Shown: in pieces, positions 1 to 64,000 of the stretch
Layout: each line of letters opens with the position of its first letter
How positions within the stretch are numbered: the stretch's first letter is position 1
NCBI RefSeq assembly: GCF_004348595.1
Contig: NZ_SMKD01000001.1
Span: 62,001-126,000, forward strand
Reading direction: 5' to 3'
Source: Micromonospora sp. KC723
GTDB taxonomy: Bacteria; Actinomycetota; Actinomycetes; Mycobacteriales; Micromonosporaceae
Length of the DNA stretch: 64,000 nucleotides
The notes under the pieces: model-generated
Told to the model about the DNA's origin: nothing
The model's database searches: none
What the model saw: only the letters and a program-made list of their open reading frames with translations
Program-made: the position numbers and the translations under genes

Positions 1-17
1 GGGTTCGGGGATGGTGG

Positions 18-787
18 TCAGCGGGCGAAGTCGAGGCGTCCGGCCAGGCCGGCGTCGGCGAAGGCGGCCTGGATCTCGTTTCGGCCTTCCGTGAAGTGGG
101 CCCAGCTGTCGTAGTGGGCGGGGACGACCCGGCGGGCACCGAGCATCTTCGTGGCCTCGGCGCCTTGGGCGCTGTCGAGGGTGAGCAGGGCGCCGTCGAA
201 GGCGAAGGCCATGCGGGCGCCGCCGAGGAAGAGGATCGCGGTGTCGACGGGAGCGAACCTTTCGGCGATCTGTTTGACGTGGTCCAGGGCGGCGTTGTCG
301 CCGCTGACGTAGACCGGGGGCAGGTCGTCGGCGGTGAGCATGAAGCCGACGACGTCGCCGGTGATCGGTTCGCAGCCGGCCGGGCCGTGCCGGGCCGGTA
401 GGCCCGTGACGGTCACGATGCCGTCGGGCCGCGTGAGCTCGGCGGTCTGCCAGGAGGCCAGGCCGCGAGCGTTGCCGCCCAGGCGGCCGGCCCCGCTGAC
501 CGTGGTGAGAACGACCGGTACCTGGGACAGGAAGGCACGGCCGGCGTGGTCGAGGTTGTCGTCGTGCTCGTCGTGGGACAGCAGGACGGCGTCGACGCAG
601 CCCAGGTCGGCGGCGGTGACGGGGCGGGGGCGGTCTTGACGAGCTTGTGGTCGCCCGGGAGGGGCATGGGGTACTCGCCGGGCGGATCGAAGGTGGGGTC
701 GGTGACGAATCTGAGCCCGCCGTACTCGATCAGGGTGGTCGGACCGCCGTAGACCCGGACGCGGATCTTTTCGCTGGCGCCGGACAT
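18..787 (-). pseudogene. MBL-fold metal-dependent hydrolase, frameshifted
   Basis: This reads as one UlaG-like metallo-beta-lactamase-fold hydrolase split over two frames. The N-terminal part starts at ATG 787 behind a good SD (GGAGG, 6 nt upstream) and runs MSGASEKIRVRVYGG... to about position 621. The frame then breaks and continues one base out of register as VTAADLGCVDAVLLSHDEHDDNLDHAG..., which carries the family's HxxHxDxxxD-type metal motif, down to a TGA at 18. A single missing base in the G/C run near 618-631 accounts for the break. Both halves keep coding-like sequence, so this is either a very recent inactivation or a base-calling error in a GC run. The gene lies 49 bp downstream of the VOC gene and was probably co-transcribed with it. 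The substrate is unknown. Confidence 0.75.
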
Positions 788-836
788 CGGGAACCTCCAG
801 GGGTTTGAACAGTGCGAACGGGCCCTGCGGAACCGG

Positions 837-1217
837 TCAGGCAGCGGGTACGGAGAAAACGCCGAAGTGATTGCCGGCGGTGTCCCGCAGCCGGGCGAAG
901 GTGAAGCCCGCGGTGTCGGAGACCGGTGCCATGAGCACCTCGGCACCCAGCTTCGCGGCGTGCTCGACAGTCGCGGCGACATCCTGGACGACGACGTAGA
1001 AGATCGCGTAGTCGGAGAAGCCGCCCTCCGAGTCCCACACACCGCCGGTCGGCTGCTGGGAGCCCGGCGTCATCACCGAGTGATAGGTGACACCCGGAGT
1101 GTTGGTGTTGAGGACGTACTTCCAGTCGAAAAGCTCGCCGTAGAACTCCTTGACCTTCTCCGGCTGGCCGGTGCCGAACTCGAACCAGGCGACCGAGTTG
1201 AAGGCGGGAACGGTCAT
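837..1217 (-). CDS. VOC family (glyoxalase/bleomycin-resistance-like) protein
   Basis: This 126-residue protein has the length and pattern of a single vicinal-oxygen-chelate module. It opens with FNSVAWFEFGTGQPEKVKEFYGELFDW, the N-terminal beta-alpha-beta half seen in these proteins, and ends with FARLRDTAGNHFGVF, the usual second-half D-x-x-GN motif. I chose ATG 1217 because GAGGA lies about 9 nt upstream; the in-frame GTG at 1226 almost abuts that SD. Members of this family are small metal-dependent enzymes or binding proteins, and nothing here fixes the substrate. It leads a two-gene unit with the frameshifted MBL hydrolase. Confidence 0.85.
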   Translation of the reverse strand: MTVPAFNSVAWFEFGTGQPEKVKEFYGELFDWKYVLNTNTPGVTYHSVMTPGSQQPTGGVWDSEGGFSDYAIFYVVVQDVAATVEHAAKLGAEVLMAPVSDTAGFTFARLRDTAGNHFGVFSVPAA

Positions 1218-1499
1218 GACACTCACTCCTCACCCCCTTCCGGGGCGTAGTAACTCTATGTGGCGGACTGAACTCTCTGGGTGGCAGCAACTCTCGGCGT
1301 CAGCCCGGCAAGCCGAGCAGGTGGCCGCAAGCGCTGGTCAGTCGGTGCCCAGCAAACCACTTATCTTCCACGGAATCAACTTCTGGGGATTATTGTTCCC
1401 AGATGTGGGTTCGCGTGACCCGGCCGGCCGCTCCGCCCACAGCACGGAGTCCGGTCGCCATGAACGCGACCAGCGGGAACAACAGGAAGGACGTCGGCC

Positions 1500-2381
1500 A
1501 TGGAACCGGTCGAGATCGAGGCGAAGACCCTGATCCAGAAGTCGAAGACTCCGTCGAACGACTACGTGATCAACCCCTACACCGGCTGCGTCCTGGGCTG
1601 CGCCTACTGCTTCGCCAGCTTCGCCGGGCGGCAGTTCGGCCGATCCGTCAAGGAATGGGGTGACTACCTGTACGTCAAGACGAACGCGGTGGAACTGGCC
1701 CGCAAAGAGCTCGCGAAGATGCCGGAGGACAAGCGCCGGGGCACGATGCTGCTCAGCTCCGTCACCGACCCCTACCAGGGCCACGAGACGAAATACCGCC
1801 TCACCCGCGGCATCCTGCGCGAACTGAAGGCCGTCGAGTACCCGGGCCTGGTCCGCATCCTCACCAAGTCACCCGTCGTCACCCGCGACGTCGACCTGCT
1901 CACCAGCCTGCCCCGCGCCGAGGTCGGGATGACAGTGACCACCACCGACGACAAGGTCAGCCGCTGGCTGGAGGTACGCGCCCCGCTCGCCTCCCGCCGC
2001 CTGCGCACCCTCGCCGAACTCAAGGACGCCGGCATCCCCACCTACGCCTTCGTCGGCCCGCTCCTGCCTCACTTCGCCACCCAGCCCGAAATGCTGGACG
2101 ACCTCTTCGGCCGGCTCGTCGACGTTGGAGTAAGCGAGGTGTTCATGGAGCACATCAACCTCAAGCGGTACATCCGCGAACGCATGGAGCAGGTCCTCAC
2201 CGGCGAACCCGACGAGGTCCGCGCGGCATACCTGCAGGCCCGCACCCGAGAACACCGCGAACAACTCGACGCGATCGTCGCCGGCCTGCTGGCCAAACAC
2301 GGACTGCGGCTGCGCTTCGACGAGGTCGTCCACCACGACGACAACGATGCCCTACGCCAGCGACTCGCGTCCCCGGAGTAG
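1500..2381 (+). CDS. Rv2578c-family radical SAM protein
   Basis: A 293-residue radical S-adenosylmethionine protein. Cys30, Cys34 and Cys37 form the CxxxCxxC cluster motif in GCVLGCAYCF, which would bind the 4Fe-4S cluster that cleaves SAM. The sequence SSVTDPYQGHE and the ILTKSP segment match the Rv2578c/SplB-like actinobacterial group. ATG 1500 has GGAAGG 9-10 nt upstream. The substrate of this group is not established, although SplB relatives repair spore photoproduct. It is divergent from the VOC/MBL pair, so 1218-1499 should hold promoters for both directions. It is followed by about 770 bp without a convincing gene. Confidence 0.88.
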   Translation: MEPVEIEAKTLIQKSKTPSNDYVINPYTGCVLGCAYCFASFAGRQFGRSVKEWGDYLYVKTNAVELARKELAKMPEDKRRGTMLLSSVTDPYQGHETKYRLTRGILRELKAVEYPGLVRILTKSPVVTRDVDLLTSLPRAEVGMTVTTTDDKVSRWLEVRAPLASRRLRTLAELKDAGIPTYAFVGPLLPHFATQPEMLDDLFGRLVDVGVSEVFMEHINLKRYIRERMEQVLTGEPDEVRAAYLQARTREHREQLDAIVAGLLAKHGLRLRFDEVVHHDDNDALRQRLASPE

Positions 2382-3146
2382 CGGGGGAAGGCCGTCCGGC
2401 TTGGAGGCCACGCGGAACGAACGTGGGCGTGTTGCGACCCCGAAGGACGGGACGGTCGCGAGGGATGGGGCGCGGTCAGGGCGGCGAATGTTCCGCACCA
2501 GCGCTGCCGTCGGCTGGGTGCCCCAGAGCGGCGATGCCGCCGCGATGGTGATCAGGTCAAGCGGCACTGCCGCCACCAGGACCAGGACCAGCGGGTGCCA
2601 GTCAGGGACGCCTCACATGCGCACCCAGCAGAGCTGACCTCATTCGGGGCTCGGGGAACCGGTCGGGGGTGGGCGTACGTCCCACCCCCGACCGATTCGC
2701 TATATCCGTGTTGTCCGAGATGGCGGCTCCCCGGCAGCCGCCCGAGGAGCCGCGCCAGACCCGGGACAGCCACCCGGTGGAGCCTGCTGGCCCGGACACC
2801 GCCAATGCGAACCGACCCACACGGCCGGGCCGACCATCGCCACCGCGATCCCACCTCGCACCGCGCCCGGGACAACGGCTCGTACGGCTCACCCGACAAC
2901 CGATGACGCCAGCCGACCCCGTGCGGATGGACCGGCAACATCGCCGCCCCGGCCACAGCCAGCCACTCGAACCCCGAACACCCATCGGCCTCGACATGCG
3001 TCGATAGAATCGGTGATCGGCTTCGTTGACCCGCCAGGACCAGACCGGACACACCCGAACCTCACCGGACGGGCTGGGATGCAGGGGATGCTCGTCGGAC
3101 GAGCAGCCACCGAGCAGCCACACGTCCACAAGGGACAGAAAAGCAT
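2382..3146. other. Intergenic region without a convincing gene
   Basis: About 765 bp lie between the radical SAM gene and the terminator next to the left island junction. Open frames exist on both strands, but their translations look like GC-rich shadows. The only segment with some protein character is on the minus strand at about 2500-2610 (LVLVLVAAVPLDLITIAAASPLWG), which resembles one membrane helix. Its frame has a stop just upstream and no SD, so I do not call it. The region may be decayed DNA. Confidence 0.5.
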
Positions 3147-3180
3147 GAAGCCTGACCTGCGTTTCCGCAGGTCAGGCTTC
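3147..3180 (-). terminator. Intrinsic terminator, original tRNA-Arg terminator
   Basis: Perfect 15-bp stem (GAAGCCTGACCTGCG at 3147-3161 against 3166-3180) with a 4-nt loop. On the minus strand it is followed by TTTTCTG. It sits 9 bp beyond the distal copy of the tRNA 3' end, just where the terminator of the uninterrupted tRNA-Arg gene would have been before the island inserted. Confidence 0.8.
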
Positions 3181-3189
3181 GATGATCTT

Positions 3190-3234
3190 GTGCGCCCGAA
3201 GGGACTCGAACCCCTAACCTTCTGATCCGTAGTC
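3190..3234 (-). repeat. Distal attachment repeat: 3' part of tRNA-Arg
   Basis: These 45 bp are identical to 10085-10129 in direct orientation. They correspond to tRNA-Arg from the anticodon loop to the discriminator-base end of the acceptor stem. The 5' half of the tRNA is absent, since the next bases are unrelated, so this is not a functional tRNA. It is the displaced 3' end left when an element integrated into the tRNA gene. Confidence 0.9.
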
Positions 3235-3238
3235 GGGA

Positions 3239-3257
3239 GGTCAGAGCGCTTCTGACC
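3239..3257. repeat. Inverted repeat in the left margin of the island
   Basis: Arms GGTCAGA/TCTGACC around a 5-nt centre, immediately inside the left att repeat. A second pair of 7-bp arms (GGAACGT/ACGTTCC) lies at 3304-3328. These may be integrase arm sites or hairpins downstream of hsdR; their role is unknown. Confidence 0.4.
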
Positions 3258-3340
3258 TGCAGTTATGCGGCTTTGTCCGGGTTCGGTATGTAGCAGTGTC
3301 GACGGAACGTGACGCTAGGAGACGTTCCTGACCCGCAGCA

Positions 3341-3356
3341 TGCCCCCCAGGGGGCA
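3341..3356. repeat. Palindrome near the left end of the island
   Basis: The sequence TGCCCCCCAGGGGGCA is followed by C. It is almost the same as the palindrome at 10016-10033 near the other end. It lies 47 bp downstream of the hsdR stop codon and could also act as a hairpin at the end of the hsd transcript. Confidence 0.5.
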
Positions 3357-3403
3357 CCACGAATGTAGATGCGCCGAAGTGCAGGGAGGCCGGACATTCG
3401 TGG

Positions 3404-6400
3404 CTACGCCACCTCACCCGGAGCAGTGGCGGTGTCCCGGACGGAGTTGAGGATCGCCACCAGTCGGTCGACGTCGGCGGACGGGAAGATCGACTCCGGT
3501 CCGAGCGGGGCGATCTCGCTGAACGGAGATTCGTAGAGCCGGCCGGGCTCCATGACGCCGTTCTGGGTTAAGTTGGCAATGATCAGGTTGATAAAGCTGA
3601 TCTGGTTCGCGGTGACAGTGCGACCGGCCAGGAACTCGCTGAACGCCTCGCTGGCCGCCTCCCGGTCGAGTCCGACCAGCGAGCGAATGAAGAGCCCGAG
3701 GCCGTGCGCCGACTCGCGTGCCTGGTCGATGTCCTCTGTATCGCCGCCGCTGGCCGCCAGCATCCGCTCCAACTCGTCAAGGTCGGTCGGCGAAAGCTGC
3801 TTGTTGCGGCGCAGCTTCTGCAGCGCCAGGTGGTCCTCGTGGGCGCGCAGGTACACCCGAGCCTTGGCGCGGAACCGCTCGAAATTACCAATCTTGATGT
3901 CGTTCAGCGTGACGACGGAGATCTCACCCAGCTCGTCACTGAAGTCGGTGTAGACGATGGCCCGCTTGGACCTCTCGATCAGCTTGACCAACCCGCGCAG
4001 GCGACGGCGCATCAGCTCCAGCATCGGCAGGGTGACGTCCTGCCACCACTCGTCGCCGGCCACCTCGTCGAGGAGCTGCTGCTGCTCGCGGACCGCCGGG
4101 ATGCTGGTCTGCTCCAGCAGCGTCGAGGCGATGTCCTGCACCTGCCGGCGCAGCCGGTCGTAGGCGGGTTCCACGTCGAGCTGGCCGAGCTGCAGCCGCA
4201 GCACCATCAAGTCGAACCGCTTAGCGGCCTCGTCCTCGTCCTTGACGGCGGTGGGCAAACTGGCGAGGTTGCCGCCGATCTCCTCCACGGCCTCGGGAGT
4301 GAGGCGGTGCCAGTGTCCGAAGTCGATGTAGTACTGGACCAGGCGGCGCTTCGGGCGGACGACGAAGTTGTCGAGGTGGATGTTCTCCACGCGGCGGTGG
4401 AGGTTGCGGGCGAGGTCCCAGCGCAGCGCCGCCTCGCTCTGCGTCCCGTCAGCCTCCGCCTCGACGATGGCGTCGGAGGGAAGGCGCTGGTCGAGGCGGT
4501 AGATGAGTTCGAGCTGGGCCTTGAACAGCCGCTCGGTCAGTGACTCGCCCAGCGTGCCCTCGGCCGCCTTCGGGTTGTGGTTGAAGTACTCGAAATTCTG
4601 GCAGAAGTCGAAGACGAAGAAGTCCTGCTTGTGCTGACCGGGGCCGTAGAGGTCGTCGCAGCGCCGGGTGCCACGGCCGATCATCTGCAGGAACTTCGAC
4701 TTCGACCGCACAATCTTGAAGAAGACCAGGTTGACGACCTCGGGCACGTCGATGCCGGTGTCGAGCATGTCCACCGAGATCGCGATGTGCGGGTCCTTCT
4801 CCTTCTGCGAGAAGTCGTCGATGAGGCTCTGGGCGTACTCGGTCTTGTGGGTGATGACCCGGGCCAGGTGGCCGCGGTGCATCGGGTACGCGAGGTCGAA
4901 CCGCTTCTGGATGAAGTCGGCGTGGGCGTTGTTCTTGGCGAAGATGATGGTCTTACCGATGCGGTCGCCGCCCGCGACGTGGTGGCCGTGGGTCATCAAC
5001 GTCTCTAGGACCTTGTCCACGGTGTCGGTGTTGAACAGCCACTTGTTGACCGCGTCGGGGTCGACGCTGTCCGGCGGTCCGTCGTCACCCCAGTCGAGGG
5101 CGTCCCAGGCGTCCTTCTCCTCCTCGGTGAGGTCGTCGTAGCGGATGCCGTCGCGCTGAAACTTGAGCGGTACGGAGACCGCCCGCGGCGGGACGAGGTA
5201 GCCCTCGTTGACCGCGTCGTCGAGGTCGTAGTGGTCGGTGGGTACGCCGTCTTCGAGGTTGAACAGGCTGTAGGTGTTGCGGTCAATCTCGTTGCGCGGG
5301 GTGGCGGTGAGCCCGACCAGGAGGCTGTCGAACCAGGAAAAGATTGCACGGTACTTCTGGTAGACCGAGCGGTGCGCCTCGTCGATGATGACCAGTTCGA
5401 AGTAGCCGGGGCCGAAGCGCCGCTCGCCGCTGGCGGTCTCGTTGATCAGGCCCATCATGGTCGGGTACGTCGAGACGTACACCCGGCCCTCGGTGTTCTT
5501 CTCGGTGACCAGGTTGACCGTCGCCGCGTCGGGCAGGTGCGCCTTGAACGCGTTGACCGCCTGGTTGACCAGGGCGTTGCGGTCGGCGAGGAACAGCACC
5601 CGCTTGACCCAGTTCGCGTGCATCAGCAGGTCGACCAGGGCGATCACGGTGCGGGTCTTGCCGGCGCCGGTGGCCATCACTACGAGCGCCTGGCGCTGCC
5701 GTTGCGTCTCGAACGCCTCGCCGATCGCCCGGATCGCCCGGTGCTGGTAGTAACGCTCGACGATCTCCTGCTTGATCGGCACGTCCGCGAGCCGCTTGCG
5801 GGTGTCGCGACGCCGGATCAGGATCTGGAGTTCGTCTTTTGTGTAGAAGCCCTGCACCGGGCGCGGCGGGTAGGCGGTGTCGTCCCAGAGCCAGGTCTCG
5901 TAGCCGTTGGTGTAGAAGATGATCGGGCGCTGGCCGTACCGCTGGTCCAGGCAGTCGGCGTACAGCTTGGCCTGCTGCTGGCCGACTGTGGCGTCCCGGC
6001 GGGTGCGCTTCACCTCGACCACCGCGAGCGGCTTGCCGTCGTCACCCCACAGCACGTAGTCGACGTACCCGGTGCCCGTGGCGTTGGGCATTCCGGTGAC
6101 CTCGAACTCGCGGTCCTCCGGGCGGTCGAGCCGCCAGCCGGCCTCCCGCAGCATCAGGTCGATGTAGAGGTCGCGGGTCTGCGCCTCGTTGTAGTCGTGG
6201 TCGTCGGGGCGGGCCTCGTTTGCGGCCTTGGCGGCGGCGATCTCGGCGCGCAGCTTCGCCAACTCGGCGTCGAGGGTGGCTGACTTCTCGCGCTCAGCGG
6301 CCAGCGCCGCGTCCTGGGCAGCGAGCTTGTCGGCCAACGCCTTCAGCTCGGCCTGGGTCTGCTGCCGGACCTGTGACGGGATCGGCCGGGGGATCAGGTC

Positions 6401-6817
6401 CGGGTTGAAGGCCAGGGCGCTCGCCGGGACCTTCGCCTGGTCGCGGGTGTAGTGCCGGGCGATCCAATACGTCACGTGGAACAACTCACGGACGACCGGC
6501 ACCGCCTCCTTCGGCGTCACCGGCGTGCTCTTGTGAACGGCCGTGTTGCCCTGCTTGCGGATGATATTCATCTTGGCCTGGAGGCTGTTGCCCACCAGGT
6601 TGCGCAGCGACGGCTCGTGGATCATCGCCGATAGGTCGTCCTTGTACGGCTTGCTGAGCGCGCCGTCGGCCTCGAAGAGCCAGGTAAGGGCGAGTTCGAG
6701 CGTTCGCCGGGCATAGAAGCACGAGGCCCGCGGGTCGGCGACGGCCAGCCGCTCGGCCCGCAGGGCCTCGCCAAACAGAGCGGGCCACTCAGCCCGCAGG
6801 AACGCGAAGTTGCTCAT
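3404..6817 (-). CDS. hsdR: Type I restriction enzyme R subunit (nuclease-translocase)
   Basis: This 1137-residue subunit cuts unmodified DNA after ATP-driven translocation, in complex with HsdM and HsdS. The N-terminus (about 1-125) looks like a DUF4145/HEPN-like helical domain, followed by a coiled coil (about 150-200). The HSDR_N nuclease domain has D253 and E268-V-K270 as the PD-(D/E)xK residues. The SF2 helicase shows Walker A ATGAGKT near 382-388, DEAH at 479-482, LTATP near 503-507 and a QMIGRGTRR motif VI. All key motifs are intact. I chose ATG 6817 (MSNFAFLRAEWP) because this is the usual start of the family; an in-frame GTG lies at 6835. It is last in the M-S-R operon, 44 bp after hsdS. 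Confidence 0.95.
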   Translation of the reverse strand: MSNFAFLRAEWPALFGEALRAERLAVADPRASCFYARRTLELALTWLFEADGALSKPYKDDLSAMIHEPSLRNLVGNSLQAKMNIIRKQGNTAVHKSTPVTPKEAVPVVRELFHVTYWIARHYTRDQAKVPASALAFNPDLIPRPIPSQVRQQTQAELKALADKLAAQDAALAAEREKSATLDAELAKLRAEIAAAKAANEARPDDHDYNEAQTRDLYIDLMLREAGWRLDRPEDREFEVTGMPNATGTGYVDYVLWGDDGKPLAVVEVKRTRRDATVGQQQAKLYADCLDQRYGQRPIIFYTNGYETWLWDDTAYPPRPVQGFYTKDELQILIRRRDTRKRLADVPIKQEIVERYYQHRAIRAIGEAFETQRQRQALVVMATGAGKTRTVIALVDLLMHANWVKRVLFLADRNALVNQAVNAFKAHLPDAATVNLVTEKNTEGRVYVSTYPTMMGLINETASGERRFGPGYFELVIIDEAHRSVYQKYRAIFSWFDSLLVGLTATPRNEIDRNTYSLFNLEDGVPTDHYDLDDAVNEGYLVPPRAVSVPLKFQRDGIRYDDLTEEEKDAWDALDWGDDGPPDSVDPDAVNKWLFNTDTVDKVLETLMTHGHHVAGGDRIGKTIIFAKNNAHADFIQKRFDLAYPMHRGHLARVITHKTEYAQSLIDDFSQKEKDPHIAISVDMLDTGIDVPEVVNLVFFKIVRSKSKFLQMIGRGTRRCDDLYGPGQHKQDFFVFDFCQNFEYFNHNPKAAEGTLGESLTERLFKAQLELIYRLDQRLPSDAIVEAEADGTQSEAALRWDLARNLHRRVENIHLDNFVVRPKRRLVQYYIDFGHWHRLTPEAVEEIGGNLASLPTAVKDEDEAAKRFDLMVLRLQLGQLDVEPAYDRLRRQVQDIASTLLEQTSIPAVREQQQLLDEVAGDEWWQDVTLPMLELMRRRLRGLVKLIERSKRAIVYTDFSDELGEISVVTLNDIKIGNFERFRAKARVYLRAHEDHLALQKLRRNKQLSPTDLDELERMLAASGGDTEDIDQARESAHGLGLFIRSLVGLDREAASEAFSEFLAGRTVTANQISFINLIIANLTQNGVMEPGRLYESPFSEIAPLGPESIFPSADVDRLVAILNSVRDTATAPGEVA

Positions 6818-6861
6818 CGAGCGCCAACTCCCCACAGTCGACAGCCCTCGATCGTCTCACG

Positions 6862-8034
6862 TCAGAGCAACCCCCGGAAGGCCCGATCCTGCAACGACGC
6901 AAACAGCGTGTCCAGCACGGCTAGCCCGGCTCGCTGGACTGCTCTCAACTCCTCGATGGCATCGATCCGACGAGTGAAGTCTCGCTGCAGTGAAAGGGGA
7001 GGCACTTCAACTTCCGTTGCCATTAGCCTCGCCTTGGAAATGTTGGGCATAGAGCCTGCAGAGCCACCCGCCAGAGATTGAATCTGACGTCGCTTGGACG
7101 GGTATACAAGCAACTGCTGGAGGAACACCTTGTCGATCGCGGCATCGGGATAAAGCTCAAGCCGGAAGACAAGGTCCGGAAGAAGAAGCTTGGGTGGCGT
7201 AACGCGAACAAGAGCACATGCTCCCACCAATTCCCTTGTATTCTTCCTCGAGAAAAGAAGGTCGCCTACCCGAACCGCGTGCTCCTGACGGGGTGCGACT
7301 CCCGGGGGGAGCGCCTTGTTTTCATCCGGCATGAACTCGCAGGAAGTCACCGCCCCAAGCTTGAGAACGCCCCACTCGCCTTCACCCGCTGGGCGGTCAA
7401 GGCACTGCGGGCTGTGGCCGCTGTGAATACGCTCGAGCAACGAGCTCATCGAGACCCTGGACCAGCCGTGCTTGTTTTGGATCGGGTCACCGAACATATC
7501 GAGGAATATGGATCGCGGGAGGTCGTCGAGGCGGGCGAGGGCGTCGCGGCGCTTGGCGCGCAACTCGTCCGCCTGATCCAGCACCTCCGCAATCCTCCGC
7601 TGCTGCTCGAGAGGAGGCACGGGGATGGGGATTCGTGATGCGCCCGCCTTCGTGAGCTTGCCGCGGGTTGTGCCCGTGATGTAAGGCCGTACGTCGTAGT
7701 TCTCCAGCGCTCGACAAAGGAATGCAAGGTCGATACCGTGCCGTGGTCGCAGGACATGGGCGTGGTTGTTCACCCAGGTCTTTCCAGAGATCCGGTACGC
7801 AATACCTCTGTTCGGTGCATCGAAATGGCCACCATCCTCGGCGAGAAGAACCAACGGCTCGTCGAAGATATAGTCCGCCATAGTGCCTTGTTGGCCGTTT
7901 GCGCCGTAGTATGGATAGGGCCCAGCCACTCGGTCGGAGGCGGTAACGGGACGGCGGAGATGGTCAAGGAACTCGACCACCTCCCCGAGGGGTTGAAGAG
8001 TGAAGCGGCCCTCGACTACCTCCCGGGAAATCAT
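6862..8034 (-). CDS. hsdS: Type I restriction enzyme specificity subunit
   Basis: HsdS, 390 residues, sets the recognition sequence of the methylase and the restriction complex. Two target-recognition domains are visible, about 10-165 and 195-375. Each ends in a conserved helix: IPVPPLEQQRRIAEVLDQADELRAKR after the first, and VPPLSLQRDFTRRIDAIEELR after the second. The start codon overlaps the hsdM stop by 4 bp (ATGA), which implies translational coupling. Local base composition is lower in GC than the neighbours outside the island (for example around 7078-7300), consistent with horizontal acquisition. Specificity cannot be read from sequence alone. Confidence 0.93.
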   Translation of the reverse strand: MISREVVEGRFTLQPLGEVVEFLDHLRRPVTASDRVAGPYPYYGANGQQGTMADYIFDEPLVLLAEDGGHFDAPNRGIAYRISGKTWVNNHAHVLRPRHGIDLAFLCRALENYDVRPYITGTTRGKLTKAGASRIPIPVPPLEQQRRIAEVLDQADELRAKRRDALARLDDLPRSIFLDMFGDPIQNKHGWSRVSMSSLLERIHSGHSPQCLDRPAGEGEWGVLKLGAVTSCEFMPDENKALPPGVAPRQEHAVRVGDLLFSRKNTRELVGACALVRVTPPKLLLPDLVFRLELYPDAAIDKVFLQQLLVYPSKRRQIQSLAGGSAGSMPNISKARLMATEVEVPPLSLQRDFTRRIDAIEELRAVQRAGLAVLDTLFASLQDRAFRGLL

Positions 8035-9569
8035 CCGAGCATCCCCTTCAGGTCGGACATGCCCAGCTGGATCTCGGATTCCAGCCTCTCCAGGTCAGTC
8101 AAGATGTCGAGGGGCGAGCGGTGCTCGATCTCCTCGTGAATGACCTCCTTGTAGCGGTTGAGGCTGAGGTCGTAGCCCTGCTCGGCGATGTCGGCTTTGG
8201 TCACGCAGAAGCTCTGCTCGGTCCGCGCCCGCTGCAGCTCGTCGCCATCTCGGCGGAACCACCGCGCCAATGCATCCGGCAGGTTGTTCTTCGCATGCTC
8301 GTCCTCGGCCAGCGCCACGTCCGGCATTGGCCCAAGCTTTTCAGCCGGCAGCAGCGGAGCCCGCTTGTCGTCGAGGCTCCAGCCGTCGGCCGTCACCTCA
8401 TAGAACCAGACGTTGTCGGTGCCACCGCTGTTGGTCTTGGTGAAGAGCAGGATTGCCGTGGAAACTCCGGCGTAGGGCCGGAAGGCGCCGCTCGGAAGCT
8501 TGACCACGCCGTCGAGCTTCTGGTCTTCGACCAGCATCCGGCGCAGCTCCTTGTGGGCCTTGCTTGAGCCGAAGAGCACGCCGTCCGGCACGATGACCGC
8601 CGCACGGCCGCCTGGCTTAAGCAACCGCAGGAAGAGGGCGAGGAAGAGCAGCTCAGTCTTCTTCGTCTTGACGACCCGCTGGAGGTCCTTCGACGTGCTC
8701 TCGTAGTCGAGGCTGCCCGCGAAGGGCGGGTTGGCGAGGATCAGCGAGTACTTCTCCGACTCGTTACTGACGTTCTCGGCCAGGGAGTCTCGGTAGCGGA
8801 TGTCCGGGTTCTCCACACCGTGCAGCAGCATGTTCATACTGCCGATCCGCAGCATCGTGCCGTCGAAGTCGAAGCCGTGGAACATGCTCTCGTGGAAGTG
8901 CTTCCGCTGCATCGCATCGAAGAGCGCGCCGGGGTGGGTGCGGCGGATGTACTCTCCCGCCTCCACCAGGAACCCTGCGGTCCCGCAGGCCGGGTCGCAG
9001 ATCTCGTCCGACGGCGTTGGGGCGGTCATCTCGACCATGAGCTGGATGATGTGCCGGGGGGTACGGAACTGTCCGTTGTGGCCGGCGGTGGCGATCTTGC
9101 TGAGCATGTACTCGTAGAGATCGCCCTTGGTGTCCCGATCCTCCATCGGGATGTGGTCGAGCATGTCGACCACGCGAGCCAGCAGCGCCGGAGTTTTGAT
9201 CTTAAAGTCAGCGTCCTTCATGTGGTGCGAGTACGTCGACCCGTCGCTGCCGAGCGTCCGCAGGAACGGGAAGACCCGCTGGCCCACGATCTCAAAGATC
9301 TCGGCCGGCGCGGCGCTCTTAAAGTGCGACCAGCGCAGGTCGTCGTACTTGCGCCACCGATCGTCGCAGCCTTCAGGGAAGATCCGGCGCTCCATCGGCT
9401 TGCCCAGCCGGTTCGCCTTGTTCTCCTCCAGCGTGTGCAGGTCATCGAGCCGCTTGATGAACAGCAGGTAGGTGATCTGCTCGATCACCTCCAACGGGTT
9501 CGAGATCCCGCCTGACCAGAAGGCATCCCAGACGCGGTCGATCTTGCTCTTCAGCTCACCGGTAATCAC
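8031..9569 (-). CDS. hsdM: Type I N6-adenine DNA methyltransferase subunit
   Basis: HsdM, 512 residues, transfers a methyl group from SAM to adenine N6 at the site chosen by HsdS. The N-terminal HsdM domain is typical (WDAFWSGGISNPLEVIEQITYLLFIKRLDD). The catalytic domain has the SAM motif DPACGTAGF (about 192-200) and the N6-adenine motif NPPF (280-283). I chose GTG 9569 (MITGELKSK...) because homologues start at this point; a TTG at 9602 would add 11 residues, and neither has a strong SD. It is the first gene of the hsd operon. Confidence 0.94.
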   Translation of the reverse strand: MITGELKSKIDRVWDAFWSGGISNPLEVIEQITYLLFIKRLDDLHTLEENKANRLGKPMERRIFPEGCDDRWRKYDDLRWSHFKSAAPAEIFEIVGQRVFPFLRTLGSDGSTYSHHMKDADFKIKTPALLARVVDMLDHIPMEDRDTKGDLYEYMLSKIATAGHNGQFRTPRHIIQLMVEMTAPTPSDEICDPACGTAGFLVEAGEYIRRTHPGALFDAMQRKHFHESMFHGFDFDGTMLRIGSMNMLLHGVENPDIRYRDSLAENVSNESEKYSLILANPPFAGSLDYESTSKDLQRVVKTKKTELLFLALFLRLLKPGGRAAVIVPDGVLFGSSKAHKELRRMLVEDQKLDGVVKLPSGAFRPYAGVSTAILLFTKTNSGGTDNVWFYEVTADGWSLDDKRAPLLPAEKLGPMPDVALAEDEHAKNNLPDALARWFRRDGDELQRARTEQSFCVTKADIAEQGYDLSLNRYKEVIHEEIEHRSPLDILTDLERLESEIQLGMSDLKGMLG

Positions 9570-10015
9570 GTAGCTTCGGTCCCTACCCCGTCGTACTGCC
9601 AAGTCGACCTAGGTTAGTCCCGCTTGGGCGCCGGGAGGGATCGGGCGGTGGGGCGAAGACTCTGCGCGAGCACAGCAGCCCAGGGCCGACTATGCGATCG
9701 ACCTGCGCCCCGGCTCGCGGGCTTCGTGCGTGGTCCGTATGTCGCTCTGGGATCAGGGCGCGGCCCCGGACGATGGAACCGCGATCAACCATCACCCAAG
9801 GTTGCCTCTGAGGACTCGCCGTCACGGTCAACCAGCGGCGGCGAGCATGTCGCCTCGTCCGACCGGTGAGAGTGAGGACGTGGACCTGGAGCAGCGACCA
9901 CCCGAGCATCTGACTCGTCGACAGGCCCCACTACCACGTCGGACCGCTCCCATACGCTGCAGGAACGCTGCGACTGGTGACTCCTGATTACGATCCGCCA
10001 GCGTAGGCGGCGCGC
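9570..10015. other. Non-coding right margin of the island
   Basis: About 450 bp upstream of hsdM with no believable gene on either strand. It must contain the hsd promoter. An integrase gene would normally sit in this tRNA-proximal position but none is present. Confidence 0.5.
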
Positions 10016-10033
10016 GTGCCCCCCGGGGGGCAC
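10016..10033. repeat. Perfect 18-bp palindrome near the right end of the island
   Basis: GTGCCCCCCGGGGGGCAC is self-complementary over its full length. It is matched by a near-copy at 3341-3356 close to the opposite junction, which suggests a sequence belonging to the element and not to the host chromosome. Confidence 0.55.
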
Positions 10034-10037
10034 AAAG

Positions 10038-10070
10038 AAATGCCCCTCCGTCGATGCCGGAGGGGCATTT
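10038..10070 (-). terminator. Terminator downstream of tRNA-Arg, supplied by the island
   Basis: Perfect 13-bp arms (AAATGCCCCTCCG at 10038-10050 against 10058-10070) with a T-rich run on the minus strand. It is 12 bp past the tRNA 3' end, mirroring the spacing of the original terminator at 3147-3180. The element thus restores termination of the tRNA it uses. Confidence 0.8.
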
Positions 10071-10082
10071 TCCCTGCTCAGA

Positions 10083-10158
10083 TGGTGCGCCCGAAGGGAC
10101 TCGAACCCCTAACCTTCTGATCCGTAGTCAGATGCTCTATCCGTTGAGCTACGGGCGC
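10083..10158 (-). tRNA. tRNA-Arg (anticodon ACG)
   Basis: A full 76-nt cloverleaf: acceptor GCGCCCG/CGGGCGC, anticodon loop CTACGGA, T-loop TTCGAGT, and an encoded CCA. Its 3' part is the 45-bp attachment core of the hsd island. Confidence 0.95.
10085..10129 (-). repeat. tRNA-side attachment repeat
   Basis: Identical over 45 bp to 3190-3234. The match ends at 10130 (A here, G in the distal copy) and begins at 10085. It covers tRNA-Arg from the anticodon loop to the discriminator end, so crossover here leaves the tRNA intact. Confidence 0.9.
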
Positions 10159-10194
10159 TTGGTGCTCGGCCAGTCTACACAACCGGCTTTCGCG

Positions 10195-10285
10195 CGGAGA
10201 CTCCGGGATTCGAACCCGGGAGGGGCTTTAAAACCCCAACCGCATTAGCAGTGCGGCGCCATAGACCAGACTAGGCGAAGTCTCC
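10195..10285 (-). tRNA. tRNA-Ser (anticodon GCT)
   Basis: A 91-nt class II tRNA with a long variable arm. The acceptor arms are GGAGACT/AGTCTCC, the anticodon loop reads ACTGCTAAT (anticodon GCT), and the T-arm is CCGGGTTCGAATCCCGG. The CCA end is not encoded. It lies 36 bp upstream of tRNA-Arg in the same direction. Confidence 0.95.
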
Positions 10286-10411
10286 CCGATGGCCGCTGCG
10301 GACCACCGGGGCCGAGGATACAGGGCCGCCCCCGCCCCGGGCAAAGCGACCACCACAGCGGATGCGTTTCCACCGTGTGCGATGTCACGTTCACGACTAC
10401 GCTCCACCGAC

Positions 10412-11827
10412 ATGCAGGAGCAGACGCCGAGCGATCCGCCCCGCCGCGAGCCTTCCTCCGGAGCCCGCCGCCCCCCGAAGCCCGCCTTCACTCCGCCTGC
10501 CACCCCGGCGAAGGCTCCTCCACCGGAGGAGGAGCCGACATCGAGGAAGGCCGCGGGCAAGGCCCGGCCGGCGAAGCCGGCGCCCGCCGTGCTGTTCCGG
10601 CCACCGGCCGACGGACAGGCCCCCCGACCGGCCGACGTCACCCCGTCGACCGTCAACCCACCAGCGCGGACCGCCGGCCACATCGACCAGGTGACATCGG
10701 CTGACGCCGTGCCGGAGACGAGCGTCCCGCCCACCTCGCCCGAGGCGACCCGGGGCACCCCGAGGGCCCGGCGAGCACCCGCAGCACGGAAGTCGACCAC
10801 CCCGGCGAGCGGTGAGGTGGCGGCGGGCGACGCGGTGACGGAGGTTACACCGGCCGGCCCGGAAGCCGCTGCCCCTGCCCCCTCGGGGAGGGCGACCCCG
10901 GCGCAGCGGAAGGCCCCAGCGGCGAGGAAGGCCATGCCGACCGCGAGGCCCACGGCATCGAAGGGTGCCGCCCGGAAGGCGACCAAGGCCACGAAACCGA
11001 CCACCGGCGACGCCAGCACCACCGCGAAGGAGACCGTCACCGACAACGCCAGCACCACGAAAGAGACGACCGCACGCGCAGCCGGCACGGCGAAGAGGAC
11101 ACCCGCCAGGAAGGCAACCCTGGTCCCGGACCAGCCGACGGTGGTCACGGCGGTGACGGCGGCTGCGGACGAGCGGGCGTCGGGGCGTACCCCGGGGCTG
11201 GACCTCGCGGGCATCTGGACCCGGCTGGTGGATCACCCGGGTTACGCGCCCGAACTGCTCGCCCTGGCGGCCGTCGAGGGGATCGGGCCGCGCGCCCGCG
11301 ACTGGGCGCGGGGGCTGCGCGAGGCGTACCCGGATGCGGATCCGGACGGATTGGCCCGACTTGCCACCCGGCGGTTCGTGCGGGTGGCCGGCGCCGGTGG
11401 AGCCGCCTCGGCGCTGGCCGGCCTGTTCGCGCCGGTGGCCGAACTGGCGGCGGTGCTGTGGAGCCAGGCCGCGCTGGTGCTGCACCTGGCAGCGGCGTAC
11501 GGCCGGGATCCGTCGGACGCCGAGCGGGCGGTGGAGCTGCTGGTGCTCATCCAGGCTCACCCGGACGCCGACAGCGCCCGGACGGCGCTGGCGGCGGCGC
11601 GAACGGCGGACGAGCCGGGGGACCAGCCGTGGCCGCGCCCGGCGGAGGCGGCATGGCGGTTGGCGGCGCCGCTGGCCGCGCAGGCCGGGAGCTGGGTGGC
11701 GTTGCGGCTGGTGTCGCGGCTGCTGCCGGGAGCGGCGCTGCTCGCCGCGGCAGCCGGGGACGCGGCGGCGGCGCGGCGGCTGGCGGCGCGGGCGGTGGCC
11801 GTCTACCGGCCGGCCCGTCGGCGGTAG
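10412..11827 (+). CDS. EcsC-like protein with long disordered Ala/Pro/Lys-rich N-terminus
   Basis: About 471 residues. The first 240 or so are low-complexity, rich in Pro, Ala, Thr and basic residues (repeated AxKA/ARKA blocks), and probably disordered or nucleic-acid/envelope-binding. The C-terminal 220 residues are an alpha-helical, alanine- and glycine-rich region (LAGIWTRLVDHPGYAPELLALAAVEGIGPRARDWA..., then GAGGAASALAGLFAPVAELAAVL) resembling EcsC-family proteins. I chose ATG 10412 (MQEQTPSDPP); an ATG at 10382 is also in frame and no SD supports either. The function is unknown. Confidence 0.7.
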   Translation: MQEQTPSDPPRREPSSGARRPPKPAFTPPATPAKAPPPEEEPTSRKAAGKARPAKPAPAVLFRPPADGQAPRPADVTPSTVNPPARTAGHIDQVTSADAVPETSVPPTSPEATRGTPRARRAPAARKSTTPASGEVAAGDAVTEVTPAGPEAAAPAPSGRATPAQRKAPAARKAMPTARPTASKGAARKATKATKPTTGDASTTAKETVTDNASTTKETTARAAGTAKRTPARKATLVPDQPTVVTAVTAAADERASGRTPGLDLAGIWTRLVDHPGYAPELLALAAVEGIGPRARDWARGLREAYPDADPDGLARLATRRFVRVAGAGGAASALAGLFAPVAELAAVLWSQAALVLHLAAAYGRDPSDAERAVELLVLIQAHPDADSARTALAAARTADEPGDQPWPRPAEAAWRLAAPLAAQAGSWVALRLVSRLLPGAALLAAAAGDAAAARRLAARAVAVYRPARRR

Positions 11828-11866
11828 CGCGGGGCCGGATCCGGCCACACCTCCGGGCGGGCCGGT

Positions 11867-12640
11867 TCAGAGCCAGCTCAGCCACTGTTCCGGCACGAGT
11901 GTGTAGCCGACGAAGGCGACCACGTCCAGCAGGGTGTGCGCGACGACCAGCGGCATCACCCGCCGGGTGCGCAGGTAGAACAGGCTGAACACGACACCCA
12001 TCACCGCGTTGCCGACGAAGGCGCCGAACCCCTGGTAGAGGTGGTAGGAGGCGCGGAGCAGGGCGCTGGTGGCGATGATCGCGGCGAGCCGCCACTGCAT
12101 CTGACGCAGCCGGGTGACCAGGTACCCGACGACGATGACCTCCTCCAGCACGGCGTTCTGCGCGGCGGCGAGGATCAGCACCGGGACGGCCCACCACACG
12201 TCGGGCAGGCCGGCGGGGACCAGTTTCGCGTTGACGCCGAGCTGCGCGGCCGCCCAGAACAGCGCCAGGCCGGGAAGGCCGATCAGCGCGGCGAGGCCGG
12301 CGCCCCGGGCCAGGTCGGCGCCGGGGTGGCGTGGGTCCAATCCGAGGGTACGCACCGGGTCGCCGGGGTCCCGGGCCAGCAGGTGGACGGCGAGCAGTAC
12401 CGGCAGCAGCGCGAACGCGACCCCGAGCAGCTGGTACGTCAGGTCGAGCCAGGGCCGGGCCGACTGGGAGGTGTTGAGCGCGGCGGTCTGCTTCGACAGC
12501 CCTCCGTCGGCGGTCAGCTTCGCGATGATCGACACCACGGCGTACACGGCCGACTGCCCGAGGGAGAGGCCGAGGACCAACAGCGTCTCGGTGCCGAGGA
12601 CCTTGCGGGAGGTCGGGCGGGTGAGCTCGTCGACGGTCAC
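11867..12640 (-). CDS. CPBP family intramembrane protein (Abi-like)
   Basis: A polytopic membrane protein of about 257 residues with seven or so hydrophobic segments. It carries the CPBP signature in variant form: EEVIVVGYLVTRL (glutamate pair present, the usual Arg of EExxxR replaced), then SYHLYQGFGAFVGNAVMG and VVAHTLLDVVAFVGY with the two conserved histidines. Family members are prenyl-protease-like or bacteriocin self-immunity-like membrane proteases. The start is uncertain: GTG 12640 (MTVDELTRP) is used here, and ATG 12676 would place the coding start right against the palindrome at 12677-12697. It is divergent from the flavohaemoprotein gene. Confidence 0.85.
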   Translation of the reverse strand: MTVDELTRPTSRKVLGTETLLVLGLSLGQSAVYAVVSIIAKLTADGGLSKQTAALNTSQSARPWLDLTYQLLGVAFALLPVLLAVHLLARDPGDPVRTLGLDPRHPGADLARGAGLAALIGLPGLALFWAAAQLGVNAKLVPAGLPDVWWAVPVLILAAAQNAVLEEVIVVGYLVTRLRQMQWRLAAIIATSALLRASYHLYQGFGAFVGNAVMGVVFSLFYLRTRRVMPLVVAHTLLDVVAFVGYTLVPEQWLSWL

Positions 12641-12676
12641 CGCACCACTGTGCCCGACCAACCGGTTCGACCGCAT

Positions 12677-12697
12677 GGTCGCACAGTCTGTGCGACC
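12677..12697. promoter_or_regulatory. Perfect palindromic operator candidate between CPBP and flavohaemoprotein genes
   Basis: Ten-bp arms GGTCGCACAG and CTGTGCGACC flank one central T. An extra half-site CTGTGCG recurs at 12721-12727, closer to the flavohaemoprotein start. The position in a divergent promoter suggests a repressor or redox/NO-responsive regulator. The motif does not match an operator I recognise. Confidence 0.55.
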
Positions 12698-12760
12698 GGT
12701 GAGCACGCTGCGTGGACATTCTGTGCGGGCCCGATCCGCCGTCAGGAGGAGGAGCATCCC

Positions 12761-13882
12761 GTGCACGACTTCGCGCGACTGCTGAAGGAGAGCTGGACCC
12801 TGGTCGAGGAGGAACGGGAGCGGCTGAGCGCTCACTTCTACGCCCGGTTGTTCCTCCTCGACCCGGAGCTGCGCAAGCTCTTCCCGGTGGAGATGACCGG
12901 GCAGGGCGACCGGATCCTCAACGCCATCGTCACCGCGACCCAGGTGGTGGACGATCCGGAGAGCTTCGAGGAGTACCTGCGCTCGCTCGGCCGGGACCAT
13001 CGCAAGTACCACGTGGGCGCGTCGCACTACGAGACCATGGGCGTCGCCCTGCTCGACGCGCTGCGCAGCACCGCCGGCGACGGCTGGAACCTGGAGTACG
13101 ACCAGGCGTGGCGGGACGCGTACGCGGCGATCACGGAGAAGATGTTGGCCGGCGCGGCGGCGGACGGGAACCCGCCGTACTGGCATGCCGAGGTGCTCAC
13201 CCACGAGCGGCACGGACCGGACACGGCGGTGCTCACCGTCCGCGCCCTCCAGGCCCCGCTGACCTGGAAGGCCGGTCAGTACGTCAGCGTGGAGGTGCCA
13301 CGGCACCTGCCCCGGGTGTGGCGGACGTACTCGGTGGCGAACGCGCCGAACGAGGACAACGTGCTGGAGTTCCACGTGCGGACCCCGGCCGGGGCCGCGG
13401 GTTGGGTGTCGGGCGCGCTGGTCCGGCGGACGAGGCCGGGCGACCTTGTCCGGGTGGCCGCGCCGATGGGGTCGATGACGCTGAACCGCGACTCGACCCG
13501 GGACATCCTCTGCGTGGCCGGCGGCGTCGGGCTGGCCCCGATCAAGGCGCTGGTGGAGGACCTGACGACCTGGAACCGGACCCGCTGGGTGCACGTCTTC
13601 TACGGCGCCCGGAACCAGGACGAGTTGTACGGCCTGGCGGGGCTGGAGGAACTGGTGGCCGCCCATCCCTGGCTGTCGGTGACCCCCGCGTGCAGCGACG
13701 ACCCGGACTTCGACGGTGAGCAGGGCGACGTCTCGGAGGTGGTGGCCCGGTACGGCCCGTGGACGTCGCACGACTGCTACGTCTCCGGCTCCGCCCCGAT
13801 GGTCCGGGCCACCCTGCGGGCGCTCGCGGAGGACGAGGTCCCGCCACCGCACATCCGGTACGACACCTTCGGTACCGGGTAG
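12761..13882 (+). CDS. Flavohaemoprotein (globin-FAD-NAD reductase)
   Basis: A 373-residue protein with the three-part architecture of NO dioxygenase-type flavohaemoglobins. The globin domain occupies about 1-135, with Tyr27 at B10 (HFYARLF) and a likely proximal His80 (GRDHRKYHV). The FAD domain has RTYS at 188-191. The NAD-binding domain has GGVGLAP (about 254-260) and ends in IRYDTFGTG. GTG 12761 has an excellent SD (AGGAGGAGGA). Family members convert NO to nitrate with NAD(P)H and O2, although some actinobacterial forms act on other substrates. The palindrome upstream is the likely control site. Confidence 0.93.
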   Translation: MHDFARLLKESWTLVEEERERLSAHFYARLFLLDPELRKLFPVEMTGQGDRILNAIVTATQVVDDPESFEEYLRSLGRDHRKYHVGASHYETMGVALLDALRSTAGDGWNLEYDQAWRDAYAAITEKMLAGAAADGNPPYWHAEVLTHERHGPDTAVLTVRALQAPLTWKAGQYVSVEVPRHLPRVWRTYSVANAPNEDNVLEFHVRTPAGAAGWVSGALVRRTRPGDLVRVAAPMGSMTLNRDSTRDILCVAGGVGLAPIKALVEDLTTWNRTRWVHVFYGARNQDELYGLAGLEELVAAHPWLSVTPACSDDPDFDGEQGDVSEVVARYGPWTSHDCYVSGSAPMVRATLRALAEDEVPPPHIRYDTFGTG

Positions 13883-13902
13883 CGACTTTCCTCCCCCCGA
13901 AA

Positions 13903-13942
13903 CCGGGTCGCGTGCCCCCGCCCCCTGGGGCACGCGACCCGG
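13903..13942. terminator. Strong hairpin after the flavohaemoprotein gene
   Basis: Perfect 16-bp arms (CCGGGTCGCGTGCCCC at 13903-13918 against 13927-13942) with an 8-nt loop, 20 bp past the stop codon. It is the first of two tandem hairpins between convergent genes. Confidence 0.75.
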
Positions 13943-13950
13943 GCCCCACA

Positions 13951-14007
13951 CCGGTCCCTGACGGCGTCCCTGCCGTACCCCCCGCGCGGGACGCCGTCAG
14001 GGACCGG
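13951..14007. terminator. Second hairpin, overlapping the 3' end of the deformylase-fusion gene
   Basis: Perfect 20-bp arms at 13951-13970 and 13988-14007, loop 17 nt. The right arm includes the TGA of the convergent XRE-deformylase gene, so the stem can form in both transcripts. Confidence 0.75.
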
Positions 14008-15502
14008 TCCCCCGGTACTCCTCGACCGGGACCAGCGGCACGCCGGGTGCCATCCGATCGGTGTAGAGGCGCCCCTCCAGGTGGTCCACCTCGTGGGCGA
14101 CCAACCGGGCCATCCCGTACGCGAACGAGGTGATGACGCGGCTGCCGTCCCAGCGGGCGTGTTCGACGTCGATCCGCAGCGGTCGGGGCACCAGCCCCCG
14201 GTGGTCGGCGAAGGAGAGGCAGCCTTCGTACTGCTCGTCGGTGTCCGGGCTGGCGTCGACCACCCGGGGGTTGAGCAGGACGACCGGCGCGGCGGACCGG
14301 TCGGGGGGGCGGACCACGGCGGCGGCCGCGTCCATGCCGACCTGCGGGGCGGCCAGCCCCATGCCGGCACTGAACGGTTTCAGCTCGTCGACCCTGGTCA
14401 GCAGGGCGGTCAACCGGTCCACCGTCTCCCGGGCGGCGGCCACCTCGCGGGGCAGGTCGAACGGGCGGGCGGGGCGGCGCAGCAGGTCCGCGTCGCGGGG
14501 CAGCACGCCGAGTGCGTGCAGCCGGTCGCCGGCCCGCACGGCCACCGCCGCCCGTTCCGCGTCGGCGGGTTCGCCCCGGAACCGCCACTGGAGGCGGTAG
14601 CGGGAGTTCAGCGGCGGGTCGTCGATGGACCAGTCGAAGACGGCCCGGTCGGCCCGGTCGTGCCGGCGTACCGGGGTACGCAGGGGGCCCTCGTCGGCGG
14701 AGAGGGAGGCTTCCACGCCCCAGACCCGGGGGTCGAGCGCGGCCGGCAGGTCGAGCCGCACCGCGAGGTGGTGGGTGGGCAGCCGGACGGCCCGCTGGAA
14801 CCAGAGCCCCCACTTCTCCCGCCCGACCTGGTAGGAGTACTCGACCTCGACCCGTTCGCCGGGGTGCAGCGGGAAGGGGCCGTCGCCGTTCTCGAAGAGC
14901 AGCCAGATCTCCTTGTACGCGTCCCGGTCGTGTTTGGCCCGCCAGTGCATCGGTTCCCGGTTGCCGCCGTCGTCCCGGTACGCCCGCAGCCGCAGCTCGG
15001 CGAAGGTGAGCGGGTGCTCGCGGTGATGCCGGTTGGAGCGGCCGGGGTCGTCGGGCCAGCGGTCGACGGCGACCCGGACGAGGTGGCGGGTGACCGGTTC
15101 GGTGCCGACGTTGTGCAGTTGCCGGCGGACCAGGCAGCGGTAGCCGTCGTCGGTGTGGATGAGGGTGGCGGTCTCCCGTTCGACGACCAGTCCGGTGCCC
15201 GGGGGGAGCCACTGCCCCGTCGGTGGCAGTTCGCGGTGGGTGGGGGCGGCCTTGGCCTGGCGGAGCTGGTCGTACTCACGGAAGCGTTGCCAGATGGCGC
15301 CGCCGGCGTCGAGGACGGCTTCGGCGCGGCGCGCGAAGTCCTCGGTGGGGCGGTGCCGGCACCCCTCGACGTGGCTGACGTATGACGGGTCGAAGCCCAT
15401 CAGGGTGGCGAGCTGTTTCTTGGAGAGTCCCCGCCCCGTCCGGTGCCGGGCCAGTTCCGCGGCGAAGGACTCAGCAGCCCGCTCCAGGGGAGAGGTCGTC
15501 AT
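13997..15502 (-). CDS. XRE-family HTH regulator fused to a peptide deformylase domain
   Basis: A 501-residue fusion. Residues about 5-75 form an XRE helix-turn-helix (GLSKKQLATLMGFDPSYVSHVEGCRHRP). Residues 95-310 are a conserved beta-rich middle region found in actinobacterial XRE regulators. Residues 350-501 are a peptide deformylase with all three motifs: GMGLAAPQ (380-387), EGCLS (426-430) and HEVDH (470-474), so the metal ligands Cys428, His470 and His474 and the catalytic Glu471 are present. A complete active site fused to a DNA-binding domain suggests an enzyme that also regulates, or a sensor of formyl-peptides. ATG 15502 has GAGGA 5 nt upstream. Confidence 0.9.
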   Translation of the reverse strand: MTTSPLERAAESFAAELARHRTGRGLSKKQLATLMGFDPSYVSHVEGCRHRPTEDFARRAEAVLDAGGAIWQRFREYDQLRQAKAAPTHRELPPTGQWLPPGTGLVVERETATLIHTDDGYRCLVRRQLHNVGTEPVTRHLVRVAVDRWPDDPGRSNRHHREHPLTFAELRLRAYRDDGGNREPMHWRAKHDRDAYKEIWLLFENGDGPFPLHPGERVEVEYSYQVGREKWGLWFQRAVRLPTHHLAVRLDLPAALDPRVWGVEASLSADEGPLRTPVRRHDRADRAVFDWSIDDPPLNSRYRLQWRFRGEPADAERAAVAVRAGDRLHALGVLPRDADLLRRPARPFDLPREVAAARETVDRLTALLTRVDELKPFSAGMGLAAPQVGMDAAAAVVRPPDRSAAPVVLLNPRVVDASPDTDEQYEGCLSFADHRGLVPRPLRIDVEHARWDGSRVITSFAYGMARLVAHEVDHLEGRLYTDRMAPGVPLVPVEEYRGTGP

Positions 15503-15720
15503 CAGCTTCCTCACGGCCGGGACGACAAGTCTTCACGTTGTGCCGCTTCGGCCGCAGCCGAACTGGCACCTAGCCGACATTGGTCTTGACACCAGACGAG
15601 TTTTGCTCATGACCGATCGGGTAGTACGCGGGCCCGGGCCGGTCCGCGTCGACGCCGCCAGCGGAGTGACCCGGGCCTCTTCGTTCTTTGGTGAGGCTTC
15701 CCCTAACGCGAACGCTATGG

Positions 15721-15739
15721 TTAGGCTAGCCTTAGTAAC
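15721..15739 (+). promoter_or_regulatory. Iron box (DtxR/IdeR-type operator)
   Basis: TTAGGCTAGCCTTAGTAAC resembles the 19-bp actinobacterial iron-box consensus (TTAGGTTAGGCTAACCTAA), with the TTAGG-TAG-CCT core kept. It lies 31 bp upstream of the FhuF-like start codon. Iron-loaded DtxR/IdeR/DmdR would repress transcription here. A weaker resemblance at about 15691-15706 may be a second site. Confidence 0.75.
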
Positions 15740-15769
15740 GATGACGCTTCGGACGAGGGGAACGATCCG

Positions 15770-16561
15770 GTGACAGCGGTGATGCCGAGGCAAGACCTCG
15801 CCCCGCCGCTCGCCCCGGTGACCACCACCCTCCGCGCCATGTTCGGCACCGACGACCTGCCCGGCCTCGCGCCGGGCCTGCTGGTGGCGGACGAGACCGG
15901 GTGGAGCCCGGCGACCAGCCTGGTCGACGGCACCCTGATGCCCGAGTTTCTGCACGCGGCGGCCCGCCGCTGGGGCGGCACCCCGCACGCCTGCGCCGCG
16001 CTGGCCTGGAAGTCCTACAGCTACTGGGTTGCCCTGCCGGCGGTGCTCGGCTGGGCGTCGGCGCGCCGCGTACCGCTGCTCGAACCAGCCGACGTGCTGA
16101 TCCACTTCGAGGACCAGCACCAGCTGCTCACCATGGGCCTGCGTGCCTCCACCCGCGTCGCCGTGCTCCCGCACGACCCACTGGCACTGTCCGGGCCCGC
16201 CGAGGTCCGGGTGGTCGACGGCGAGGCGGAACTGCTCCGGGTGCTGCGCGCCTCCCTGCTCGACGCGCACCTGGCCCCGGTGATCGCCGCGATCCAGGCG
16301 GAGGTCCGGGTCGGTGCCCGTACGCTGCTCGGCTCGGTCGCCTCCGGGATCGCGCACGGCGTCCTGCGCGCGGCGGACGCCCTGCCGGGTTCCTCGGTGC
16401 GGGCGGTCGACACCCTGCTGGACGTCCTCGACCTGGCCGACCTGGTCGAGCTGGTGCCCGGCCCCGGCGGGGAGCCGACGGTGCAGCGGCGGACCTGCTG
16501 CCTCGCCTTCACCCTGCCGAGCCCGAAGATCTGCCAGGGCTGCTGCGTCCGTTCCGCCTGA
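15770..16561 (+). CDS. FhuF-like (2Fe-2S) siderophore ferric-iron reductase
   Basis: A 263-residue protein of the ferric iron reductase FhuF type, which releases iron from hydroxamate siderophores by reduction. The diagnostic C-terminus RRTCCLAFTLPSPKICQGCC provides the CC-x10-C-x2-C spacing for the [2Fe-2S] cluster. The N-terminal two-thirds is a helical domain without strong motifs. GTG 15770 has GAGGGGA 8 nt upstream. The iron box just upstream fits iron-repressed expression. Confidence 0.9.
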   Translation: MTAVMPRQDLAPPLAPVTTTLRAMFGTDDLPGLAPGLLVADETGWSPATSLVDGTLMPEFLHAAARRWGGTPHACAALAWKSYSYWVALPAVLGWASARRVPLLEPADVLIHFEDQHQLLTMGLRASTRVAVLPHDPLALSGPAEVRVVDGEAELLRVLRASLLDAHLAPVIAAIQAEVRVGARTLLGSVASGIAHGVLRAADALPGSSVRAVDTLLDVLDLADLVELVPGPGGEPTVQRRTCCLAFTLPSPKICQGCCVRSA

Positions 16562-16599
16562 CGTCACACGTCGGCCTGGCCGGGGCGGCCTCGCGGTGG

Positions 16600-18423
16600 T
16601 CAGCCGATCAGCGGCCGGACGTTCCACACCCACACCCCGCCGGTGAAGGTCGGGGTGATCCCCGTCAACGCGGTCATGGCGGTGCGCAGTTGGTCGGCGT
16701 GCGGGTGCGGGCCGAGGACGACCACGCCGGTCCGCCAGTGGCGCAGGTCGGTGACGGCGGTCGCCCGGTCCCGGGCGGTGATCGGCGGGATCTCCCCGGT
16801 CCGCGCGACGTGGCCGAAGAAGTTGCTGGTCCGCCGGTACGGGGCGGTGAACAGGGCGGCATTCGGCTCGGCCGACCACGGACGGGTGTCGGGGTAGAGG
16901 AAGTAACCGCGGGCCAGCGGCATCTCCAACCGGGTCCGGGACGCCCAGCGCAGCGGCTCGGTGTACGTGTTGTCGGGCAGCGGCAGGGTGACGACGCTGC
17001 GCCCGCCGGCGACGTACGGACGCCAGGCGCCGGAGGTGACGAAGGTTGGCACCGGGTCGGGGCGGTAGGTGGGCAGCGGCGTCGGCAGGAGCGGCAGCAG
17101 CGCCATGGCCAGCGCGGTGACCGTGGCGAAGCGGAGTTGCCGTCGGGCGGCCGGGTGTTCCCGGACGAGCCGGCGGGCCCGCTCGGCGCCGAGCGCGAGC
17201 AGCACCCCGACGATCGGGGTGATCGCCAGCGACCAGCGGGTGGGCACCACCGAGTGCAGCAGCGGCAGGTTCTCCAGCGCGGCCCACGGGCCCGGGACAC
17301 CCGTGTTGCGCCCGTTGAGCTGGACCTCCCGTCCGAGCGACAGCACCGCGAAGAGCAGGGTGAGCACGGCCAGGCCGCGTACCAGCGCGTTGCGCCACAG
17401 CCAGCCGAACAGGGCGACGGCCAGTACGACCAACGGCCAGCCGAAGAAGGCGTTCTCCTCGGTGGGGTTCTTGGCCAGCGGGCCGACGGAACGGGCGTCA
17501 CCGGCCAGCGATTCGCGGGACCAGGCGACGAACGCGGCCAGGTCGGTGCGGTAGCCCCGGATCAGTCGGGACAGCCCGTGGTACGAGCCGGGCCCGAAGA
17601 GCTGGACGTAGAGCGGGTACGCCAGCAGCACCGCGGCGAGTGCCGCGGCAATCCCGAGGCCGGCGAGGAAGGTCCGCCATCGCCGGCGCAGCGCGGGCCG
17701 GCCGATGGCGAGGGCGAGCACCACCACGCCGAGCGCGATCGCGGTCATCAACAGGACTTCGAGGTTGAGGAACGCCTGCCAGACGATCAGCAGGCCGAGC
17801 AGGATGCCGTTACGGAGCCAGCGGCCCGGATCGGCGAGGCGCAGGGTCCGCCAGGCCAGCAACGGTACGACGAACTGGGACACGATGTTCGGATGGGCGT
17901 TGGCGTGCGACACCATGGCCGGGGCGAAGGCGCAGAACGCGGCGCCCAGCCAGGCGGGCGCGCGGGACCGGGTCACCCGCCGGGAGAGAAAGAAATACCA
18001 GCTCGTGCCGGTGGCGGCCATTCCCAGGGTGAGGAAGATGAGAAACGACCATTGCGGCCCGAATACGACAGTGACGGGCGTCAACGGCAACGAAATGGAC
18101 AATACGGATGTATTCGCCATCAAGTTGACGTTGTCGGGCACATTCATCCGGTCCGAGCCGAACGGATAGGCGAATTCGGTCACGACCCGTGCGCCGTGCG
18201 CCATCATCCACTCGAACTGCGGCTGGTCCGAGCGGTTGTCCCGGAGGCCGCTGCCGGGTCGCAACCACAGGCGCGCGGTCACCCAGAAGGCCGCCGCCGC
18301 GAAGCTGAGCACGGCGACGACGTCCCACCGCCGCCCTTCCCGCCAACGTACGCCCCCGCCGCCGACCTCGGCGTTTCCGCCACCGGATCGTTCGACCCCG
18401 GGGCCCGATTCGGGAGTAGTCAT
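16600..18423 (-). CDS. Large polytopic membrane protein, glycosyltransferase-C-like
   Basis: A 607-residue integral membrane protein with roughly 10-12 hydrophobic segments. The layout (hydrophilic start, TM at about 35-55, a loop with the acidic/aromatic stretch SDQPQFEWMMAHGARVV, and a soluble C-terminus after about 450) resembles GT-C or DUF-type actinobacterial membrane glycosyltransferases that use polyprenyl-phosphate sugars. No catalytic motif is certain. ATG 18423 (MTTPESGPG) is used; the upstream in-frame extension looks non-coding. It is divergent from the methyltransferase gene. Confidence 0.75.
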   Translation of the reverse strand: MTTPESGPGVERSGGGNAEVGGGGVRWREGRRWDVVAVLSFAAAAFWVTARLWLRPGSGLRDNRSDQPQFEWMMAHGARVVTEFAYPFGSDRMNVPDNVNLMANTSVLSISLPLTPVTVVFGPQWSFLIFLTLGMAATGTSWYFFLSRRVTRSRAPAWLGAAFCAFAPAMVSHANAHPNIVSQFVVPLLAWRTLRLADPGRWLRNGILLGLLIVWQAFLNLEVLLMTAIALGVVVLALAIGRPALRRRWRTFLAGLGIAAALAAVLLAYPLYVQLFGPGSYHGLSRLIRGYRTDLAAFVAWSRESLAGDARSVGPLAKNPTEENAFFGWPLVVLAVALFGWLWRNALVRGLAVLTLLFAVLSLGREVQLNGRNTGVPGPWAALENLPLLHSVVPTRWSLAITPIVGVLLALGAERARRLVREHPAARRQLRFATVTALAMALLPLLPTPLPTYRPDPVPTFVTSGAWRPYVAGGRSVVTLPLPDNTYTEPLRWASRTRLEMPLARGYFLYPDTRPWSAEPNAALFTAPYRRTSNFFGHVARTGEIPPITARDRATAVTDLRHWRTGVVVLGPHPHADQLRTAMTALTGITPTFTGGVWVWNVRPLIG

Positions 18424-18631
18424 GATATTTCGGAGCGTAGTTGGCCTATGGCGGTGACGTGACATGTTTCGGGGTACTGCCGTACTATGTGCCGGGTTCG
18501 CCGACCGTCGATCACGTGCCAACCCGACCGCATTTCGGCCACCACGGTGCCCCGTTTCCTCCGCGCAACATGCGGATGGTTCACTCAGTCGGTCCAGGTG
18601 CGGATCGAGTCATACCGTGAGGAATCGACGC

Positions 18632-19342
18632 ATGGCAGAAATCACTGGGGATCAGCGCGTCCAGTCGGAGGTGCTGGAGGGCCTGGCGACGGCGGTCAAC
18701 CATCGCCGATGGTTCGTCGAGCTGGCCGTGCCCCACCTCGGTGACAACCCCATCGAGATCGGCAGCGGCCTCGGCGACTACGCGTTGGAGTGGTCCCAGC
18801 ACGTTCCTCGGTTCACCGCCACCGAGGCCGATCCGGACCGGCTGGTCCAGCTCAAGGAGCGCCTGGCCGACAATCCCTCCATCGAGGTACGGCAGATGCT
18901 GCTGCCACACCCCGAGGGGGGCGACCACAGCGCCGCCGTCTCGTACAACGTGCTGGAGCACATCGAGGACCACGTCGGCGCGCTGCGCAGCATGCGCGAC
19001 CTGGTCCGGCCGGGCGGCAAGGTGATCATCATCGTGCCGGCGTTCCAGTTCGCGATGAGCCCGGCCGACATCGCCACCGGCCACGTGCGCCGCTACACCA
19101 AGAAGACGCTGGCCGGGGCGATGACCGAGGCGGGCCTGACGGTGGAGACCATCCACTACGCCAACGCGCTCGGCCTCATCGGCTACTTCATGGCCACCAA
19201 GGTCTTCCGGCTGATGCCGAAGGAGGGCCCGATGGTGAAGGTCTACGACACCCTTGTGCTCCCCGCCACCAAGGCGGTCGAGCAGCGGGTACGCCCGCCG
19301 TTCGGCCAGTCCGTCTTCGCCGTCGCCCGGGTACCGGGCTGA
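18632..19342 (+). CDS. Class I SAM-dependent methyltransferase
   Basis: A 236-residue Rossmann-fold methyltransferase. Motif I is IEIGSGLGDYA, the acidic residue after beta2 is in TATEADPDRL, and VSYNVLEHIEDH corresponds to motif IV of the Methyltransf_11/23 type. The downstream segment HVRRYTKKTLAGAMTEAGLTVE is typical of enzymes acting on cell-surface or lipid substrates. ATG 18632 has GAGGAA 7 nt upstream. Its substrate is unknown; nearby membrane GT-like genes suggest an envelope role. Confidence 0.88.
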   Translation: MAEITGDQRVQSEVLEGLATAVNHRRWFVELAVPHLGDNPIEIGSGLGDYALEWSQHVPRFTATEADPDRLVQLKERLADNPSIEVRQMLLPHPEGGDHSAAVSYNVLEHIEDHVGALRSMRDLVRPGGKVIIIVPAFQFAMSPADIATGHVRRYTKKTLAGAMTEAGLTVETIHYANALGLIGYFMATKVFRLMPKEGPMVKVYDTLVLPATKAVEQRVRPPFGQSVFAVARVPG

Positions 19343-19351
19343 GGTCGCACC

Positions 19352-19378
19352 CGCGTCGGCGGGGCCCCCGCCGACGCG
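19352..19378. terminator. Bidirectional terminator hairpin
   Basis: Perfect 13-bp arms (CGCGTCGGCGGGG against 19366-19378) with a single-base centre, between the convergent methyltransferase and PEBP-like genes. Confidence 0.7.
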
Positions 19379-19393
19379 GAGGCCCCGCCCCGG

Positions 19394-19927
19394 TCACTGC
19401 TGGACCTGGTACGTCGGGCGGATGACCGCCCGCGCCAGGGTGTGGAAGGCCAGGTTGAAGCCGACGTAGGCCGGGCTGGCATCCGGGCCGACGTTCAGCC
19501 GCTCGACGTCCACCGCGTGCACCGCGAAGACGTACCGGTGCGGGCGGTCACCGGCTGGCGGCGCGGCGCCACCGTAGCCGGTGTCGCCGTAGTCGTTACG
19601 GACGCTGAACGCGCCGGAGAGGTCGGCCTCCTTCACCCCGGTCGGCAGTTCGGTCAGCGACGGGGGCACGTCGACCAGCACCCAGTGCCAGAAGCCGCTG
19701 CCGGTGGGGGCGTCCGGGTCGAAGCAGGTCACCACGAAACTCTGCGTGCCGTCCGGGAAGTCCGACCAGGCCAGGTGCGGGGAGACGTTCCCGCCGCCGG
19801 CGCTGCCGTGTGCGTGCCGCGCGTCCATCGGCTCGCCGTTGCGCACGTCGTCGCTGGTCAGGGTGAACGACGGAACAGTCGGCAGCAGTTCGTACGGGTC
19901 CGGGGCAATCGGTCGTTCCAGGGTCAT
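19394..19927 (-). CDS. YbhB/YbcL-type PEBP (Raf kinase inhibitor-like) protein
   Basis: A 177-residue phosphatidylethanolamine-binding-protein family member. Diagnostic stretches are [37 protein letters not shown] (the DPDAP-x(n)-HW pocket) and [15 protein letters not shown]. Bacterial members are cytoplasmic and of unclear function. ATG 19927 has AGGA upstream. It is divergent from tRNA-Ser(TGA). Confidence 0.92.
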
Positions 19928-20092
19928 CGAGGATCCTTCCGGTGCGGATGTCTGCTGACCTTCATACCCCTCCGAAGCGGCCGACCGAACCGAAAGCGCC
20001 CGTGCCCGGGCCGCGACCGGTCGCTCGACCGCCCGCCAGCGTTCAGCCCGGCGGGCAGGCCGAGCCGACGGCAACGAGGGGTCATCCACAGG

Positions 20093-20179
20093 CGGAGGGT
20101 GTGGGATTCGAACCCACGAAGACATCGCTGCCTTACCGGTTTTCAAGACCAGCGCCATCGGCCACTAGGCGAACCCTCC
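20093..20179 (-). tRNA. tRNA-Ser (anticodon TGA)
   Basis: An 87-nt class II tRNA with acceptor GGAGGGT/ACCCTCC, anticodon loop CTTGAAA (anticodon TGA), a long variable arm, and T-arm GTGGGTTCGAATCCCAC. The CCA end is not encoded. Confidence 0.95.
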
Positions 20180-20407
20180 CGGACCGTCACCCACGGGCGT
20201 ACGGTCGGTGCCTAGTCTGCCACGCGAGCGTTCCGGCCGCGCGCAGGTACCACCCCCGACTGAACGGGCGGCCCGACGGCGCAGCTCGGCCACCACCCCG
20301 GTCACCCATCGGCTCGGTCCACAGTGGCCCCGGCCAGCCTGGGGATGCCACTGGTTGAGATTCCCTGCTGAGCGTGGCGGCGGCGGTGGATCGGGTAAGA
20401 CTGGGCC

Positions 20408-21385
20408 ATGCGTGCGATGACGATTCCGGAACCCGGCGGACCCGAGGCACTGGTCTGGGCGGAGGTTTCCGATCCGGAGCCCGGCCCGGGCGAGGTGGTG
20501 ATGGCGGTACGCGCCAGCGCGGTGAACCGGGCCGACCTGCTCCAGCGGCAGGGCCACTACCCACCGCCGCCGGGCGCGCCCGCGTACCCGGGTCTGGAGT
20601 GTTCCGGCGTGGTCGCCGCGCTCGGCCCCGGGGTGACCGGCTGGGAGGTCGGGCAGGAGGCCTGCGCGCTGCTGGCCGGCGGCGGGTACGCCGAGCGGGT
20701 GGCCGTGCCGGCCGGGCAACTGCTGCCGCTGCCGGCCGGGGTCGACCTGGTGGACGCGGCGGCGCTACCGGAGGTGGCCTGCACGGTCTGGTCGAACGTG
20801 GTACGGCTGGCCCGGCTCGGCAAGGGCGAGACGCTGCTGGTGCACGGCGGCGGCAGCGGAATCGGCACGTTCGCGATCCAGCTCGGCAGCGCCCTCGGCG
20901 CGACCGTGGTGGTGACCGCCCGCGCGGCGAAGCACGAGCGGCTGCGCGAGATGGGCGCCACGCACGCCGTCGACTACCGGGAGCAGGACTTCGTCGAGGA
21001 GGTCCGGCGGGTTACCGACGGCCGGGGCGCGGATGTCATCCTCGACATCATGGGCGCCTCCTACCTGGGGCGGAACGTGGCGGCGCTGGCCGACGGCGGG
21101 CGGCTGGTGGTGATCGGGTTGCAGGGCGGCCGGAAGGCCGAGCTGGACCTGGCCGCGTTGCTGGCGAAGCGGGCGTCGGTGGCGGCCACCGCGTTGCGCT
21201 CCCGGCCTGCCGACGACAAGGCCGAGATCGTACGCGGGGTCCGCGAGCAGGTCTGGCCGCTGGTGGAGGCGGGCACGATCCGGCCGATCGTGGACCGGCG
21301 GCTGCCGATGGCGGACGCGCCCGAAGCGCACCGGCTGATGGAGTCGAGCGACCACCTCGGCAAGATCCTGCTCACCCTCGGCTGA
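20408..21385 (+). CDS. NAD(P)H quinone oxidoreductase (zinc-free MDR, PIG3-like)
   Basis: A 325-residue medium-chain reductase without the structural zinc cysteines. It shows the quinone-oxidoreductase N-terminal fold (SAVNRADLLQRQGHYPPPPGAPAYPGLECSG), the nucleotide motif HGGGSGIGTFAIQLGSALGA and the distal DIMGASYLGRN segment. This pattern matches PIG3/QorB-like enzymes that reduce quinones with NADPH. ATG 20408 has no SD and is possibly leaderless. It is convergent with soxR, whose regulon in actinobacteria often includes quinone reductases, although no SoxR-type operator was seen before this gene. Confidence 0.9.
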   Translation: MRAMTIPEPGGPEALVWAEVSDPEPGPGEVVMAVRASAVNRADLLQRQGHYPPPPGAPAYPGLECSGVVAALGPGVTGWEVGQEACALLAGGGYAERVAVPAGQLLPLPAGVDLVDAAALPEVACTVWSNVVRLARLGKGETLLVHGGGSGIGTFAIQLGSALGATVVVTARAAKHERLREMGATHAVDYREQDFVEEVRRVTDGRGADVILDIMGASYLGRNVAALADGGRLVVIGLQGGRKAELDLAALLAKRASVAATALRSRPADDKAEIVRGVREQVWPLVEAGTIRPIVDRRLPMADAPEAHRLMESSDHLGKILLTLG

Positions 21386-21407
21386 CAGCGCGCCCCGCGG
21401 CTCGCGG

Positions 21408-21854
21408 TCAGGGGGCGGGGCGGGGTAGGACGAGTCGGGCGCCCGGGCCCTCGCGGGCGAGCGAGTCCTCGGGGTTGTTGAGCTTGCAGCGTTGCAACGA
21501 CAGGCAGCCGCAGCCGATGCAACTGTCCAGGTCGTCGCGGAGCTTGCCGAGCAGGCTGATCTTCTGGTCCAGCCGCTCCCGCCAGGCTCGGGAGAGCGCG
21601 GCCCAGTCCTCCGGCGTGGGGGTCCGGGCGGAGGGCAGCGAGTCCAGCGCCTCGCGGATCTCCTCCAGCGGGATGCCGACCTGCTGGGAGATCCGCACGA
21701 ACGCCACCCGACGCAGTTCGGTACGGGCGTACCGGCGCTGGTTGCCGCCGGTACGCTCGGCCCGGATCAGGCCGAGCCGCTCGTAGTAGCGCAGGGCCGA
21801 AGGGGCCACCCCACTGCGGGCGGCGAGCTGCCCGATGGTGAGTGATTCCTGCAT
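21408..21854 (-). CDS. soxR: Redox-sensitive transcriptional activator SoxR
   Basis: A 148-residue MerR-family regulator. The N-terminal winged HTH is LTIGQLAARSGVAPSALRYYERLGLI. The C-terminal [2Fe-2S] ligands are Cys112, Cys115, Cys117 and Cys123 (CIGCGCLSLQRC), the defining SoxR spacing. The oxidised cluster activates target promoters in response to redox-cycling compounds. ATG 21854 starts 11 bp from a SoxR-like palindrome shared with the divergent transketolase pair. Confidence 0.94.
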   Translation of the reverse strand: MQESLTIGQLAARSGVAPSALRYYERLGLIRAERTGGNQRRYARTELRRVAFVRISQQVGIPLEEIREALDSLPSARTPTPEDWAALSRAWRERLDQKISLLGKLRDDLDSCIGCGCLSLQRCKLNNPEDSLAREGPGARLVLPRPAP

Positions 21855-21865
21855 CAGTCGCCTTG

Positions 21866-21885
21866 AGTTGAAGTTAGCTTCAACT
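21866..21885. promoter_or_regulatory. SoxR-type operator
   Basis: AGTTGAAGTTAGCTTCAACT is an inverted repeat with 8-bp arms. Its centre AAGTTAGCTT matches the AAGTTAACTT core of the classical SoxR box. It sits in the short divergent interval, 14 bp before the transketolase start and 11 bp from soxR. A SoxR dimer here could control both. Confidence 0.75.
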
Positions 21886-21899
21886 TGCAGGCTAACCGT

Positions 21900-22616
21900 A
21901 TGACGCTCACGACCGCTACCTCCCCGCCCGTGGCAATCCTGCCCGGACCGGTCGGCACCCCGCTGGAACGGCTCCGCGCCGGCCGTGACTTCGGCCCGAA
22001 CGTGTACTCCACCATCGACGTGCTGTGGGTGCTCTACGACCGGATCCTGCGGATCACCCCGCAGAGTCTGGACGACCCGGACCGGGACCGTTTCCTGCTG
22101 TCCAAGGGGCACGCCGTCGCCGGCTACTACGCCGTCCTCGCCGCCAAGGGCTTTCTCCACGACGACTGGCTGGACGACCAGGGCGGACCGGACAGCCGCC
22201 TCGGCGACCACCCCGACCGGCTGCTCGTCCCCGGCGTGGAGATCGGTTCCGGCTCACTCGGTCACGGCCTCGGGCTCGGCGTGGGCACCGCGCTCGGACT
22301 ACGGGCGCAGGGCCGCACCACACCCCGGGTGTACGTGCTGCTCGGCGACGCCGAACTCGACGAGGGCGCCAACCACGAGGCGATTGCGTACGCCGGCGCG
22401 ACCGGGCTGGCCAACCTGACCGCGATCGTGCTGGACAACCGCTCCGCCAGCCACGGCTGGCCCGGCGGAGTGGCCAGCCGGTTCACCGTCAACGGGTGGA
22501 CCGCCGCCACCGTCGACGGGCGCGACCGCGACGCCCTGCACACCGCCCTCACCGGGCACGACGGGCACCGGCCGCACGTCGTCGTCGCGGTCGTCACCGA
22601 CGGGGAGCAGCCATGA
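21900..22616 (+). CDS. Transketolase-like protein, N-terminal (ThDP-binding) half
   Basis: A 238-residue protein equivalent to the pyrophosphate-binding half of transketolase. RFLLSKGHAVAGYYAVLAAKGF and GSLGHGLGLGVGTALGLRAQGR match the transketolase N-domain. The ThDP-Mg motif is represented by LLGDAELDEGANHEAIAYAGATGLANLTAIVLDNRSAS (GDxE...N). Split transketolases of this kind occur in many actinobacteria and archaea. The ATG follows the SoxR operator directly. Its partner overlaps by 4 bp. Confidence 0.9.
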   Translation: MTLTTATSPPVAILPGPVGTPLERLRAGRDFGPNVYSTIDVLWVLYDRILRITPQSLDDPDRDRFLLSKGHAVAGYYAVLAAKGFLHDDWLDDQGGPDSRLGDHPDRLLVPGVEIGSGSLGHGLGLGVGTALGLRAQGRTTPRVYVLLGDAELDEGANHEAIAYAGATGLANLTAIVLDNRSASHGWPGGVASRFTVNGWTAATVDGRDRDALHTALTGHDGHRPHVVVAVVTDGEQP

Positions 22617-23500
22617 TGAGGGAAGCGTTCGTCGACACCGCCATCGGGTTCCTGGACGACCCACGGACCACGATCGTGCTGGCCGACATCTCCGCCGCCG
22701 CGTTCGCGCCGGCCGCGGCACGGTATCCGAACCGGATCGTCAACGTCGGAATCCGGGAACAGTTGATGATCGGGGTGGCCGGTGGGCTCGCCCTCACCGG
22801 GCAGCGGCCGATCGTGCACAGCTACGCCCCGTTCCTGGTCGAGCGGGCGTACGAGCAGATCAAGCTGGACCTCGACCACCAGGGCGTCGGCGCGGTGCTG
22901 GTCAGCATCGGGACGTCGTACGACCGGGCGGCAGCGGGCCGTACCCACCTGGCCCCCGCCGACGTCAGCCTGATCGACACCCTGCACGGGTGGACCGTGC
23001 ACGTGCCGGGGCACCCGGACGAGGTGCCCGGGTTGCTGCGGCGGACGGTGTGTGGGCAGGACTCGGCGTACCTGCGGCTGTCCACGCAGGTCAACACGCG
23101 GGCCTACGCCGGTGACGGTGAGCTGGTGGTCGTCCGCGACGCCGGGCCCGACGCGGCGCTGCTGGTGGCGGTCGGCCCGGTGCTGGACGCCGCGCTGGCG
23201 GCCGTGGCCGACCGACCGGTGACGGTGGCCTACACCCATCGCCCGCGTCCGTTCGACACCGCCGGCCTGCGGGCGCTGGCCGGCACCGAGGTGATCCTGG
23301 TGGAGCCCTACCTGGCCGGGACGTCGACCCGGGTCGTGTCGGAGGCGTTGGCCGACCGGCCACACCGGCTGCTCAGCCTCGGCGTGGGCCGGGCGGAGCT
23401 GCGCCGCTACGGCTCAGCCGAGCACCACGAGCGCTGGCACGGGCTGGACCCGACCGGGCTGCGCCGGTCGGTGGACGCGTTCCTGGGGTCAGCGGGCTGA
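22613..23500 (+). CDS. Transketolase-like protein, C-terminal half
   Basis: A 295-residue partner subunit carrying the pyrimidine-binding and C-terminal domains. NRIVNVGIREQLMIGVAGGLALTGQRPIVHSYAPFL holds the conserved IREQ glutamate that activates ThDP. HLAPADVSLIDTLHGWTVHVPGHPDE is typical of the same domain. ATG 22613 overlaps the upstream stop (ATGA), implying a coupled heteromer. The donor and acceptor sugars cannot be assigned. Its 3' end overlaps the convergent glycosyltransferase gene by 12 bp. Confidence 0.9.
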   Translation: MMREAFVDTAIGFLDDPRTTIVLADISAAAFAPAAARYPNRIVNVGIREQLMIGVAGGLALTGQRPIVHSYAPFLVERAYEQIKLDLDHQGVGAVLVSIGTSYDRAAAGRTHLAPADVSLIDTLHGWTVHVPGHPDEVPGLLRRTVCGQDSAYLRLSTQVNTRAYAGDGELVVVRDAGPDAALLVAVGPVLDAALAAVADRPVTVAYTHRPRPFDTAGLRALAGTEVILVEPYLAGTSTRVVSEALADRPHRLLSLGVGRAELRRYGSAEHHERWHGLDPTGLRRSVDAFLGSAG

Positions 23501-24193
23501 GGCGGCGGGACGGCGGCGGGCACGCTCCCGGCCGAGGATCCAGAGCGCCTCGACGCCGTCCTTCCAGGTGATCTTCTTGCCCTCCTCGCGACCGCGCGCC
23601 CGGTAGCTGATCGGCACCTCGTAGGGGCGGATCCGCCGGCGCAGCAGCTTGCCGGTCACCTCCGCCTCCATGCCGAAGCCTCGGGAGCGGATGTCCAGCG
23701 AACGGTAGAGCTCCACCGGCATCAGCTTGAAGCAGGTCTCCAGGTCGCCGATGTAGGAGTTGAAGAGCACGTTGGCGGCCATCGTCACGCCCTTGTTGCC
23801 CATCACGTACCAGAAGCTGTAGGCGCTGTGGCTGCCGAAGGTCCGGTTTCCGTAGACCACCGTGGCCCGACCGTCGAGCACCGGGTCGAGCAGGCGTGGG
23901 ATGTCCTGCGGGTCGTACTCCAGGTCGGCGTCGAGGATGACCATGTACTCGCCCTCGGCGTTGTCGACCGCCGTCCTGATGGCCGCGCCCTTGCCCGCGT
24001 TGCGCTGGTGGGTGATCACCCGCAACCGCGCGTCGTCGGCCCGGCCGAGGATCTCGCCGGTGCCGTCCCGGCTGCCGTCGTCGACCACCAGCAGCTCGAT
24101 CTCGCACGGGTAGTCGACCGCCAACGCCTGCTTGAGGGCGTCCGCGATGCGTTCCTCCTCGTTGTAGACCGGCATGAGGATCGAGAGCTTCAC
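23489..24193 (-). CDS. Family 2 glycosyltransferase (polyprenyl-phosphate sugar synthase-like)
   Basis: A 234-residue GT-A enzyme like dolichyl/polyprenyl-phosphate mannose or glucose synthases. Features are KLSILMPVYNEEERI, VVDDGSRDGT, RNAGKGAAIRTA and the metal motif DADLEYDP. No C-terminal membrane helices follow, so it is likely peripheral. I chose GTG 24193, with GGAG 9 nt upstream; GTG 24217 is also in frame. A TAGGCT -10 candidate lies at 24232-24237. It is divergent from a GT-C-like membrane protein that could use the lipid-linked sugar it makes. Confidence 0.9.
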   Translation of the reverse strand: MKLSILMPVYNEEERIADALKQALAVDYPCEIELLVVDDGSRDGTGEILGRADDARLRVITHQRNAGKGAAIRTAVDNAEGEYMVILDADLEYDPQDIPRLLDPVLDGRATVVYGNRTFGSHSAYSFWYVMGNKGVTMAANVLFNSYIGDLETCFKLMPVELYRSLDIRSRGFGMEAEVTGKLLRRRIRPYEVPISYRARGREEGKKITWKDGVEALWILGRERARRRPAASAR

Positions 24194-24231
24194 GGGGATC
24201 GTCTCCACGGTGGGCACAGTGAGTCGGAGAT

Positions 24232-24237
24232 AGCCTA
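24232..24237 (-). promoter_or_regulatory. -10 candidate for the family 2 glycosyltransferase
   Basis: TAGGCT on the minus strand, matching the actinobacterial TANNNT -10. It would start a transcript near 24225, giving a 5' leader of about 30 nt to GTG 24193. Confidence 0.4.
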
Positions 24238-24320
24238 GCCTGGCAGGCCGACGGTGTAGACCCCGCCGCCACGCCCGTCCGGCAGGCGCTCATTCAGGCG
24301 GATGGTGTTTACTTCCGCCC

Positions 24321-26477
24321 ATGTCGGCAGCCGGCTCCCTGGTCGTGGTGGCGTCCGTCACCGCGTTCGTCGTGCTCACGTCCGTACTGCGTCCCCGCCA
24401 CGGCGACGTGGTCGGGTCGTTGCGACTGGCCGCCGTCCGCGCCGCGCTGGCGACCGGCGTCTATGCCGTACTCACCGTGGAGTTGCTCGGCGCGGCGGGC
24501 GCGCTGACCGCGCCGGCCGTCGCGCTGGCGTGGCTGCTCTTCCTGGGCGTGGTCGTGGCCGCACGACGACGCCGACGGGCCGGCGCCACGGTCGCCGTCG
24601 CCCGGCGGGAGGCGCTGGTCGGCGCGGCCGTGGCCGGTGCCACCGAAGGTGCTGCCACCGGGGGGCGCGGGCCGTCCGACCCACCCGGTGGCCAGGGCGG
24701 CGCGCGGCGGCCATCCGCGGGTGGCGGCGTCGCGGCGACGACGGGCGCCCGCGCCCGGCTGGCCCACTTCCGCCGTACGGCGAGCCGGGGCGAGTGGCTG
24801 CTGGCCGGCACCGTCGTCGGGATGGTGCTGGTCGAGCTGCTCGTCGCGCTGCTCGCCGAGCCGAACAACTACGACTCGCAGACCTACCACCTGCCCAAGG
24901 TGGAGCACTGGGTGGCGCAGGGCAGCCTCGATTTCTGGCCCACCGCGATCCACCGCCAGGTGACCATCCCGCCCGGCGCCGAGTACCTGCTGCTGCACCT
25001 GCGCCTGCTCACCGGCGGGGACGCGCTGTACAACCTGGTGCAGTGGGCGGCCGGGATCGGCTGCCTGGTGGCCGCCACCCGGGTGGCGGCCCAGCTCGGT
25101 GGCGGCCGGCGCGCCCAGCTTCTCACCGCCTTCCTGATCGCCACCACCCCGATGGTGGCGCTCCAGGCCACCAGCACCCAGACCGACCTGGTGGCCGCCG
25201 CGTGGGCGGCCTGCGCGGGAACGTTGGCACTGGACGGCCTGCGTCGGCGCGCAAGCGTGGCCGACCTGCTGGCCCTCGGCGCGGCCACCGGCCTGACCGC
25301 CCTGACCAAGACCAGCGGGCTGATCGCGGTCGGCCCGCTGCTGGTGCTCTGGGGCGTCGCACAGCTCCGGCTGGCGCTTCCCGGCGCGCGGGGCGCGCGG
25401 CCGGGCGTCGGGGCGGCCCGGACCGTGGCCGGCTCCCTGCTGTTGCTGACGGTCGCGGCGACGGTGGTGGGCCCGTTCCTGGCCCGGGTGACCGCCGAGT
25501 TCGGTCACCCGCTCGGTCCGCCCCGGCTGCGCGAGTCCATCCCGATGGAGCGGCACGATCCCGCCGCGATCCTGGTCAACGCGCTGCGGATCGGGCACAC
25601 CGCGTTCGACACCCCGCTGGCGCCGCTGCGCGACGGCACCGCCGGGGCGATCATGGAGGGTGCCCGGGCGGTCGGGATCGACCCGCAGGACCGGGACATC
25701 ACCTTCGGTCGCGAGATCTTCCCGGTGCCCGCCTGGTACCCGGACGAGGACCGGGTGTCCTTTCCGCTGGCCGGGTCGCTGGCGCTGCTCGGAGCGGTGC
25801 TCGCGCTGGCCCGCCCGGCCCGGATCAGTCCGGAGCGCGCCGGGGCGCTGCGCGCGTACGCGACCGCGGTCGTGGTCGCCGTCGTGCTGCACACCTCGAT
25901 GATCAAGTGGCAGACCTGGGGAAACCGGCTGCTCGTGTACGCGCTGGTGGCGGCGGTGCCGCTGGCCGGGCTCTGGCTGGACGCGCTGTTCCGGCGGCGG
26001 CCCGCCCCGGGACGCCGCCCGGTGGCGGTGTCGCTGGCGGTGACCGTGTTGGCCACCTCCGCCCTGGCCGGCGTGCTGACCCTGTCGTACGGCTTCCCGC
26101 GCCGGTTGGTCGGTGCCGGCTCGGTCTTCACCACCTCCGAGTGGGACACCCGGTTCCTGCGCCGCCCGCAGTGGGCCGACGAGTTCCGCTGGGCCGCCAC
26201 GGCCGTCCAGGCCAGCGGGGCCCGCCGGATCGGGCTGGTGCAGCAGAACGACAACTGGGAGTACCCCTGGTGGCTGCTGCTGCGCGACGCCGACGGTCGG
26301 CCGCCGGAGCTGGTGGCGTTGCAGTCGGTACTGCCGGACCGGCCGCCCGCCGACCCGGCCTCGGTCGACGCGATCGTCTGCACCGGCAGCCGTACCGCCT
26401 GCGGAGAGCTGGTCCCGGCGGGCTGGCGGATCGAGTTCCGCGACTACGTCGGCTACGCCCTGCCACCCGTCCGCTGA
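24321..26477 (+). CDS. Polytopic membrane protein, GT39-like glycosyltransferase
   Basis: A 718-residue membrane protein with about 12 hydrophobic segments and a soluble C-terminal domain after about 600. The extracytoplasmic loop after the first conserved helix reads EPNNYDSQTYHLPKVEHWVAQGSLDFWPT, with an acidic residue typical of GT-C (PMT/ArnT-like) enzymes. Residues about 95-150 form a Gly/Arg-rich linker. It likely transfers a sugar from a polyprenyl-phosphate donor to an envelope target. ATG 24321 has little SD. It is divergent from the family 2 glycosyltransferase gene. Confidence 0.78.
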   Translation: MSAAGSLVVVASVTAFVVLTSVLRPRHGDVVGSLRLAAVRAALATGVYAVLTVELLGAAGALTAPAVALAWLLFLGVVVAARRRRRAGATVAVARREALVGAAVAGATEGAATGGRGPSDPPGGQGGARRPSAGGGVAATTGARARLAHFRRTASRGEWLLAGTVVGMVLVELLVALLAEPNNYDSQTYHLPKVEHWVAQGSLDFWPTAIHRQVTIPPGAEYLLLHLRLLTGGDALYNLVQWAAGIGCLVAATRVAAQLGGGRRAQLLTAFLIATTPMVALQATSTQTDLVAAAWAACAGTLALDGLRRRASVADLLALGAATGLTALTKTSGLIAVGPLLVLWGVAQLRLALPGARGARPGVGAARTVAGSLLLLTVAATVVGPFLARVTAEFGHPLGPPRLRESIPMERHDPAAILVNALRIGHTAFDTPLAPLRDGTAGAIMEGARAVGIDPQDRDITFGREIFPVPAWYPDEDRVSFPLAGSLALLGAVLALARPARISPERAGALRAYATAVVVAVVLHTSMIKWQTWGNRLLVYALVAAVPLAGLWLDALFRRRPAPGRRPVAVSLAVTVLATSALAGVLTLSYGFPRRLVGAGSVFTTSEWDTRFLRRPQWADEFRWAATAVQASGARRIGLVQQNDNWEYPWWLLLRDADGRPPELVALQSVLPDRPPADPASVDAIVCTGSRTACGELVPAGWRIEFRDYVGYALPPVR

Positions 26478-26584
26478 CCGGGGTCGCGCCGACCAGGGTC
26501 GCGCCAGTCGCGGCGCCGGGGCGTGTCCGGCGATCCGGAACCCGGGATGCCGCAAGCCGAGTCGATCTCAGGGTCGGGTGCTGG

Positions 26585-27091
26585 TCAGCGAGCCGGCAGC
26601 GGACGCAGGCCCGGCGCGAAGGCCGACACCTCGCCGACGGTGGCCACGACCCGTGCCGTGGCCGGGCGCAGCCGGGTACGGAAGGCGTGGTGGAGCAGGG
26701 TGTCGAGGTGCCACACCTGCTTCGGGTGTGGGGTGTGGACGACGAACCGCTCGCGTACGCCGTCGATCGCGGTGGCGGCCAGGGTGACCGACTGGGTGCG
26801 CGGGTCCGGGCTCCAGGTGACGTGGCTCAGCTCGCGCAGCTCGGTGTTGAGGTGCAGGCGGAGTCGGTGCAACACCCGGGTCTGCTGGGTGACCACCAGA
26901 CGCCGATGGGTGAGCAGGAGCAGGTACTCGCCGGAGACCGGCCGGTCGGGACGGCTGCACCGGGCGACCAGGATGGTCGCGTCGCCGGAGCCCACGCACT
27001 GCCGGAAGACGGGCATGTGCCGACTCACCGTCTGGACCGCCAGTCCGGTCTCGGCGGCGGCCGGGAGGAACGTTCGCGAGAAGACGTCCAT
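26585..27091 (-). CDS. Hypothetical protein, possible PH-like fold
   Basis: A 168-residue protein with no family I recognise with certainty. It is soluble and beta-rich in pattern (YLLLLTHRRLVVTQQTRVLHRLRLHLNTELRELSHVTWSPD), which recalls PH-like or bPH membrane-associated domains. ATG 27091 has AGG 5 nt upstream; the longer frame is unlikely. It is a single gene convergent with the upstream membrane protein. Confidence 0.65.
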   Translation of the reverse strand: MDVFSRTFLPAAAETGLAVQTVSRHMPVFRQCVGSGDATILVARCSRPDRPVSGEYLLLLTHRRLVVTQQTRVLHRLRLHLNTELRELSHVTWSPDPRTQSVTLAATAIDGVRERFVVHTPHPKQVWHLDTLLHHAFRTRLRPATARVVATVGEVSAFAPGLRPLPAR

Positions 27092-27223
27092 GCCCTGCCC
27101 AACGAACCGTGACCTGGAGTGACGTGGGTCACTGTCGACTTTCTGGAAGTTCCATGCCGCCCGTCGCACCGACGGTGCGACGTCGACCGGCCCGCGGCGT
27201 CGCCGTGCAGCCGGGTCACCTGG

Positions 27224-28144
27224 TCAGCGAATCGCCCGGGCCACCTGTGACCACAACACCCGCACCCAGGGCCGGCCCGGCGTCACCCTCGCGGTCCGGT
27301 GGCGGACCGGCAGCTCCACATCGAGGTAGTTGCTGTCGATGTTGATCTTGACGCCGCCCCAGGTCTCGTGGTGGTCGCCCTGGTACTGCTTCATCCGCCG
27401 CTTCGGCACCCAGTGGCTCGACGGGATCTTCGGGTCGGTCGTCGTCCGCACGCCGTCCCAGTTGGCGAAGTCGAGCAGATCCGGGCGGACGTGCCCGGGC
27501 CGGGAGTACGCGGCCACGTGGTCGGCCAGGCCCGCGGAGGCGACGTCGGTGTAAAGGCCGGACAGGTAGCCGTGCTCGTGCAGCCGGGTCGTCCAGGCGC
27601 TGCTGAACTCCAGCACCGCGGTCGAGCAGACGGCGTTGCCCGCGGGGTAGCGCTCCATGTCCAGGATGATCGTGCTGTGCGCGGCGAGGCCGAGTTCCCC
27701 GGCCCTCGTCGCCGCGTCGTCGGCCGCCGCCCTCCCCTGGGCCCCCGCCTGGGCCGGGTCGATCCGCCGGCTGTACGACGAGCAGGGCGCCTGGAGGCCG
27801 ACGTACAGCGGGAAGAACCGCCAACCCCTGGCCTGCTGGCTCGCCACCCAGTCCCGGGTCAGGTTGGCCTGCCTGCAACCCCGGTTGACCCCGCCGATGT
27901 AGATGCCGAGCGCCCGGTACGGCGACTTCAACCACGCCGTCATCGCGGCGTCCGAGGGCGCGGCGCAGGTGTCGAACCCGAGCCCGGTGAAGGTGCCCGG
28001 GTGCGGACCGGAGTAGCCGGCGGCCCGGGCCGGCCCGGCCGCGCCGGTGACCGCCGTCGTGGCGAGCAGCACCCCGGCCACGGCGGCGGTGAGCATCCGG
28101 CGGGCGGCCCGAAGCGGGCCCGGTCGGGCGCAGGTCGTCGTCAC
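27224..28144 (-). CDS. Secreted DUF1906 glycoside-hydrolase-like protein
   Basis: A 306-residue exported protein. A signal peptide covers about 1-42 (basic start RPGPLRAARR, hydrophobic LTAAVAGVLLATTAVTG, AxA site at PARAAG). The mature part is a DUF1906/Rv2525c-like TIM-barrel module: GLGFDTCAAPSDAAMTAW, IGIYIGG-like ALGIYIGGVNRGC, FFPLYVGLQAP, and IILDMERYP with the acidic pair at the presumed active site. Such proteins may cleave cell-wall or capsular polymers or be non-catalytic. GTG 28144 has GGGGAA just upstream. Confidence 0.88.
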   Translation of the reverse strand: MTTTCARPGPLRAARRMLTAAVAGVLLATTAVTGAAGPARAAGYSGPHPGTFTGLGFDTCAAPSDAAMTAWLKSPYRALGIYIGGVNRGCRQANLTRDWVASQQARGWRFFPLYVGLQAPCSSYSRRIDPAQAGAQGRAAADDAATRAGELGLAAHSTIILDMERYPAGNAVCSTAVLEFSSAWTTRLHEHGYLSGLYTDVASAGLADHVAAYSRPGHVRPDLLDFANWDGVRTTTDPKIPSSHWVPKRRMKQYQGDHHETWGGVKINIDSNYLDVELPVRHRTARVTPGRPWVRVLWSQVARAIR

Positions 28145-28281
28145 GGGTTCCCCGTTCTGTGTAAATCATCACCCGGCGGAGCGCACGTGGACCGCGCTCG
28201 ACGCCGACCCGGAAGATCCTGCCGGGCCGATGCCCCGACTGTCCACCCCGTCGATGTCCACAGGGGAGGTGCGGAGAACCG

Positions 28282-29274
28282 TCAGACCGGCAGCGGCGCG
28301 AAGAGCTCACCGAGCCAACCGGGCACCGCCTCGACGTACTCGGCCCGCCCGGGGTCGGCGGTGTCCAGCGCGCGCCGCCAGGACAGCGCCCGGCTGACCA
28401 CGGTCACCCGCACCGCCAGCCCGGCCGCCTCGCGCAGGGTCGCCCGGTCGTACCGGTCGGTCCAGGACTCCAGGTACGCGTCGCGCAGCCGCAACAGCGC
28501 CGGGTCGCCCGGATCCAGCCCGCGGGCGTGCGCCACCGAGCGGAGTGTCACCAGCAGCGTGCCGAACGGGTGCGCCACGGAGGCGTCCCCCCAGTCGAAG
28601 AACCGGTACCCGTCGTCGCCGACGAAGACGTTGCCGTCGTGCAGGTCGTCGTGCTGGATGCTGGCCGGCACCCCGACCTCGGCGAGCCGACGGCACAGCC
28701 CCGCGAACTCTCCCCGGTACGCCCGCAGCCGCTCGTACGACCCGGCGTCCGGGCCGGCCGCCGTGCCGAGCAACAGCGCCTCGGTGTCGTCGAGCAGCGC
28801 CGTGAACAGCCCCGGCAGCTCTTCCGGCCGGTGATCGGGCACCCCGTCGGCCAGCAGCTCACCGACGTGCGGGGCGACGGTGGCCTGAAGCGCCGCGTAC
28901 CCGGGCAGCAGCCGCTCCCAGTGCGTCAGGTCCTGGCCCCCGGCCAGGACCTCCCGCAGGCTCGGGCCGCCGTCGGGCAACAGGGCCCAGCCCCGCCGCG
29001 GGTCGACGGCGACCGGTTCCAGCACCCGCCCCGGGACGAGCCGGGCCAACCCGGCCAGGAGCGTCGCCTCGTGCCGGGTCCCCGGGTTGTTGGCCTTGAA
29101 CCAGGCGTCACCGGCGTCGGTGGGCACCCGCCAGACCAGCGACCAGGGGCGGACGCGCGGTTCGACCGGGCCGGTGACCCGGCGGCCACGCCGGCCGAGG
29201 GCGTCGGTGACCCAGGCTAGGGCGCCCTCGCGCCACCGGGGGTCCGTCCAGTCGGGAACGGGATGAGTCGTCAC
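28282..29274 (-). CDS. Aminoglycoside phosphotransferase (APH) family kinase
   Basis: A 330-residue protein-kinase-like small-molecule kinase. The Brenner motif is QHDDLHDGNVF (HxDxxxxN) and the metal-binding motif is FFDWGDAS. Conserved spacing places it in the APH/choline-kinase superfamily. The substrate is unknown and this motif set alone does not imply drug resistance. It lies 41 bp downstream of the thiolase gene in the same direction, so the two may be co-transcribed. Confidence 0.87.
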   Translation of the reverse strand: MTTHPVPDWTDPRWREGALAWVTDALGRRGRRVTGPVEPRVRPWSLVWRVPTDAGDAWFKANNPGTRHEATLLAGLARLVPGRVLEPVAVDPRRGWALLPDGGPSLREVLAGGQDLTHWERLLPGYAALQATVAPHVGELLADGVPDHRPEELPGLFTALLDDTEALLLGTAAGPDAGSYERLRAYRGEFAGLCRRLAEVGVPASIQHDDLHDGNVFVGDDGYRFFDWGDASVAHPFGTLLVTLRSVAHARGLDPGDPALLRLRDAYLESWTDRYDRATLREAAGLAVRVTVVSRALSWRRALDTADPGRAEYVEAVPGWLGELFAPLPV

Positions 29275-29315
29275 GTCCGCAGGCTAGGCGCAGCCCTCCG
29301 GGACAGCCAGCGAAT

Positions 29316-30488
29316 TCAGAGCAGCTCGACGACGGTGGCGTTCGCCATGCCCCCGCCCTCGCACATGGTCTGCAGGCCGTACCGGATGTCGTTGTCCCGC
29401 ATGTGCTGGAGCATGCTGGTCATGATCCGGGCGCCGCTGGCCCCGAGCGGGTGGCCGAGGGCGATCGCGCCGCCACGCGGGTTGAGCCGCTCCGGGTCGG
29501 CCTCGGTCTCGGCCAGCCAGGCCAGCGGGACCGGAGCGAACGCCTCGTTCACCTCGTACACCCCGATCTCCTCGATGCCCAGCCCCGCGCGGCGCAGCGC
29601 CTTGGCGGTGGCCGGGATCGGCGCGGTGAGCATGGCGACCGGGTCGTCGGCGGCGACCACGGCGGTGTGGACGCGGGCCAGTGGCCGCAGCCCGTGCCGG
29701 CTGGCCCACTCGCTGGTGGTGACGGCGAGGGCGGCGGCCCCGTCGGAGATCTGCGAGGCGGAGCCGGCGGTGACCACGCCGTCGGCGCGGAACGGGGTCT
29801 TCAGCTCGGCGAGCGCCGCCAGCGTGGTGTCCCGTCGGATGCCCTCGTCGGCGGCGAACACGCCGCCGTTGGCGAGCGGTACCGGGGCCAGCTCCGGGTC
29901 GAACGCCCCGGCGTCCTGGGCGGCGGCGGCCTTCTCATGGCTGGCCAGGGCGAACTCGTCGAGCTGGGTACGGGAGAAGTGCCAGCGGGCGGCGATCAGC
30001 TCGGCGCCGACCCCCTGGTGGAACGGGACGGGCTCGTCGTGGGCGAAGCCCTCGACGCCCCGGTAGCGGGCCCGGACCTGGTCGCTGAACGGGTTGCCCC
30101 CGACAACGTTGGCGCCCATCGGCACCCGGGTCATCGACTCGACACCGCCGGCCACCACCAGGTCGGCCTGGCCGGACGCCACGGCCGCGGCGGCGAAGTG
30201 CAGTGCCTGTTGGCTGGAGCCGCACTGCCGGTCCAGGGTGGTGCCGGGGACCGACTCGGGCCAGCCGGCGGCGAGCACCGAGGTGCGGCCGATGTTCCAG
30301 CACTGCTCGCCAACCTGCGAGACGCAGCCCCAGACCACGTCGTCGACCTGGTCAGGGTCGATGCCGGTGCGCTCGGCGAGGGCCCGCAGCACGTGCGCCG
30401 AGAGGTCGGCCGGGTGCACGTCGGCCAGGCTGCCGTTGCGCCGCCCGACCGGGGTCCGTACCGCGCCGACGATGACTGCGTCACTCAT
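29316..30488 (-). CDS. Acetyl-CoA acyltransferase (thiolase)
   Basis: A 390-residue thiolase with all catalytic residues: nucleophile Cys89 (LDRQCGSSQQALHFAA), NEAFA, GGAIALGHPLGASGAR with the catalytic His, and the second Cys in QTMCEGGGMANATV. It fits a FadA-like degradative or biosynthetic acyl-CoA C-acetyltransferase. ATG 30488 has GGGAG 5 nt upstream. Without adjacent beta-oxidation genes the chain-length preference cannot be given. Confidence 0.93.
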   Translation of the reverse strand: MSDAVIVGAVRTPVGRRNGSLADVHPADLSAHVLRALAERTGIDPDQVDDVVWGCVSQVGEQCWNIGRTSVLAAGWPESVPGTTLDRQCGSSQQALHFAAAAVASGQADLVVAGGVESMTRVPMGANVVGGNPFSDQVRARYRGVEGFAHDEPVPFHQGVGAELIAARWHFSRTQLDEFALASHEKAAAAQDAGAFDPELAPVPLANGGVFAADEGIRRDTTLAALAELKTPFRADGVVTAGSASQISDGAAALAVTTSEWASRHGLRPLARVHTAVVAADDPVAMLTAPIPATAKALRRAGLGIEEIGVYEVNEAFAPVPLAWLAETEADPERLNPRGGAIALGHPLGASGARIMTSMLQHMRDNDIRYGLQTMCEGGGMANATVVELL

Positions 30489-30574
30489 GACTACTCCCGG
30501 GTAACCTCGCCCTGCCGTCGATCGTACGTCCTGCCCGGGCGGGCCGTCCGCCGCCGTGCTGGCATCCTGGGAGT

Positions 30575-31003
30575 GTGCGGTCCCCATCGTCGTCGACCCA
30601 CCAGTGGCGGGTGCCGCCGGCCCTGCCGGCGGTGAAGCTCGTCGGCGCGGTCGCGCTCGCCGCTCTCGGCGTGTTCCTCTCCGGCGCCGACCGGGTCGCC
30701 CTGGCGCTGTCGCTCGTCATGGCCGCCGGGCTGGCCGGATGGGCGACCCGGGATCTGCTCGTCCCGGTCCGGCTCGCCGCCGACGCGGACGGGGTCACCG
30801 TGATCCAGGGCCTTGCCGGCCGGCGGCGGTTGCCGTGGGCCGCGATCGAGACGGTCAGCGTGGCGCGGCGCAGCCGGTTCGGGCTGGCCGCCGAGACGCT
30901 GGAGATCGACGCCGGGGAGTCGTTGCACCTGTTCGGCCGCCACGACCTGGACGCCCCGCCCGACGAGGTGGCCGAGACGCTGCGCGCGGCCCGGCCGGAC
31001 TGA
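30575..31003 (+). CDS. Membrane-anchored PH-domain (PF10756-type) protein
   Basis: A 142-residue protein: two hydrophobic segments (about 19-38 and 42-58) followed by a short beta domain, VRLAADADGVTVIQGLAGRRRLPWAAIETVSV, of the bacterial PH_6 / low-molecular-weight antigen type. GTG 30575 is the in-frame start. The neighbouring rhomboid and cyclophilin genes form a block often kept together in actinobacteria. Confidence 0.75.
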   Translation: MRSPSSSTHQWRVPPALPAVKLVGAVALAALGVFLSGADRVALALSLVMAAGLAGWATRDLLVPVRLAADADGVTVIQGLAGRRRLPWAAIETVSVARRSRFGLAAETLEIDAGESLHLFGRHDLDAPPDEVAETLRAARPD

Positions 31004-31049
31004 GCCCGCGACCGTCCGGCGGGGCGGCTCCGGGGCGACGCGGCCCGGT

Positions 31050-31997
31050 TCAGCCGAGCAGCGCCGCCGTCCGCACCATTGCCAGGCCGAGCAGGACCGC
31101 CAGGACGATCCCGGCCCCCACGGCCTGGAAGACCGCCCGGCGCATCCGTGGCGCGTACGCCAGCACCCACCCCATCGCCGCGCCGGTGAGCAGGCCACCG
31201 ACGTGCCCCGGGATGGAGATGCCCGGCACGGTGAACGTGAAGATCAGGTTGATCACCAGGATCGGCAGGATCGCCGAGGTGTCCCGGCCGAGCCGGCGCA
31301 TCAGCACGAACACGGCGGCGAAGAGACCGAAGACCGCGGTCGAGGCACCGGCCGACGCGGTGTTGGGGGCGCTGAACACGTACGCCGCGATGTTGCCGCC
31401 CAAACCGGCGACCAGGTAGAGGGCGAGGAAGCGCAGCGGCCCGAGCAGGGCCTCCAGGTCGCGCCCCAGCACCCAGAGCGCCCACATGTTCAGCAGCAGG
31501 TGCACCAGGCCGTAGTGCAGGAACATCGCGGTGACCAGGCGGTACCACTCGCCCGCGGCGACGCCGTGCAGCGGCCCGAAGTCGACGTACGAGGCGTAGC
31601 CGATCACCGCGCCCCACTGGGTCAGCGGCGTGCTGCCGCCGAGCAGGCCGCCCAGGCCGGAGCCGCCGGCCATCGCGTCGCCACCCCGGTCGCTGGCGAT
31701 GGAGAGCACCATCATCAGCAGGTTGAGCGCGATCAGGGTCCGGGTGACGAGGCCGCGACGGCCGGACGCACCGCCACCGAAGGCGGTACGTGCCGGCCGT
31801 ACGCTCCGGCGTCCCTCGTCCACGCACTCCGGGCACTGGTGGCCGACGGAGGCGTCCCGCATGCAGTCCGGACAGATCGGTCGGTCGCAGCGGCTGCACC
31901 GGACGTACGTCTCCCGGTCGGGGTGGCGGTAGCAGACCGGCGTGGTCGGCATCGACCCGCCGGTGGCGTCGCCGGCCGGCCCGGGGCGTTCAGTCAT
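31050..31997 (-). CDS. Rhomboid intramembrane serine protease with N-terminal zinc-finger
   Basis: A 315-residue protein. Residues 22-58 carry a B-box-like Cys/His cluster (CYRHPDRETYVRCSRC, CPDC, GHQCPEC) that should bind zinc. The rhomboid core follows with six or so helices, HYGLVHLLLNM (Asn170 in the oxyanion region), catalytic Ser219 in GASTAVFG and His265 in GHVGG. It cleaves membrane proteins within the bilayer; its substrates are unknown. It lies 27 bp downstream of the cyclophilin gene in the same direction. Confidence 0.93.
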   Translation of the reverse strand: MTERPGPAGDATGGSMPTTPVCYRHPDRETYVRCSRCDRPICPDCMRDASVGHQCPECVDEGRRSVRPARTAFGGGASGRRGLVTRTLIALNLLMMVLSIASDRGGDAMAGGSGLGGLLGGSTPLTQWGAVIGYASYVDFGPLHGVAAGEWYRLVTAMFLHYGLVHLLLNMWALWVLGRDLEALLGPLRFLALYLVAGLGGNIAAYVFSAPNTASAGASTAVFGLFAAVFVLMRRLGRDTSAILPILVINLIFTFTVPGISIPGHVGGLLTGAAMGWVLAYAPRMRRAVFQAVGAGIVLAVLLGLAMVRTAALLG

Positions 31998-32024
31998 GCG
32001 TGCAAAGGTACCTCGGGCCGGCCC

Positions 32025-32552
32025 TCAGCCCTTGTACTCGATCTCGACCCGCTCGATCACCACGTCCTGCAACGGCCGGTCGTTGGGGCCGGTCGGGGTG
32101 TTCGCGATGCTGTCCACCACCTTCACCGACTGCTCGTCGGCCACCTGCCCGAAGATGGTGTGCCGGTTGTTCAGGTGCGGTGTCGGCGCGACGGTGATGA
32201 AGAACTGCGAGCCGTTGGTGCCCGGCCCGGCGTTCGCCATGGCCAGCAGGTACGGCCGGTCGAAACGCAGCTCCGGGTGGAACTCGTCACCGAACTTGTA
32301 ACCCGGGCCGCCCCGGCCGGTGCCGGTGGGGTCACCCATCTGGATCATGAAGCCGCTGATCACGCGGTGCGAGATGGTCCCGTCGTAGTACGGGCCACTG
32401 CCCGGCTGACCGGTGCGCGGGTCGACGTACTCCTTGTTGCCCTCGGCCAGGTCCACGAAGTTGCGGACGGTCTTCGGCGCGTGGTTCGGGAAGAGCTCCA
32501 GCCGGATCGGGCCAGCGTTGGTGTGCAGGGTGGCGTAGACAGCCTCGGCCAC
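32025..32552 (-). CDS. Peptidyl-prolyl cis-trans isomerase (cyclophilin)
   Basis: A 175-residue cytoplasmic cyclophilin. The hallmarks are FPNHAPKTVRNFVDLAEG, the catalytic Arg in DGTISHRVISGFMIQMGDPTGTGRGGPGY, LLAMANAGPGTNGSQFFIT and HTIFGQV. It catalyses proline isomerisation during protein folding. GTG 32552 has GGAGT 4-5 nt upstream. It probably leads a short operon with the rhomboid gene, as in other actinobacteria. Confidence 0.95.
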   Translation of the reverse strand: MAEAVYATLHTNAGPIRLELFPNHAPKTVRNFVDLAEGNKEYVDPRTGQPGSGPYYDGTISHRVISGFMIQMGDPTGTGRGGPGYKFGDEFHPELRFDRPYLLAMANAGPGTNGSQFFITVAPTPHLNNRHTIFGQVADEQSVKVVDSIANTPTGPNDRPLQDVVIERVEIEYKG

Positions 32553-32669
32553 GGGTACTCCTCACTCGTTGGTCAGTTCCATGCGGATCCTCCCATGTGC
32601 CCGATCTGGCAGTGCGGAGGCATCCGAAGGTGGAGGATGACGAGGGAACGACTCCCAGGAGGTGGGACC

Positions 32670-33458
32670 GTGTTTGGAATCGGGCGGCGCAAGACCCAGG
32701 GGCAGCTCGCCAGGGTCGAGCTCAACCAAGGAATCGGTCACCTGAGGCAGGCCGCGGCGCACGCCGCGAAGGGTGCCGGCGCCACGGTCGGCCCGCGGGT
32801 CCAGGCAGCCCGGGGCGCCGTCGCGCCGACCGCTGTCATGGTGCGGGACAAGGCGTCGAGCGGTGTCGGGTCGGCGATCGCCGCGCTGGCCCCGCTGGCC
32901 CTGTCCGTGCGCACCGCGCAGGCCGGGGCGGCGGGTCGGATCGTGGCCGGGAAGAAGGTCGCCGCCGCCAGGCAGGACGCGATGAGCCGGAAGGCGAAGG
33001 CCAGGAACCTCAAGAAGCGCCGGAAGTCGCGGGGCGGCATGATGACCGGCCTGCTGGCCGCCGGGGCAATCGCCGGCGTGGCCGGCGTCATGGCCGCGCG
33101 CCGCCGCCGCGAGCAGCAGGAGTGGGCCGAGTACGACCCCACCCGCTCCGTCGACCCGATCAGCGACGAGGTCGACACCCTGGTGGTGCAGACGCCCACG
33201 GCCTCCGGCCCGGCGACCGACTCCTCGACCGCGTCGAGCGCCGCCGGCACGGCCGGTGGCCCGACCGGCGCGGGCAGTTCGGCGGTGGCCGGCGGGGACA
33301 GCGCCTCGACCACCACCCCCGGCACCCAGCCGAAGGTGCACGCCGACGACACGGTGCCCTCGGTCGCCGAGGGCGCCACCGACGTCTCCGGCCGACCGGC
33401 GGACGACGTGTCCAAGGCGCTCGGCAAGGGCACGGCGAAATCCGGCAGCCGTCACTGA
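32670..33458 (+). CDS. Hypothetical protein, basic alpha-helical with acidic/Ser-Thr tail
   Basis: About 262 residues, not assigned to a family. Residues 1-115 are Ala/Lys/Arg-rich and amphipathic; a basic stretch (KAKARNLKKRRKSRGG) precedes one hydrophobic segment (MMTGLLAAGAIAGVAGVMAA, about 125-145) ending in Arg-rich RRRRE. The C-terminal 110 residues are Ser/Thr/Ala/Gly-rich and disordered. This resembles YtxH/DUF5324-like actinobacterial membrane-tethered proteins. GTG 32670 has a perfect AGGAGG 7 nt upstream, which rules out the longer frame starts. The gene is divergent from the cyclophilin gene. Confidence 0.8.
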   Translation: MFGIGRRKTQGQLARVELNQGIGHLRQAAAHAAKGAGATVGPRVQAARGAVAPTAVMVRDKASSGVGSAIAALAPLALSVRTAQAGAAGRIVAGKKVAAARQDAMSRKAKARNLKKRRKSRGGMMTGLLAAGAIAGVAGVMAARRRREQQEWAEYDPTRSVDPISDEVDTLVVQTPTASGPATDSSTASSAAGTAGGPTGAGSSAVAGGDSASTTTPGTQPKVHADDTVPSVAEGATDVSGRPADDVSKALGKGTAKSGSRH

Positions 33459-33467
33459 CACGGATGT

Positions 33468-33503
33468 CGCCGGTGGCGCGGGGTGATCCCCGTGCCACCG
33501 GCG
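33468..33503. terminator. Convergent terminator hairpin
   Basis: Sixteen-bp arms (CGCCGGTGGCGCGGGG against 33488-33503, one mismatch) with a TGAT loop, between the hypothetical gene and convergent corA. Confidence 0.7.
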
Positions 33504-33540
33504 TTTCCGGCCTGGTCGGCCCCGCCGGCCGCCGCCGGCG

Positions 33541-34686
33541 TCAGAGCCAGCCGTTGCGGCGGAACCAGCGGTACAGCGAGATCGAGACGGCGAGCATGAT
33601 GGCCAGCACGCCCGGATAGCCGTACGTCCACTCCAGCTCGGGCATGTTCTCGAAGTTCATCCCGTAGATGCCGGCGAACGCGGTCCACACCGCGGCGATG
33701 GCCGCCCAGGCGGCGATCTTGCGCATGTCGTTGTTCTGGTCGACGGTGACCTGCGCCAGCCGCGCCTGCAGGATCGAGTTCAGCAGGTCGTCGTAGGAGT
33801 TGACCTGCTCCACGGTGCGGCTGAGGTGGTCCTGCACGTCGCGGAAGTAACGCCGAACCTCCCCCGGCACCTCCCGGTTGATCTCGGCGACGAGGGTGAG
33901 CAGCGGTCGCTGCAACGGCACCACCGCCCGCTTGAACTCCACCAGCTCCCGCTTCATCTGGTAGATCCGCTGGATCCGCCCGCTGCCCTGGGGGGCGAAG
34001 ACGTCGGCCTCCAACACGTCGAGGTCGTCCTCCAGCCGGTCGGCGACCTCCAGGTAGTGGTCGACCACGCGGTCGGTGATCGCGTACGCCACGGCCCACT
34101 TGCCGTGCCGCAGCAGCTCCCGCTTGGCTTCCAGGTCGGCGCGGACCGGCGCGAGCCGGCAGGCGTCCCCGTGTCGGACGCTGATCAGGAAGTCCGGTCC
34201 GATGAAGAGCATGACCTGGCCGGTCTCCACCACCTCGGAGTTCTCGGTCAGCTCGGTGTGCTCGCAGTAGCGCGCGGTCCGCAGCACCAGGAAGCTGACC
34301 TCTCCGAAGCGCTCCAGCTTGGGTCGCTGCTCCGCCTTGACCGCGTCCTCCACCGCCAGCTCGTGCAGGCCGTACGTCTCGGCGATGGCGGTCATCTCCG
34401 CGAGGTCAGGCTCGTGCAGCCCCAACCACACGAACGCGTCAGGTTCCCTGCGGGCGGCTTCCCGCGCGTCGGCGTAGTGCCACGGGCCGGGCTGCCGTTC
34501 CCCGCCGACGTAGAGGGCGCAGTCCACCACGCCACTGCGGCCCGGCCCGGCCGGTTCGGGCGTGCGCGGGGACCCGTCGGCGTTGAGGATGCGGGACATG
34601 GCGCGGACGGGCGCCGCCCAGGCGCGGGGGCTGAGCACCCGCCCGGTGTGCTGCGTCGACCGTTCCCGCTGGCTGCGATCCGTCAC
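33541..34686 (-). CDS. corA: CorA family magnesium/cobalt transporter
   Basis: A 381-residue CorA channel. The cytoplasmic funnel (about 60-310) contains a long helical stretch (QRIYQMKRELVEFKRAVVPLQRPLL). Two C-terminal helices flank the selectivity motif in IYGMNFENMP (GMN). The C-terminus RWFRRNGWL is basic, as expected. It imports Mg2+, and possibly Co2+ or Ni2+, as a pentamer. GTG 34686 has GGAGGA 7 nt upstream. Confidence 0.95.
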   Translation of the reverse strand: MTDRSQRERSTQHTGRVLSPRAWAAPVRAMSRILNADGSPRTPEPAGPGRSGVVDCALYVGGERQPGPWHYADAREAARREPDAFVWLGLHEPDLAEMTAIAETYGLHELAVEDAVKAEQRPKLERFGEVSFLVLRTARYCEHTELTENSEVVETGQVMLFIGPDFLISVRHGDACRLAPVRADLEAKRELLRHGKWAVAYAITDRVVDHYLEVADRLEDDLDVLEADVFAPQGSGRIQRIYQMKRELVEFKRAVVPLQRPLLTLVAEINREVPGEVRRYFRDVQDHLSRTVEQVNSYDDLLNSILQARLAQVTVDQNNDMRKIAAWAAIAAVWTAFAGIYGMNFENMPELEWTYGYPGVLAIMLAVSISLYRWFRRNGWL

Positions 34687-35020
34687 GGCGTCCTCCTCCC
34701 CACGGTGCTGCGGCTTGCAGGGTACGCCGCCGTGCCGGCCCCGCCCCGCCGGCCGGTGGCGGTGACGGGCGTCACCCCGGCCGCTCTCCGCCGGACGTGG
34801 ACGCAGGAGTCGGCGTGGCATGGCTCCGGGTGGGCCGGACCGCGGTCAGGGGGGTGAGGGGCGGCCCGGCCCACCCGTCGCCGGTGGGGGCGGGGGTGAT
34901 GCCGTGGGCGTCGCCGCCGTACGGGAGCGTCCCGGTCGAGCCGGGATACGAGCGACGCTCGCAGCATTGTGAGGCAGACGGCCGGCCCGGGGGATACCCG
35001 AACCGGCCGTCGCCGTACGA
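34687..35020. other. Intergenic region, no gene seen
   Basis: About 330 bp between corA and the aminotransferase gene. It is GC-rich with short inverted repeats and no convincing reading frame. It should hold the corA promoter; no M-box could be recognised with confidence. Confidence 0.5.
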
Positions 35021-35038
35021 CTGTCGGAAATCCGACAG
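35021..35038. terminator. Short hairpin after the aminotransferase gene
   Basis: CTGTCGG-AAAT-CCGACAG, 7-bp arms, 4 bp beyond the aminotransferase stop on the minus strand. The stem is short, so terminator activity is uncertain. Confidence 0.45.
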
Positions 35039-35042
35039 ATAT

Positions 35043-36137
35043 TCAGCCGCGGGTGGCGGCCACCGCCTCCGCGAGACGACGCACACCCTCGTCGATCCGG
35101 TCCAGGGTCACCGCCGAGAAGGCCAGCCGCAGCGCGTGCCGCCCGCCGTCGACCATGAAGTCGCTGCCCTTCACCACGGCGACGCCGCGCTCGGCCGCCG
35201 CCGGGGCGAGCTTCTCCACGTCCACGTCCTGCGGGAACTCCACCCAGAGGAAGTAGCCGCCGTCCGGCTCGACGAAGCTGGCCTCGGGGATGTGCCGGCG
35301 CAGCGACTCGGCGAGCACCCGGGCCCGCTCACCGAGGGCGGCCGAGACCGTCTCGATCGACCGCTGGATGTCGCCGGAGACGCAGAACTGGTGCACGATC
35401 GCCTCGGAGACCATGCCGGGCGAGATGTAGAGGTTGGTCGCCTTCCTGGCGATGTCGGCGATCAGGTCCGCCGGCCCGACCAGGTAGCCGACCCGGACCC
35501 CGGGGCAGACCGTCTTGGTGAAGCTGGAGGCGTGCACCACCACGTCACGGGTGTCCAGCGAGAGCATCGACGGCAGCGCCTCACCACGGAACCGGATGTC
35601 GGCGTACGGGTCGTCCTCGAAGAGGGTGAACCCGTACTCGGCCGCCAGGTCGAGCAGTTCGCGTCGCTTCTCCAGGGAGAGGGTCACACCGGCCGGGTTC
35701 TGGTAGTTCGGGATGACGTGCGCCAGCTTCGGCCGCACCCCGGACTCCAGCAGCTTACGCAGTTCGGCGGTGTCCAGGCCGTCCGGCTCGACGGAGACGC
35801 CGTGGATCTCGCCGCCCATCTTCTGGAGGTTGAGCAGGGTCCGGTCGTACGTCGGGCGCTCCACCACCACGGCGTCGCCACGCCGGACGAGGTGGTCGAA
35901 GAGGAACGCGTCCGCCTGGAGCGAGCCGTTGGTGACCAGCACCTGCTCCGGGGCCACCCCGTGCTTCTCCGCGATCCACTTCCGCAGCGGAGGGTAACCG
36001 ACGGAGGTGCCGTACGCCGTGACCCCGGCGGGGTCGGCGTCGAAGGCGCGGAGGGCGGCGGCCTTGAGACCCTCGACATCCACGATGTCCAGCGAGGGCG
36101 CGCCACGGGCGAACGAGATCAACTGCTCGGCGGTCAT
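35043..36137 (-). CDS. PLP-dependent class I/II aminotransferase
   Basis: A 364-residue fold-type I aminotransferase of the LysN/ARO8-like group that occurs without a regulatory HTH domain. Key points are TYGTSVGYPPLR-like AYGTSVGYPPLRKWIAEKHG, the Asn of VIPNYQNPAGVTLS, the PLP aspartate in LFEDDPYADIRF, and the Schiff-base lysine in SSFTKTVCPGVRVGYL. Likely substrates are 2-oxo acids such as 2-oxoadipate or aromatic 2-oxo acids. ATG 36137 lies 7 nt from a TAGGCT -10, suggesting a leaderless mRNA. Confidence 0.9.
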   Translation of the reverse strand: MTAEQLISFARGAPSLDIVDVEGLKAAALRAFDADPAGVTAYGTSVGYPPLRKWIAEKHGVAPEQVLVTNGSLQADAFLFDHLVRRGDAVVVERPTYDRTLLNLQKMGGEIHGVSVEPDGLDTAELRKLLESGVRPKLAHVIPNYQNPAGVTLSLEKRRELLDLAAEYGFTLFEDDPYADIRFRGEALPSMLSLDTRDVVVHASSFTKTVCPGVRVGYLVGPADLIADIARKATNLYISPGMVSEAIVHQFCVSGDIQRSIETVSAALGERARVLAESLRRHIPEASFVEPDGGYFLWVEFPQDVDVEKLAPAAAERGVAVVKGSDFMVDGGRHALRLAFSAVTLDRIDEGVRRLAEAVAATRG

Positions 36138-36144
36138 GGGCACG

Positions 36145-36150
36145 AGCCTA
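36145..36150 (-). promoter_or_regulatory. -10 box of a probable leaderless aminotransferase transcript
   Basis: TAGGCT on the minus strand with 7 nt to ATG 36137, the spacing expected when transcription starts at the A of the start codon. No SD is present. Confidence 0.5.
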
Positions 36151-36288
36151 GGGCCTGCCCCGGCCGCCGCGGCCGGCGTACACGCCAAGTTCAACATGCG
36201 GGCAGGTGATCACCGGGCGGAGCTGCGCTGGTGCGGGCTCCGTCCGCCCCGGCCGGGGGCCGCTCCGCCAGCCCCCGGGCGGGGCCGG

Positions 36289-36678
36289 TCAGCCGACCGC
36301 CTGCCGCGCCTGCGACCAGACCCGCATCAGGTCGCGTACCGAGATGACCCCGGCCACCTCCTGGCCGTCGAGCACCACCAGGTGCCGGAACCCGCCCCGG
36401 GCCATCGCCGCGGCAGCCTCCTCCACCGTCCAGTCCGGACCGGCGTAGACGACGTCCCAGCTCACGTGCGCTCTGGTCCGTTCCACGTCGCAGTCGAGCC
36501 CGGCCCCGATGGCGTTGAGCACGTCGCGTTCCGTCATGATGCCGACCCCTTCGGAGTCGGGGTCGATCACCACCGCCGAGCCGACCCGGCGGGCCGACAT
36601 CATCCGGGCCGCCTGGCGGAGCGTGTGCTCCGGGCCGACCACGAGAACCTGCTTGGACATCGCTTCCCGAACCTGCAT
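36289..36678 (-). CDS. Tandem CBS-domain protein
   Basis: A 129-residue protein made of a single CBS pair. The first CBS (about 1-60) has TLRQAARMMSARRVGSAVVIDPDSEGVGIMTERDVL. The second (65-129) has TVEEAAAAMARGGFRHLVVLDGQEVAGVISVRDLM. Such stand-alone pairs usually bind adenine nucleotides and report energy state. ATG 36678 is used; a GTG immediately upstream (36681) is also possible. Confidence 0.9.
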   Translation of the reverse strand: MQVREAMSKQVLVVGPEHTLRQAARMMSARRVGSAVVIDPDSEGVGIMTERDVLNAIGAGLDCDVERTRAHVSWDVVYAGPDWTVEEAAAAMARGGFRHLVVLDGQEVAGVISVRDLMRVWSQARQAVG

Positions 36679-36793
36679 CACACATCACCCCTGTGGGACG
36701 GTGGCACCCGGCACCCACATGGTGGGCCCGCAGGCAGGCCGGGACAAGAGCGGGCGGCGGCGCGAGGCGGATCCGCTCGCTACTGTCCTCCCT

Positions 36794-36958
36794 GTGCCCC
36801 CCGAGCCTCCCCGCTGCGCCGGCGCGCTGACCGTGGACGACGACGCCCACCTGTCCCTCCACCCCCAGCCGGCCGAGCGGCCCCGGCTTCCCACCTTCCG
36901 GGACAGCGGCGGCGGTCACCGGGACGCCGGCGCCGCGCTCCGGTCGACCGGTCCGTGA
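36794..36958 (+). CDS. Small hypothetical ORF, possibly leaderless, coupled to the next gene
   Basis: A 54-codon frame starting at GTG 36794 (VPPEPPRCAGALTVDDD...) and ending at TGA 36956-36958. Its stop overlaps the GTG start of the next gene as GTGA, a common coupling arrangement. TACTGT, a fair -10, lies 7 nt before the GTG, fitting a leaderless transcript. The protein is Pro/Arg-rich without known motifs. It could be a real small protein, a regulatory leader ORF, or chance. Confidence 0.4.
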   Translation: MPPEPPRCAGALTVDDDAHLSLHPQPAERPRLPTFRDSGGGHRDAGAALRSTGP

Positions 36959-37725
36959 ACCCGGGCGTCGACCTCCCGCCGCACCGGTTCGCCGGGCTGG
37001 TCGCCCCGGCGGTCGACCGGGTCTTCGTCGCGGGCATGCTCGCCGGCCGCGACGGCGGTGGCGCCGAACTGAGCCAGCGGTACGGCGGGCCCGCCGCCAC
37101 CGGCTTCCTGGTCGAGTTCCGCACCCGGCTCGCCGCGCCCGGCGGGGCCGTCGACGGTCCGGGCTTCGCCGCCGTCACCCGGTACCGCGACCCGGCCGTC
37201 TGCCAACGGGCCCTGGACAAGCAGGTCGCCCACGCAATGATCACCCGGCGGCCGGACGGCGGCTTCACCGCCACCGAACGCGGCGCCGGGTTCCTCGCCG
37301 AGATCTACCAGGTGCACGCCGAGGTGACCGAGGAGCTGTGGGCCGGGCACGACGACCGGGTGCTGCGCCTGGCCGAGGCGTTCGGCCGGGTGCTCGGGCA
37401 CGCGCTGCTGCTGGCCGGAGAGCCGGACGCGGAGCCGGGACGAGCCTTCGCCACCATGGCGCCGCCGCACGAACCGGACGGCACCCCACCCGGTGTGCTG
37501 CTGCTCAACCGCACCGGCGCGCTGCGTTACCACCGGGCCGACGCGCACGCCGCGGCCTGGACCGCCGCCGGACACACCGCCGCCAGCGTCACCGAACTGC
37601 CGCCGGGGCCGGAACACCGGGCGATCGAGCTGGAGACGGATCGTCGCGCCGCCGGCCCGTACATTGGCCTCGACGCCGAGGAGCGGCTCGCCGTGCTGGC
37701 CGACCTGGCCGCCCTACCCGGCTGA
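36955..37725 (+). CDS. Hypothetical protein with winged-helix-like segment
   Basis: About 256 residues, not recognised as a known family. The segment KQVAHAMITRRPDGGFTATERGAGFLAEIYQVHAEV (about 90-125) has the spacing of a winged-helix recognition helix and wing, recalling MarR-like or HTH_SCO6650-type proteins. The remainder is helical, with VLLLNRTGALRYHRADAHAAAWTAAGHT near the C-terminus. GTG 36955 overlaps the preceding small ORF. It may be a DNA-binding regulator; no ligand can be suggested. Confidence 0.7.
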   Translation: MNPGVDLPPHRFAGLVAPAVDRVFVAGMLAGRDGGGAELSQRYGGPAATGFLVEFRTRLAAPGGAVDGPGFAAVTRYRDPAVCQRALDKQVAHAMITRRPDGGFTATERGAGFLAEIYQVHAEVTEELWAGHDDRVLRLAEAFGRVLGHALLLAGEPDAEPGRAFATMAPPHEPDGTPPGVLLLNRTGALRYHRADAHAAAWTAAGHTAASVTELPPGPEHRAIELETDRRAAGPYIGLDAEERLAVLADLAALPG

Positions 37726-37806
37726 TCGTCCGGTTGGCGAAGGGCCCGTCGTCACGCGCGGCTATCCTCCACGGTGACCTGGGAGTCGTACGAGGGAGGA
37801 CCCCGC

Positions 37807-38538
37807 ATGATCGGGATGGTGCTGGCGGCCGGCGCGGGACGCCGGCTGCGGCCGTACACCGACACGCTGCCCAAGGCGTTGGTGCCGGTGGACGGTGACA
37901 CCACCATCCTCGACATCGCGCTACGCAACCTGGCCGAGGTGGGGCTGACCGAGATCGTGATCGTCGTCGGGTACGCCGCCGACGCGGTCGCCACCCGCCA
38001 GGTGGAGCTGGAGAGGCGCTACGGCGTCACCCTCACCCTGGTGCACAACGACCGGGCCGAGGAGTGGAACAACGCCTACTCGCTCTGGCTGGCCCGCGAG
38101 CACTTCGCCCGGGGCGTGCTGCTGGTCAACGGCGACACGGTGCACCCGGTGAGCGTGGAGAAGACCCTGCTGGCCGAGCGCGGCCCGGGCATCCTGCTCG
38201 CCGTCGACACCATCAAGACGCTGGCCGAGGAGGAGATGAAGACGACCTTCGACGCCGCCGGCCAGCTCACCCGGATCACCAAGCTGATGGACCCGGGCGA
38301 GGCGTACGGCGAGTACATCGGCGCGACGCTGATCGAGCCGCAGGTGGCCGACGGGCTCGCCGACGCGCTGGAGGCGACCTGGCGGCGCGACCCGAACCTC
38401 TACTACGAGGACGGCTACCAGGAGTTCGCCGACCGTGGCGGCGAGGTGCGGGCGGCGCCGATCGGGGACGTGGCCTGGGTCGAGGTCGACAACCACGAGG
38501 ATCTGGCCCGCGCGCGGGAGATCGCGTGCCGCTACTAG
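37807..38538 (+). CDS. Sugar/polyol-phosphate nucleotidyltransferase
   Basis: A 243-residue NTP-transferase. The activation signature is VLAAGAGRRLRPYTDTLPKALVPV, followed by GYAADAV, a metal-binding NGD and EYIGATLIEPQVADGL. The DVAWVEVDNHEDLARAREIA end is typical of CTP:phosphocholine- and inositol-1-phosphate-type cytidylyltransferases. It should make a CDP- or other NDP-activated alcohol. ATG 37807 has GAGGGAGGA upstream. It is the first of three tightly linked genes (the next starts 13 bp before its stop). Confidence 0.88.
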   Translation: MIGMVLAAGAGRRLRPYTDTLPKALVPVDGDTTILDIALRNLAEVGLTEIVIVVGYAADAVATRQVELERRYGVTLTLVHNDRAEEWNNAYSLWLAREHFARGVLLVNGDTVHPVSVEKTLLAERGPGILLAVDTIKTLAEEEMKTTFDAAGQLTRITKLMDPGEAYGEYIGATLIEPQVADGLADALEATWRRDPNLYYEDGYQEFADRGGEVRAAPIGDVAWVEVDNHEDLARAREIACRY

Positions 38539-39593
38539 CCCGCACGGTGCTCACCCCGCTGCACATCGACGTGCGGCGGGGAGCGGTGGCCGACCTGGGC
38601 GCGATCCTCGCCGACGGACGGATCTCGGCCGGCGGTGACGTGGCGGTGGTGGTGGGGCCGGGTCAGGGCGAGCAGATCGCCGAGCTGATCCGGCCGTCGT
38701 TGCGCTCCGCCGACGTGTTCACCGTCGTCGGCGGCACCCTGGAGGCCGCCGACGACCTGGGGGCCAAGTTGCGCGCCCGGTCGTACGACGCGGTGGTCGG
38801 CATCGGCGGCGGCAAGACGATCGACGTCGCCAAGTACGCGGCGACCCGGCGCGGGTTGCCCATGGTGTCGGTCGCGACAAGTCTGGCCAACGACGGCATC
38901 GCCTCGCCGGTAGCCAGCCTGGTCAGCGAGGGCCACAAGGGGTCCTACGGGGTGCACATCCCGATCGCGGTCATCGTCGACCTGGACTTCGTCGAGAGTG
39001 GCCCGGACCGGACCAACCGGGCGGGCATCGGCGACGCCGTCAGCAACATCAGCGCCCTGGCCGACTGGGAGCTGGCCCGCCAGGTCCGGGGCGAGCCGGT
39101 CGACGGGCTGGCCGCCTCGCTGGCCCGGATGGGGGCCGAGGCGGTGCTCGCCCACCCCGGCGACATGACCGACGACGCGTTCGTCACGGTGCTCGCCGAG
39201 GCGTTGATCTCCAGCGGCCTGGCGATGGCGGTCTGCGGCACCAGCCGGCCGGCCAGCGGCGGCTGCCACGAGATCATGCACGCCATCGACGCGCTCTACC
39301 CCGGTACCGCCTCGCACGGCGAACTCGCCGGCCTGGGGGCGCTGTTCTGCACCTGGCTACGCGGCGACCGCCGCCGGTTCACGGAGATGTCGGCCTGCCT
39401 GGCCCGGCACCAACTGCCCCGGCTCCCCGCCGACGTGGGGCTCACCGACGACCAGTTCGTCGAGGCGGTGCGGTTCGCGCCGGGCACCCGGCCGGACCGG
39501 TACACCATCCTGGAGCACCTGGCGATGTCGCCTTCCGAGACGCGGGAGCGGCTGGCAGACTACGCCGGTGCGATCCGCGACCACTGTGGTTGA
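38526..39593 (+). CDS. sn-glycerol-1-phosphate dehydrogenase-like enzyme (EgsA/AraM family)
   Basis: A 355-residue metal-dependent dehydrogenase of the Fe-ADH_2 group. The NAD(P) motif is GIGGGKTIDVAKYAA. ATSLANDGIASPVASL, GIGDAVSN (metal Asp), GGCHEIMHAIDAL (metal His) and SHGELAGLG (second His) match G1PDH/AraM. Such enzymes reduce dihydroxyacetone phosphate to sn-glycerol-1-phosphate, the archaeal lipid stereoisomer, and bacterial AraM does the same. Some relatives act on other cyclic or polyol phosphates, so the substrate is not certain. GTG 38526 overlaps the upstream gene; it overlaps the downstream gene by 26 bp. Confidence 0.85.
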   Translation: MPLLARTVLTPLHIDVRRGAVADLGAILADGRISAGGDVAVVVGPGQGEQIAELIRPSLRSADVFTVVGGTLEAADDLGAKLRARSYDAVVGIGGGKTIDVAKYAATRRGLPMVSVATSLANDGIASPVASLVSEGHKGSYGVHIPIAVIVDLDFVESGPDRTNRAGIGDAVSNISALADWELARQVRGEPVDGLAASLARMGAEAVLAHPGDMTDDAFVTVLAEALISSGLAMAVCGTSRPASGGCHEIMHAIDALYPGTASHGELAGLGALFCTWLRGDRRRFTEMSACLARHQLPRLPADVGLTDDQFVEAVRFAPGTRPDRYTILEHLAMSPSETRERLADYAGAIRDHCG

Positions 39594-40290
39594 GCCCCGT
39601 CCCACCGTCGCCGACTTCCACCGGGTGAACCGGGGTGGCGGCCTGTTCAGCGAGTCAATCAGCCAGTGGATCGGCGCGGTCTTCGCGCTGGTCGCCCAGC
39701 GGCTCGGGCTACGCCCGACCGCGCTGACCATCACCAACCTGGTGCTCGGCCTGGCCACCTCGGTGATCGTGGTGGCGCTCGCCACCCGGGTCGCCGGGGG
39801 CGACGTCCCGGCCTGGGTGGTCGGGCTGGTCGCGCTGGTCGGCTGGCAGATCGCGTACGCCCTGGACTGCGCCGACGGTCAGCTCGCCCGGGTCACCGGC
39901 ACCGGCAGCCCGGCGGGGGCCCGGGTGGACGTGCTCTGCGACGTGGCGGCCCAGATCGCCCTGGTGGCGGCACTCGGCGCGACCGCCGTGGCGCAGCGCC
40001 CGGGGACGCCGTCCTGGCTGGTGGCGGTCTTCGCCGGCACCTGGATGGTGAACCTGGTGACCTCGGTGATGCAGTCCGGGCCGAACGCGGCCAGCATGGT
40101 CACCTCGACCTCCCTGCCGGTACGCCTGGTCAAGTTGGTCCGGGACTACGGCGCGGTGATCTTCGTGGCGGCGCTGGTGCTGATGCTGGCTCCCGCGCTC
40201 ACCTTCTGGGTGGTCGTGGCGTTCACCGTCGTCAACGGCGGTTTCCTGCTGGCCAGCATCGCCTTCTCCGCCCGCGCCTCGCTCCGCTGA
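39568..40290 (+). CDS. CDP-alcohol phosphatidyltransferase family protein
   Basis: A 240-residue membrane enzyme. The CDP-OH signature is complete in DCADGQLARVTGTGSPAG followed by ARVDVLCDVAA (DG-x2-AR-x8-G-x3-D-x3-D). About five to six transmembrane helices follow. It joins a CDP-activated group to an alcohol or phospholipid acceptor. GTG 39568 begins inside the dehydrogenase gene, so the trio is probably translated as a unit. In archaea and Thermotogales a cytidylyltransferase plus this domain makes di-myo-inositol phosphate. Confidence 0.9.
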   Translation: MRSATTVVEPRPTVADFHRVNRGGGLFSESISQWIGAVFALVAQRLGLRPTALTITNLVLGLATSVIVVALATRVAGGDVPAWVVGLVALVGWQIAYALDCADGQLARVTGTGSPAGARVDVLCDVAAQIALVAALGATAVAQRPGTPSWLVAVFAGTWMVNLVTSVMQSGPNAASMVTSTSLPVRLVKLVRDYGAVIFVAALVLMLAPALTFWVVVAFTVVNGGFLLASIAFSARASLR

Positions 40291-40336
40291 CCCCAGGGCG
40301 GGATCTGGGGTGACCCGACGCAGGAGTCATCCAGAC

Positions 40337-40353
40337 GGGCGCGCTTCGCGCCC
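40337..40353. terminator. Hairpin between convergent trio and GT4 gene
   Basis: GGGCGCG-CTT-CGCGCCC, a perfect 7-bp stem with 3-nt loop, 46 bp after the CDP-alcohol transferase stop. Confidence 0.5.
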
Positions 40354-40398
40354 ACCCGGCATCCGGGCAGGTCGGGAGGACAGGGCCGTGGGGACGGG

Positions 40399-41679
40399 TC
40401 AGGGGCGGCGGGTGGCGGCGAGGTCGGCGTAGATGTCGAGGTGGCGCTTGATGACCACGTCGGGGTGGAAGGTGCGCTCGTAGCGGGCGCGGGCGGCGGC
40501 GGCGAGCGCCGGAGCCCCGGCCCGCGCCACCGGCAGCGCGGCGGCCAGCGCGGCGGGGTCCGGCGGCACCACCCAGCCGGCCTCCCCGGTGACCAGGCCG
40601 GCCGGCAGCGCCGACGGGCCGGCCGGCGGCGGAAGGTGGCCGGCGACGGCGGAGGCGGTCGCGGCCGGGCCCGTGCCGGCGGGCTCGTGCGGGGAGTCCG
40701 CCCCGATCAGGTACGGGATACCGCCGAGCGCGGTGCCCAGCACCGGCCGGCCGCTCGCCAACGCCTCGATGATCACGGTCGGCAACACGTCGTGCCACAT
40801 GGCGGCGGCGATCACCACCGCGCTCGCCTCGACCGCGGCCCGTACCCCGGCGCGGTCGAGCTGGCCGAGGTAGACCACGTCGGCCCGTTCGGCGGCGGCT
40901 GCCTCGACCAGTGGGCGCAGCTCACCGTCGCCGGCCACGCGGAGCGTGCCCAGGCTGCCCACCGGATGCCGGCGCCACGCGTCCAGCAGCAGGTCGAGGC
41001 CCTTCTCCGGGGTGAGCCGGGCCAGGTAGAGGAAGCCGTCGCCGAGCGGCGCCGGCGCACCCGGGTCCGGCACCGAGTTGGGCTTGACCACGATCCGGTC
41101 CGCCGGGATGCCGTAGTCGCGCAGGTGGTCGGCGATCGCCGAGGTCAGCGCGATGAAACGGTCCACCGACCGCCAGGTGCCCCGGTGCACCGCGAGCGTG
41201 GTCGCCATCAGCGCGCTCTGCGCCGCCGAGCCCCGGTAGCAGCGGTGCACGATCGCCGGCACGCCCAACGCCCGACCCTTGCAGTCCTGGCAGATCACCC
41301 CGTCCCGGAAGTAGATGCCGGAGGAGCAGACCTGCCGGTAGTTGTGCACCGTCTGCACCACCGGCACGCCGTGCCGGTGCGCCGTGCGCACCACCCAGGG
41401 CGAGAGCAGCGGGTACGGGTTGTGCAGGTGGAGCACGTCCGGCCGGTGCGCGGTGAGCAGGCGGCCCAGGTCCTCCTGCGCGCGGGGCGCCCAGATCGGG
41501 GAGATCGGCAACAACGCCTTGGCCGCCCGCGACATCGACGGGATCTCGTCGGAACTGCGGATGAACGGCAACACCTCGACGCCGGCCGACCTGAGCTGGG
41601 TGATCTCCGAGTCGACCATGGTGTTCTCGCCGGAGGGCTGGGCTTCCCGGTACCGGTTGTGCGCCACCACGATCCTCAC
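40399..41679 (-). CDS. Family 4 glycosyltransferase
   Basis: A 426-residue GT-B enzyme. The N-terminal domain begins MRIVVAHNRYREAQPSGENTMV and contains HLHNPYPLLSPWVV and a Cys-rich insert (CSSGIYFRDGVICQDCKGR, HRCYRGS). The C-terminal nucleotide-sugar domain has FLYLARLTPEKGLDLLLDAW and the catalytic EALASGRPVLGTALGGIPYLI. It probably builds an exopolysaccharide or glycolipid. GTG 41679 has a weak SD (AAGG/AAGC). It is convergent with the nucleotidyltransferase trio and divergent from the Fpg/Nei gene. Confidence 0.92.
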   Translation of the reverse strand: MRIVVAHNRYREAQPSGENTMVDSEITQLRSAGVEVLPFIRSSDEIPSMSRAAKALLPISPIWAPRAQEDLGRLLTAHRPDVLHLHNPYPLLSPWVVRTAHRHGVPVVQTVHNYRQVCSSGIYFRDGVICQDCKGRALGVPAIVHRCYRGSAAQSALMATTLAVHRGTWRSVDRFIALTSAIADHLRDYGIPADRIVVKPNSVPDPGAPAPLGDGFLYLARLTPEKGLDLLLDAWRRHPVGSLGTLRVAGDGELRPLVEAAAAERADVVYLGQLDRAGVRAAVEASAVVIAAAMWHDVLPTVIIEALASGRPVLGTALGGIPYLIGADSPHEPAGTGPAATASAVAGHLPPPAGPSALPAGLVTGEAGWVVPPDPAALAAALPVARAGAPALAAAARARYERTFHPDVVIKRHLDIYADLAATRRP

Positions 41680-41815
41680 GGAGCTTGCCTTTCGTTCGCG
41701 ACTGGGCCGACCTCTGCTCGCGGCTGCGGGGCTGGTGAGCTCGCCCCTCGCGCCCGCGGTGGGAACTCGCGAGCTCGTTCCCCGCGCTCACGGGAAAGAA
41801 GGCTACCGTTGGGAC

Positions 41816-42676
41816 GTGCCCGAACTACCGGAGGTGGAGGCGCTCGCGGGCTACCTGCGTGAGCGCGCGGTGGGGCGGCGCGTCGGCCGGGTCGAGGTCG
41901 CCGCGATCAGCGCCCTGAAGACGTACGACCCGATGCCGGAGACGGTGTCGGGCCGGGACGTGGTGGACGCCCGGCGGCACGGCAAGTTCCTCGACGTGGT
42001 CTTCGACGGTGGCCTGCACCTGGTGGTGCACCTGGCCCGCGCGGGCTGGCTGCACTACCGGGAGGCGTTCGGCTCCACCGTCCCGTTGCGCCCCGGAAAG
42101 GGCCCGGTCGCCCTGCGGGTACGCCTCGACGACGGGTCCGGTTTCGACCTGACCGAGGCCGGCACCCAGAAGAAGCTGGCCGCGTACCTGGTGACCGACC
42201 CGGGGCAGGTGCCCGGGGTGGCCAGGCTCGGCCCGGACGCGCTCGACGCCGACCTGGCCACCTTCGCAGAACGGATGCGCAGCCGCCGGGGCCAGGTCAA
42301 GGGCGTGCTGACCGACCAGACGGTGCTCGCCGGCGTCGGCAACGCGTACTCCGACGAGATCCTGCACGCGGCGAAGCTGTCCCCGTTCGCGCTCACCGAC
42401 CGGCTCACCGACGACCAGCTGGCCGCCCTGCACGCGGCGACCCGGGCGGTCCTCGGCGACGCGGTCCGACGGTCGGTCGGGCAGCGGGCGGCGGAGCTGA
42501 AGGGCGAGAAGCGCTCCGGGCTCAAGGTGCACGCCCGGACCGGGCTGCCCTGTCCGGTCTGCGGCGACACCGTCCGGGAGGTCTCGTTCGCCGACTCCAG
42601 CCTCCAGTACTGCCCGACCTGCCAGACCGGGGGCAAACCGCTCGCTGACCGTCGGTTGTCCCGCCTCGTACGGTGA
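41816..42676 (+). CDS. Fpg/Nei family DNA glycosylase
   Basis: A 286-residue bifunctional DNA glycosylase/AP lyase. The start VPELPEVEALAGYLRER gives the catalytic N-terminal Pro and Glu once the initiator residue is removed. The H2TH motif is VLAGVGNAYSDEILHAAKLSP. The C-terminal zinc finger is CPVCGDTVREVSFADSSLQYCPTC. The finger spacing and KFLDVVFDGG match actinobacterial Fpg2/Nei2-like proteins, so the lesion range may differ from classic MutM. GTG 41816 is used. Confidence 0.92.
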   Translation: MPELPEVEALAGYLRERAVGRRVGRVEVAAISALKTYDPMPETVSGRDVVDARRHGKFLDVVFDGGLHLVVHLARAGWLHYREAFGSTVPLRPGKGPVALRVRLDDGSGFDLTEAGTQKKLAAYLVTDPGQVPGVARLGPDALDADLATFAERMRSRRGQVKGVLTDQTVLAGVGNAYSDEILHAAKLSPFALTDRLTDDQLAALHAATRAVLGDAVRRSVGQRAAELKGEKRSGLKVHARTGLPCPVCGDTVREVSFADSSLQYCPTCQTGGKPLADRRLSRLVR

Positions 42677-42952
42677 GTGACAGCACGTCTCGATTACGGA
42701 GAGGAATCGCCCTCGGCGCGTGGAACGTGCCCCTCCGCGCCTCTACCCGACCCCTCATCCATCGGTATAGTGGCTCGGTCCCCGGCTTCCAAAGTGACCT
42801 GGAGCCGGCCGGATCCCCGCCGGCAACACCTGACGCAATGTCCCTCGGGTCAGCGTCCGGCCGCTGCCCGCGTGGGAGACTGGAACGGTGGGCGACGTGC
42901 GCCCCTCACTGCGAGTGAGCGGCGCGTGTCATGCGGGAGGACATGGGTTGAG

Positions 42953-44515
42953 GTGACGACAAGCCTCCAGCGCCCGGGAACCTACATAGGCCGGAGCAAA
43001 GTAGTGCGGCACGTCGACAGCTTCGAGATCCAGCCGCCGACACCGCCGTCGCACAACGGCGTACCCCGGTCGGCGTGGGCTCGCGCCCGTCGTCGGGTGT
43101 CCCGCTGGCACCGGCCCTACACCGTCATCCTCCTGCTGCTCGACCTCGCCGCCGTGATGCTGGCCGACTGGATCGCCCAGGAGGTGTTCGGGCAGGCCCG
43201 GGCCGGTTTCTACAAGGCCCAGGAGGACCCGACGTGGTTCTACACGGTGGCGTTCCTGCTGCTGCCGCTCGGCTGGGTGGTCATCCTCTGGGGCAACCGG
43301 GCCTACGACCGGCGTTACCTGGGGCTCGGCCCGGACGAGTTCAAGCGGGTGATCCGGGGCGGCGTCGCGGTGGCCGCGACCGTCTCCTTCCTCGCGTTCG
43401 CCACCAAGACCGACCTGTCCCGCTGGTCGGTCGGTTTCGCCCTGCTCGGGGCGTTGATCCTGATCCTGGCCGGGCGGTTGCTCGCCCGGTTCACGCTGCA
43501 CGCGGTACGCCGCCGGGCCGGCCACGCCGGGCACCGGATGGTGCTGGTCGGCACCCTGCCGGAGTGCCTGGAGGTCTACACCGCGGTCACCCGCAACCCC
43601 GGAGCCGGCCTGGTGCCGGTCGCCATCCACATCACCGACGGGTACGCCGCCGCCCGGGGCATCGAGACTCCCGTGCCGGTGTACGCGGGCCGGGATGTCC
43701 TCGCCCTGGTCCGCGAGGTCGGCGGCGACACCATCGCGGTGTGCGGCTCGGCCAGCGCCGAGCCGGGCGAGTTGCGCCGGCTGGCCTGGCAGTTGGAGGG
43801 CTCCGGCGTCGACCTGGTGGTCGCCCCGCAGCTGACCGACATCGCCGGCCCCCGGGTGCACATCCGCCCGATCGAGGGCCTGCCGCTGCTGCACGTCGAG
43901 GAGCCGACCCTGTCGGGTCCGGCGCTGCTGGCCAAGAACCTGATGGACCGGGTCGCCGCCGGGCTGGGCCTGCTGCTGCTGGTACCGGTCTTCGTCGCGA
44001 TCGCGGCCGCGATCCGGCTCTCCGATCCCGGGCCGGTCTTCTTCCGCCAGCCCCGGGTGGGCCACGAGGGCCGCACCTTCCGGGTCTGGAAGTTCCGCAC
44101 CATGTACGTCGACGCGGAGGAGCGGCTGGCCGGCCTGGTCGACCAGAACGAGACCGACGGCATGCTGTTCAAGATGCGGCAGGACCCTCGGGTCTTCCCG
44201 GTGGGCCGCTTCCTGCGCGCCTCGTCGCTGGACGAGCTGCCCCAGCTGATCAACGTGCTCTGGGGGGAGATGTCGCTGGTGGGGCCGCGTCCGCTCCCCG
44301 CCGACGACGGCGACTTCCTGGGCGACGTGCGGCGTCGGCTGCTGGTCCGTCCGGGCATGACCGGGCTGTGGCAGGTCTCCGGCCGCTCCGACCTGTCCTG
44401 GGACGAGGCGGTCCGGTTGGATCTCTACTACGTCGACAACTGGTCGCTGGCGTACGACCTGAGCATCCTGTGGCGGACGGTGGGCGTGGTACTGGCCCGC
44501 AAGGGCGCGTACTGA
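42953..44515 (+). CDS. Exopolysaccharide initiating sugar (polyprenyl-phosphate) transferase
   Basis: A 520-residue membrane enzyme of the polyisoprenyl-phosphate hexose-1-phosphate transferase family. Four N-terminal helices (about 50-190) and a CoA-binding-like central domain (190-320) precede the catalytic PglC/WbaP-like domain (about 325-520), with DPGPVFFRQPRVGHEGRTF, KFRTM and SLDELPQLINVLWGEMSLVGPRP. It starts lipid-linked glycopolymer synthesis by adding sugar-1-phosphate to undecaprenyl phosphate. GTG 42953 is used; GTG 42926 is in frame upstream. Confidence 0.92.
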   Translation: MTTSLQRPGTYIGRSKVVRHVDSFEIQPPTPPSHNGVPRSAWARARRRVSRWHRPYTVILLLLDLAAVMLADWIAQEVFGQARAGFYKAQEDPTWFYTVAFLLLPLGWVVILWGNRAYDRRYLGLGPDEFKRVIRGGVAVAATVSFLAFATKTDLSRWSVGFALLGALILILAGRLLARFTLHAVRRRAGHAGHRMVLVGTLPECLEVYTAVTRNPGAGLVPVAIHITDGYAAARGIETPVPVYAGRDVLALVREVGGDTIAVCGSASAEPGELRRLAWQLEGSGVDLVVAPQLTDIAGPRVHIRPIEGLPLLHVEEPTLSGPALLAKNLMDRVAAGLGLLLLVPVFVAIAAAIRLSDPGPVFFRQPRVGHEGRTFRVWKFRTMYVDAEERLAGLVDQNETDGMLFKMRQDPRVFPVGRFLRASSLDELPQLINVLWGEMSLVGPRPLPADDGDFLGDVRRRLLVRPGMTGLWQVSGRSDLSWDEAVRLDLYYVDNWSLAYDLSILWRTVGVVLARKGAY

Positions 44516-44554
44516 CCCCTTGGCGTCACGGCCGGAACAGGCCAGGATCGCTGC

Positions 44555-45778
44555 GTGAGTGGCAACCTCTCCGCCGTCGTCGGCGTCGTCTCGCTGGTCA
44601 CCGCCCTGGCCGCGGCGCTCTGGGCGGTGCTGCGGCTGCGCGGCCGGCGCGGCATCGCCACCGCCACCCAACGCGCCACCTACGAGGTGCTGCACACCGC
44701 CGGCCTGGCCGCCGAGCCGCTGCGCGCCGGGCTGACCGCGGCCGGCGCGGCGAAGGCCGTACGCCACCTGCGGGCCCTGGTGGGCGCGGCCGGGCTGGCG
44801 TTGACCGACCAGGCGGAACTGCTCGCCCTCGACGGGCGCGGCGGGCACCACGGCGACCAGCTGCTGGCGGCGGCCCGGCGCACCGTGGAGACGGGCCGGT
44901 CGACGGTGCTCGGCGAGCCGGAACTGGGCTGCGACCGGGTGGACTGTCCGGTTCGTGGCGCGGTGCTGGCCCCGCTGCGCGCGGACGGCCGGGTGGTCGG
45001 CGCACTGGTCGCCGTCGCCGACGCCCCACCCGCGCCGGGGCTGGTGCAGGCCACCCTGGAGACCGCCCACTGGGCCGGCGACCAACTCGCCCTCGCCGAG
45101 CTCGATTCGTCCCGGGAGCGGCTGGCCCGGGCCGAGGTACGCGCTCTGCGCGCCCAGATCAGCCCGCACTTCATCTACAACGCGCTGACCGCGATCGGCT
45201 CGTTCGTCCGCACCGACCCGGAGCGGGCCCGGGAGCTGATCCTGGAGTTCGCCGAGTTCACCCGGTACTCCTTCCGGGCGCACGGCGAGTTCACCACGCT
45301 CGCCGAGGAACTGCGCTCGATCGACCGCTACCTGACCATCGAACGGGCCCGGTTCGGCGACCGGTTGCAGGTGCGGTTGCAGATCGCGCCGGAGGTGCTG
45401 CCGGTGACCCTGCCCTTCCTCTGCCTCCAGCCACTGGTGGAGAACGCCGTGCGCCACGGGTTGTCCCGCAAGCCCGGCACCGGCATGGTGAGCATCGAGG
45501 CCCGGGACGCGGGCGCGGAGTGTCACATCACGGTGGAGGACGACGGAGTGGGCATGGATCCGGTCACCCTGCGGACGGGCATCGCCGAGCTGGCCCGCGC
45601 CGGCAGCGACCCGACCGACGATCCAGGCCAGCATGTCGGCCTCTCCAACGTCGACGAGCGGCTTCGCTCGGTTTTCGGGGACCGGTTCGGCCTGGTCGTC
45701 GAAACCGGCCCCGGCTCGGGTACGAAGGTGAGCCTGCGGGTGCCGAAGTTCCACCCCGGCGTACGGGCGGGATCGTGA
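44555..45778 (+). CDS. LytS-type sensor histidine kinase
   Basis: A 407-residue kinase with one N-terminal helix (about 5-27), a GAF-like domain (about 45-185) containing a Cys pair (CDRVDC), then His_kinase QISPHFIYNALTAIGSF with the phosphorylated His, N-box LVENAVRHG, G-box EDDGVGMD and GLSNVDERL. The GAF domain suggests a cytoplasmic ligand or redox cue. It overlaps the response regulator by 4 bp (GTGA). Confidence 0.92.
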   Translation: MSGNLSAVVGVVSLVTALAAALWAVLRLRGRRGIATATQRATYEVLHTAGLAAEPLRAGLTAAGAAKAVRHLRALVGAAGLALTDQAELLALDGRGGHHGDQLLAAARRTVETGRSTVLGEPELGCDRVDCPVRGAVLAPLRADGRVVGALVAVADAPPAPGLVQATLETAHWAGDQLALAELDSSRERLARAEVRALRAQISPHFIYNALTAIGSFVRTDPERARELILEFAEFTRYSFRAHGEFTTLAEELRSIDRYLTIERARFGDRLQVRLQIAPEVLPVTLPFLCLQPLVENAVRHGLSRKPGTGMVSIEARDAGAECHITVEDDGVGMDPVTLRTGIAELARAGSDPTDDPGQHVGLSNVDERLRSVFGDRFGLVVETGPGSGTKVSLRVPKFHPGVRAGS

Positions 45779-46539
45779 ACTCCTCGACCGGGTTCCTCCG
45801 GGTGCTGGCGGTGGACGACGAGCCGCCGGCGCTGGACGAGCTGGCGTACCACCTGCGGGCCGACCCGCGGGTGGCCCGGCTGCACACGGCGGGCGACGCC
45901 ACCGAGGCGCTTCGGGTGCTCCGCGACACCGACGTGGACGTGGTCTTCCTGGACATCCGGATGCCCGGCCTGGACGGCATGGAGCTGGCCCGGGTGCTGC
46001 GCCGTTTCGCCCGCCCGCCGTCGATCGTGTTCGTCACCGCGTACGACGACGGCGCGGCGGACGCCTTCGACCTGGGTGCCACCGACTACGTCCGCAAACC
46101 GGTCCGGGCGGAGCGGCTGGCCGAGTCGCTGCGCCGGGTGATCGGCTCCCGGGTGGTTCCCTCGCATCCGGCGGCCCTCGCCCGGGCCGAGGAGGATCCG
46201 ACCATCCCGGTCGAGCTGGCCGGGACGACCCGGATGCTGCCCCGCTCGGCGGTGCGCTGGGTGGAGGCGCAGGGCGACTACGCGCGACTGCACACGGCCG
46301 ACGGCTCGCACCTGGTCCGGGTGTCGCTGGCGACTCTCGCCGAGCGCTGGGGGGACGCCGGGTTCGTGCGGATCCACCGGTCGTACCTGGTGCAGTTGAA
46401 GCTGATCGCCGAGCTGCGGTTGGTCAACTCGGGGTACGTGGTCGTGATCGACTCGGCGGAGCTGCCGGTGAGCCGGCGGCACACCCGGGAGCTGAAGGAC
46501 AAGCTGGTTCGGGCCGCGAAGCAGGACTGGAGCCGGTGA
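45775..46539 (+). CDS. LytTR-family response regulator
   Basis: A 254-residue regulator. The receiver domain (about 8-120) has VDDEPPALDEL, phosphoacceptor DIRMPGLDGMEL and the invariant Lys in YVRKPVRAERL. The LytTR DNA-binding domain (about 150-252) ends AELPVSRRHTRELKDKLVRAAKQDW. It pairs with the upstream LytS. In related bacteria such pairs sense carboxylates and control their transporters, and DUF485/symporter genes lie 5-12 kb downstream here. Confidence 0.93.
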   Translation: MNSSTGFLRVLAVDDEPPALDELAYHLRADPRVARLHTAGDATEALRVLRDTDVDVVFLDIRMPGLDGMELARVLRRFARPPSIVFVTAYDDGAADAFDLGATDYVRKPVRAERLAESLRRVIGSRVVPSHPAALARAEEDPTIPVELAGTTRMLPRSAVRWVEAQGDYARLHTADGSHLVRVSLATLAERWGDAGFVRIHRSYLVQLKLIAELRLVNSGYVVVIDSAELPVSRRHTRELKDKLVRAAKQDWSR

Positions 46540-46586
46540 CCTGGATCACCTTACGGGGCGGGAACACGCCGCCATCCTCGTACGCT

Positions 46587-46602
46587 GTACGGCAGGCCGT
46601 AC
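46587..46602. promoter_or_regulatory. Palindrome upstream of the DUF5701 gene
   Basis: GTACGGCAGGCCGTAC, 7-bp arms about AG. It is 17 bp before the TTG start and has the look of a TetR-type operator. The cognate regulator is unknown. Confidence 0.45.
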
Positions 46603-46618
46603 GACAAGTGGAGGCCCG

Positions 46619-47281
46619 TTGCCAGACCCTCGATTCGACGCCGCCGCCGAGTTCGACCGCCAGGTCGACACCCTCGTCCGCCTCGGCTACCCGGCCCTGG
46701 CCGGAGTCACCGAGAACACCTTCCGCGACCTGGTCGCGCCGCTGCGCGCCGCCGCCGTCACCGGCACGGCCGAACTGCCGCCGCCCACCGAGGCCCGGAT
46801 CCCTTTCCTGCTGGTGGTCACCCGTGACCTCGTGCCGGTCGAGGAGCGGGTCGCCCTGACCACCCTGCCCGGCAAGCGCAAACCGGGCATCATCGACCGG
46901 CACTACGCCGAGGGTGACCTGGCTCGCTTCGACCCTGTCAAGGAGCTGGAGGTGCCGGCCGGGTCGGCGTACCTGCTCTTCGACGTGGACCGGGGCGAGG
47001 AGACGCTCAACCTGGCCCCCGCCACGGCGATGGAGGTGATCACCCGTCAAGGCCGGCTGCCGCTCACCATCGACGAGGGCTTGGCCCTCGTCACGCTGCA
47101 TCCGGTGGCACTGGCGAAGAACAAGTGCTTCTCGCTGCTCGGCTCCCGCTGCGGGGACAAGCGGGTCCCGGCGCTCTGGATCAGTCAGGGCGCCCCGAAG
47201 CTCGGCTGGTGCTGGTACGGCAACCCGCACACCTGGCTCGGCTCCGCCACCGCCCGGCCGGAGCGGGCGGGCCTGGAATGA
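46619..47281 (+). CDS. DUF5701 family protein
   Basis: A 220-residue protein matching what I know of actinobacterial DUF5701 proteins: a short helical start, PTEARIPFLLVVTRDLVPVEERV, and a C-terminal SLLGSRCGDKRVPALWISQGAPKLGWCWYGNPHTWLGSA. No catalytic residues are known. The start is an unusual TTG 46619 with GGAGG 4 nt upstream and a palindrome in front. No better ATG or GTG exists nearby. Confidence 0.82.
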   Translation: MPDPRFDAAAEFDRQVDTLVRLGYPALAGVTENTFRDLVAPLRAAAVTGTAELPPPTEARIPFLLVVTRDLVPVEERVALTTLPGKRKPGIIDRHYAEGDLARFDPVKELEVPAGSAYLLFDVDRGEETLNLAPATAMEVITRQGRLPLTIDEGLALVTLHPVALAKNKCFSLLGSRCGDKRVPALWISQGAPKLGWCWYGNPHTWLGSATARPERAGLE

Positions 47282-47326
47282 CCCGGCGGGCCGGTGCGGG
47301 TGACGTCCCCGCACCGGCCCGCCGGG
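47282..47326. terminator. Strong bidirectional terminator
   Basis: Perfect 19-bp arms at 47282-47300 and 47308-47326 with a 7-nt loop, directly after the DUF5701 stop and 39 bp before the convergent secreted-protein stop. Confidence 0.8.
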
Positions 47327-47365
47327 CAGGCCGGTCTCCACCGGCCTCCGGCCTGCCCGGTACGG

Positions 47366-49471
47366 TCAGCGGCGGACGGCCGGGCCCGCGCCCGATCCGA
47401 CGACCGTCGAGTACGGCCTCACGCTCGCCACAGTGGTGCTGGCCGTGCCCGAGTAACGGTGGAATCGCCCGACCACGTCCGCCACCAGGTGGGTGGAGCC
47501 GGCATGGTTGTGGACGTGGAACGAGTCCTGCGGCCCGATGATCCCCATGATCGCGTTGGAGACGGTCTGCCCGGCCGCCGGGTTGAGGTTGCTGGCCGTC
47601 GGCTTCGGCGCGCCGAAGCCGGCCGGCCACACCGTGATCACGGTGTTGGCCGTGGGCGCCACCGCGGTCACGTTCATCGCCAGCACCTGCGTCGTGTCGG
47701 TGACCACCGAGGACGGTGCGGTGACCTCCCGGGTGCTGTTGGGTGGGAGCACCCCGTTGACGCCCTGGTTGATGCGGCTGTCGGCGATCCGCACCGGACT
47801 GCGGGGCGTGAACCGCAGACCGTCCGCCACCGTGCCGTCGTCGATGACGCCGACCAGGTCCACCACCACGTGCGCGGTGGCCGAGGTGTAGATCTCGTAC
47901 GACGGCGCGCCCCACGAGTCGCCACAGAAGTCCTGGTAGCAGGGCGCGCTCTGGACGACGGCAAGGTTGGGCACCACCTTGCCGGCGGCGTAGTTGACGG
48001 TCGAGGAGACCGGCACCTCGGGACCGCCCGGCCAGGCGGTCAGGAAGCCCGAGCGCTGCGGCGAGACGGCGGTGATGTTGAGAACGAACGCCCGCACGCG
48101 CGACCGGACCGGTTCGTTGAAGTTGACCCATCCGGTGATCGACCATCCGCCGGGCAACACCCCGCCACCCCGGCGCGTGTCCAGGATCCGGGTCGGCACG
48201 AACGGGTGATACTGGCCGCCCATGCCGTGGCTGGTCGCGACGACGTTGGTGCCGGCGTACCAGCCGACCACGTCGACCACCACGTCCGTGTAGCCGGTCC
48301 GGTTGTAGATGGAGACCTTGCCCCCCGAACCGATCTTCACGGTGACGTTGTTCGAGCCCAGCCACTTCCCCGGAAAGTTGATCGAGGACGCGGTCGGCCG
48401 GGCGTCACCCGCCGGGTACGCGGTCAGGAAGCTGGCCGAGGTGGGGTTGGCGACGGTCACGTTCAGCACCACCGAGCCGACCCCGCTCGACGGCACTCCA
48501 CCCCGGCCGGTGACCTGGAGGTCCACCTTCCGGTCCGGGCCGATCTTCGCCTTGGCGGTGCCGATGCCGCTGCGGGTGTCCATCAGCCGCGACGGACCCA
48601 CCGGGTAGTAGGTGCCGACGACCCCGTCGAAGGCGGTGAACTTCAGCGGCACGATCCGCTTGCCGTACGCGCTGTCGTCGGTGACGACGAGGTTGGCGGC
48701 GGCGGTACCGGCCCGGGTGGCGGTGGCCGACACGGTCAGCTCGCAGCCGTCGCCGGGGGCGAGGGTACGGCCGGAGCAGTCGTCGGCGACGATGCCGAAC
48801 GATGCCGGCTGCGCCCCGGTGAGGGTGGCCGAGGTGAAGGTCACCGGCAGGGTTCCCTGGGAGCGGTACGTCACCGTCCTGGTCTGCGTCGGGCTCTCCA
48901 CCTCTAGCCGGCCGAAGTCGACCGGCACGGGGGTGGAGACGACGGCGGCGTAGTCGACGTCGGAGTTCCAGCGGATCTCGCCGGTCATCGTCCCGGTGCG
49001 GTCGCAGTCGAAGACGTACGAGGCGGCAAAGCTGGTCATTGCCTTGGTGCCCGGGTCGTACCCCGCCTCCGCGACGGTCATCGTGCCCGTGGAGGAGGCG
49101 CAGCCGGTGTGGTCGGCGGCGATGTCGAGCCTGGCCCGAGTCGAATCCGCGAAACGCGCCGTCTGGTAGGTCTGGCCCGCCGTCCAGGCCTGCCCGGTCG
49201 GTGCCCCTGTCCGGACGTTGAGCCAGGAGCCACCGGGCAGGTTCCGTAGGTACATCGACAGCGAGCCGTCGGTTTCCGGTACGACCTCGACGGAGGAGTT
49301 GCTGGCGTCGAAGACGCCGGAACTCTTGACCGGGTGACCGGATGCGTCCCCGACGTCGACGGTCACGACCGTGTACGGCGCGGTGGGCGCGGCGAGCGCC
49401 ACCCCCGGCAGTCCGGCCAGCGCACAGGCCCCGGCGACACTCACGCCGAGCAGAGCGCGGATTTTGCGCAT
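47366..49471 (-). CDS. Secreted repeat protein with choice-of-anchor-D-like domain
   Basis: A 701-residue exported protein. The signal peptide is MRKIRALLGVSVAGACALAGLPGVALA, with cleavage near AxA about 28. Residues about 30-185 are a beta domain of unknown type. Residues 185-290 resemble an ASH/choice-of-anchor D domain (GRLEVESPTQTRTVTYRSQGTLPV). The C-terminal 400 residues hold three copies of an about 120-residue module headed by RLMDTRSG, RILDTRRG and RIADSRIN and ending in ADVVG/VDVVG. It is probably a cell-surface or matrix protein. ATG 49471 is used. It is the paralogue of the adjacent upstream gene. Confidence 0.85.
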   Translation of the reverse strand: MRKIRALLGVSVAGACALAGLPGVALAAPTAPYTVVTVDVGDASGHPVKSSGVFDASNSSVEVVPETDGSLSMYLRNLPGGSWLNVRTGAPTGQAWTAGQTYQTARFADSTRARLDIAADHTGCASSTGTMTVAEAGYDPGTKAMTSFAASYVFDCDRTGTMTGEIRWNSDVDYAAVVSTPVPVDFGRLEVESPTQTRTVTYRSQGTLPVTFTSATLTGAQPASFGIVADDCSGRTLAPGDGCELTVSATATRAGTAAANLVVTDDSAYGKRIVPLKFTAFDGVVGTYYPVGPSRLMDTRSGIGTAKAKIGPDRKVDLQVTGRGGVPSSGVGSVVLNVTVANPTSASFLTAYPAGDARPTASSINFPGKWLGSNNVTVKIGSGGKVSIYNRTGYTDVVVDVVGWYAGTNVVATSHGMGGQYHPFVPTRILDTRRGGGVLPGGWSITGWVNFNEPVRSRVRAFVLNITAVSPQRSGFLTAWPGGPEVPVSSTVNYAAGKVVPNLAVVQSAPCYQDFCGDSWGAPSYEIYTSATAHVVVDLVGVIDDGTVADGLRFTPRSPVRIADSRINQGVNGVLPPNSTREVTAPSSVVTDTTQVLAMNVTAVAPTANTVITVWPAGFGAPKPTASNLNPAAGQTVSNAIMGIIGPQDSFHVHNHAGSTHLVADVVGRFHRYSGTASTTVASVRPYSTVVGSGAGPAVRR

Positions 49472-49636
49472 GAACACCCCGTGGGGAGAAAGGAAAGGAT
49501 TGGTCGGCCCAGCTTAGGGGCGATGATCTATGCCGCCAAGGAGGTTCGGCGTCACCCGGCAATGGGCAATACCGGCCAGCGCCCCAGGCCCGCTCCGGTC
49601 ACCGGCCGGGCCGCTACACCGACCGGCCGGAAACGG

Positions 49637-49668
49637 AAGGTGCCCCGACCAATCGGCCGGGGCACCTT
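49637..49668 (-). terminator. Terminator of the shorter secreted repeat protein gene
   Basis: Eleven-bp arms AAGGTGCCCCG/CGGGGCACCTT around a 10-nt loop, 20 bp beyond the stop of the minus-strand gene. Confidence 0.7.
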
Positions 49669-49688
49669 CTGTGGTGCTGTCGCCTTTG

Positions 49689-51062
49689 TCAGCGGTGCGA
49701 GGAGCCGGTGACCTCGGCCTTGCGCGGCTGCGTCTTCGGAGCGATGCCCCGCTCCGCCGCAGCCGACGGGTAGTAGAAGGTCCCGACCACGTCCGCCACC
49801 AGGTGGGTGGAGCCGGTCAGGTTGTGCACCTTGAACGCGGCGGTCGGCTCGATGATGCCGAGCACCGCGTTGGACACGACCTGGTTGGCGTACGGGTTGA
49901 GGTTGCTGGTGGCGGGCTTGTCGATGTCCGGGATGTCGGCCGGCCACACGGTGATGACGGTGTTCTTGGTCGGCTTCACCGCGGTCACGTTCATGACCGC
50001 CACGCCGGTGTCGGCGGTGACCAGCTCGGCCGGCACCTCGACCCGGGCGGTGGCGTTCGCGCCCAGCGCGCCGTTGATGCCCTTGTTCGCCCGGCTGTCC
50101 ACGATCCGGGTCGGGCTCTGCGGCTGGAACCGCATGCCGTACTGCGAGTAGCCGTCGTCGACCGCGCCGACGAAGTCGACCAGGACGTGCGCCGCCGCCG
50201 AGGTGTAGATCTTGAACTTCGGCGCGCCCGGCTCGCACCACTGCCCCGCCTCGGAGCCGGTGCACGGGGTGGTCTGCACGAAGGCCACGTTCGGCACGTT
50301 GACGCCCGCGCCGTAGTTGACCGTCGAGGAGGTCGGCCGGCTGGTGGCGCCGGACCACGCGGTCAGGAAGCCGGCCTTGGCCGGAGCGACCGCGGTGAGG
50401 TTGAAGACCAGGGTCTTGATGTGCGGGTTGGTGTCGGCGCCGAAGTCGAGGGAGTACTCCAACGTGGTGCCCGCCGACGGCTTGCCCTCGGGTTCGATTC
50501 GGGTGTCGAAGACCCGCTCCGGCTCGAACCACTCGTACTGGCCACCCGGGGTGGCGAACGAGTTGTCGGCGGCGTAGTAGCCGACCACGTCGACGACCAC
50601 GTCGGTGGAGCCGTTGCGGTTGTAGACGGAGACCTTGCCGTCGGCACCGAGCTTGACGGTGACGTTGTTGGAGCCCAGCCAACCCTTGGCGAAGTTGATC
50701 GACGAGGCGTCCGGCCGGGTCTCACCGGCCGGGTAGGCGGTGACGAAGCTGTCCATCGTCGGGCCGGTGATGGTCACGTTCAGCACGACCGCCCCGACGC
50801 CGCTGGCGGGAACGCCGCCGCGGCCGGCGACCTGGAGGTCGACCTTGCTCAGCGGACCGAGCTTCGCCTTCGGCGCGCCGAGACCGGAACGGGTGTCCAG
50901 CAGGCGGGCCGGTGAGACCGGGTAGTAGGTGCCGGTGGAGTCGGCTGCCGCCGCCTGCTGCTGCAGGGCGGCCGAGGGAGCCGCGAACGCCGTGGCCGGC
51001 ACCGCGGTCAGGGCGCAGGCTCCGGCGAGGGTCACGCCGAGGACAGTGCGGAATTTGCGCAT
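49689..51062 (-). CDS. Secreted three-module repeat protein
   Basis: A 457-residue exported paralogue of the neighbouring protein, without its N-terminal domains. The signal peptide is MRKFRTVLGVTLAGACALTAVPATAFA. Three modules follow: RLLDTRSGLGAPKAK...VDVVGYY, RVFDTR...VDFVG and RIVDSRANKG...ADVVGTFY. The first is closest to a module I have seen in many actinobacterial secreted hydrolases. No enzyme motif is present. ATG 51062 is in frame. Co-orientation and shared modules point to tandem duplication. Confidence 0.85.
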   Translation of the reverse strand: MRKFRTVLGVTLAGACALTAVPATAFAAPSAALQQQAAAADSTGTYYPVSPARLLDTRSGLGAPKAKLGPLSKVDLQVAGRGGVPASGVGAVVLNVTITGPTMDSFVTAYPAGETRPDASSINFAKGWLGSNNVTVKLGADGKVSVYNRNGSTDVVVDVVGYYAADNSFATPGGQYEWFEPERVFDTRIEPEGKPSAGTTLEYSLDFGADTNPHIKTLVFNLTAVAPAKAGFLTAWSGATSRPTSSTVNYGAGVNVPNVAFVQTTPCTGSEAGQWCEPGAPKFKIYTSAAAHVLVDFVGAVDDGYSQYGMRFQPQSPTRIVDSRANKGINGALGANATARVEVPAELVTADTGVAVMNVTAVKPTKNTVITVWPADIPDIDKPATSNLNPYANQVVSNAVLGIIEPTAAFKVHNLTGSTHLVADVVGTFYYPSAAAERGIAPKTQPRKAEVTGSSHR

Positions 51063-51206
51063 AGAAACCCCGTGTGAGGAGAGGAAACAGGGAATTGCCG
51101 CCTCAGCGTAGGGGGAAGGATCAAGCCCGGCAAGGAGGTACCCGGACTTGATACGGGGGGTGAACCGATCGAGACTTAATGGCGCCTTAATTCCCTCCAG
51201 CGGGGG

Positions 51207-51248
51207 TTGTCCACAGGGCCCCACCACTTTCTCCACAGGTTGTCCACA
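51207..51248 (+). promoter_or_regulatory. Cluster of three DnaA-box-like 9-mers
   Basis: TTGTCCACA at 51207-51215, TTCTCCACA at 51229-51237 and TTGTCCACA at 51240-51248, all in one orientation. TTGTCCACA is the preferred DnaA box in high-GC actinobacteria. The cluster lies upstream of a DUF485 gene and not beside dnaA/dnaN, so it is more likely a DnaA-controlled promoter or titration site than oriC. Confidence 0.55.
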
Positions 51249-51297
51249 CCCTGGCGGAGCCTCTTGACATCCATACTGAGCAGGCGAGACTGCCCAG

Positions 51298-51708
51298 ATG
51301 ACCGCCGACGAGCAGGTGCCCGCCCCCCGCGCGCCACAACCTCGGCCCAGGACCCGGATCGTGCTGGCCGAGGTGTCCCGCCCCCACGACCGGACCGATC
51401 GCACCCGCGCCGAGCTGGCCCAGCAGACCCGGGTCGGCGACGCGCTGGTGCGCGGGCTCGTCCGGGCCCAGCTCTCCCTGGCGCTGCGGCTCTCCCTGGT
51501 GGTGCTGATCGGGCTGGGCGGGCTCCCCTGGCTCTTCGCGATCGCTCCCACGGTCGGGCGGGTCACCGTGCTCGGGGTCAACCTGCCCTGGCTGCTGCTC
51601 GGGGTGGTCTCCTTCCCGTTCCTGATCGCGGTGGGTTGGGCGTACGTGCGGCTCGCCGAACGCAACGAGCAGGACTTCACCGACCTGGTCCAGCGGCCGG
51701 AGCACTGA
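51298..51708 (+). CDS. DUF485 family small membrane protein
   Basis: A 136-residue protein: a disordered start, then two transmembrane helices (about 60-85 and 95-117) of the DUF485 type. DUF485 proteins are usually encoded immediately before acetate/pyruvate-type sodium:solute symporters and are thought to be accessory subunits. The symporter gene follows 1 bp after the stop. A TTGACA hexamer about 35 nt upstream may be the -35 element. Confidence 0.85.
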   Translation: MTADEQVPAPRAPQPRPRTRIVLAEVSRPHDRTDRTRAELAQQTRVGDALVRGLVRAQLSLALRLSLVVLIGLGGLPWLFAIAPTVGRVTVLGVNLPWLLLGVVSFPFLIAVGWAYVRLAERNEQDFTDLVQRPEH

Positions 51709-51709
51709 G

Positions 51710-53347
51710 GTGGGCAACGGCTTCGTCGTCCCGGCCATCGTCGCGGTCACCCTGGTCACCCTCGTCATCGGCTTCTACGGGCTGCGGTTGGCCCGGACCA
51801 CCTCCGACTTCCTGGTCGCCTCCCGGGCGGTCAGCCCGACGTGGAACGCCGCCGCCATCGGCGGCGAGTACCTCTCGGCCGCCAGCTTCCTCGGCATCGC
51901 CGGGCTGATCCTCAAGTACGGCGTCGACGTGCTCTGGTACCCGGTCGGCTTCGCCGCCGGGTACCTCGCCCTGCTGCTCTTCGTGGCCGCGCCGCTGCGC
52001 CGATCCGGCGCGTTCACCCTGCCCGACTTCTGCGAGTTGCGGCTCGGGTCGCGCCGGCTACGCACCCTGGCCACCGTCTTCGTCATCTTCATCGGCTGGC
52101 TCTACCTGGTGCCGCAGCTCCAGGGCGCCGGGCTGACCCTGGCCACGGTGGCCGGCGCGCCGTACCCGGTCGGGGCGCTGCTGGTCGCGGCGGTGGTCAC
52201 CGCGAACGTGGCGCTGGGCGGGATGCGGGCCGTCACCTTCGTCCAGGCGTTCCAGTACTGGCTGAAACTGACCGCGCTGGCCGTACCCGCGATCTTCCTG
52301 ATGCTGCAGTGGCAGGCCGACGCCCGCCCGGCGGTGACCCCGCCCGACGGGCCGGCGTTCCGGACCGCGACCACCGTCGTGGTCGAGCAGCGCGCGGCGC
52401 TCACCTTCGCCGACGGCACCATCCGGCAGGTACGCCCGGGCGACGAGCTGACCTTCGCCGCCGGTGACCCGGTGCCGGAGGTCTCCGGGGTGGCCGACGG
52501 CGCGGACTGGCTGCTGCCCAGCGCCGCCGGGGACGACGACCGGGGCCTGTTCGCCACGTACTCGCTGATCCTGGCCACCTTCCTCGGCACCATGGGGTTG
52601 CCGCACGTGCTGGTGCGCTTCTACACCAACCCGGACGGGGCCGCGGCCAGGCGCACGACGCTGGTGGTGCTCGGTCTGGTCGGCGCCTTCTACCTGTTGC
52701 CCACCCTCTACGGCGTGCTCGGCCGGATATACACCCCGCAACTGTTGGTCACCGGGCAGACCGACGCGGTGGTGCTGCTGCTGCCCGACGCGGCGCTCGG
52801 CGGCGGGACCACCGGCCGGCTGCTCGCCGCGCTGGTCGCGGCCGGCGCGTTCGCGGCCTTTCTCTCCACCTCGTCGGGGCTGCTCACCAGCGTGGCCGGG
52901 GTCGTCTCCACGGACGTGCTGGGGCGTGGCTCGGTACGCGGGTTCCGGCTGGCCACGGTGATCGCCGGCGGGGTGCCGGCGGTGCTCGCCCTGAACCTCT
53001 CCGGGCTGGACGTCTCCCAGGTGGTGGGGCTGGCCTTCGCGGTCGCCGCGTCCAGCTTCTGCCCGCTGCTGGTGCTCGGCATCTGGTGGCGCGGGCTGAC
53101 CGATCTGGGCGCGGCGGCGGGTGTGCTTGCCGGCGGCGGGGCGGCGATCGGCGCGGTCCTGGTCACCGTCCTCGGGCCGCCCCTGTCCGGCTGGCCGGCC
53201 ACGCTCATCGCGCAGCCGGCCGCCTGGACGGTCCCGTTGGCCTTCACCGTGATGGTCGCGGTCTCCATGGCGACCCGGCACCGGATGCCTGCCGACGTGG
53301 GGGCCACCATGCTGCGGCTGCACGCCCCTGAGGCGCTGCGGCTGTGA
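51710..53347 (+). CDS. Sodium:solute symporter (SSS), acetate/pyruvate-type
   Basis: A 545-residue symporter with about 13 helices. ASRAVSPTWNAAAIGGEYLSAASFLGIAGLI is the first conserved SSS signature, and GTMGLPHVLVRFYTNPDGAAARRT matches ActP/MctP-type carboxylate symporters. An inserted hydrophilic loop at about 205-280 (ATTVVVEQRAALTFADGTIRQVRPGDEL...) is unusual and longer than in the paralogue downstream. It likely imports a short monocarboxylate with Na+. GTG 51710 follows the DUF485 stop almost directly. Confidence 0.9.
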   Translation: MGNGFVVPAIVAVTLVTLVIGFYGLRLARTTSDFLVASRAVSPTWNAAAIGGEYLSAASFLGIAGLILKYGVDVLWYPVGFAAGYLALLLFVAAPLRRSGAFTLPDFCELRLGSRRLRTLATVFVIFIGWLYLVPQLQGAGLTLATVAGAPYPVGALLVAAVVTANVALGGMRAVTFVQAFQYWLKLTALAVPAIFLMLQWQADARPAVTPPDGPAFRTATTVVVEQRAALTFADGTIRQVRPGDELTFAAGDPVPEVSGVADGADWLLPSAAGDDDRGLFATYSLILATFLGTMGLPHVLVRFYTNPDGAAARRTTLVVLGLVGAFYLLPTLYGVLGRIYTPQLLVTGQTDAVVLLLPDAALGGGTTGRLLAALVAAGAFAAFLSTSSGLLTSVAGVVSTDVLGRGSVRGFRLATVIAGGVPAVLALNLSGLDVSQVVGLAFAVAASSFCPLLVLGIWWRGLTDLGAAAGVLAGGGAAIGAVLVTVLGPPLSGWPATLIAQPAAWTVPLAFTVMVAVSMATRHRMPADVGATMLRLHAPEALRL

Positions 53348-53464
53348 GGGCCCACCCGGCCGAGGGCCGGTCGACCGGCGCGGCAGCCGCGTACGTCGGG
53401 GGATGGCCGGAAGGTCATCCCGGGGCCGGACCGTGCGCTGGCACTCCCCGGATACGGTTTCCGC

Positions 53465-54213
<749 letters not shown>

Positions 54214-54229
<16 letters not shown>

Positions 54230-55905
54230 CCGCGCCGGCCGAGCCGGTCCGGCCGGTCTCGGCCCGGCACTTCGTCCGCCTCAAGCTGCGGATGACGGCG
54301 AACAACTTCCGCGGCCAGAGTTCACGCGTCGCCCTCTTCCTGGCCGGCGTGTTCGGCGGTCTCTGGTTCGCCGCCGGTGGCTTCCTGCTGCTGGCCGCCC
54401 CCGGGTTCGCCGGCGAGCCCCGGTACGCGCTGCTGACCGCGGCGTTCGGCGGCGGGCTGCTGGTGCTCGGCTGGCTGCTGCTGCCGCTGGTCTTCTTCGG
54501 GGTGGACGAGACCCTCGATCCGGCCCGGTTCGCGTTGCTGCCGCTGCCCCGGCGCACCCTGGTCGCCGGGATGTTCGCGGCGGCCCTGGCCAGCGTCCCG
54601 GCCATGGCGATGTTGGTCGCGACCGCGGGCCTGGTGGTCACCGCCGGGGTGCTGGGCGGCTGGGTCGCCTCGCTGGTCGCCGCCGTCGGTGTGGTCGCCG
54701 GGCTGCTGCTCTGCGTCGCGGCCAGCCGTGCGGTGACCAGCGCGTTCGCCACCATGCTCCGGTCCCGCCGGGTCCGTGACCTGGCCGCCGTGCTGCTGGC
54801 GGTGGTCGCCGCGCTGCTCGGTCCGTTGCAGCTCATGGTGCTGGCGGCGGTCCGGGAGGCCGACTGGGACCAGCTCGTCGACGTGGCCGCCGTGGTGGGC
54901 TGGACGCCGTTCGGGGCACCGTGGACGGTCGGCCTGGACGTGGCCGAGGGGCGGGCCTGGGCGGTGCCGGTGAAGCTGCTCATCACCGGTGCCGCTGTCG
55001 GTGTGCTGCTGCTCTGGTGGTCGCGGTCGCTGGAGTCGGCGATGGTCGGCACGGCCGGCGCCGCCCCGACGAGGTCCCGACGCGGCCCGGTGGGTGGGGC
55101 GGTCAGGCAGCTCTTCCCCCGGGTGCTCGGTTGGGCCGGGCGGGACCGGTTCGGCGCGCTGGTCGCCCGGGAGTGCCGCTACTGGTGGCGGGACGCCCGG
55201 CGGCGGGCCAACCTGATCACCATCGCGGTGGTGGGGGTGTTCGTGCCGGTACTGGTGAACCTGGGCGGCAACGGCTTCGCCGTCTCTCCGGACCAGGGTT
55301 TCGAGTTCTCCGGCAACTCGTCGCCGGTGCTGCTCAGCCTGTCGATGCTCTTCGTCGGGGCGCTCGCCTCGGCGACCCTGGCCAACCAGTTCGGTTTCGA
55401 CGGCAGCGCGTACGCGGTGAACGTGGTGGCCGGCGTGCCGGGTCGGCTGGAGTTGCACGCCCGGATGACGGCCTTCTCGGTGTACGTGGTGCCGATGCTC
55501 GGCGTGGTCGCCGTGGTGATCGTGTCGGTGCTGGGCGAGCCGGGCTGGATCGGGGTGGCCGCCGGGGCGCTGCTGGCCGCGTACGGGGTCGGGTTGGCGA
55601 TCAACGGGCTGGTCTCGGTGCTGGGGGCATACTCGCTGCCGGAGACGAGCAACCCGTTCGCCATGAACAGCGGGGCCGGGATGGCGAAGAGCCTGCTCAC
55701 CCTGCTGTCCATGCTCGCCTCGACGGCGGCGGCGGTGCCGATGGTGGTGGCCGCCGCGCTGCTCGGCGACGTCTGGCTGTGGCTGGCGTTGCCGCTCGGC
55801 GCGGCGTACGGCCTGGGCGCAGCGCTGCTCGGGGCGTACGCCGGCGGGGACGTGCTGGACCGGCGGCAGCCGGAGCTGCTGTCCACCGTCACTCCCCGAC
55901 GCTGA
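54214..55905 (+). CDS. ABC transporter permease
   Basis: A 563-residue membrane protein with about 12 hydrophobic segments in two halves separated by a soluble linker (about 280-315). The motif RECRYWWRDARRRANLITIAV just before the second half is common in ABC-2-like exporter permeases. GTG 54214 lies inside the ATPase gene with GAGGAG 5 nt upstream, which indicates coupling. The substrate is unknown. Confidence 0.87.
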
Positions 55906-56014
55906 CACCGCCCGCCCGGGCCGGCTCGGTCGGGGGCGGGCGTACGGCGTCCGTTCCGGGTGATTCGGCACCTGGCGTCGGGAACGATCCGGGGTGCGGT
56001 CGCGTCAGACCGGC

Positions 56015-57049
56015 ATGACGACTGTTTCCGCCGTACGCGGGGCAGCGGTCCTACCGCTGATCCTGTTGGCGACCGCCTGCGCGCAGCAGGGCGGCCCGAC
56101 CGGCCCCGCCGCACCCAGGTACCCCGGTGACGCCGTGGTGCTCCGCATCGATCACACGGGCGGCTTCGTGAGCCCCGAGCATCTGGCCACCCGCCTGCCG
56201 ATCGTCACCGTGTACGGCGACGGCCGGGTGATCATGCAGGGTCCGACCCTGCTCCGCCATCCCGCGCCGGCCCTGCCCAACGTCCAGGTGGTCGCGCTCT
56301 CCCCCGCAGAGGTCGACCGGATCGTCGAGCGGGCTCGGGAGGCCGGCGTGGGCACCGCCGGTGACCTGGGCAGACCGTCGGTCACGGACGTCCCCGCGAC
56401 CCGCTTCTCGCTGCGCGGGCCGACGGGTGTCGAGGAGACCACGGTCGAGGCCCTCGACGTGACCGGTCCGGCCGAGGCCGGGCTCAACGCCGGCCAGCGG
56501 GCGGCCCGGGAAAAGCTGCGCACCTTCGCCCAGTCGCTGTCCGACGCGACCGCCGTCGAGGGCGGCGCGCCGGCGGTCGTGGACCCTTCCGCGGTCCCGG
56601 GCGGTGTGTCGGCGGTTCCCGGTGGATCCTCCGCAACCCCGGACGGCGCGCCGGCGGGCCGGGGCGGCCCTGCCGCAGCCCCGGGTGGCGTGTCGGCGGG
56701 CGGGGGCGGCCCTGCCGCAGCCCCGGGTGGTGCGTCGACGGCACCGCCACAGCCGTACCGGCCGACCGCCGTGGCGGCCGTCGCCCAGCCCTGGGTCGCC
56801 GACGCCGAGGCGGGGCGGCAGCCCGAGGTGGCCTGGCCCGGTCCGGCCCTGCCCGGGGCGCCGCTGAGCGCGTCCACCGGCCTGACCTGTGTGACGGTCA
56901 CCGGCGAGCAGGTCAAGCCGCTGCTCGACGCCGCCGCCACGGCGAACGTGCTGACCCCCTGGGTTTCGGAGGGGAAGAGGTGGCGGGTCACCCTCCGGCC
57001 CCTCCTGCCCGACGAGACCGACTGCGCCTCCCTCGCCGGCGCCCGCTGA
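56015..57049 (+). CDS. Putative lipoprotein with Gly/Pro/Ala repeats
   Basis: A 344-residue exported protein. The lipobox is in LPLILLATAC, with the acylated Cys at about 23. Residues 40-185 form a beta/alpha domain (GDAVVLRIDHTGGFVSPEHL...VEALDVTG). Residues about 195-250 are low-complexity PGGVSAV/PAAAPGG repeats. The C-terminal domain (about 280-344) has a pair of cysteines (LTCVTV, DETDCASL). No known function. ATG 56015 (MTTVSAVRGA) gives a proper signal peptide. Confidence 0.8.
   Translation: MTTVSAVRGAAVLPLILLATACAQQGGPTGPAAPRYPGDAVVLRIDHTGGFVSPEHLATRLPIVTVYGDGRVIMQGPTLLRHPAPALPNVQVVALSPAEVDRIVERAREAGVGTAGDLGRPSVTDVPATRFSLRGPTGVEETTVEALDVTGPAEAGLNAGQRAAREKLRTFAQSLSDATAVEGGAPAVVDPSAVPGGVSAVPGGSSATPDGAPAGRGGPAAAPGGVSAGGGGPAAAPGGASTAPPQPYRPTAVAAVAQPWVADAEAGRQPEVAWPGPALPGAPLSASTGLTCVTVTGEQVKPLLDAAATANVLTPWVSEGKRWRVTLRPLLPDETDCASLAGAR
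56654..56737 (+). repeat. Two tandem copies of a 42-bp coding repeat
   Basis: Units at 56654-56695 and 56696-56737 differ at only a few bases and each encode 14 residues of a Gly/Pro/Ala linker in the lipoprotein. In-frame unit length means copy number can vary without breaking the gene. Confidence 0.75.
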
Positions 57050-57096
57050 CCCACCCCACCCGCCGGCCACGGTCGGCCCCGGTCTGACCGCTGAGT

Positions 57097-57142
57097 GCGG
57101 CAGGTTGCGGTATCCCGATAGCCGGATGCCGCAACCTGCCGC
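57097..57142. terminator. Long hairpin downstream of the lipoprotein gene
   Basis: Fourteen-bp perfect arms GCGGCAGGTTGCGG/CCGCAACCTGCCGC with an 18-nt loop that itself contains a small inverted repeat. It lies 47 bp past the stop codon. Confidence 0.6.
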
Positions 57143-57263
57143 GGACCGGTGAGCCGGCCGCGCAGACCTCCGGGTCGATCCGGGCCGGCGGGCACCGGGT
57201 TGCAGACCGGTAGCCAGTCGCGCAGGGCGAAGGCAAGCCGGGGCACGGGACCGAGGCGGCACA

Positions 57264-57794
57264 ATGTTTCACGTGAATCCGGAGCCGGGAGCAGAGATCC
57301 ACCACACCGACCCGTTCGCCGTACCGGTCGGGCAGCGCTCACCCGTACGCCGGTTACGGGGGCGGCTCGCCGCGCCGGTGACCCTGTGGACGGCGCCCGG
57401 CCCGGCGGGGCTGACGGTGTCGTCCACGCTGGTCGCCGAGGGCGAACCGGACCGGCTGCTCGGGCTGGTCGACCCGGAGTCGGACCTCTGGGCGGCGGTC
57501 GAGGAGGCCGGACGGTTCACGGTGTCCCCGTTGGGCCCGCCGCACCGGCAACTCGCCGACCGGTTCGCCGGCCTCTTCCCGTCGCCGGGCGGGCTGTTCG
57601 CCACCGGCTCGTGGACCGACACCCCGTACGGTCCGGTCCCGTTCGACGCCGGGGGTTGGGCCGGCTGCCGGCTCGACACCGCCCGGGAGTACGGCTGGGG
57701 TCTGCTGGTCGAGGCCACCATCGAGGCGGTCGACCTCGCCGAGGAGACCATGCCGCTGCTGCACTACCGGGGTCGCTACCGCGAGCTGACCTGA
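57264..57794 (+). CDS. Flavin reductase-like FMN-binding protein
   Basis: A 176-residue protein with the split-barrel flavin reductase pattern: TLWTAPGPAGLTVSSTLVAEGEPDRLLGLVDPESDLWAAVEEAGRFTVSPLGPPHRQLADRFAG. Such proteins reduce FMN with NAD(P)H or bind it as an accessory. The ATG at 57264 is embedded in a parS-like 16-mer (57265-57280), so its first codons may be constrained by a chromosome-segregation site. Confidence 0.82.
   Translation: MFHVNPEPGAEIHHTDPFAVPVGQRSPVRRLRGRLAAPVTLWTAPGPAGLTVSSTLVAEGEPDRLLGLVDPESDLWAAVEEAGRFTVSPLGPPHRQLADRFAGLFPSPGGLFATGSWTDTPYGPVPFDAGGWAGCRLDTAREYGWGLLVEATIEAVDLAEETMPLLHYRGRYRELT
57265..57280 (+). promoter_or_regulatory. parS-like ParB-binding site
   Basis: TGTTTCACGTGAATCC matches the canonical parS TGTTTCACGTGAAACA at 14 of 16 positions, with the GTTTCACGTGAA core intact. 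ParB would load here and spread as part of origin segregation. Its position over a start codon is odd. Confidence 0.65.
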
Positions 57795-58062
57795 TCGGCC
57801 GGTGGGCGGGACCGCGCGTCGGCACGTCGGCGACCGGGAGCTGCCCCTCGACGTCGTCGATCTCTGCTCCGGTAACGCCGGGCGGTCGACGGTGGGCCCG
57901 ACGCCGACCAACCGGTTAGCGGAGTGACCTGGGTCACTCGGCGCATCCAGTGGACCGTTCGGCGCAGTCGCCGACCGCGGCCGATCGCCACCTTCCCGGC
58001 CGGCGAGCGCGCTCTCTACCGTGCGCGAAACTCCCGACGCCTGTGAAGGTGGTGATCCACCC

Positions 58063-58431
58063 ATGTCCACGGACACACCGTCCGCCCCGGCCGAATCCGC
58101 GGCGGAGCGATATCTGGCCGTACAACGGTCCGACGAGTTCGCCGGGTTGCGCCGTGCGCTGCGCGGCTTCGTCTTCCCGATGACCGTCGCGTTCTTCCTG
58201 TGGTACGCGCTCTACGTGATCCTCTCCGCGTACGCGCGGGACTTCATGGGCACGAAGCTGTTCGGCAGCAACATCAACGTCGCGCTGGTCTTCGGCCTGC
58301 TGCAGTTCGTCTCGACGTTCCTGATCGCCTGGCTCTACTCGCGGTACGCCGACCGGAAGCTCGACCCGATCGCCGACCGGATCCACGCCGAGATCGGGGA
58401 GGTGCGGCATGACGACGGTCCTCGCGGCTGA
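58063..58431 (+). CDS. DUF485 family small membrane protein
   Basis: A 122-residue protein with two transmembrane helices (about 36-56 and 75-97) and the DUF485 signature LRGFVFPMTVAFFLWYALYVILSAYARDFM. It overlaps the symporter gene by 23 bp. ATG 58063 has GAAGGTGG about 9 nt upstream. Confidence 0.92.
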   Translation: MSTDTPSAPAESAAERYLAVQRSDEFAGLRRALRGFVFPMTVAFFLWYALYVILSAYARDFMGTKLFGSNINVALVFGLLQFVSTFLIAWLYSRYADRKLDPIADRIHAEIGEVRHDDGPRG

Positions 58432-60082
58432 GGCGGGCGGCGGCACCGCCCGCAACCTCACCATCGTTCTCTTCCTGGCCTTCGTGGCGGTGACCCTGGG
58501 CATCACCATCTGGGCCAGCCGGCAGACCAAGACGGCCACCGACTTCTACGCCGGCGGTCGTTCCTTCTCCGGCTTCCAGAACGGCATGGCGATCGGCGGC
58601 GACTACATGTCGGCCGCCTCGTTCCTCGGCATCGCCGGCATCATCGCCCTCTACGGCTACGACGGCTTCCTCTACTCCATCGGGTTCCTGGTGGCCTGGC
58701 TGGTGGCGCTGCTGCTGGTCGCTGAGCTGCTGCGCAACTCGGGCCGGTACACGATGGCCGACGTGCTGGCCTTCCGGATGCGGCAGCGCCCGGTACGCAC
58801 CGCCGCGGCCGTCTCCACCATCACCGTGTCGATCTTCTACCTGCTGGCTCAGATGGTCGGCGCGGGTGCCCTGGTGGCGCTGCTGCTCGGCATCAAGCCC
58901 GGCACCACGTTCCTCGGCATGGACGCCGCCACCGCGAAGGTGGCCACCATCATCCTGGTCGGCGCCCTGATGATCATCTACGTCACGGTCGGCGGGATGA
59001 AGGGCACCACGTACGTCCAGATCGTCAAGGCGTTCCTGCTGATGGCCGGCGCCCTGCTGATGACCCTGCTGGTGCTCGCCAAGTACAAGTTCAACCTGTC
59101 GTCGCTGCTCGGCGACGCGGCGGCGGCCTCGGGCAAGGGGGCCGCCTTCCTCGAACCGGGCCTGCGCTACGGCAGGGAGGTGGCCGGGGATCCGACACAG
59201 ACCTTCTACAACAAGATGGACCTGCTCTCGCTCGGCATCGCGCTGGTGCTCGGCACGGCGGGCCTGCCGCACATCCTGATCCGCTTCTACACCGTGCCGA
59301 CGGCGAAGGCGGCGCGCAAGAGCGTGCTCTGGGCGATCGGCATCATCGGTACCTTCTACCTGCTCACCCTGGCTCTCGGCTTCGGTGCGGCGGCGCTGGT
59401 CGGCAGCGAGGCGATCACCGCGCAGGACAAGGCCGGCAACACCGCCGCCCCGCAGCTCGCCGAGGCGCTGGGCATGGACTTCTTCGGCGGCGAGCTGGGT
59501 GCGGCGACACTGCTGGCGATCATCGCGGCGGTCGCCTTCGCCACCATCCTGGCGGTGGTCGCCGGCTTGACGCTGGCGTCGTCGTCCAGCCTGGCGCACG
59601 ACTTCTACGCCAACGTCATCAAGCGCGGCCAGGCCTCGGAGCGGCGGGAGGTGGCCGTCGCCCGGATCTCCGCCCTGATCATCGGCGCGGTGTCGATCGC
59701 GCTGTCGATCTACGCGCAGAACCTGAACGTCGCCTTCCTGGTGGCGCTGGCCTTCGCGGTCGCCGCCTCGGGCAACCTGCCGGCGATCCTCTACAGCCTG
59801 TTCTGGAAGCGGTTCAACACCTCGGGCGCGGTCTGGGCCATCTACGGCGGTCTGCTCTCCGCAGTGGTGCTGGTGTTCTTCTCGCCGGTGGTCTCCGGCT
59901 CGGCGACCGCGATGTTCCCCAACCACGACTGGCAGTGGTTCCCGCTGTCCAACCCGGGCATCATCTCGATCCCGTTCGGCTTCCTCTGCGGCTGGATCGG
60001 CACCGTGATCTCCAAGGAACACGACGAGGAGAAGTACGCGGAGCTGGAGGTGCGCGCCCTCACCGGCGCGGGAGCCCACTGA
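58409..60082 (+). CDS. Sodium:solute (acetate-type) symporter
   Basis: A 557-residue SSS transporter, about 13 helices. RSFSGFQNGMAIGGDYMSAASFLGIAG is the first signature, TAGLPHILIRFYTVPTAKAARKS the ActP/MctP-type core, and VAGLTLASSSSLAHDFYANVIKRG the distal signature. It closely matches cation/acetate symporter ActP. ATG 58409 has GGGAGG upstream and overlaps its DUF485 partner. It probably imports acetate or another short monocarboxylate. Confidence 0.93.
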   Translation: MTTVLAAEAGGGTARNLTIVLFLAFVAVTLGITIWASRQTKTATDFYAGGRSFSGFQNGMAIGGDYMSAASFLGIAGIIALYGYDGFLYSIGFLVAWLVALLLVAELLRNSGRYTMADVLAFRMRQRPVRTAAAVSTITVSIFYLLAQMVGAGALVALLLGIKPGTTFLGMDAATAKVATIILVGALMIIYVTVGGMKGTTYVQIVKAFLLMAGALLMTLLVLAKYKFNLSSLLGDAAAASGKGAAFLEPGLRYGREVAGDPTQTFYNKMDLLSLGIALVLGTAGLPHILIRFYTVPTAKAARKSVLWAIGIIGTFYLLTLALGFGAAALVGSEAITAQDKAGNTAAPQLAEALGMDFFGGELGAATLLAIIAAVAFATILAVVAGLTLASSSSLAHDFYANVIKRGQASERREVAVARISALIIGAVSIALSIYAQNLNVAFLVALAFAVAASGNLPAILYSLFWKRFNTSGAVWAIYGGLLSAVVLVFFSPVVSGSATAMFPNHDWQWFPLSNPGIISIPFGFLCGWIGTVISKEHDEEKYAELEVRALTGAGAH

Positions 60083-60173
60083 CGGTCTCCCCCCTCCCGG
60101 CGGGGGTCCGGCGCTCACGCGCCGGCCCCCCGCCGCCGCGTGTGGCTCAGGCCCGACGACTAGGCTGGCCGGC

Positions 60174-61148
60174 ATGAAGGTTGCTCCGCGGTTCGGCGCC
60201 GGTCACCGTGTCCTCGTCACCGGCGGCGCCGGTTTCGTGCCGTCCCACCTCGTCGACGCCCTGGTCGGTCGGGGCTGCACGGTGGTGGCGCTCGACAACT
60301 TCGTCACCGGCGCCAAGGAGAACGTCGCGCACCTGCTCGACACGCCCACCTTCACGCTGGTCGAGGCGGACATCTCCGACGGGCTGCCGGCCCACCCGGC
60401 GCTCGCCGAGCGGTTCGACGCCGTCCTGCACATGGCCTCGCCGGCCAGCCCCACCGACTTCGAGAAGCTGCCGGTGGAGATCCTCCGGGTCGGTTCGGTG
60501 GCCACCCTGCACCTGCTGGAGCGCGCGTCGGCCGACGGCGCCCGGTTCCTGATGGCTTCCACCTCCGAGGCGTACGGGGACCCGAAGGAGCACCCGCAGC
60601 GCGAGACGTACTGGGGCAACGTCAACCCGGTCGGGGTGCGGGCCGTCTACGACGAGGCCAAGCGTTTCTCCGAGGCGGCCACCATGGCGTACCACCGGAG
60701 CCGCGGGTTGGACGCGGCGATCGTCCGGATCTTCAACACGTACGGGCCACGGATGCGCCCCGACGACGGCCGGGCCATCCCCACCTTCATCTCCCAGGCG
60801 CTGCGCGGCGAGCCGCTCACCGTGCACGGCACCGGCGACCAGACCCGCTCCATCTGCTACGTCGACGATCTGGTGCGCGGCATCCTGCTGCTGCTCGACT
60901 CGACCGAGACCGGCCCGATCAACTGCGGGACGGAGCACGAGATGAGCATGCGGCAGCTGGCCGAGACGATCGTGTCACTGTGTGGAAGCACCTCACAGGT
61001 GACGTACATCACGCGCAGCGCTGACGACCCGGAGATGCGCCGGCCGGATCTGACCCTCGCCCGGGAGCTGCTGGGATACGAGCCCAGCGTGTCGCCCGAA
61101 GAGGGCCTCCGACGCACGATCGCCCACTTCCGCGGCCGCGTAGGGTAA
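60174..61148 (+). CDS. NAD-dependent epimerase/dehydratase (UDP-glucuronate decarboxylase-like)
   Basis: A 324-residue extended SDR. The dinucleotide motif reads VTGGAGFVPSH, so the usual third Gly of GxxGxxG is Pro. The catalytic pair is YDEAKR, with LHMASPASPTDFEKLPVEIL, RIFNTYGPRMRPDDGRAI and SICYVDDLVRGI as in UDP-xylose synthases and dTDP-glucose 4,6-dehydratase-like enzymes. It should act on a nucleotide sugar feeding the cell-wall polymers attached by the adjacent LCP proteins. ATG 60174 is used. Confidence 0.88.
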   Translation: MKVAPRFGAGHRVLVTGGAGFVPSHLVDALVGRGCTVVALDNFVTGAKENVAHLLDTPTFTLVEADISDGLPAHPALAERFDAVLHMASPASPTDFEKLPVEILRVGSVATLHLLERASADGARFLMASTSEAYGDPKEHPQRETYWGNVNPVGVRAVYDEAKRFSEAATMAYHRSRGLDAAIVRIFNTYGPRMRPDDGRAIPTFISQALRGEPLTVHGTGDQTRSICYVDDLVRGILLLLDSTETGPINCGTEHEMSMRQLAETIVSLCGSTSQVTYITRSADDPEMRRPDLTLARELLGYEPSVSPEEGLRRTIAHFRGRVG

Positions 61149-61226
61149 CCCCTCCCGCGCCACGCGGGACACGACCGGCGATTCGCCGTCAGGCATCCCT
61201 CGACTCGGCTACGTACGCTGAGGTGC

Positions 61227-62450
61227 ATGTCCGCGACTTCGTCTGCCGGCGTCCCGCTGCCGCACCTGCACCGCAGCTCCGGACGCGCCTCCGTATCCGG
61301 CTCCGGCCGTGGTGCCACCGGGCGCGCCCGGCAGCCCGACGCGCAGTGGTATCCGACGCACGACGACGAGCTGCCCGGTCACGGCGGGCCCGCCGGCCCG
61401 GGCTCGCCGCCCGGCCGGGGCGGTTCCGGCGGCTCCGGACGGGGCCCGCGACCGCGCTGGCGGCGGATCGGCCTCGTCGCGGGCATCGCGGTGCTGGTGC
61501 TGGCCCTGCTCGGCGGCGGCGGCGCCTGGCTCTACACCAACAGTCTCAACAAGGGACTGGCCCGGACGGACCCGTTCGCGGAGCTCACCGGCGGGCGGCC
61601 GGCAAAGGCGGTCAACGGCGCGCTGAACATCCTGCTGGTGGGTTCGGACTCGCGTGACCCGGACGCGCCGGTGGACCGGCAGAGCCAGTGGCGGGCAGAC
61701 ACGATCATCGTGATGCACATCCCGGCCGACCACAAGTCGGCCTACCTGGTGTCCATCCCGCGCGACCTGTACGTGCCGATACCGGAGAGCGCGGGCGCGG
61801 AGTGCGGCTCCGGCCAACGCGCGAAGATCAACGCGGCCTTCGCGTTCGGCGGCCTGCCCCTGGCGGTGCGCACCGTGGAGTGCTTCACCGACGTGCGGAT
61901 CGACCACGTGATGGCGATCGACTTCGGCGGTTTCAAGGAGGTCACCGACGCCCTCGGCGGCGTGGACCTGAAGGTGGAGCGGAACATCACCTCGATCCAC
62001 AAGCCGTACCGGAAGTTCACCAAGGGCACCATGCACATGGACGGCGCGACGGCACTGGACTGGATCCGCCAGCGCAAGCAGTTCCCGGACGGCGACTTCG
62101 CCCGGATGCGGCACCAGCAGGAGTTCCTGCGCGCCCTGATGGACAAGGCGGCCAGCACGGGCACCCTCACGAATCCGAAGAAGTTGAACGACTTCCTCCA
62201 GTCGGTGACGGCCGCGGTGACCGTGGACAGGGGGTTCTCGCTGACCGACATGGCGTTGCAGTTCCGGAACCTGCGCGGCGACAACCTGACCTTCCTCACC
62301 AGCCCGAACGCGGGCAGCGACACCATCAACGGCGAGTCGGTGGTGGTGTCCGACCGGGAGAAGGCGCTGGCGATGTACCGGGCGATGTCGGCGGACACCA
62401 TGGCCCAGTGGGTCGCGGCGAACGCGAACCCGGACACCGGGGGCAACTGA
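61227..62450 (+). CDS. LytR-CpsA-Psr (LCP) family glycopolymer ligase
   Basis: A 407-residue protein with a disordered Gly/Arg-rich cytoplasmic tail (1-78), one transmembrane helix (about 81-103) and an extracytoplasmic LCP domain. ILLVGSDSR, RADTIIVMHIPADHKSAYLVSIPRDLYV and KINAAFAFGG contain the conserved Asp and Arg residues that bind the polyprenyl pyrophosphate. LCP enzymes move lipid-linked teichoic-acid-like or arabinogalactan polymers to peptidoglycan. ATG 61227 is used. It is followed by a second LCP gene. Confidence 0.93.
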   Translation: MSATSSAGVPLPHLHRSSGRASVSGSGRGATGRARQPDAQWYPTHDDELPGHGGPAGPGSPPGRGGSGGSGRGPRPRWRRIGLVAGIAVLVLALLGGGGAWLYTNSLNKGLARTDPFAELTGGRPAKAVNGALNILLVGSDSRDPDAPVDRQSQWRADTIIVMHIPADHKSAYLVSIPRDLYVPIPESAGAECGSGQRAKINAAFAFGGLPLAVRTVECFTDVRIDHVMAIDFGGFKEVTDALGGVDLKVERNITSIHKPYRKFTKGTMHMDGATALDWIRQRKQFPDGDFARMRHQQEFLRALMDKAASTGTLTNPKKLNDFLQSVTAAVTVDRGFSLTDMALQFRNLRGDNLTFLTSPNAGSDTINGESVVVSDREKALAMYRAMSADTMAQWVAANANPDTGGN

Positions 62451-62724
62451 CCGGTGTCCCTCGGCGGCCTTCCCCGGGGCCGCCACCGGGCGGCCCGGTG
62501 GCCGTTGTTGCCGGCAGATTTCGACGGTGGTCATCAGAGGTGCCGTTCCTGATGGCTGAACCATCGCCGGCCAACCACCGTGCGTATGCATTGACTCATC
62601 CGTTCGGACGAACCGCCGCCGCAACTGTGCGAATAGTTGGGAATTGAGTGTGTGACGTCCTCGCCTTCATGGGAAGCGGTACGTAAAGTGGTCCCGCCCC
62701 CCGATCACGCGAGCTGGAGCACGC

Positions 62725-63936
62725 ATGCCGGTTCAGACCAGCCCCCGCCCCACATCGCTGGATTCCGACCCCTACGCCCGGCCGTCGGCGACCATCCCGA
62801 AGCAGGGCGGTCGGGGCGGGCAGCGTGCCAGTGGCACGAAGAAGCGCACCAGGCGCAAGGATCCGCTCTGGGCCCGGCTCACCGTGGTCGCCGGGGCGGT
62901 GCTGATGATGACCAGCGGCGTCGCGATGGTGGGCAGTAAGGCGCTGATCAGCCAGGCGACCGGCAACATCGCCCAGAAGAACCTGCTCGGCGGGGCGGGC
63001 AAGACCGACGCCGAGGGCGGGGCCGACCTGAAGGGCCCGATCGACATGCTGCTGCTGGGTGTGGACGCCCGTGAGCGGTGGGCCGCCGACGACGTCCGCG
63101 CCGACAGCATCATCGTGTTGCACATCCCGGCCAGCCACGACCAGGCGTACATGATCTCCATTCCGCGGGACACCGAGGCGCAGATCCCGGCGTTCAAGAA
63201 GAGCGGCTACCCGGGTGGCACCGACAAGATCAATGCGGCTTTCCAGGCCGGCGCGCGCAACGGTGGCGGCTGGGAGGGCGGCGCCCAGCTGATGGCGCAG
63301 ACCATCAAGAACATGACCGGGGTCAGCTTCGACGGCGCCGCGATCATCAACTTCGGTGGCTTCAAGAACGTCATCGACACGCTGGGCACCGTGCGGATCT
63401 GCGTCAGCCACGAGGTGAAGTCGATCCACACCGTGATGGTCGACGGCAAGCAGATGTGGAAGGCCGACGCCAAGAAGACCGGCCGGCCGATGACCCCGGT
63501 GGTATACAAGAAGGGCTGCCGCCAGATGACCGGCCTGGAGGCGCTGGACTACTCCCGGCAGCGCTACGGCCTGCCGAACAGCGACTACGACCGGCAGCAG
63601 AACCAGCAGCAGCTGATCAAGGCGATGGCGAAGAAGGCCACCGACAAGGGCATGCTGACCAACCCGATCAAGGTGAACCAGTTGATCCGGGCGGCCGGCA
63701 AGGCCTTCGTCCTGGACACCGGCGGCGTACCGGTCGCCGACCTGATCTTCACCCTGCGCGGCATCAGCGCCAACGAGTTGACCATGCTGCGCACCAACGG
63801 CGGCACCTACCACGGCAACGCCAACAACCGCGAGGCGCTCAGCGAGCAGACGCTGGCGATGTTCAAGGCGGTCAAGGACGACAAGCTGGCCGAATTCGTG
63901 TACGCGAACCCGAACGTCCTCTCCACCCGGCGGTGA
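62725..63936 (+). CDS. LytR-CpsA-Psr (LCP) family glycopolymer ligase
   Basis: A 403-residue LCP protein: basic cytoplasmic start, transmembrane helix (about 52-75), and LCP domain with MLLLGVDARERW, RADSIIVLHIPASHDQAYMISIPRDTEAQIPAF and KINAAFQAGARNGGGWEGG, which differ from the paralogue in the loop after the conserved Asp. It may have a different acceptor or polymer. ATG 62725 is used. The gap from the first LCP gene is 274 bp, so it may have its own promoter. Confidence 0.93.
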   Translation: MPVQTSPRPTSLDSDPYARPSATIPKQGGRGGQRASGTKKRTRRKDPLWARLTVVAGAVLMMTSGVAMVGSKALISQATGNIAQKNLLGGAGKTDAEGGADLKGPIDMLLLGVDARERWAADDVRADSIIVLHIPASHDQAYMISIPRDTEAQIPAFKKSGYPGGTDKINAAFQAGARNGGGWEGGAQLMAQTIKNMTGVSFDGAAIINFGGFKNVIDTLGTVRICVSHEVKSIHTVMVDGKQMWKADAKKTGRPMTPVVYKKGCRQMTGLEALDYSRQRYGLPNSDYDRQQNQQQLIKAMAKKATDKGMLTNPIKVNQLIRAAGKAFVLDTGGVPVADLIFTLRGISANELTMLRTNGGTYHGNANNREALSEQTLAMFKAVKDDKLAEFVYANPNVLSTRR

Positions 63937-64000
63937 CCCGCCCCCGGTCGGCGGAAACCGACCCGACCGGCCCCGGGCAGCCCGTACCGTGACCTGAGGA

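Follow-up and report, generated by a model that had tools for sequence, protein, structure and literature searches.

A three-gene operon in the 6.1 Mb genome of Micromonospora sp. KC723, encoding a LicC-like nucleotidyltransferase (NT), a dehydrogenase resembling sn-glycerol-1-phosphate (G1P) dehydrogenases (DH) and an integral-membrane CDP-alcohol phosphotransferase (CDPT), plausibly makes CDP-sn-1-glycerol, which would be used at the membrane by CDPT and probably by a TagF-type polymerase. The identity of the genes, their coupling, their conservation and catalytic residues, their co-occurrence with a large CDP-alcohol protein and with TagF, and the lack of a TagD or GGGPS match here are observed directly. 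From these features we infer the substrates and their stereochemistry, the acceptor and the polymer.

An overlapping operon conserved in Micromonosporaceae

Within the window, i.e., the whole 64,000-nucleotide stretch analysed, the operon comprises the following features:

37807..38538, plus strand: NT, LicC-like nucleotidyltransferase, 243 aa; ATG start with GGGAGG upstream of it
38526..39593, plus strand: DH, sn-glycerol-1-phosphate-dehydrogenase-like enzyme, 355 aa; GTG start
39568..40290, plus strand: CDPT, integral-membrane CDP-alcohol phosphotransferase, 240 aa; GTG start, alternative in-frame GTG at 39586
39865..39942, plus strand: CDP-alcohol motif of CDPT, residues D100 to D125, read from the sequence

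All three genes are on the plus strand, with overlaps of 13 bp (NT/DH) and 26 bp (DH/CDPT), which confirms the tight packing described in an earlier note on this DNA. The gene identities given there (nucleotidyltransferase, G1PDH-like enzyme, CDP-alcohol transferase) are upheld by Pfam, with NT matching NTP_transferase (8.8e-14), DH Fe-ADH_2 (5.4e-33) and CDPT CDP-OH_P_transf (3.8e-08), each exceeding its curated cut-off. In the neighbouring segment of the window (40399-44515), a GT4 glycosyltransferase gene in convergent orientation to the trio is accompanied by an Fpg-type frame (recognised by eye) and a gene for an exopolysaccharide polyprenyl glycosylphosphotransferase. All three are present in 58 of 80 Micromonosporaceae loci, some of the 80 not extending far enough to include them.

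Scanning named genomes with a pattern gave 130 confirmed DH relatives, of which the best 80, all Micromonosporaceae by title, were used, a choice that favours close relatives; the nearest named one, judged by DH, belongs to Micromonospora (97% identity). NT, DH and CDPT occur in the same order in 80/80 of this set, each time with the 13 bp NT/DH overlap, so the arrangement is not due to chance. The DH/CDPT overlap is 26 bp at the homologous start in 47/80 and takes other values in 33/80, part of these deviations arising because local matches stop short of the start. Among 200 Micromonosporaceae genomes sampled, DH (E <= 1e-50) is present in 161 and absent from 39; restricted to the 184 genomes with a completeness of 90% or more, the count is 157. 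It is therefore common in the family, not universal.

Across a phylum sample of 396 genomes, at E <= 1e-20, DH was identified in 46, NT in 31 and both in 29. From the 45 other genomes with a DH match, 29 DH loci were fetched: NT lies within 1.5 kb of DH in 26/29 and a CDP-alcohol match does so in 22/29. Among the 20 loci where DH matches at E <= 1e-100, these figures are 18/20 for NT and 20/20 for the CDP-alcohol match. At NT's place L095 has another reading frame, UDP-sugar-dehydrogenase-like by eye; in L103 NT is 16 kb away on the same contig, and in L110 one gene separates NT from DH. The CDP-alcohol match is on the opposite strand in L095, which belongs to the stronger DH group, and in L111, which with L110 makes up the weaker-DH loci having such a match nearby. 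No CDP-alcohol match was found within 1.5 kb of DH in L109, L112 and the five loci scanned from family f9 (15 DH genomes), all five of which have NT-DH. The earlier note had named separate occurrence of the three genes in relatives as evidence against itself; NT and DH mostly stay together, while some NT-DH pairs stand without a CDP-alcohol gene. In two f9 loci (L136, L137) NT-DH is followed by a protein of 538 to 641 aa, an alkaline-phosphatase-type phosphodiesterase by eye, and further downstream by a relative of the window's exopolysaccharide glycosylphosphotransferase.

DH resembles G1P dehydrogenases

DH meets its best family in the NCBIfam G1PDH model NF002022 (252 bits, versus 61 bits for glycerol dehydrogenase), which bears out the G1P-type enzyme of the earlier note at a score below the archaeal equivalog cut-off of 413 bits. 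The domain score of 114.5 bits for Fe-ADH_2 (cut-off 28) places it in the EgsA/AraM-like G1PDH superfamily, and its PDB sequence matches include 3ce9, 4rgq and 5fb3, the top chain (3ce9) being labelled glycerol dehydrogenase and the next four G1PDH. Two aspartates and three histidines (D123, D170, H248, H252, H264), which we take to be the metal and substrate ligands of G1PDH, are kept in the alignment columns of 81/81 Micromonosporaceae sequences, and in 18 sequences from outside the family with D170E in L131 as the sole exception. From its sequence, DH would thus be of the sn-glycerol-1-phosphate dehydrogenase type, converting DHAP to G1P. A passage of PMC5059525 already includes an Actinobacteria-containing group among the G1PDHs.

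The G1PDH likeness of DH would also suit an archaeal-type G1P ether lipid (prenyl-glyceryl phosphate) made by the trio, comparable to AraM and PcrB in Bacillus, and an archaeal-kind G1P lipid was among the products suggested in the earlier note. However, GGGPS/PcrB was not matched (E <= 1e-4) in any of 24 DH genomes, archaeal and B. subtilis controls being positive, and the archaeal ether lipid was rejected on this absence in 24/24. We also know of no cytidylyltransferase acting on a polyol phosphate in the AraM-PcrB route, and consider such a product highly improbable.

NT resembles cytidylyltransferases of small alcohol phosphates

The best PDB sequence for NT is LicC (7.3e-15). In structural comparison, its AlphaFold2 model (pLDDT 94.9) best matches PntC (Z 28.1, 2.3 A over 234 residues), followed by IPCT (Z 25.6) and LicC (Z 25.2), with sugar enzymes ranking in between. 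Since sugar and small-alcohol enzymes score so closely together, the substrate of NT is not fixed by the fold alone. NT has the NTP_transferase domain, the nucleotide motif and the fold of LicC-like small-alcohol cytidylyltransferases, a fold common to sugar enzymes, and its LAAGxGxRLxP and NNxYSL stretches are present in 80/80 relatives. We propose that NT is a CTP:glycerol-1-phosphate cytidylyltransferase.

That PntC, a phosphonate cytidylyltransferase, tops the structural matches, and that DH falls below the G1PDH equivalog cut-off, would be consistent with NT-DH activating another small phosphorylated alcohol or a phosphonate. The G1PDH residues retained in DH argue against this, as does PEP mutase, for which there was no match at E <= 1e-10 in the source genome and none above the cut-off in 24 DH genomes (0/24; nearest G182, 308.9 of 319.55 bits); on the former absence a phosphonate pathway was rejected. 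We regard this alternative as unlikely.

CDPT carries the canonical CDP-alcohol phosphotransferase motif

The canonical D..DG..AR.8.G...D...D motif is present in CDPT of 79/80 relatives, and D100, D103, G104, A107, R108, G117, D121 and D125 do not vary across alignment A1 (32 rows). The fourth Asp of this motif is the usual catalytic base. It is replaced by Ala or His in 12/12 of the small CDP-alcohol proteins encoded downstream of DH in other families (L120-L131), and mostly kept in the large CDP-alcohol protein of the same loci. No clear orthology links CDPT to that small protein, the third gene of other families; orthology of the three CDP-alcohol types was considered and set aside, the tree giving three clades with long branches and unsettled mutual relations. 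We propose that CDPT uses CDP-1-glycerol.

The predicted model of CDPT is of modest confidence (67.5), and its 20 best Foldseek matches, none of which reaches E <= 0.001, are CDP-alcohol enzymes without exception. The best of these, with the same limits on model and E value, is the A. fulgidus di-inositol-phosphate enzyme, which would suit a soluble phosphodiester such as glycerophosphoinositol, produced by NT, DH and CDPT as a compatible solute; a passage of PMC8262930 similarly cites a Gro1P-preferring A. fulgidus activity and ties CDP-1-glycerol to archaeal glycerophosphoinositol. However, NT and CDPT score only 51.7 and 21.9 bits against the NCBIfam model for di-inositol-phosphate synthesis (NF041135, cut-off 580), and the association with an exporter and a polymerase (below) also speaks against a solute, which we consider improbable. 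Di-inositol phosphate itself, which the earlier note had brought up, was rejected on these scores.

Gene context points to a teichoic-acid-like polymer

Eleven DH genomes belong to one genus, presumed to be Streptomyces, whose synteny fits a passage of PMC13118837 describing, in Streptomyces, the synteny of araM, tagG, tagH, CDP-alcohol and nucleotidyltransferase genes and tying it to teichoic acid biosynthesis and secondary metabolism. That passage gives the synteny without a pathway, and no report of the operon's function came up in searches of an open-access library. In 6/6 loci read from these 11 genomes, the main locus consists of the large CDP-alcohol protein, NT, DH, the small CDP-alcohol protein, GT2, TagG and TagH. 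The order is identical in L125, and likewise in L128 and L129 but with TagGH 5 to 7 kb further. The large protein comes after DH in L126, with a TagF between, and is lacking from L131; the L127 stretch is without TagGH, and L130 shows only DH, the small protein and GT2, its contig carrying NT, the large protein and TagGH at a more distant site (L148).

In the source genome the large CDP-alcohol protein lies on a contig other than the trio's, adjoining TagG, TagH and a GT2-TagF fusion (PF04464, 2e-113), an order repeated in a second Micromonospora genome; in other families it adjoins NT-DH. It was identified (E <= 1e-25) in 21 of the 396 phylum genomes, all 21 DH-positive, and in 20 of the 21 genomes with DH at E <= 1e-100 (the miss being G045). 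DH and TagF are no more than 10 kb apart in G386 and G121. The same holds in G334 for TagF and a second copy of DH (L119, 9379-10506), which has no full NT alongside; near this copy are two TagF genes and a GT2 bearing a TarS-type linker domain. The gene context thus points to a teichoic-acid-like polymer, a product absent from the list in the earlier note, whose interpretation as a whole is partly supported.

The source genome also has a second teichoic-type locus (L145; G000:C248:40000-59900, at 12696-15943 and 5804-7567). An IspD-short-chain-dehydrogenase fusion of the CDP-ribitol kind is found there beside two diverged PF04464 proteins and relatives of TagG and TagH (55% and 67% identical to the Streptomyces-like ones), and TagF of this genome could therefore use CDP-ribitol as donor.

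DH and TagD mark different TagF genomes

PF04464 (E <= 1e-5) was identified in 47 of the 396 phylum genomes, 18 of them DH-positive (p 2e-7; lineages in these co-occurrence counts are not independent). With the 11 presumed Streptomyces and the two Micromonospora each counted once, the association of DH with strong TagF gives p 0.004. A search for TagD, which usually serves as the glycerol-3-phosphate cytidylyltransferase, covered the 75 genomes that have DH or PF04464: five exceed the cut-off, nine reach at least 97 bits and 20 match at E <= 1e-10, the best match in the source genome being 39 bits against a cut-off of 165. With thresholds picked after the hits were known (TagF E <= 1e-40, TagD at least 97 bits), 30 genomes have a strong TagF, of which 17 have DH, 6 TagD, none both and 7 neither (DH versus TagD, Fisher p 0.003). 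In 5/11 presumed Streptomyces genomes, TagD-like sequences match weakly, at 58 to 66 bits. In one TagD-bearing stretch (G085, L158), TagF-type genes are present and TagG and TagH are 38% and 52% identical to those of the source genome.

A single IspD match (E <= 1e-10) was found in 9 of the 17 genomes with DH and strong TagF (G161, G171, G334, G352, G369, G121, G381, G183, G386), so these nine show no sign of a TarI-type CDP-ribitol enzyme; in three of them (G171, G352, G369), TagD-like sequences match weakly, at 58 to 65 bits. One CDP-polyol source for all TagF genomes was ruled out by the seven strong-TagF genomes with neither DH nor TagD. In G174, G260, G319 and G364, a further IspD-like gene lies no more than 12 kb from TagF; in G316 and G343, the TagF stretch (L154, L155) includes an NT-like gene; and G257 is accounted for by neither. 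The NT-like gene (L154, 5394-6089; L155, 13607-14299) is 31 to 32% identical and lies in TagF/TagH stretches of genomes without a DH or TagD match.

Strong TagF is absent from 29/46 DH genomes, and family f9 has no PF04464 match. The former would be expected if CDP-1-glycerol served a membrane phospholipid or glycolipid, CDPT making a Kennedy-type transfer to diacylglycerol or glycolipid with no role in teichoic acid. CDPT is moreover coupled to DH while TagF is unlinked in the source genome, and among PDB sequences CDPT significantly matches only choline/ethanolamine phosphotransferases. Against a purely lipid role stand the co-occurrence of DH with TagF and with the large CDP-alcohol protein beside TagGH-TagF, and the continuation of the NT-DH operon into TagGH in all six presumed Streptomyces loci read. 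We consider it rather unlikely; CDPT might nonetheless form a lipid head group of a novel type.

A proposed route through CDP-1-glycerol

In the route that we favour, DH would reduce dihydroxyacetone phosphate to sn-glycerol-1-phosphate, NT would join this to the CMP moiety of CTP, giving CDP-1-glycerol, and CDPT would transfer glycerol-1-phosphate from it to a hydroxyl group on an acceptor in the membrane, whether a lipid, a glycolipid or a lipid-linked sugar. This CDP-1-glycerol would probably also serve as donor to the TagF-type polymerase, whose gene lies elsewhere in the genome, and a TagF so fed would build a wall or lipoteichoic acid of the glycerol-phosphate enantiomer opposite to that of Bacillus wall teichoic acid.

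This reading is favoured by DH, which scores best with G1PDHs and keeps the presumed ligands; by NT, which resembles the small-alcohol-phosphate cytidylyltransferases LicC, IPCT and PntC; and by the conservation of the trio, the large CDP-alcohol protein by TagGH-TagF, the co-occurrence of DH with TagF and the lack of any genome with both DH and TagD among the 30 with strong TagF. Counting against it are the score of DH (252 of 413 bits), the family genomes without DH, the DH genomes without strong TagF, family f9 without PF04464 and the CDP-ribitol-type fusion of the source genome, together with the weak TagD-like matches in presumed Streptomyces, the lack of clear orthology between CDPT and the third gene of other families, and the nearly equal fit of the NT fold to sugar nucleotidyltransferases. 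According to a passage of PMC8262930, the TagF-like polymerase Cps7D builds polymer from pure CDP-1-glycerol, which counts for the pathway, and Cps3D is inactive with it, which counts against.

More tentatively, actinomycete teichoic and lipoteichoic acids might in general derive from CDP-sn-1-glycerol by way of a G1PDH and a LicC-like NT, with CDP-alcohol phosphotransferases priming the chain on lipid, in a pathway free of LtaS and TagD and of handedness opposite to that of Bacillus. A passage of PMC3196553 reports very similar polyglycerol-phosphate backbones in the lipoteichoic and wall teichoic acids of S. hygroscopicus, offering a common pathway as a hypothesis, and finds clear LtaS orthologues missing from the actinobacterial genomes then known. 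The operon fits the gap that a missing clear LtaS leaves in the synthesis of polyglycerol-phosphate lipoteichoic acid by actinomycetes. The trio is also a probable supplier of glycerol for the teichoic-acid-like wall polymers of these bacteria, a source so far unexplained. CDP-1-glycerol is held likely to be absent from bacteria in a passage of PMC8262930; for this question and for that of LtaS-less lipoteichoic acid, named and widely conserved genes are now in hand. If the proposal is true, a large group of bacteria puts the archaeal lipid enantiomer to a second use, in wall polymers, and the stereospecific GlpQ described in a passage of PMC7086022 should recognise the polymer.

Comparison with known systems

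The proposed job of NT, supplying CDP-glycerol to a TagF-type polymerase, is that of TagD in the TagD-TagF system of teichoic acid synthesis; however, the two belong to separate families, and NT's substrate would be the opposite enantiomer, coming from a dedicated dehydrogenase. LicC, IPCT and PntC have a fold like that of NT, and the NN.YSL stretch is common to the LicC and NT sequences, but they are 22 to 24% identical to NT over the structural alignment and act on different substrates, whereas NT is tied to a dehydrogenase. The same proposed product is formed by A. fulgidus lysates, which prefer Gro1P according to a passage of PMC8262930; that activity is archaeal, only a preference for Gro1P, and, according to the same passage, without an identified enzyme. 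Finally, DH has the Fe-ADH_2 family and the presumed catalytic residues in common with EgsA of archaea and AraM of B. subtilis, from which it differs in scoring below the archaeal equivalog cut-off and in being coupled, instead of to a GGGPS partner, to a cytidylyltransferase-like gene.
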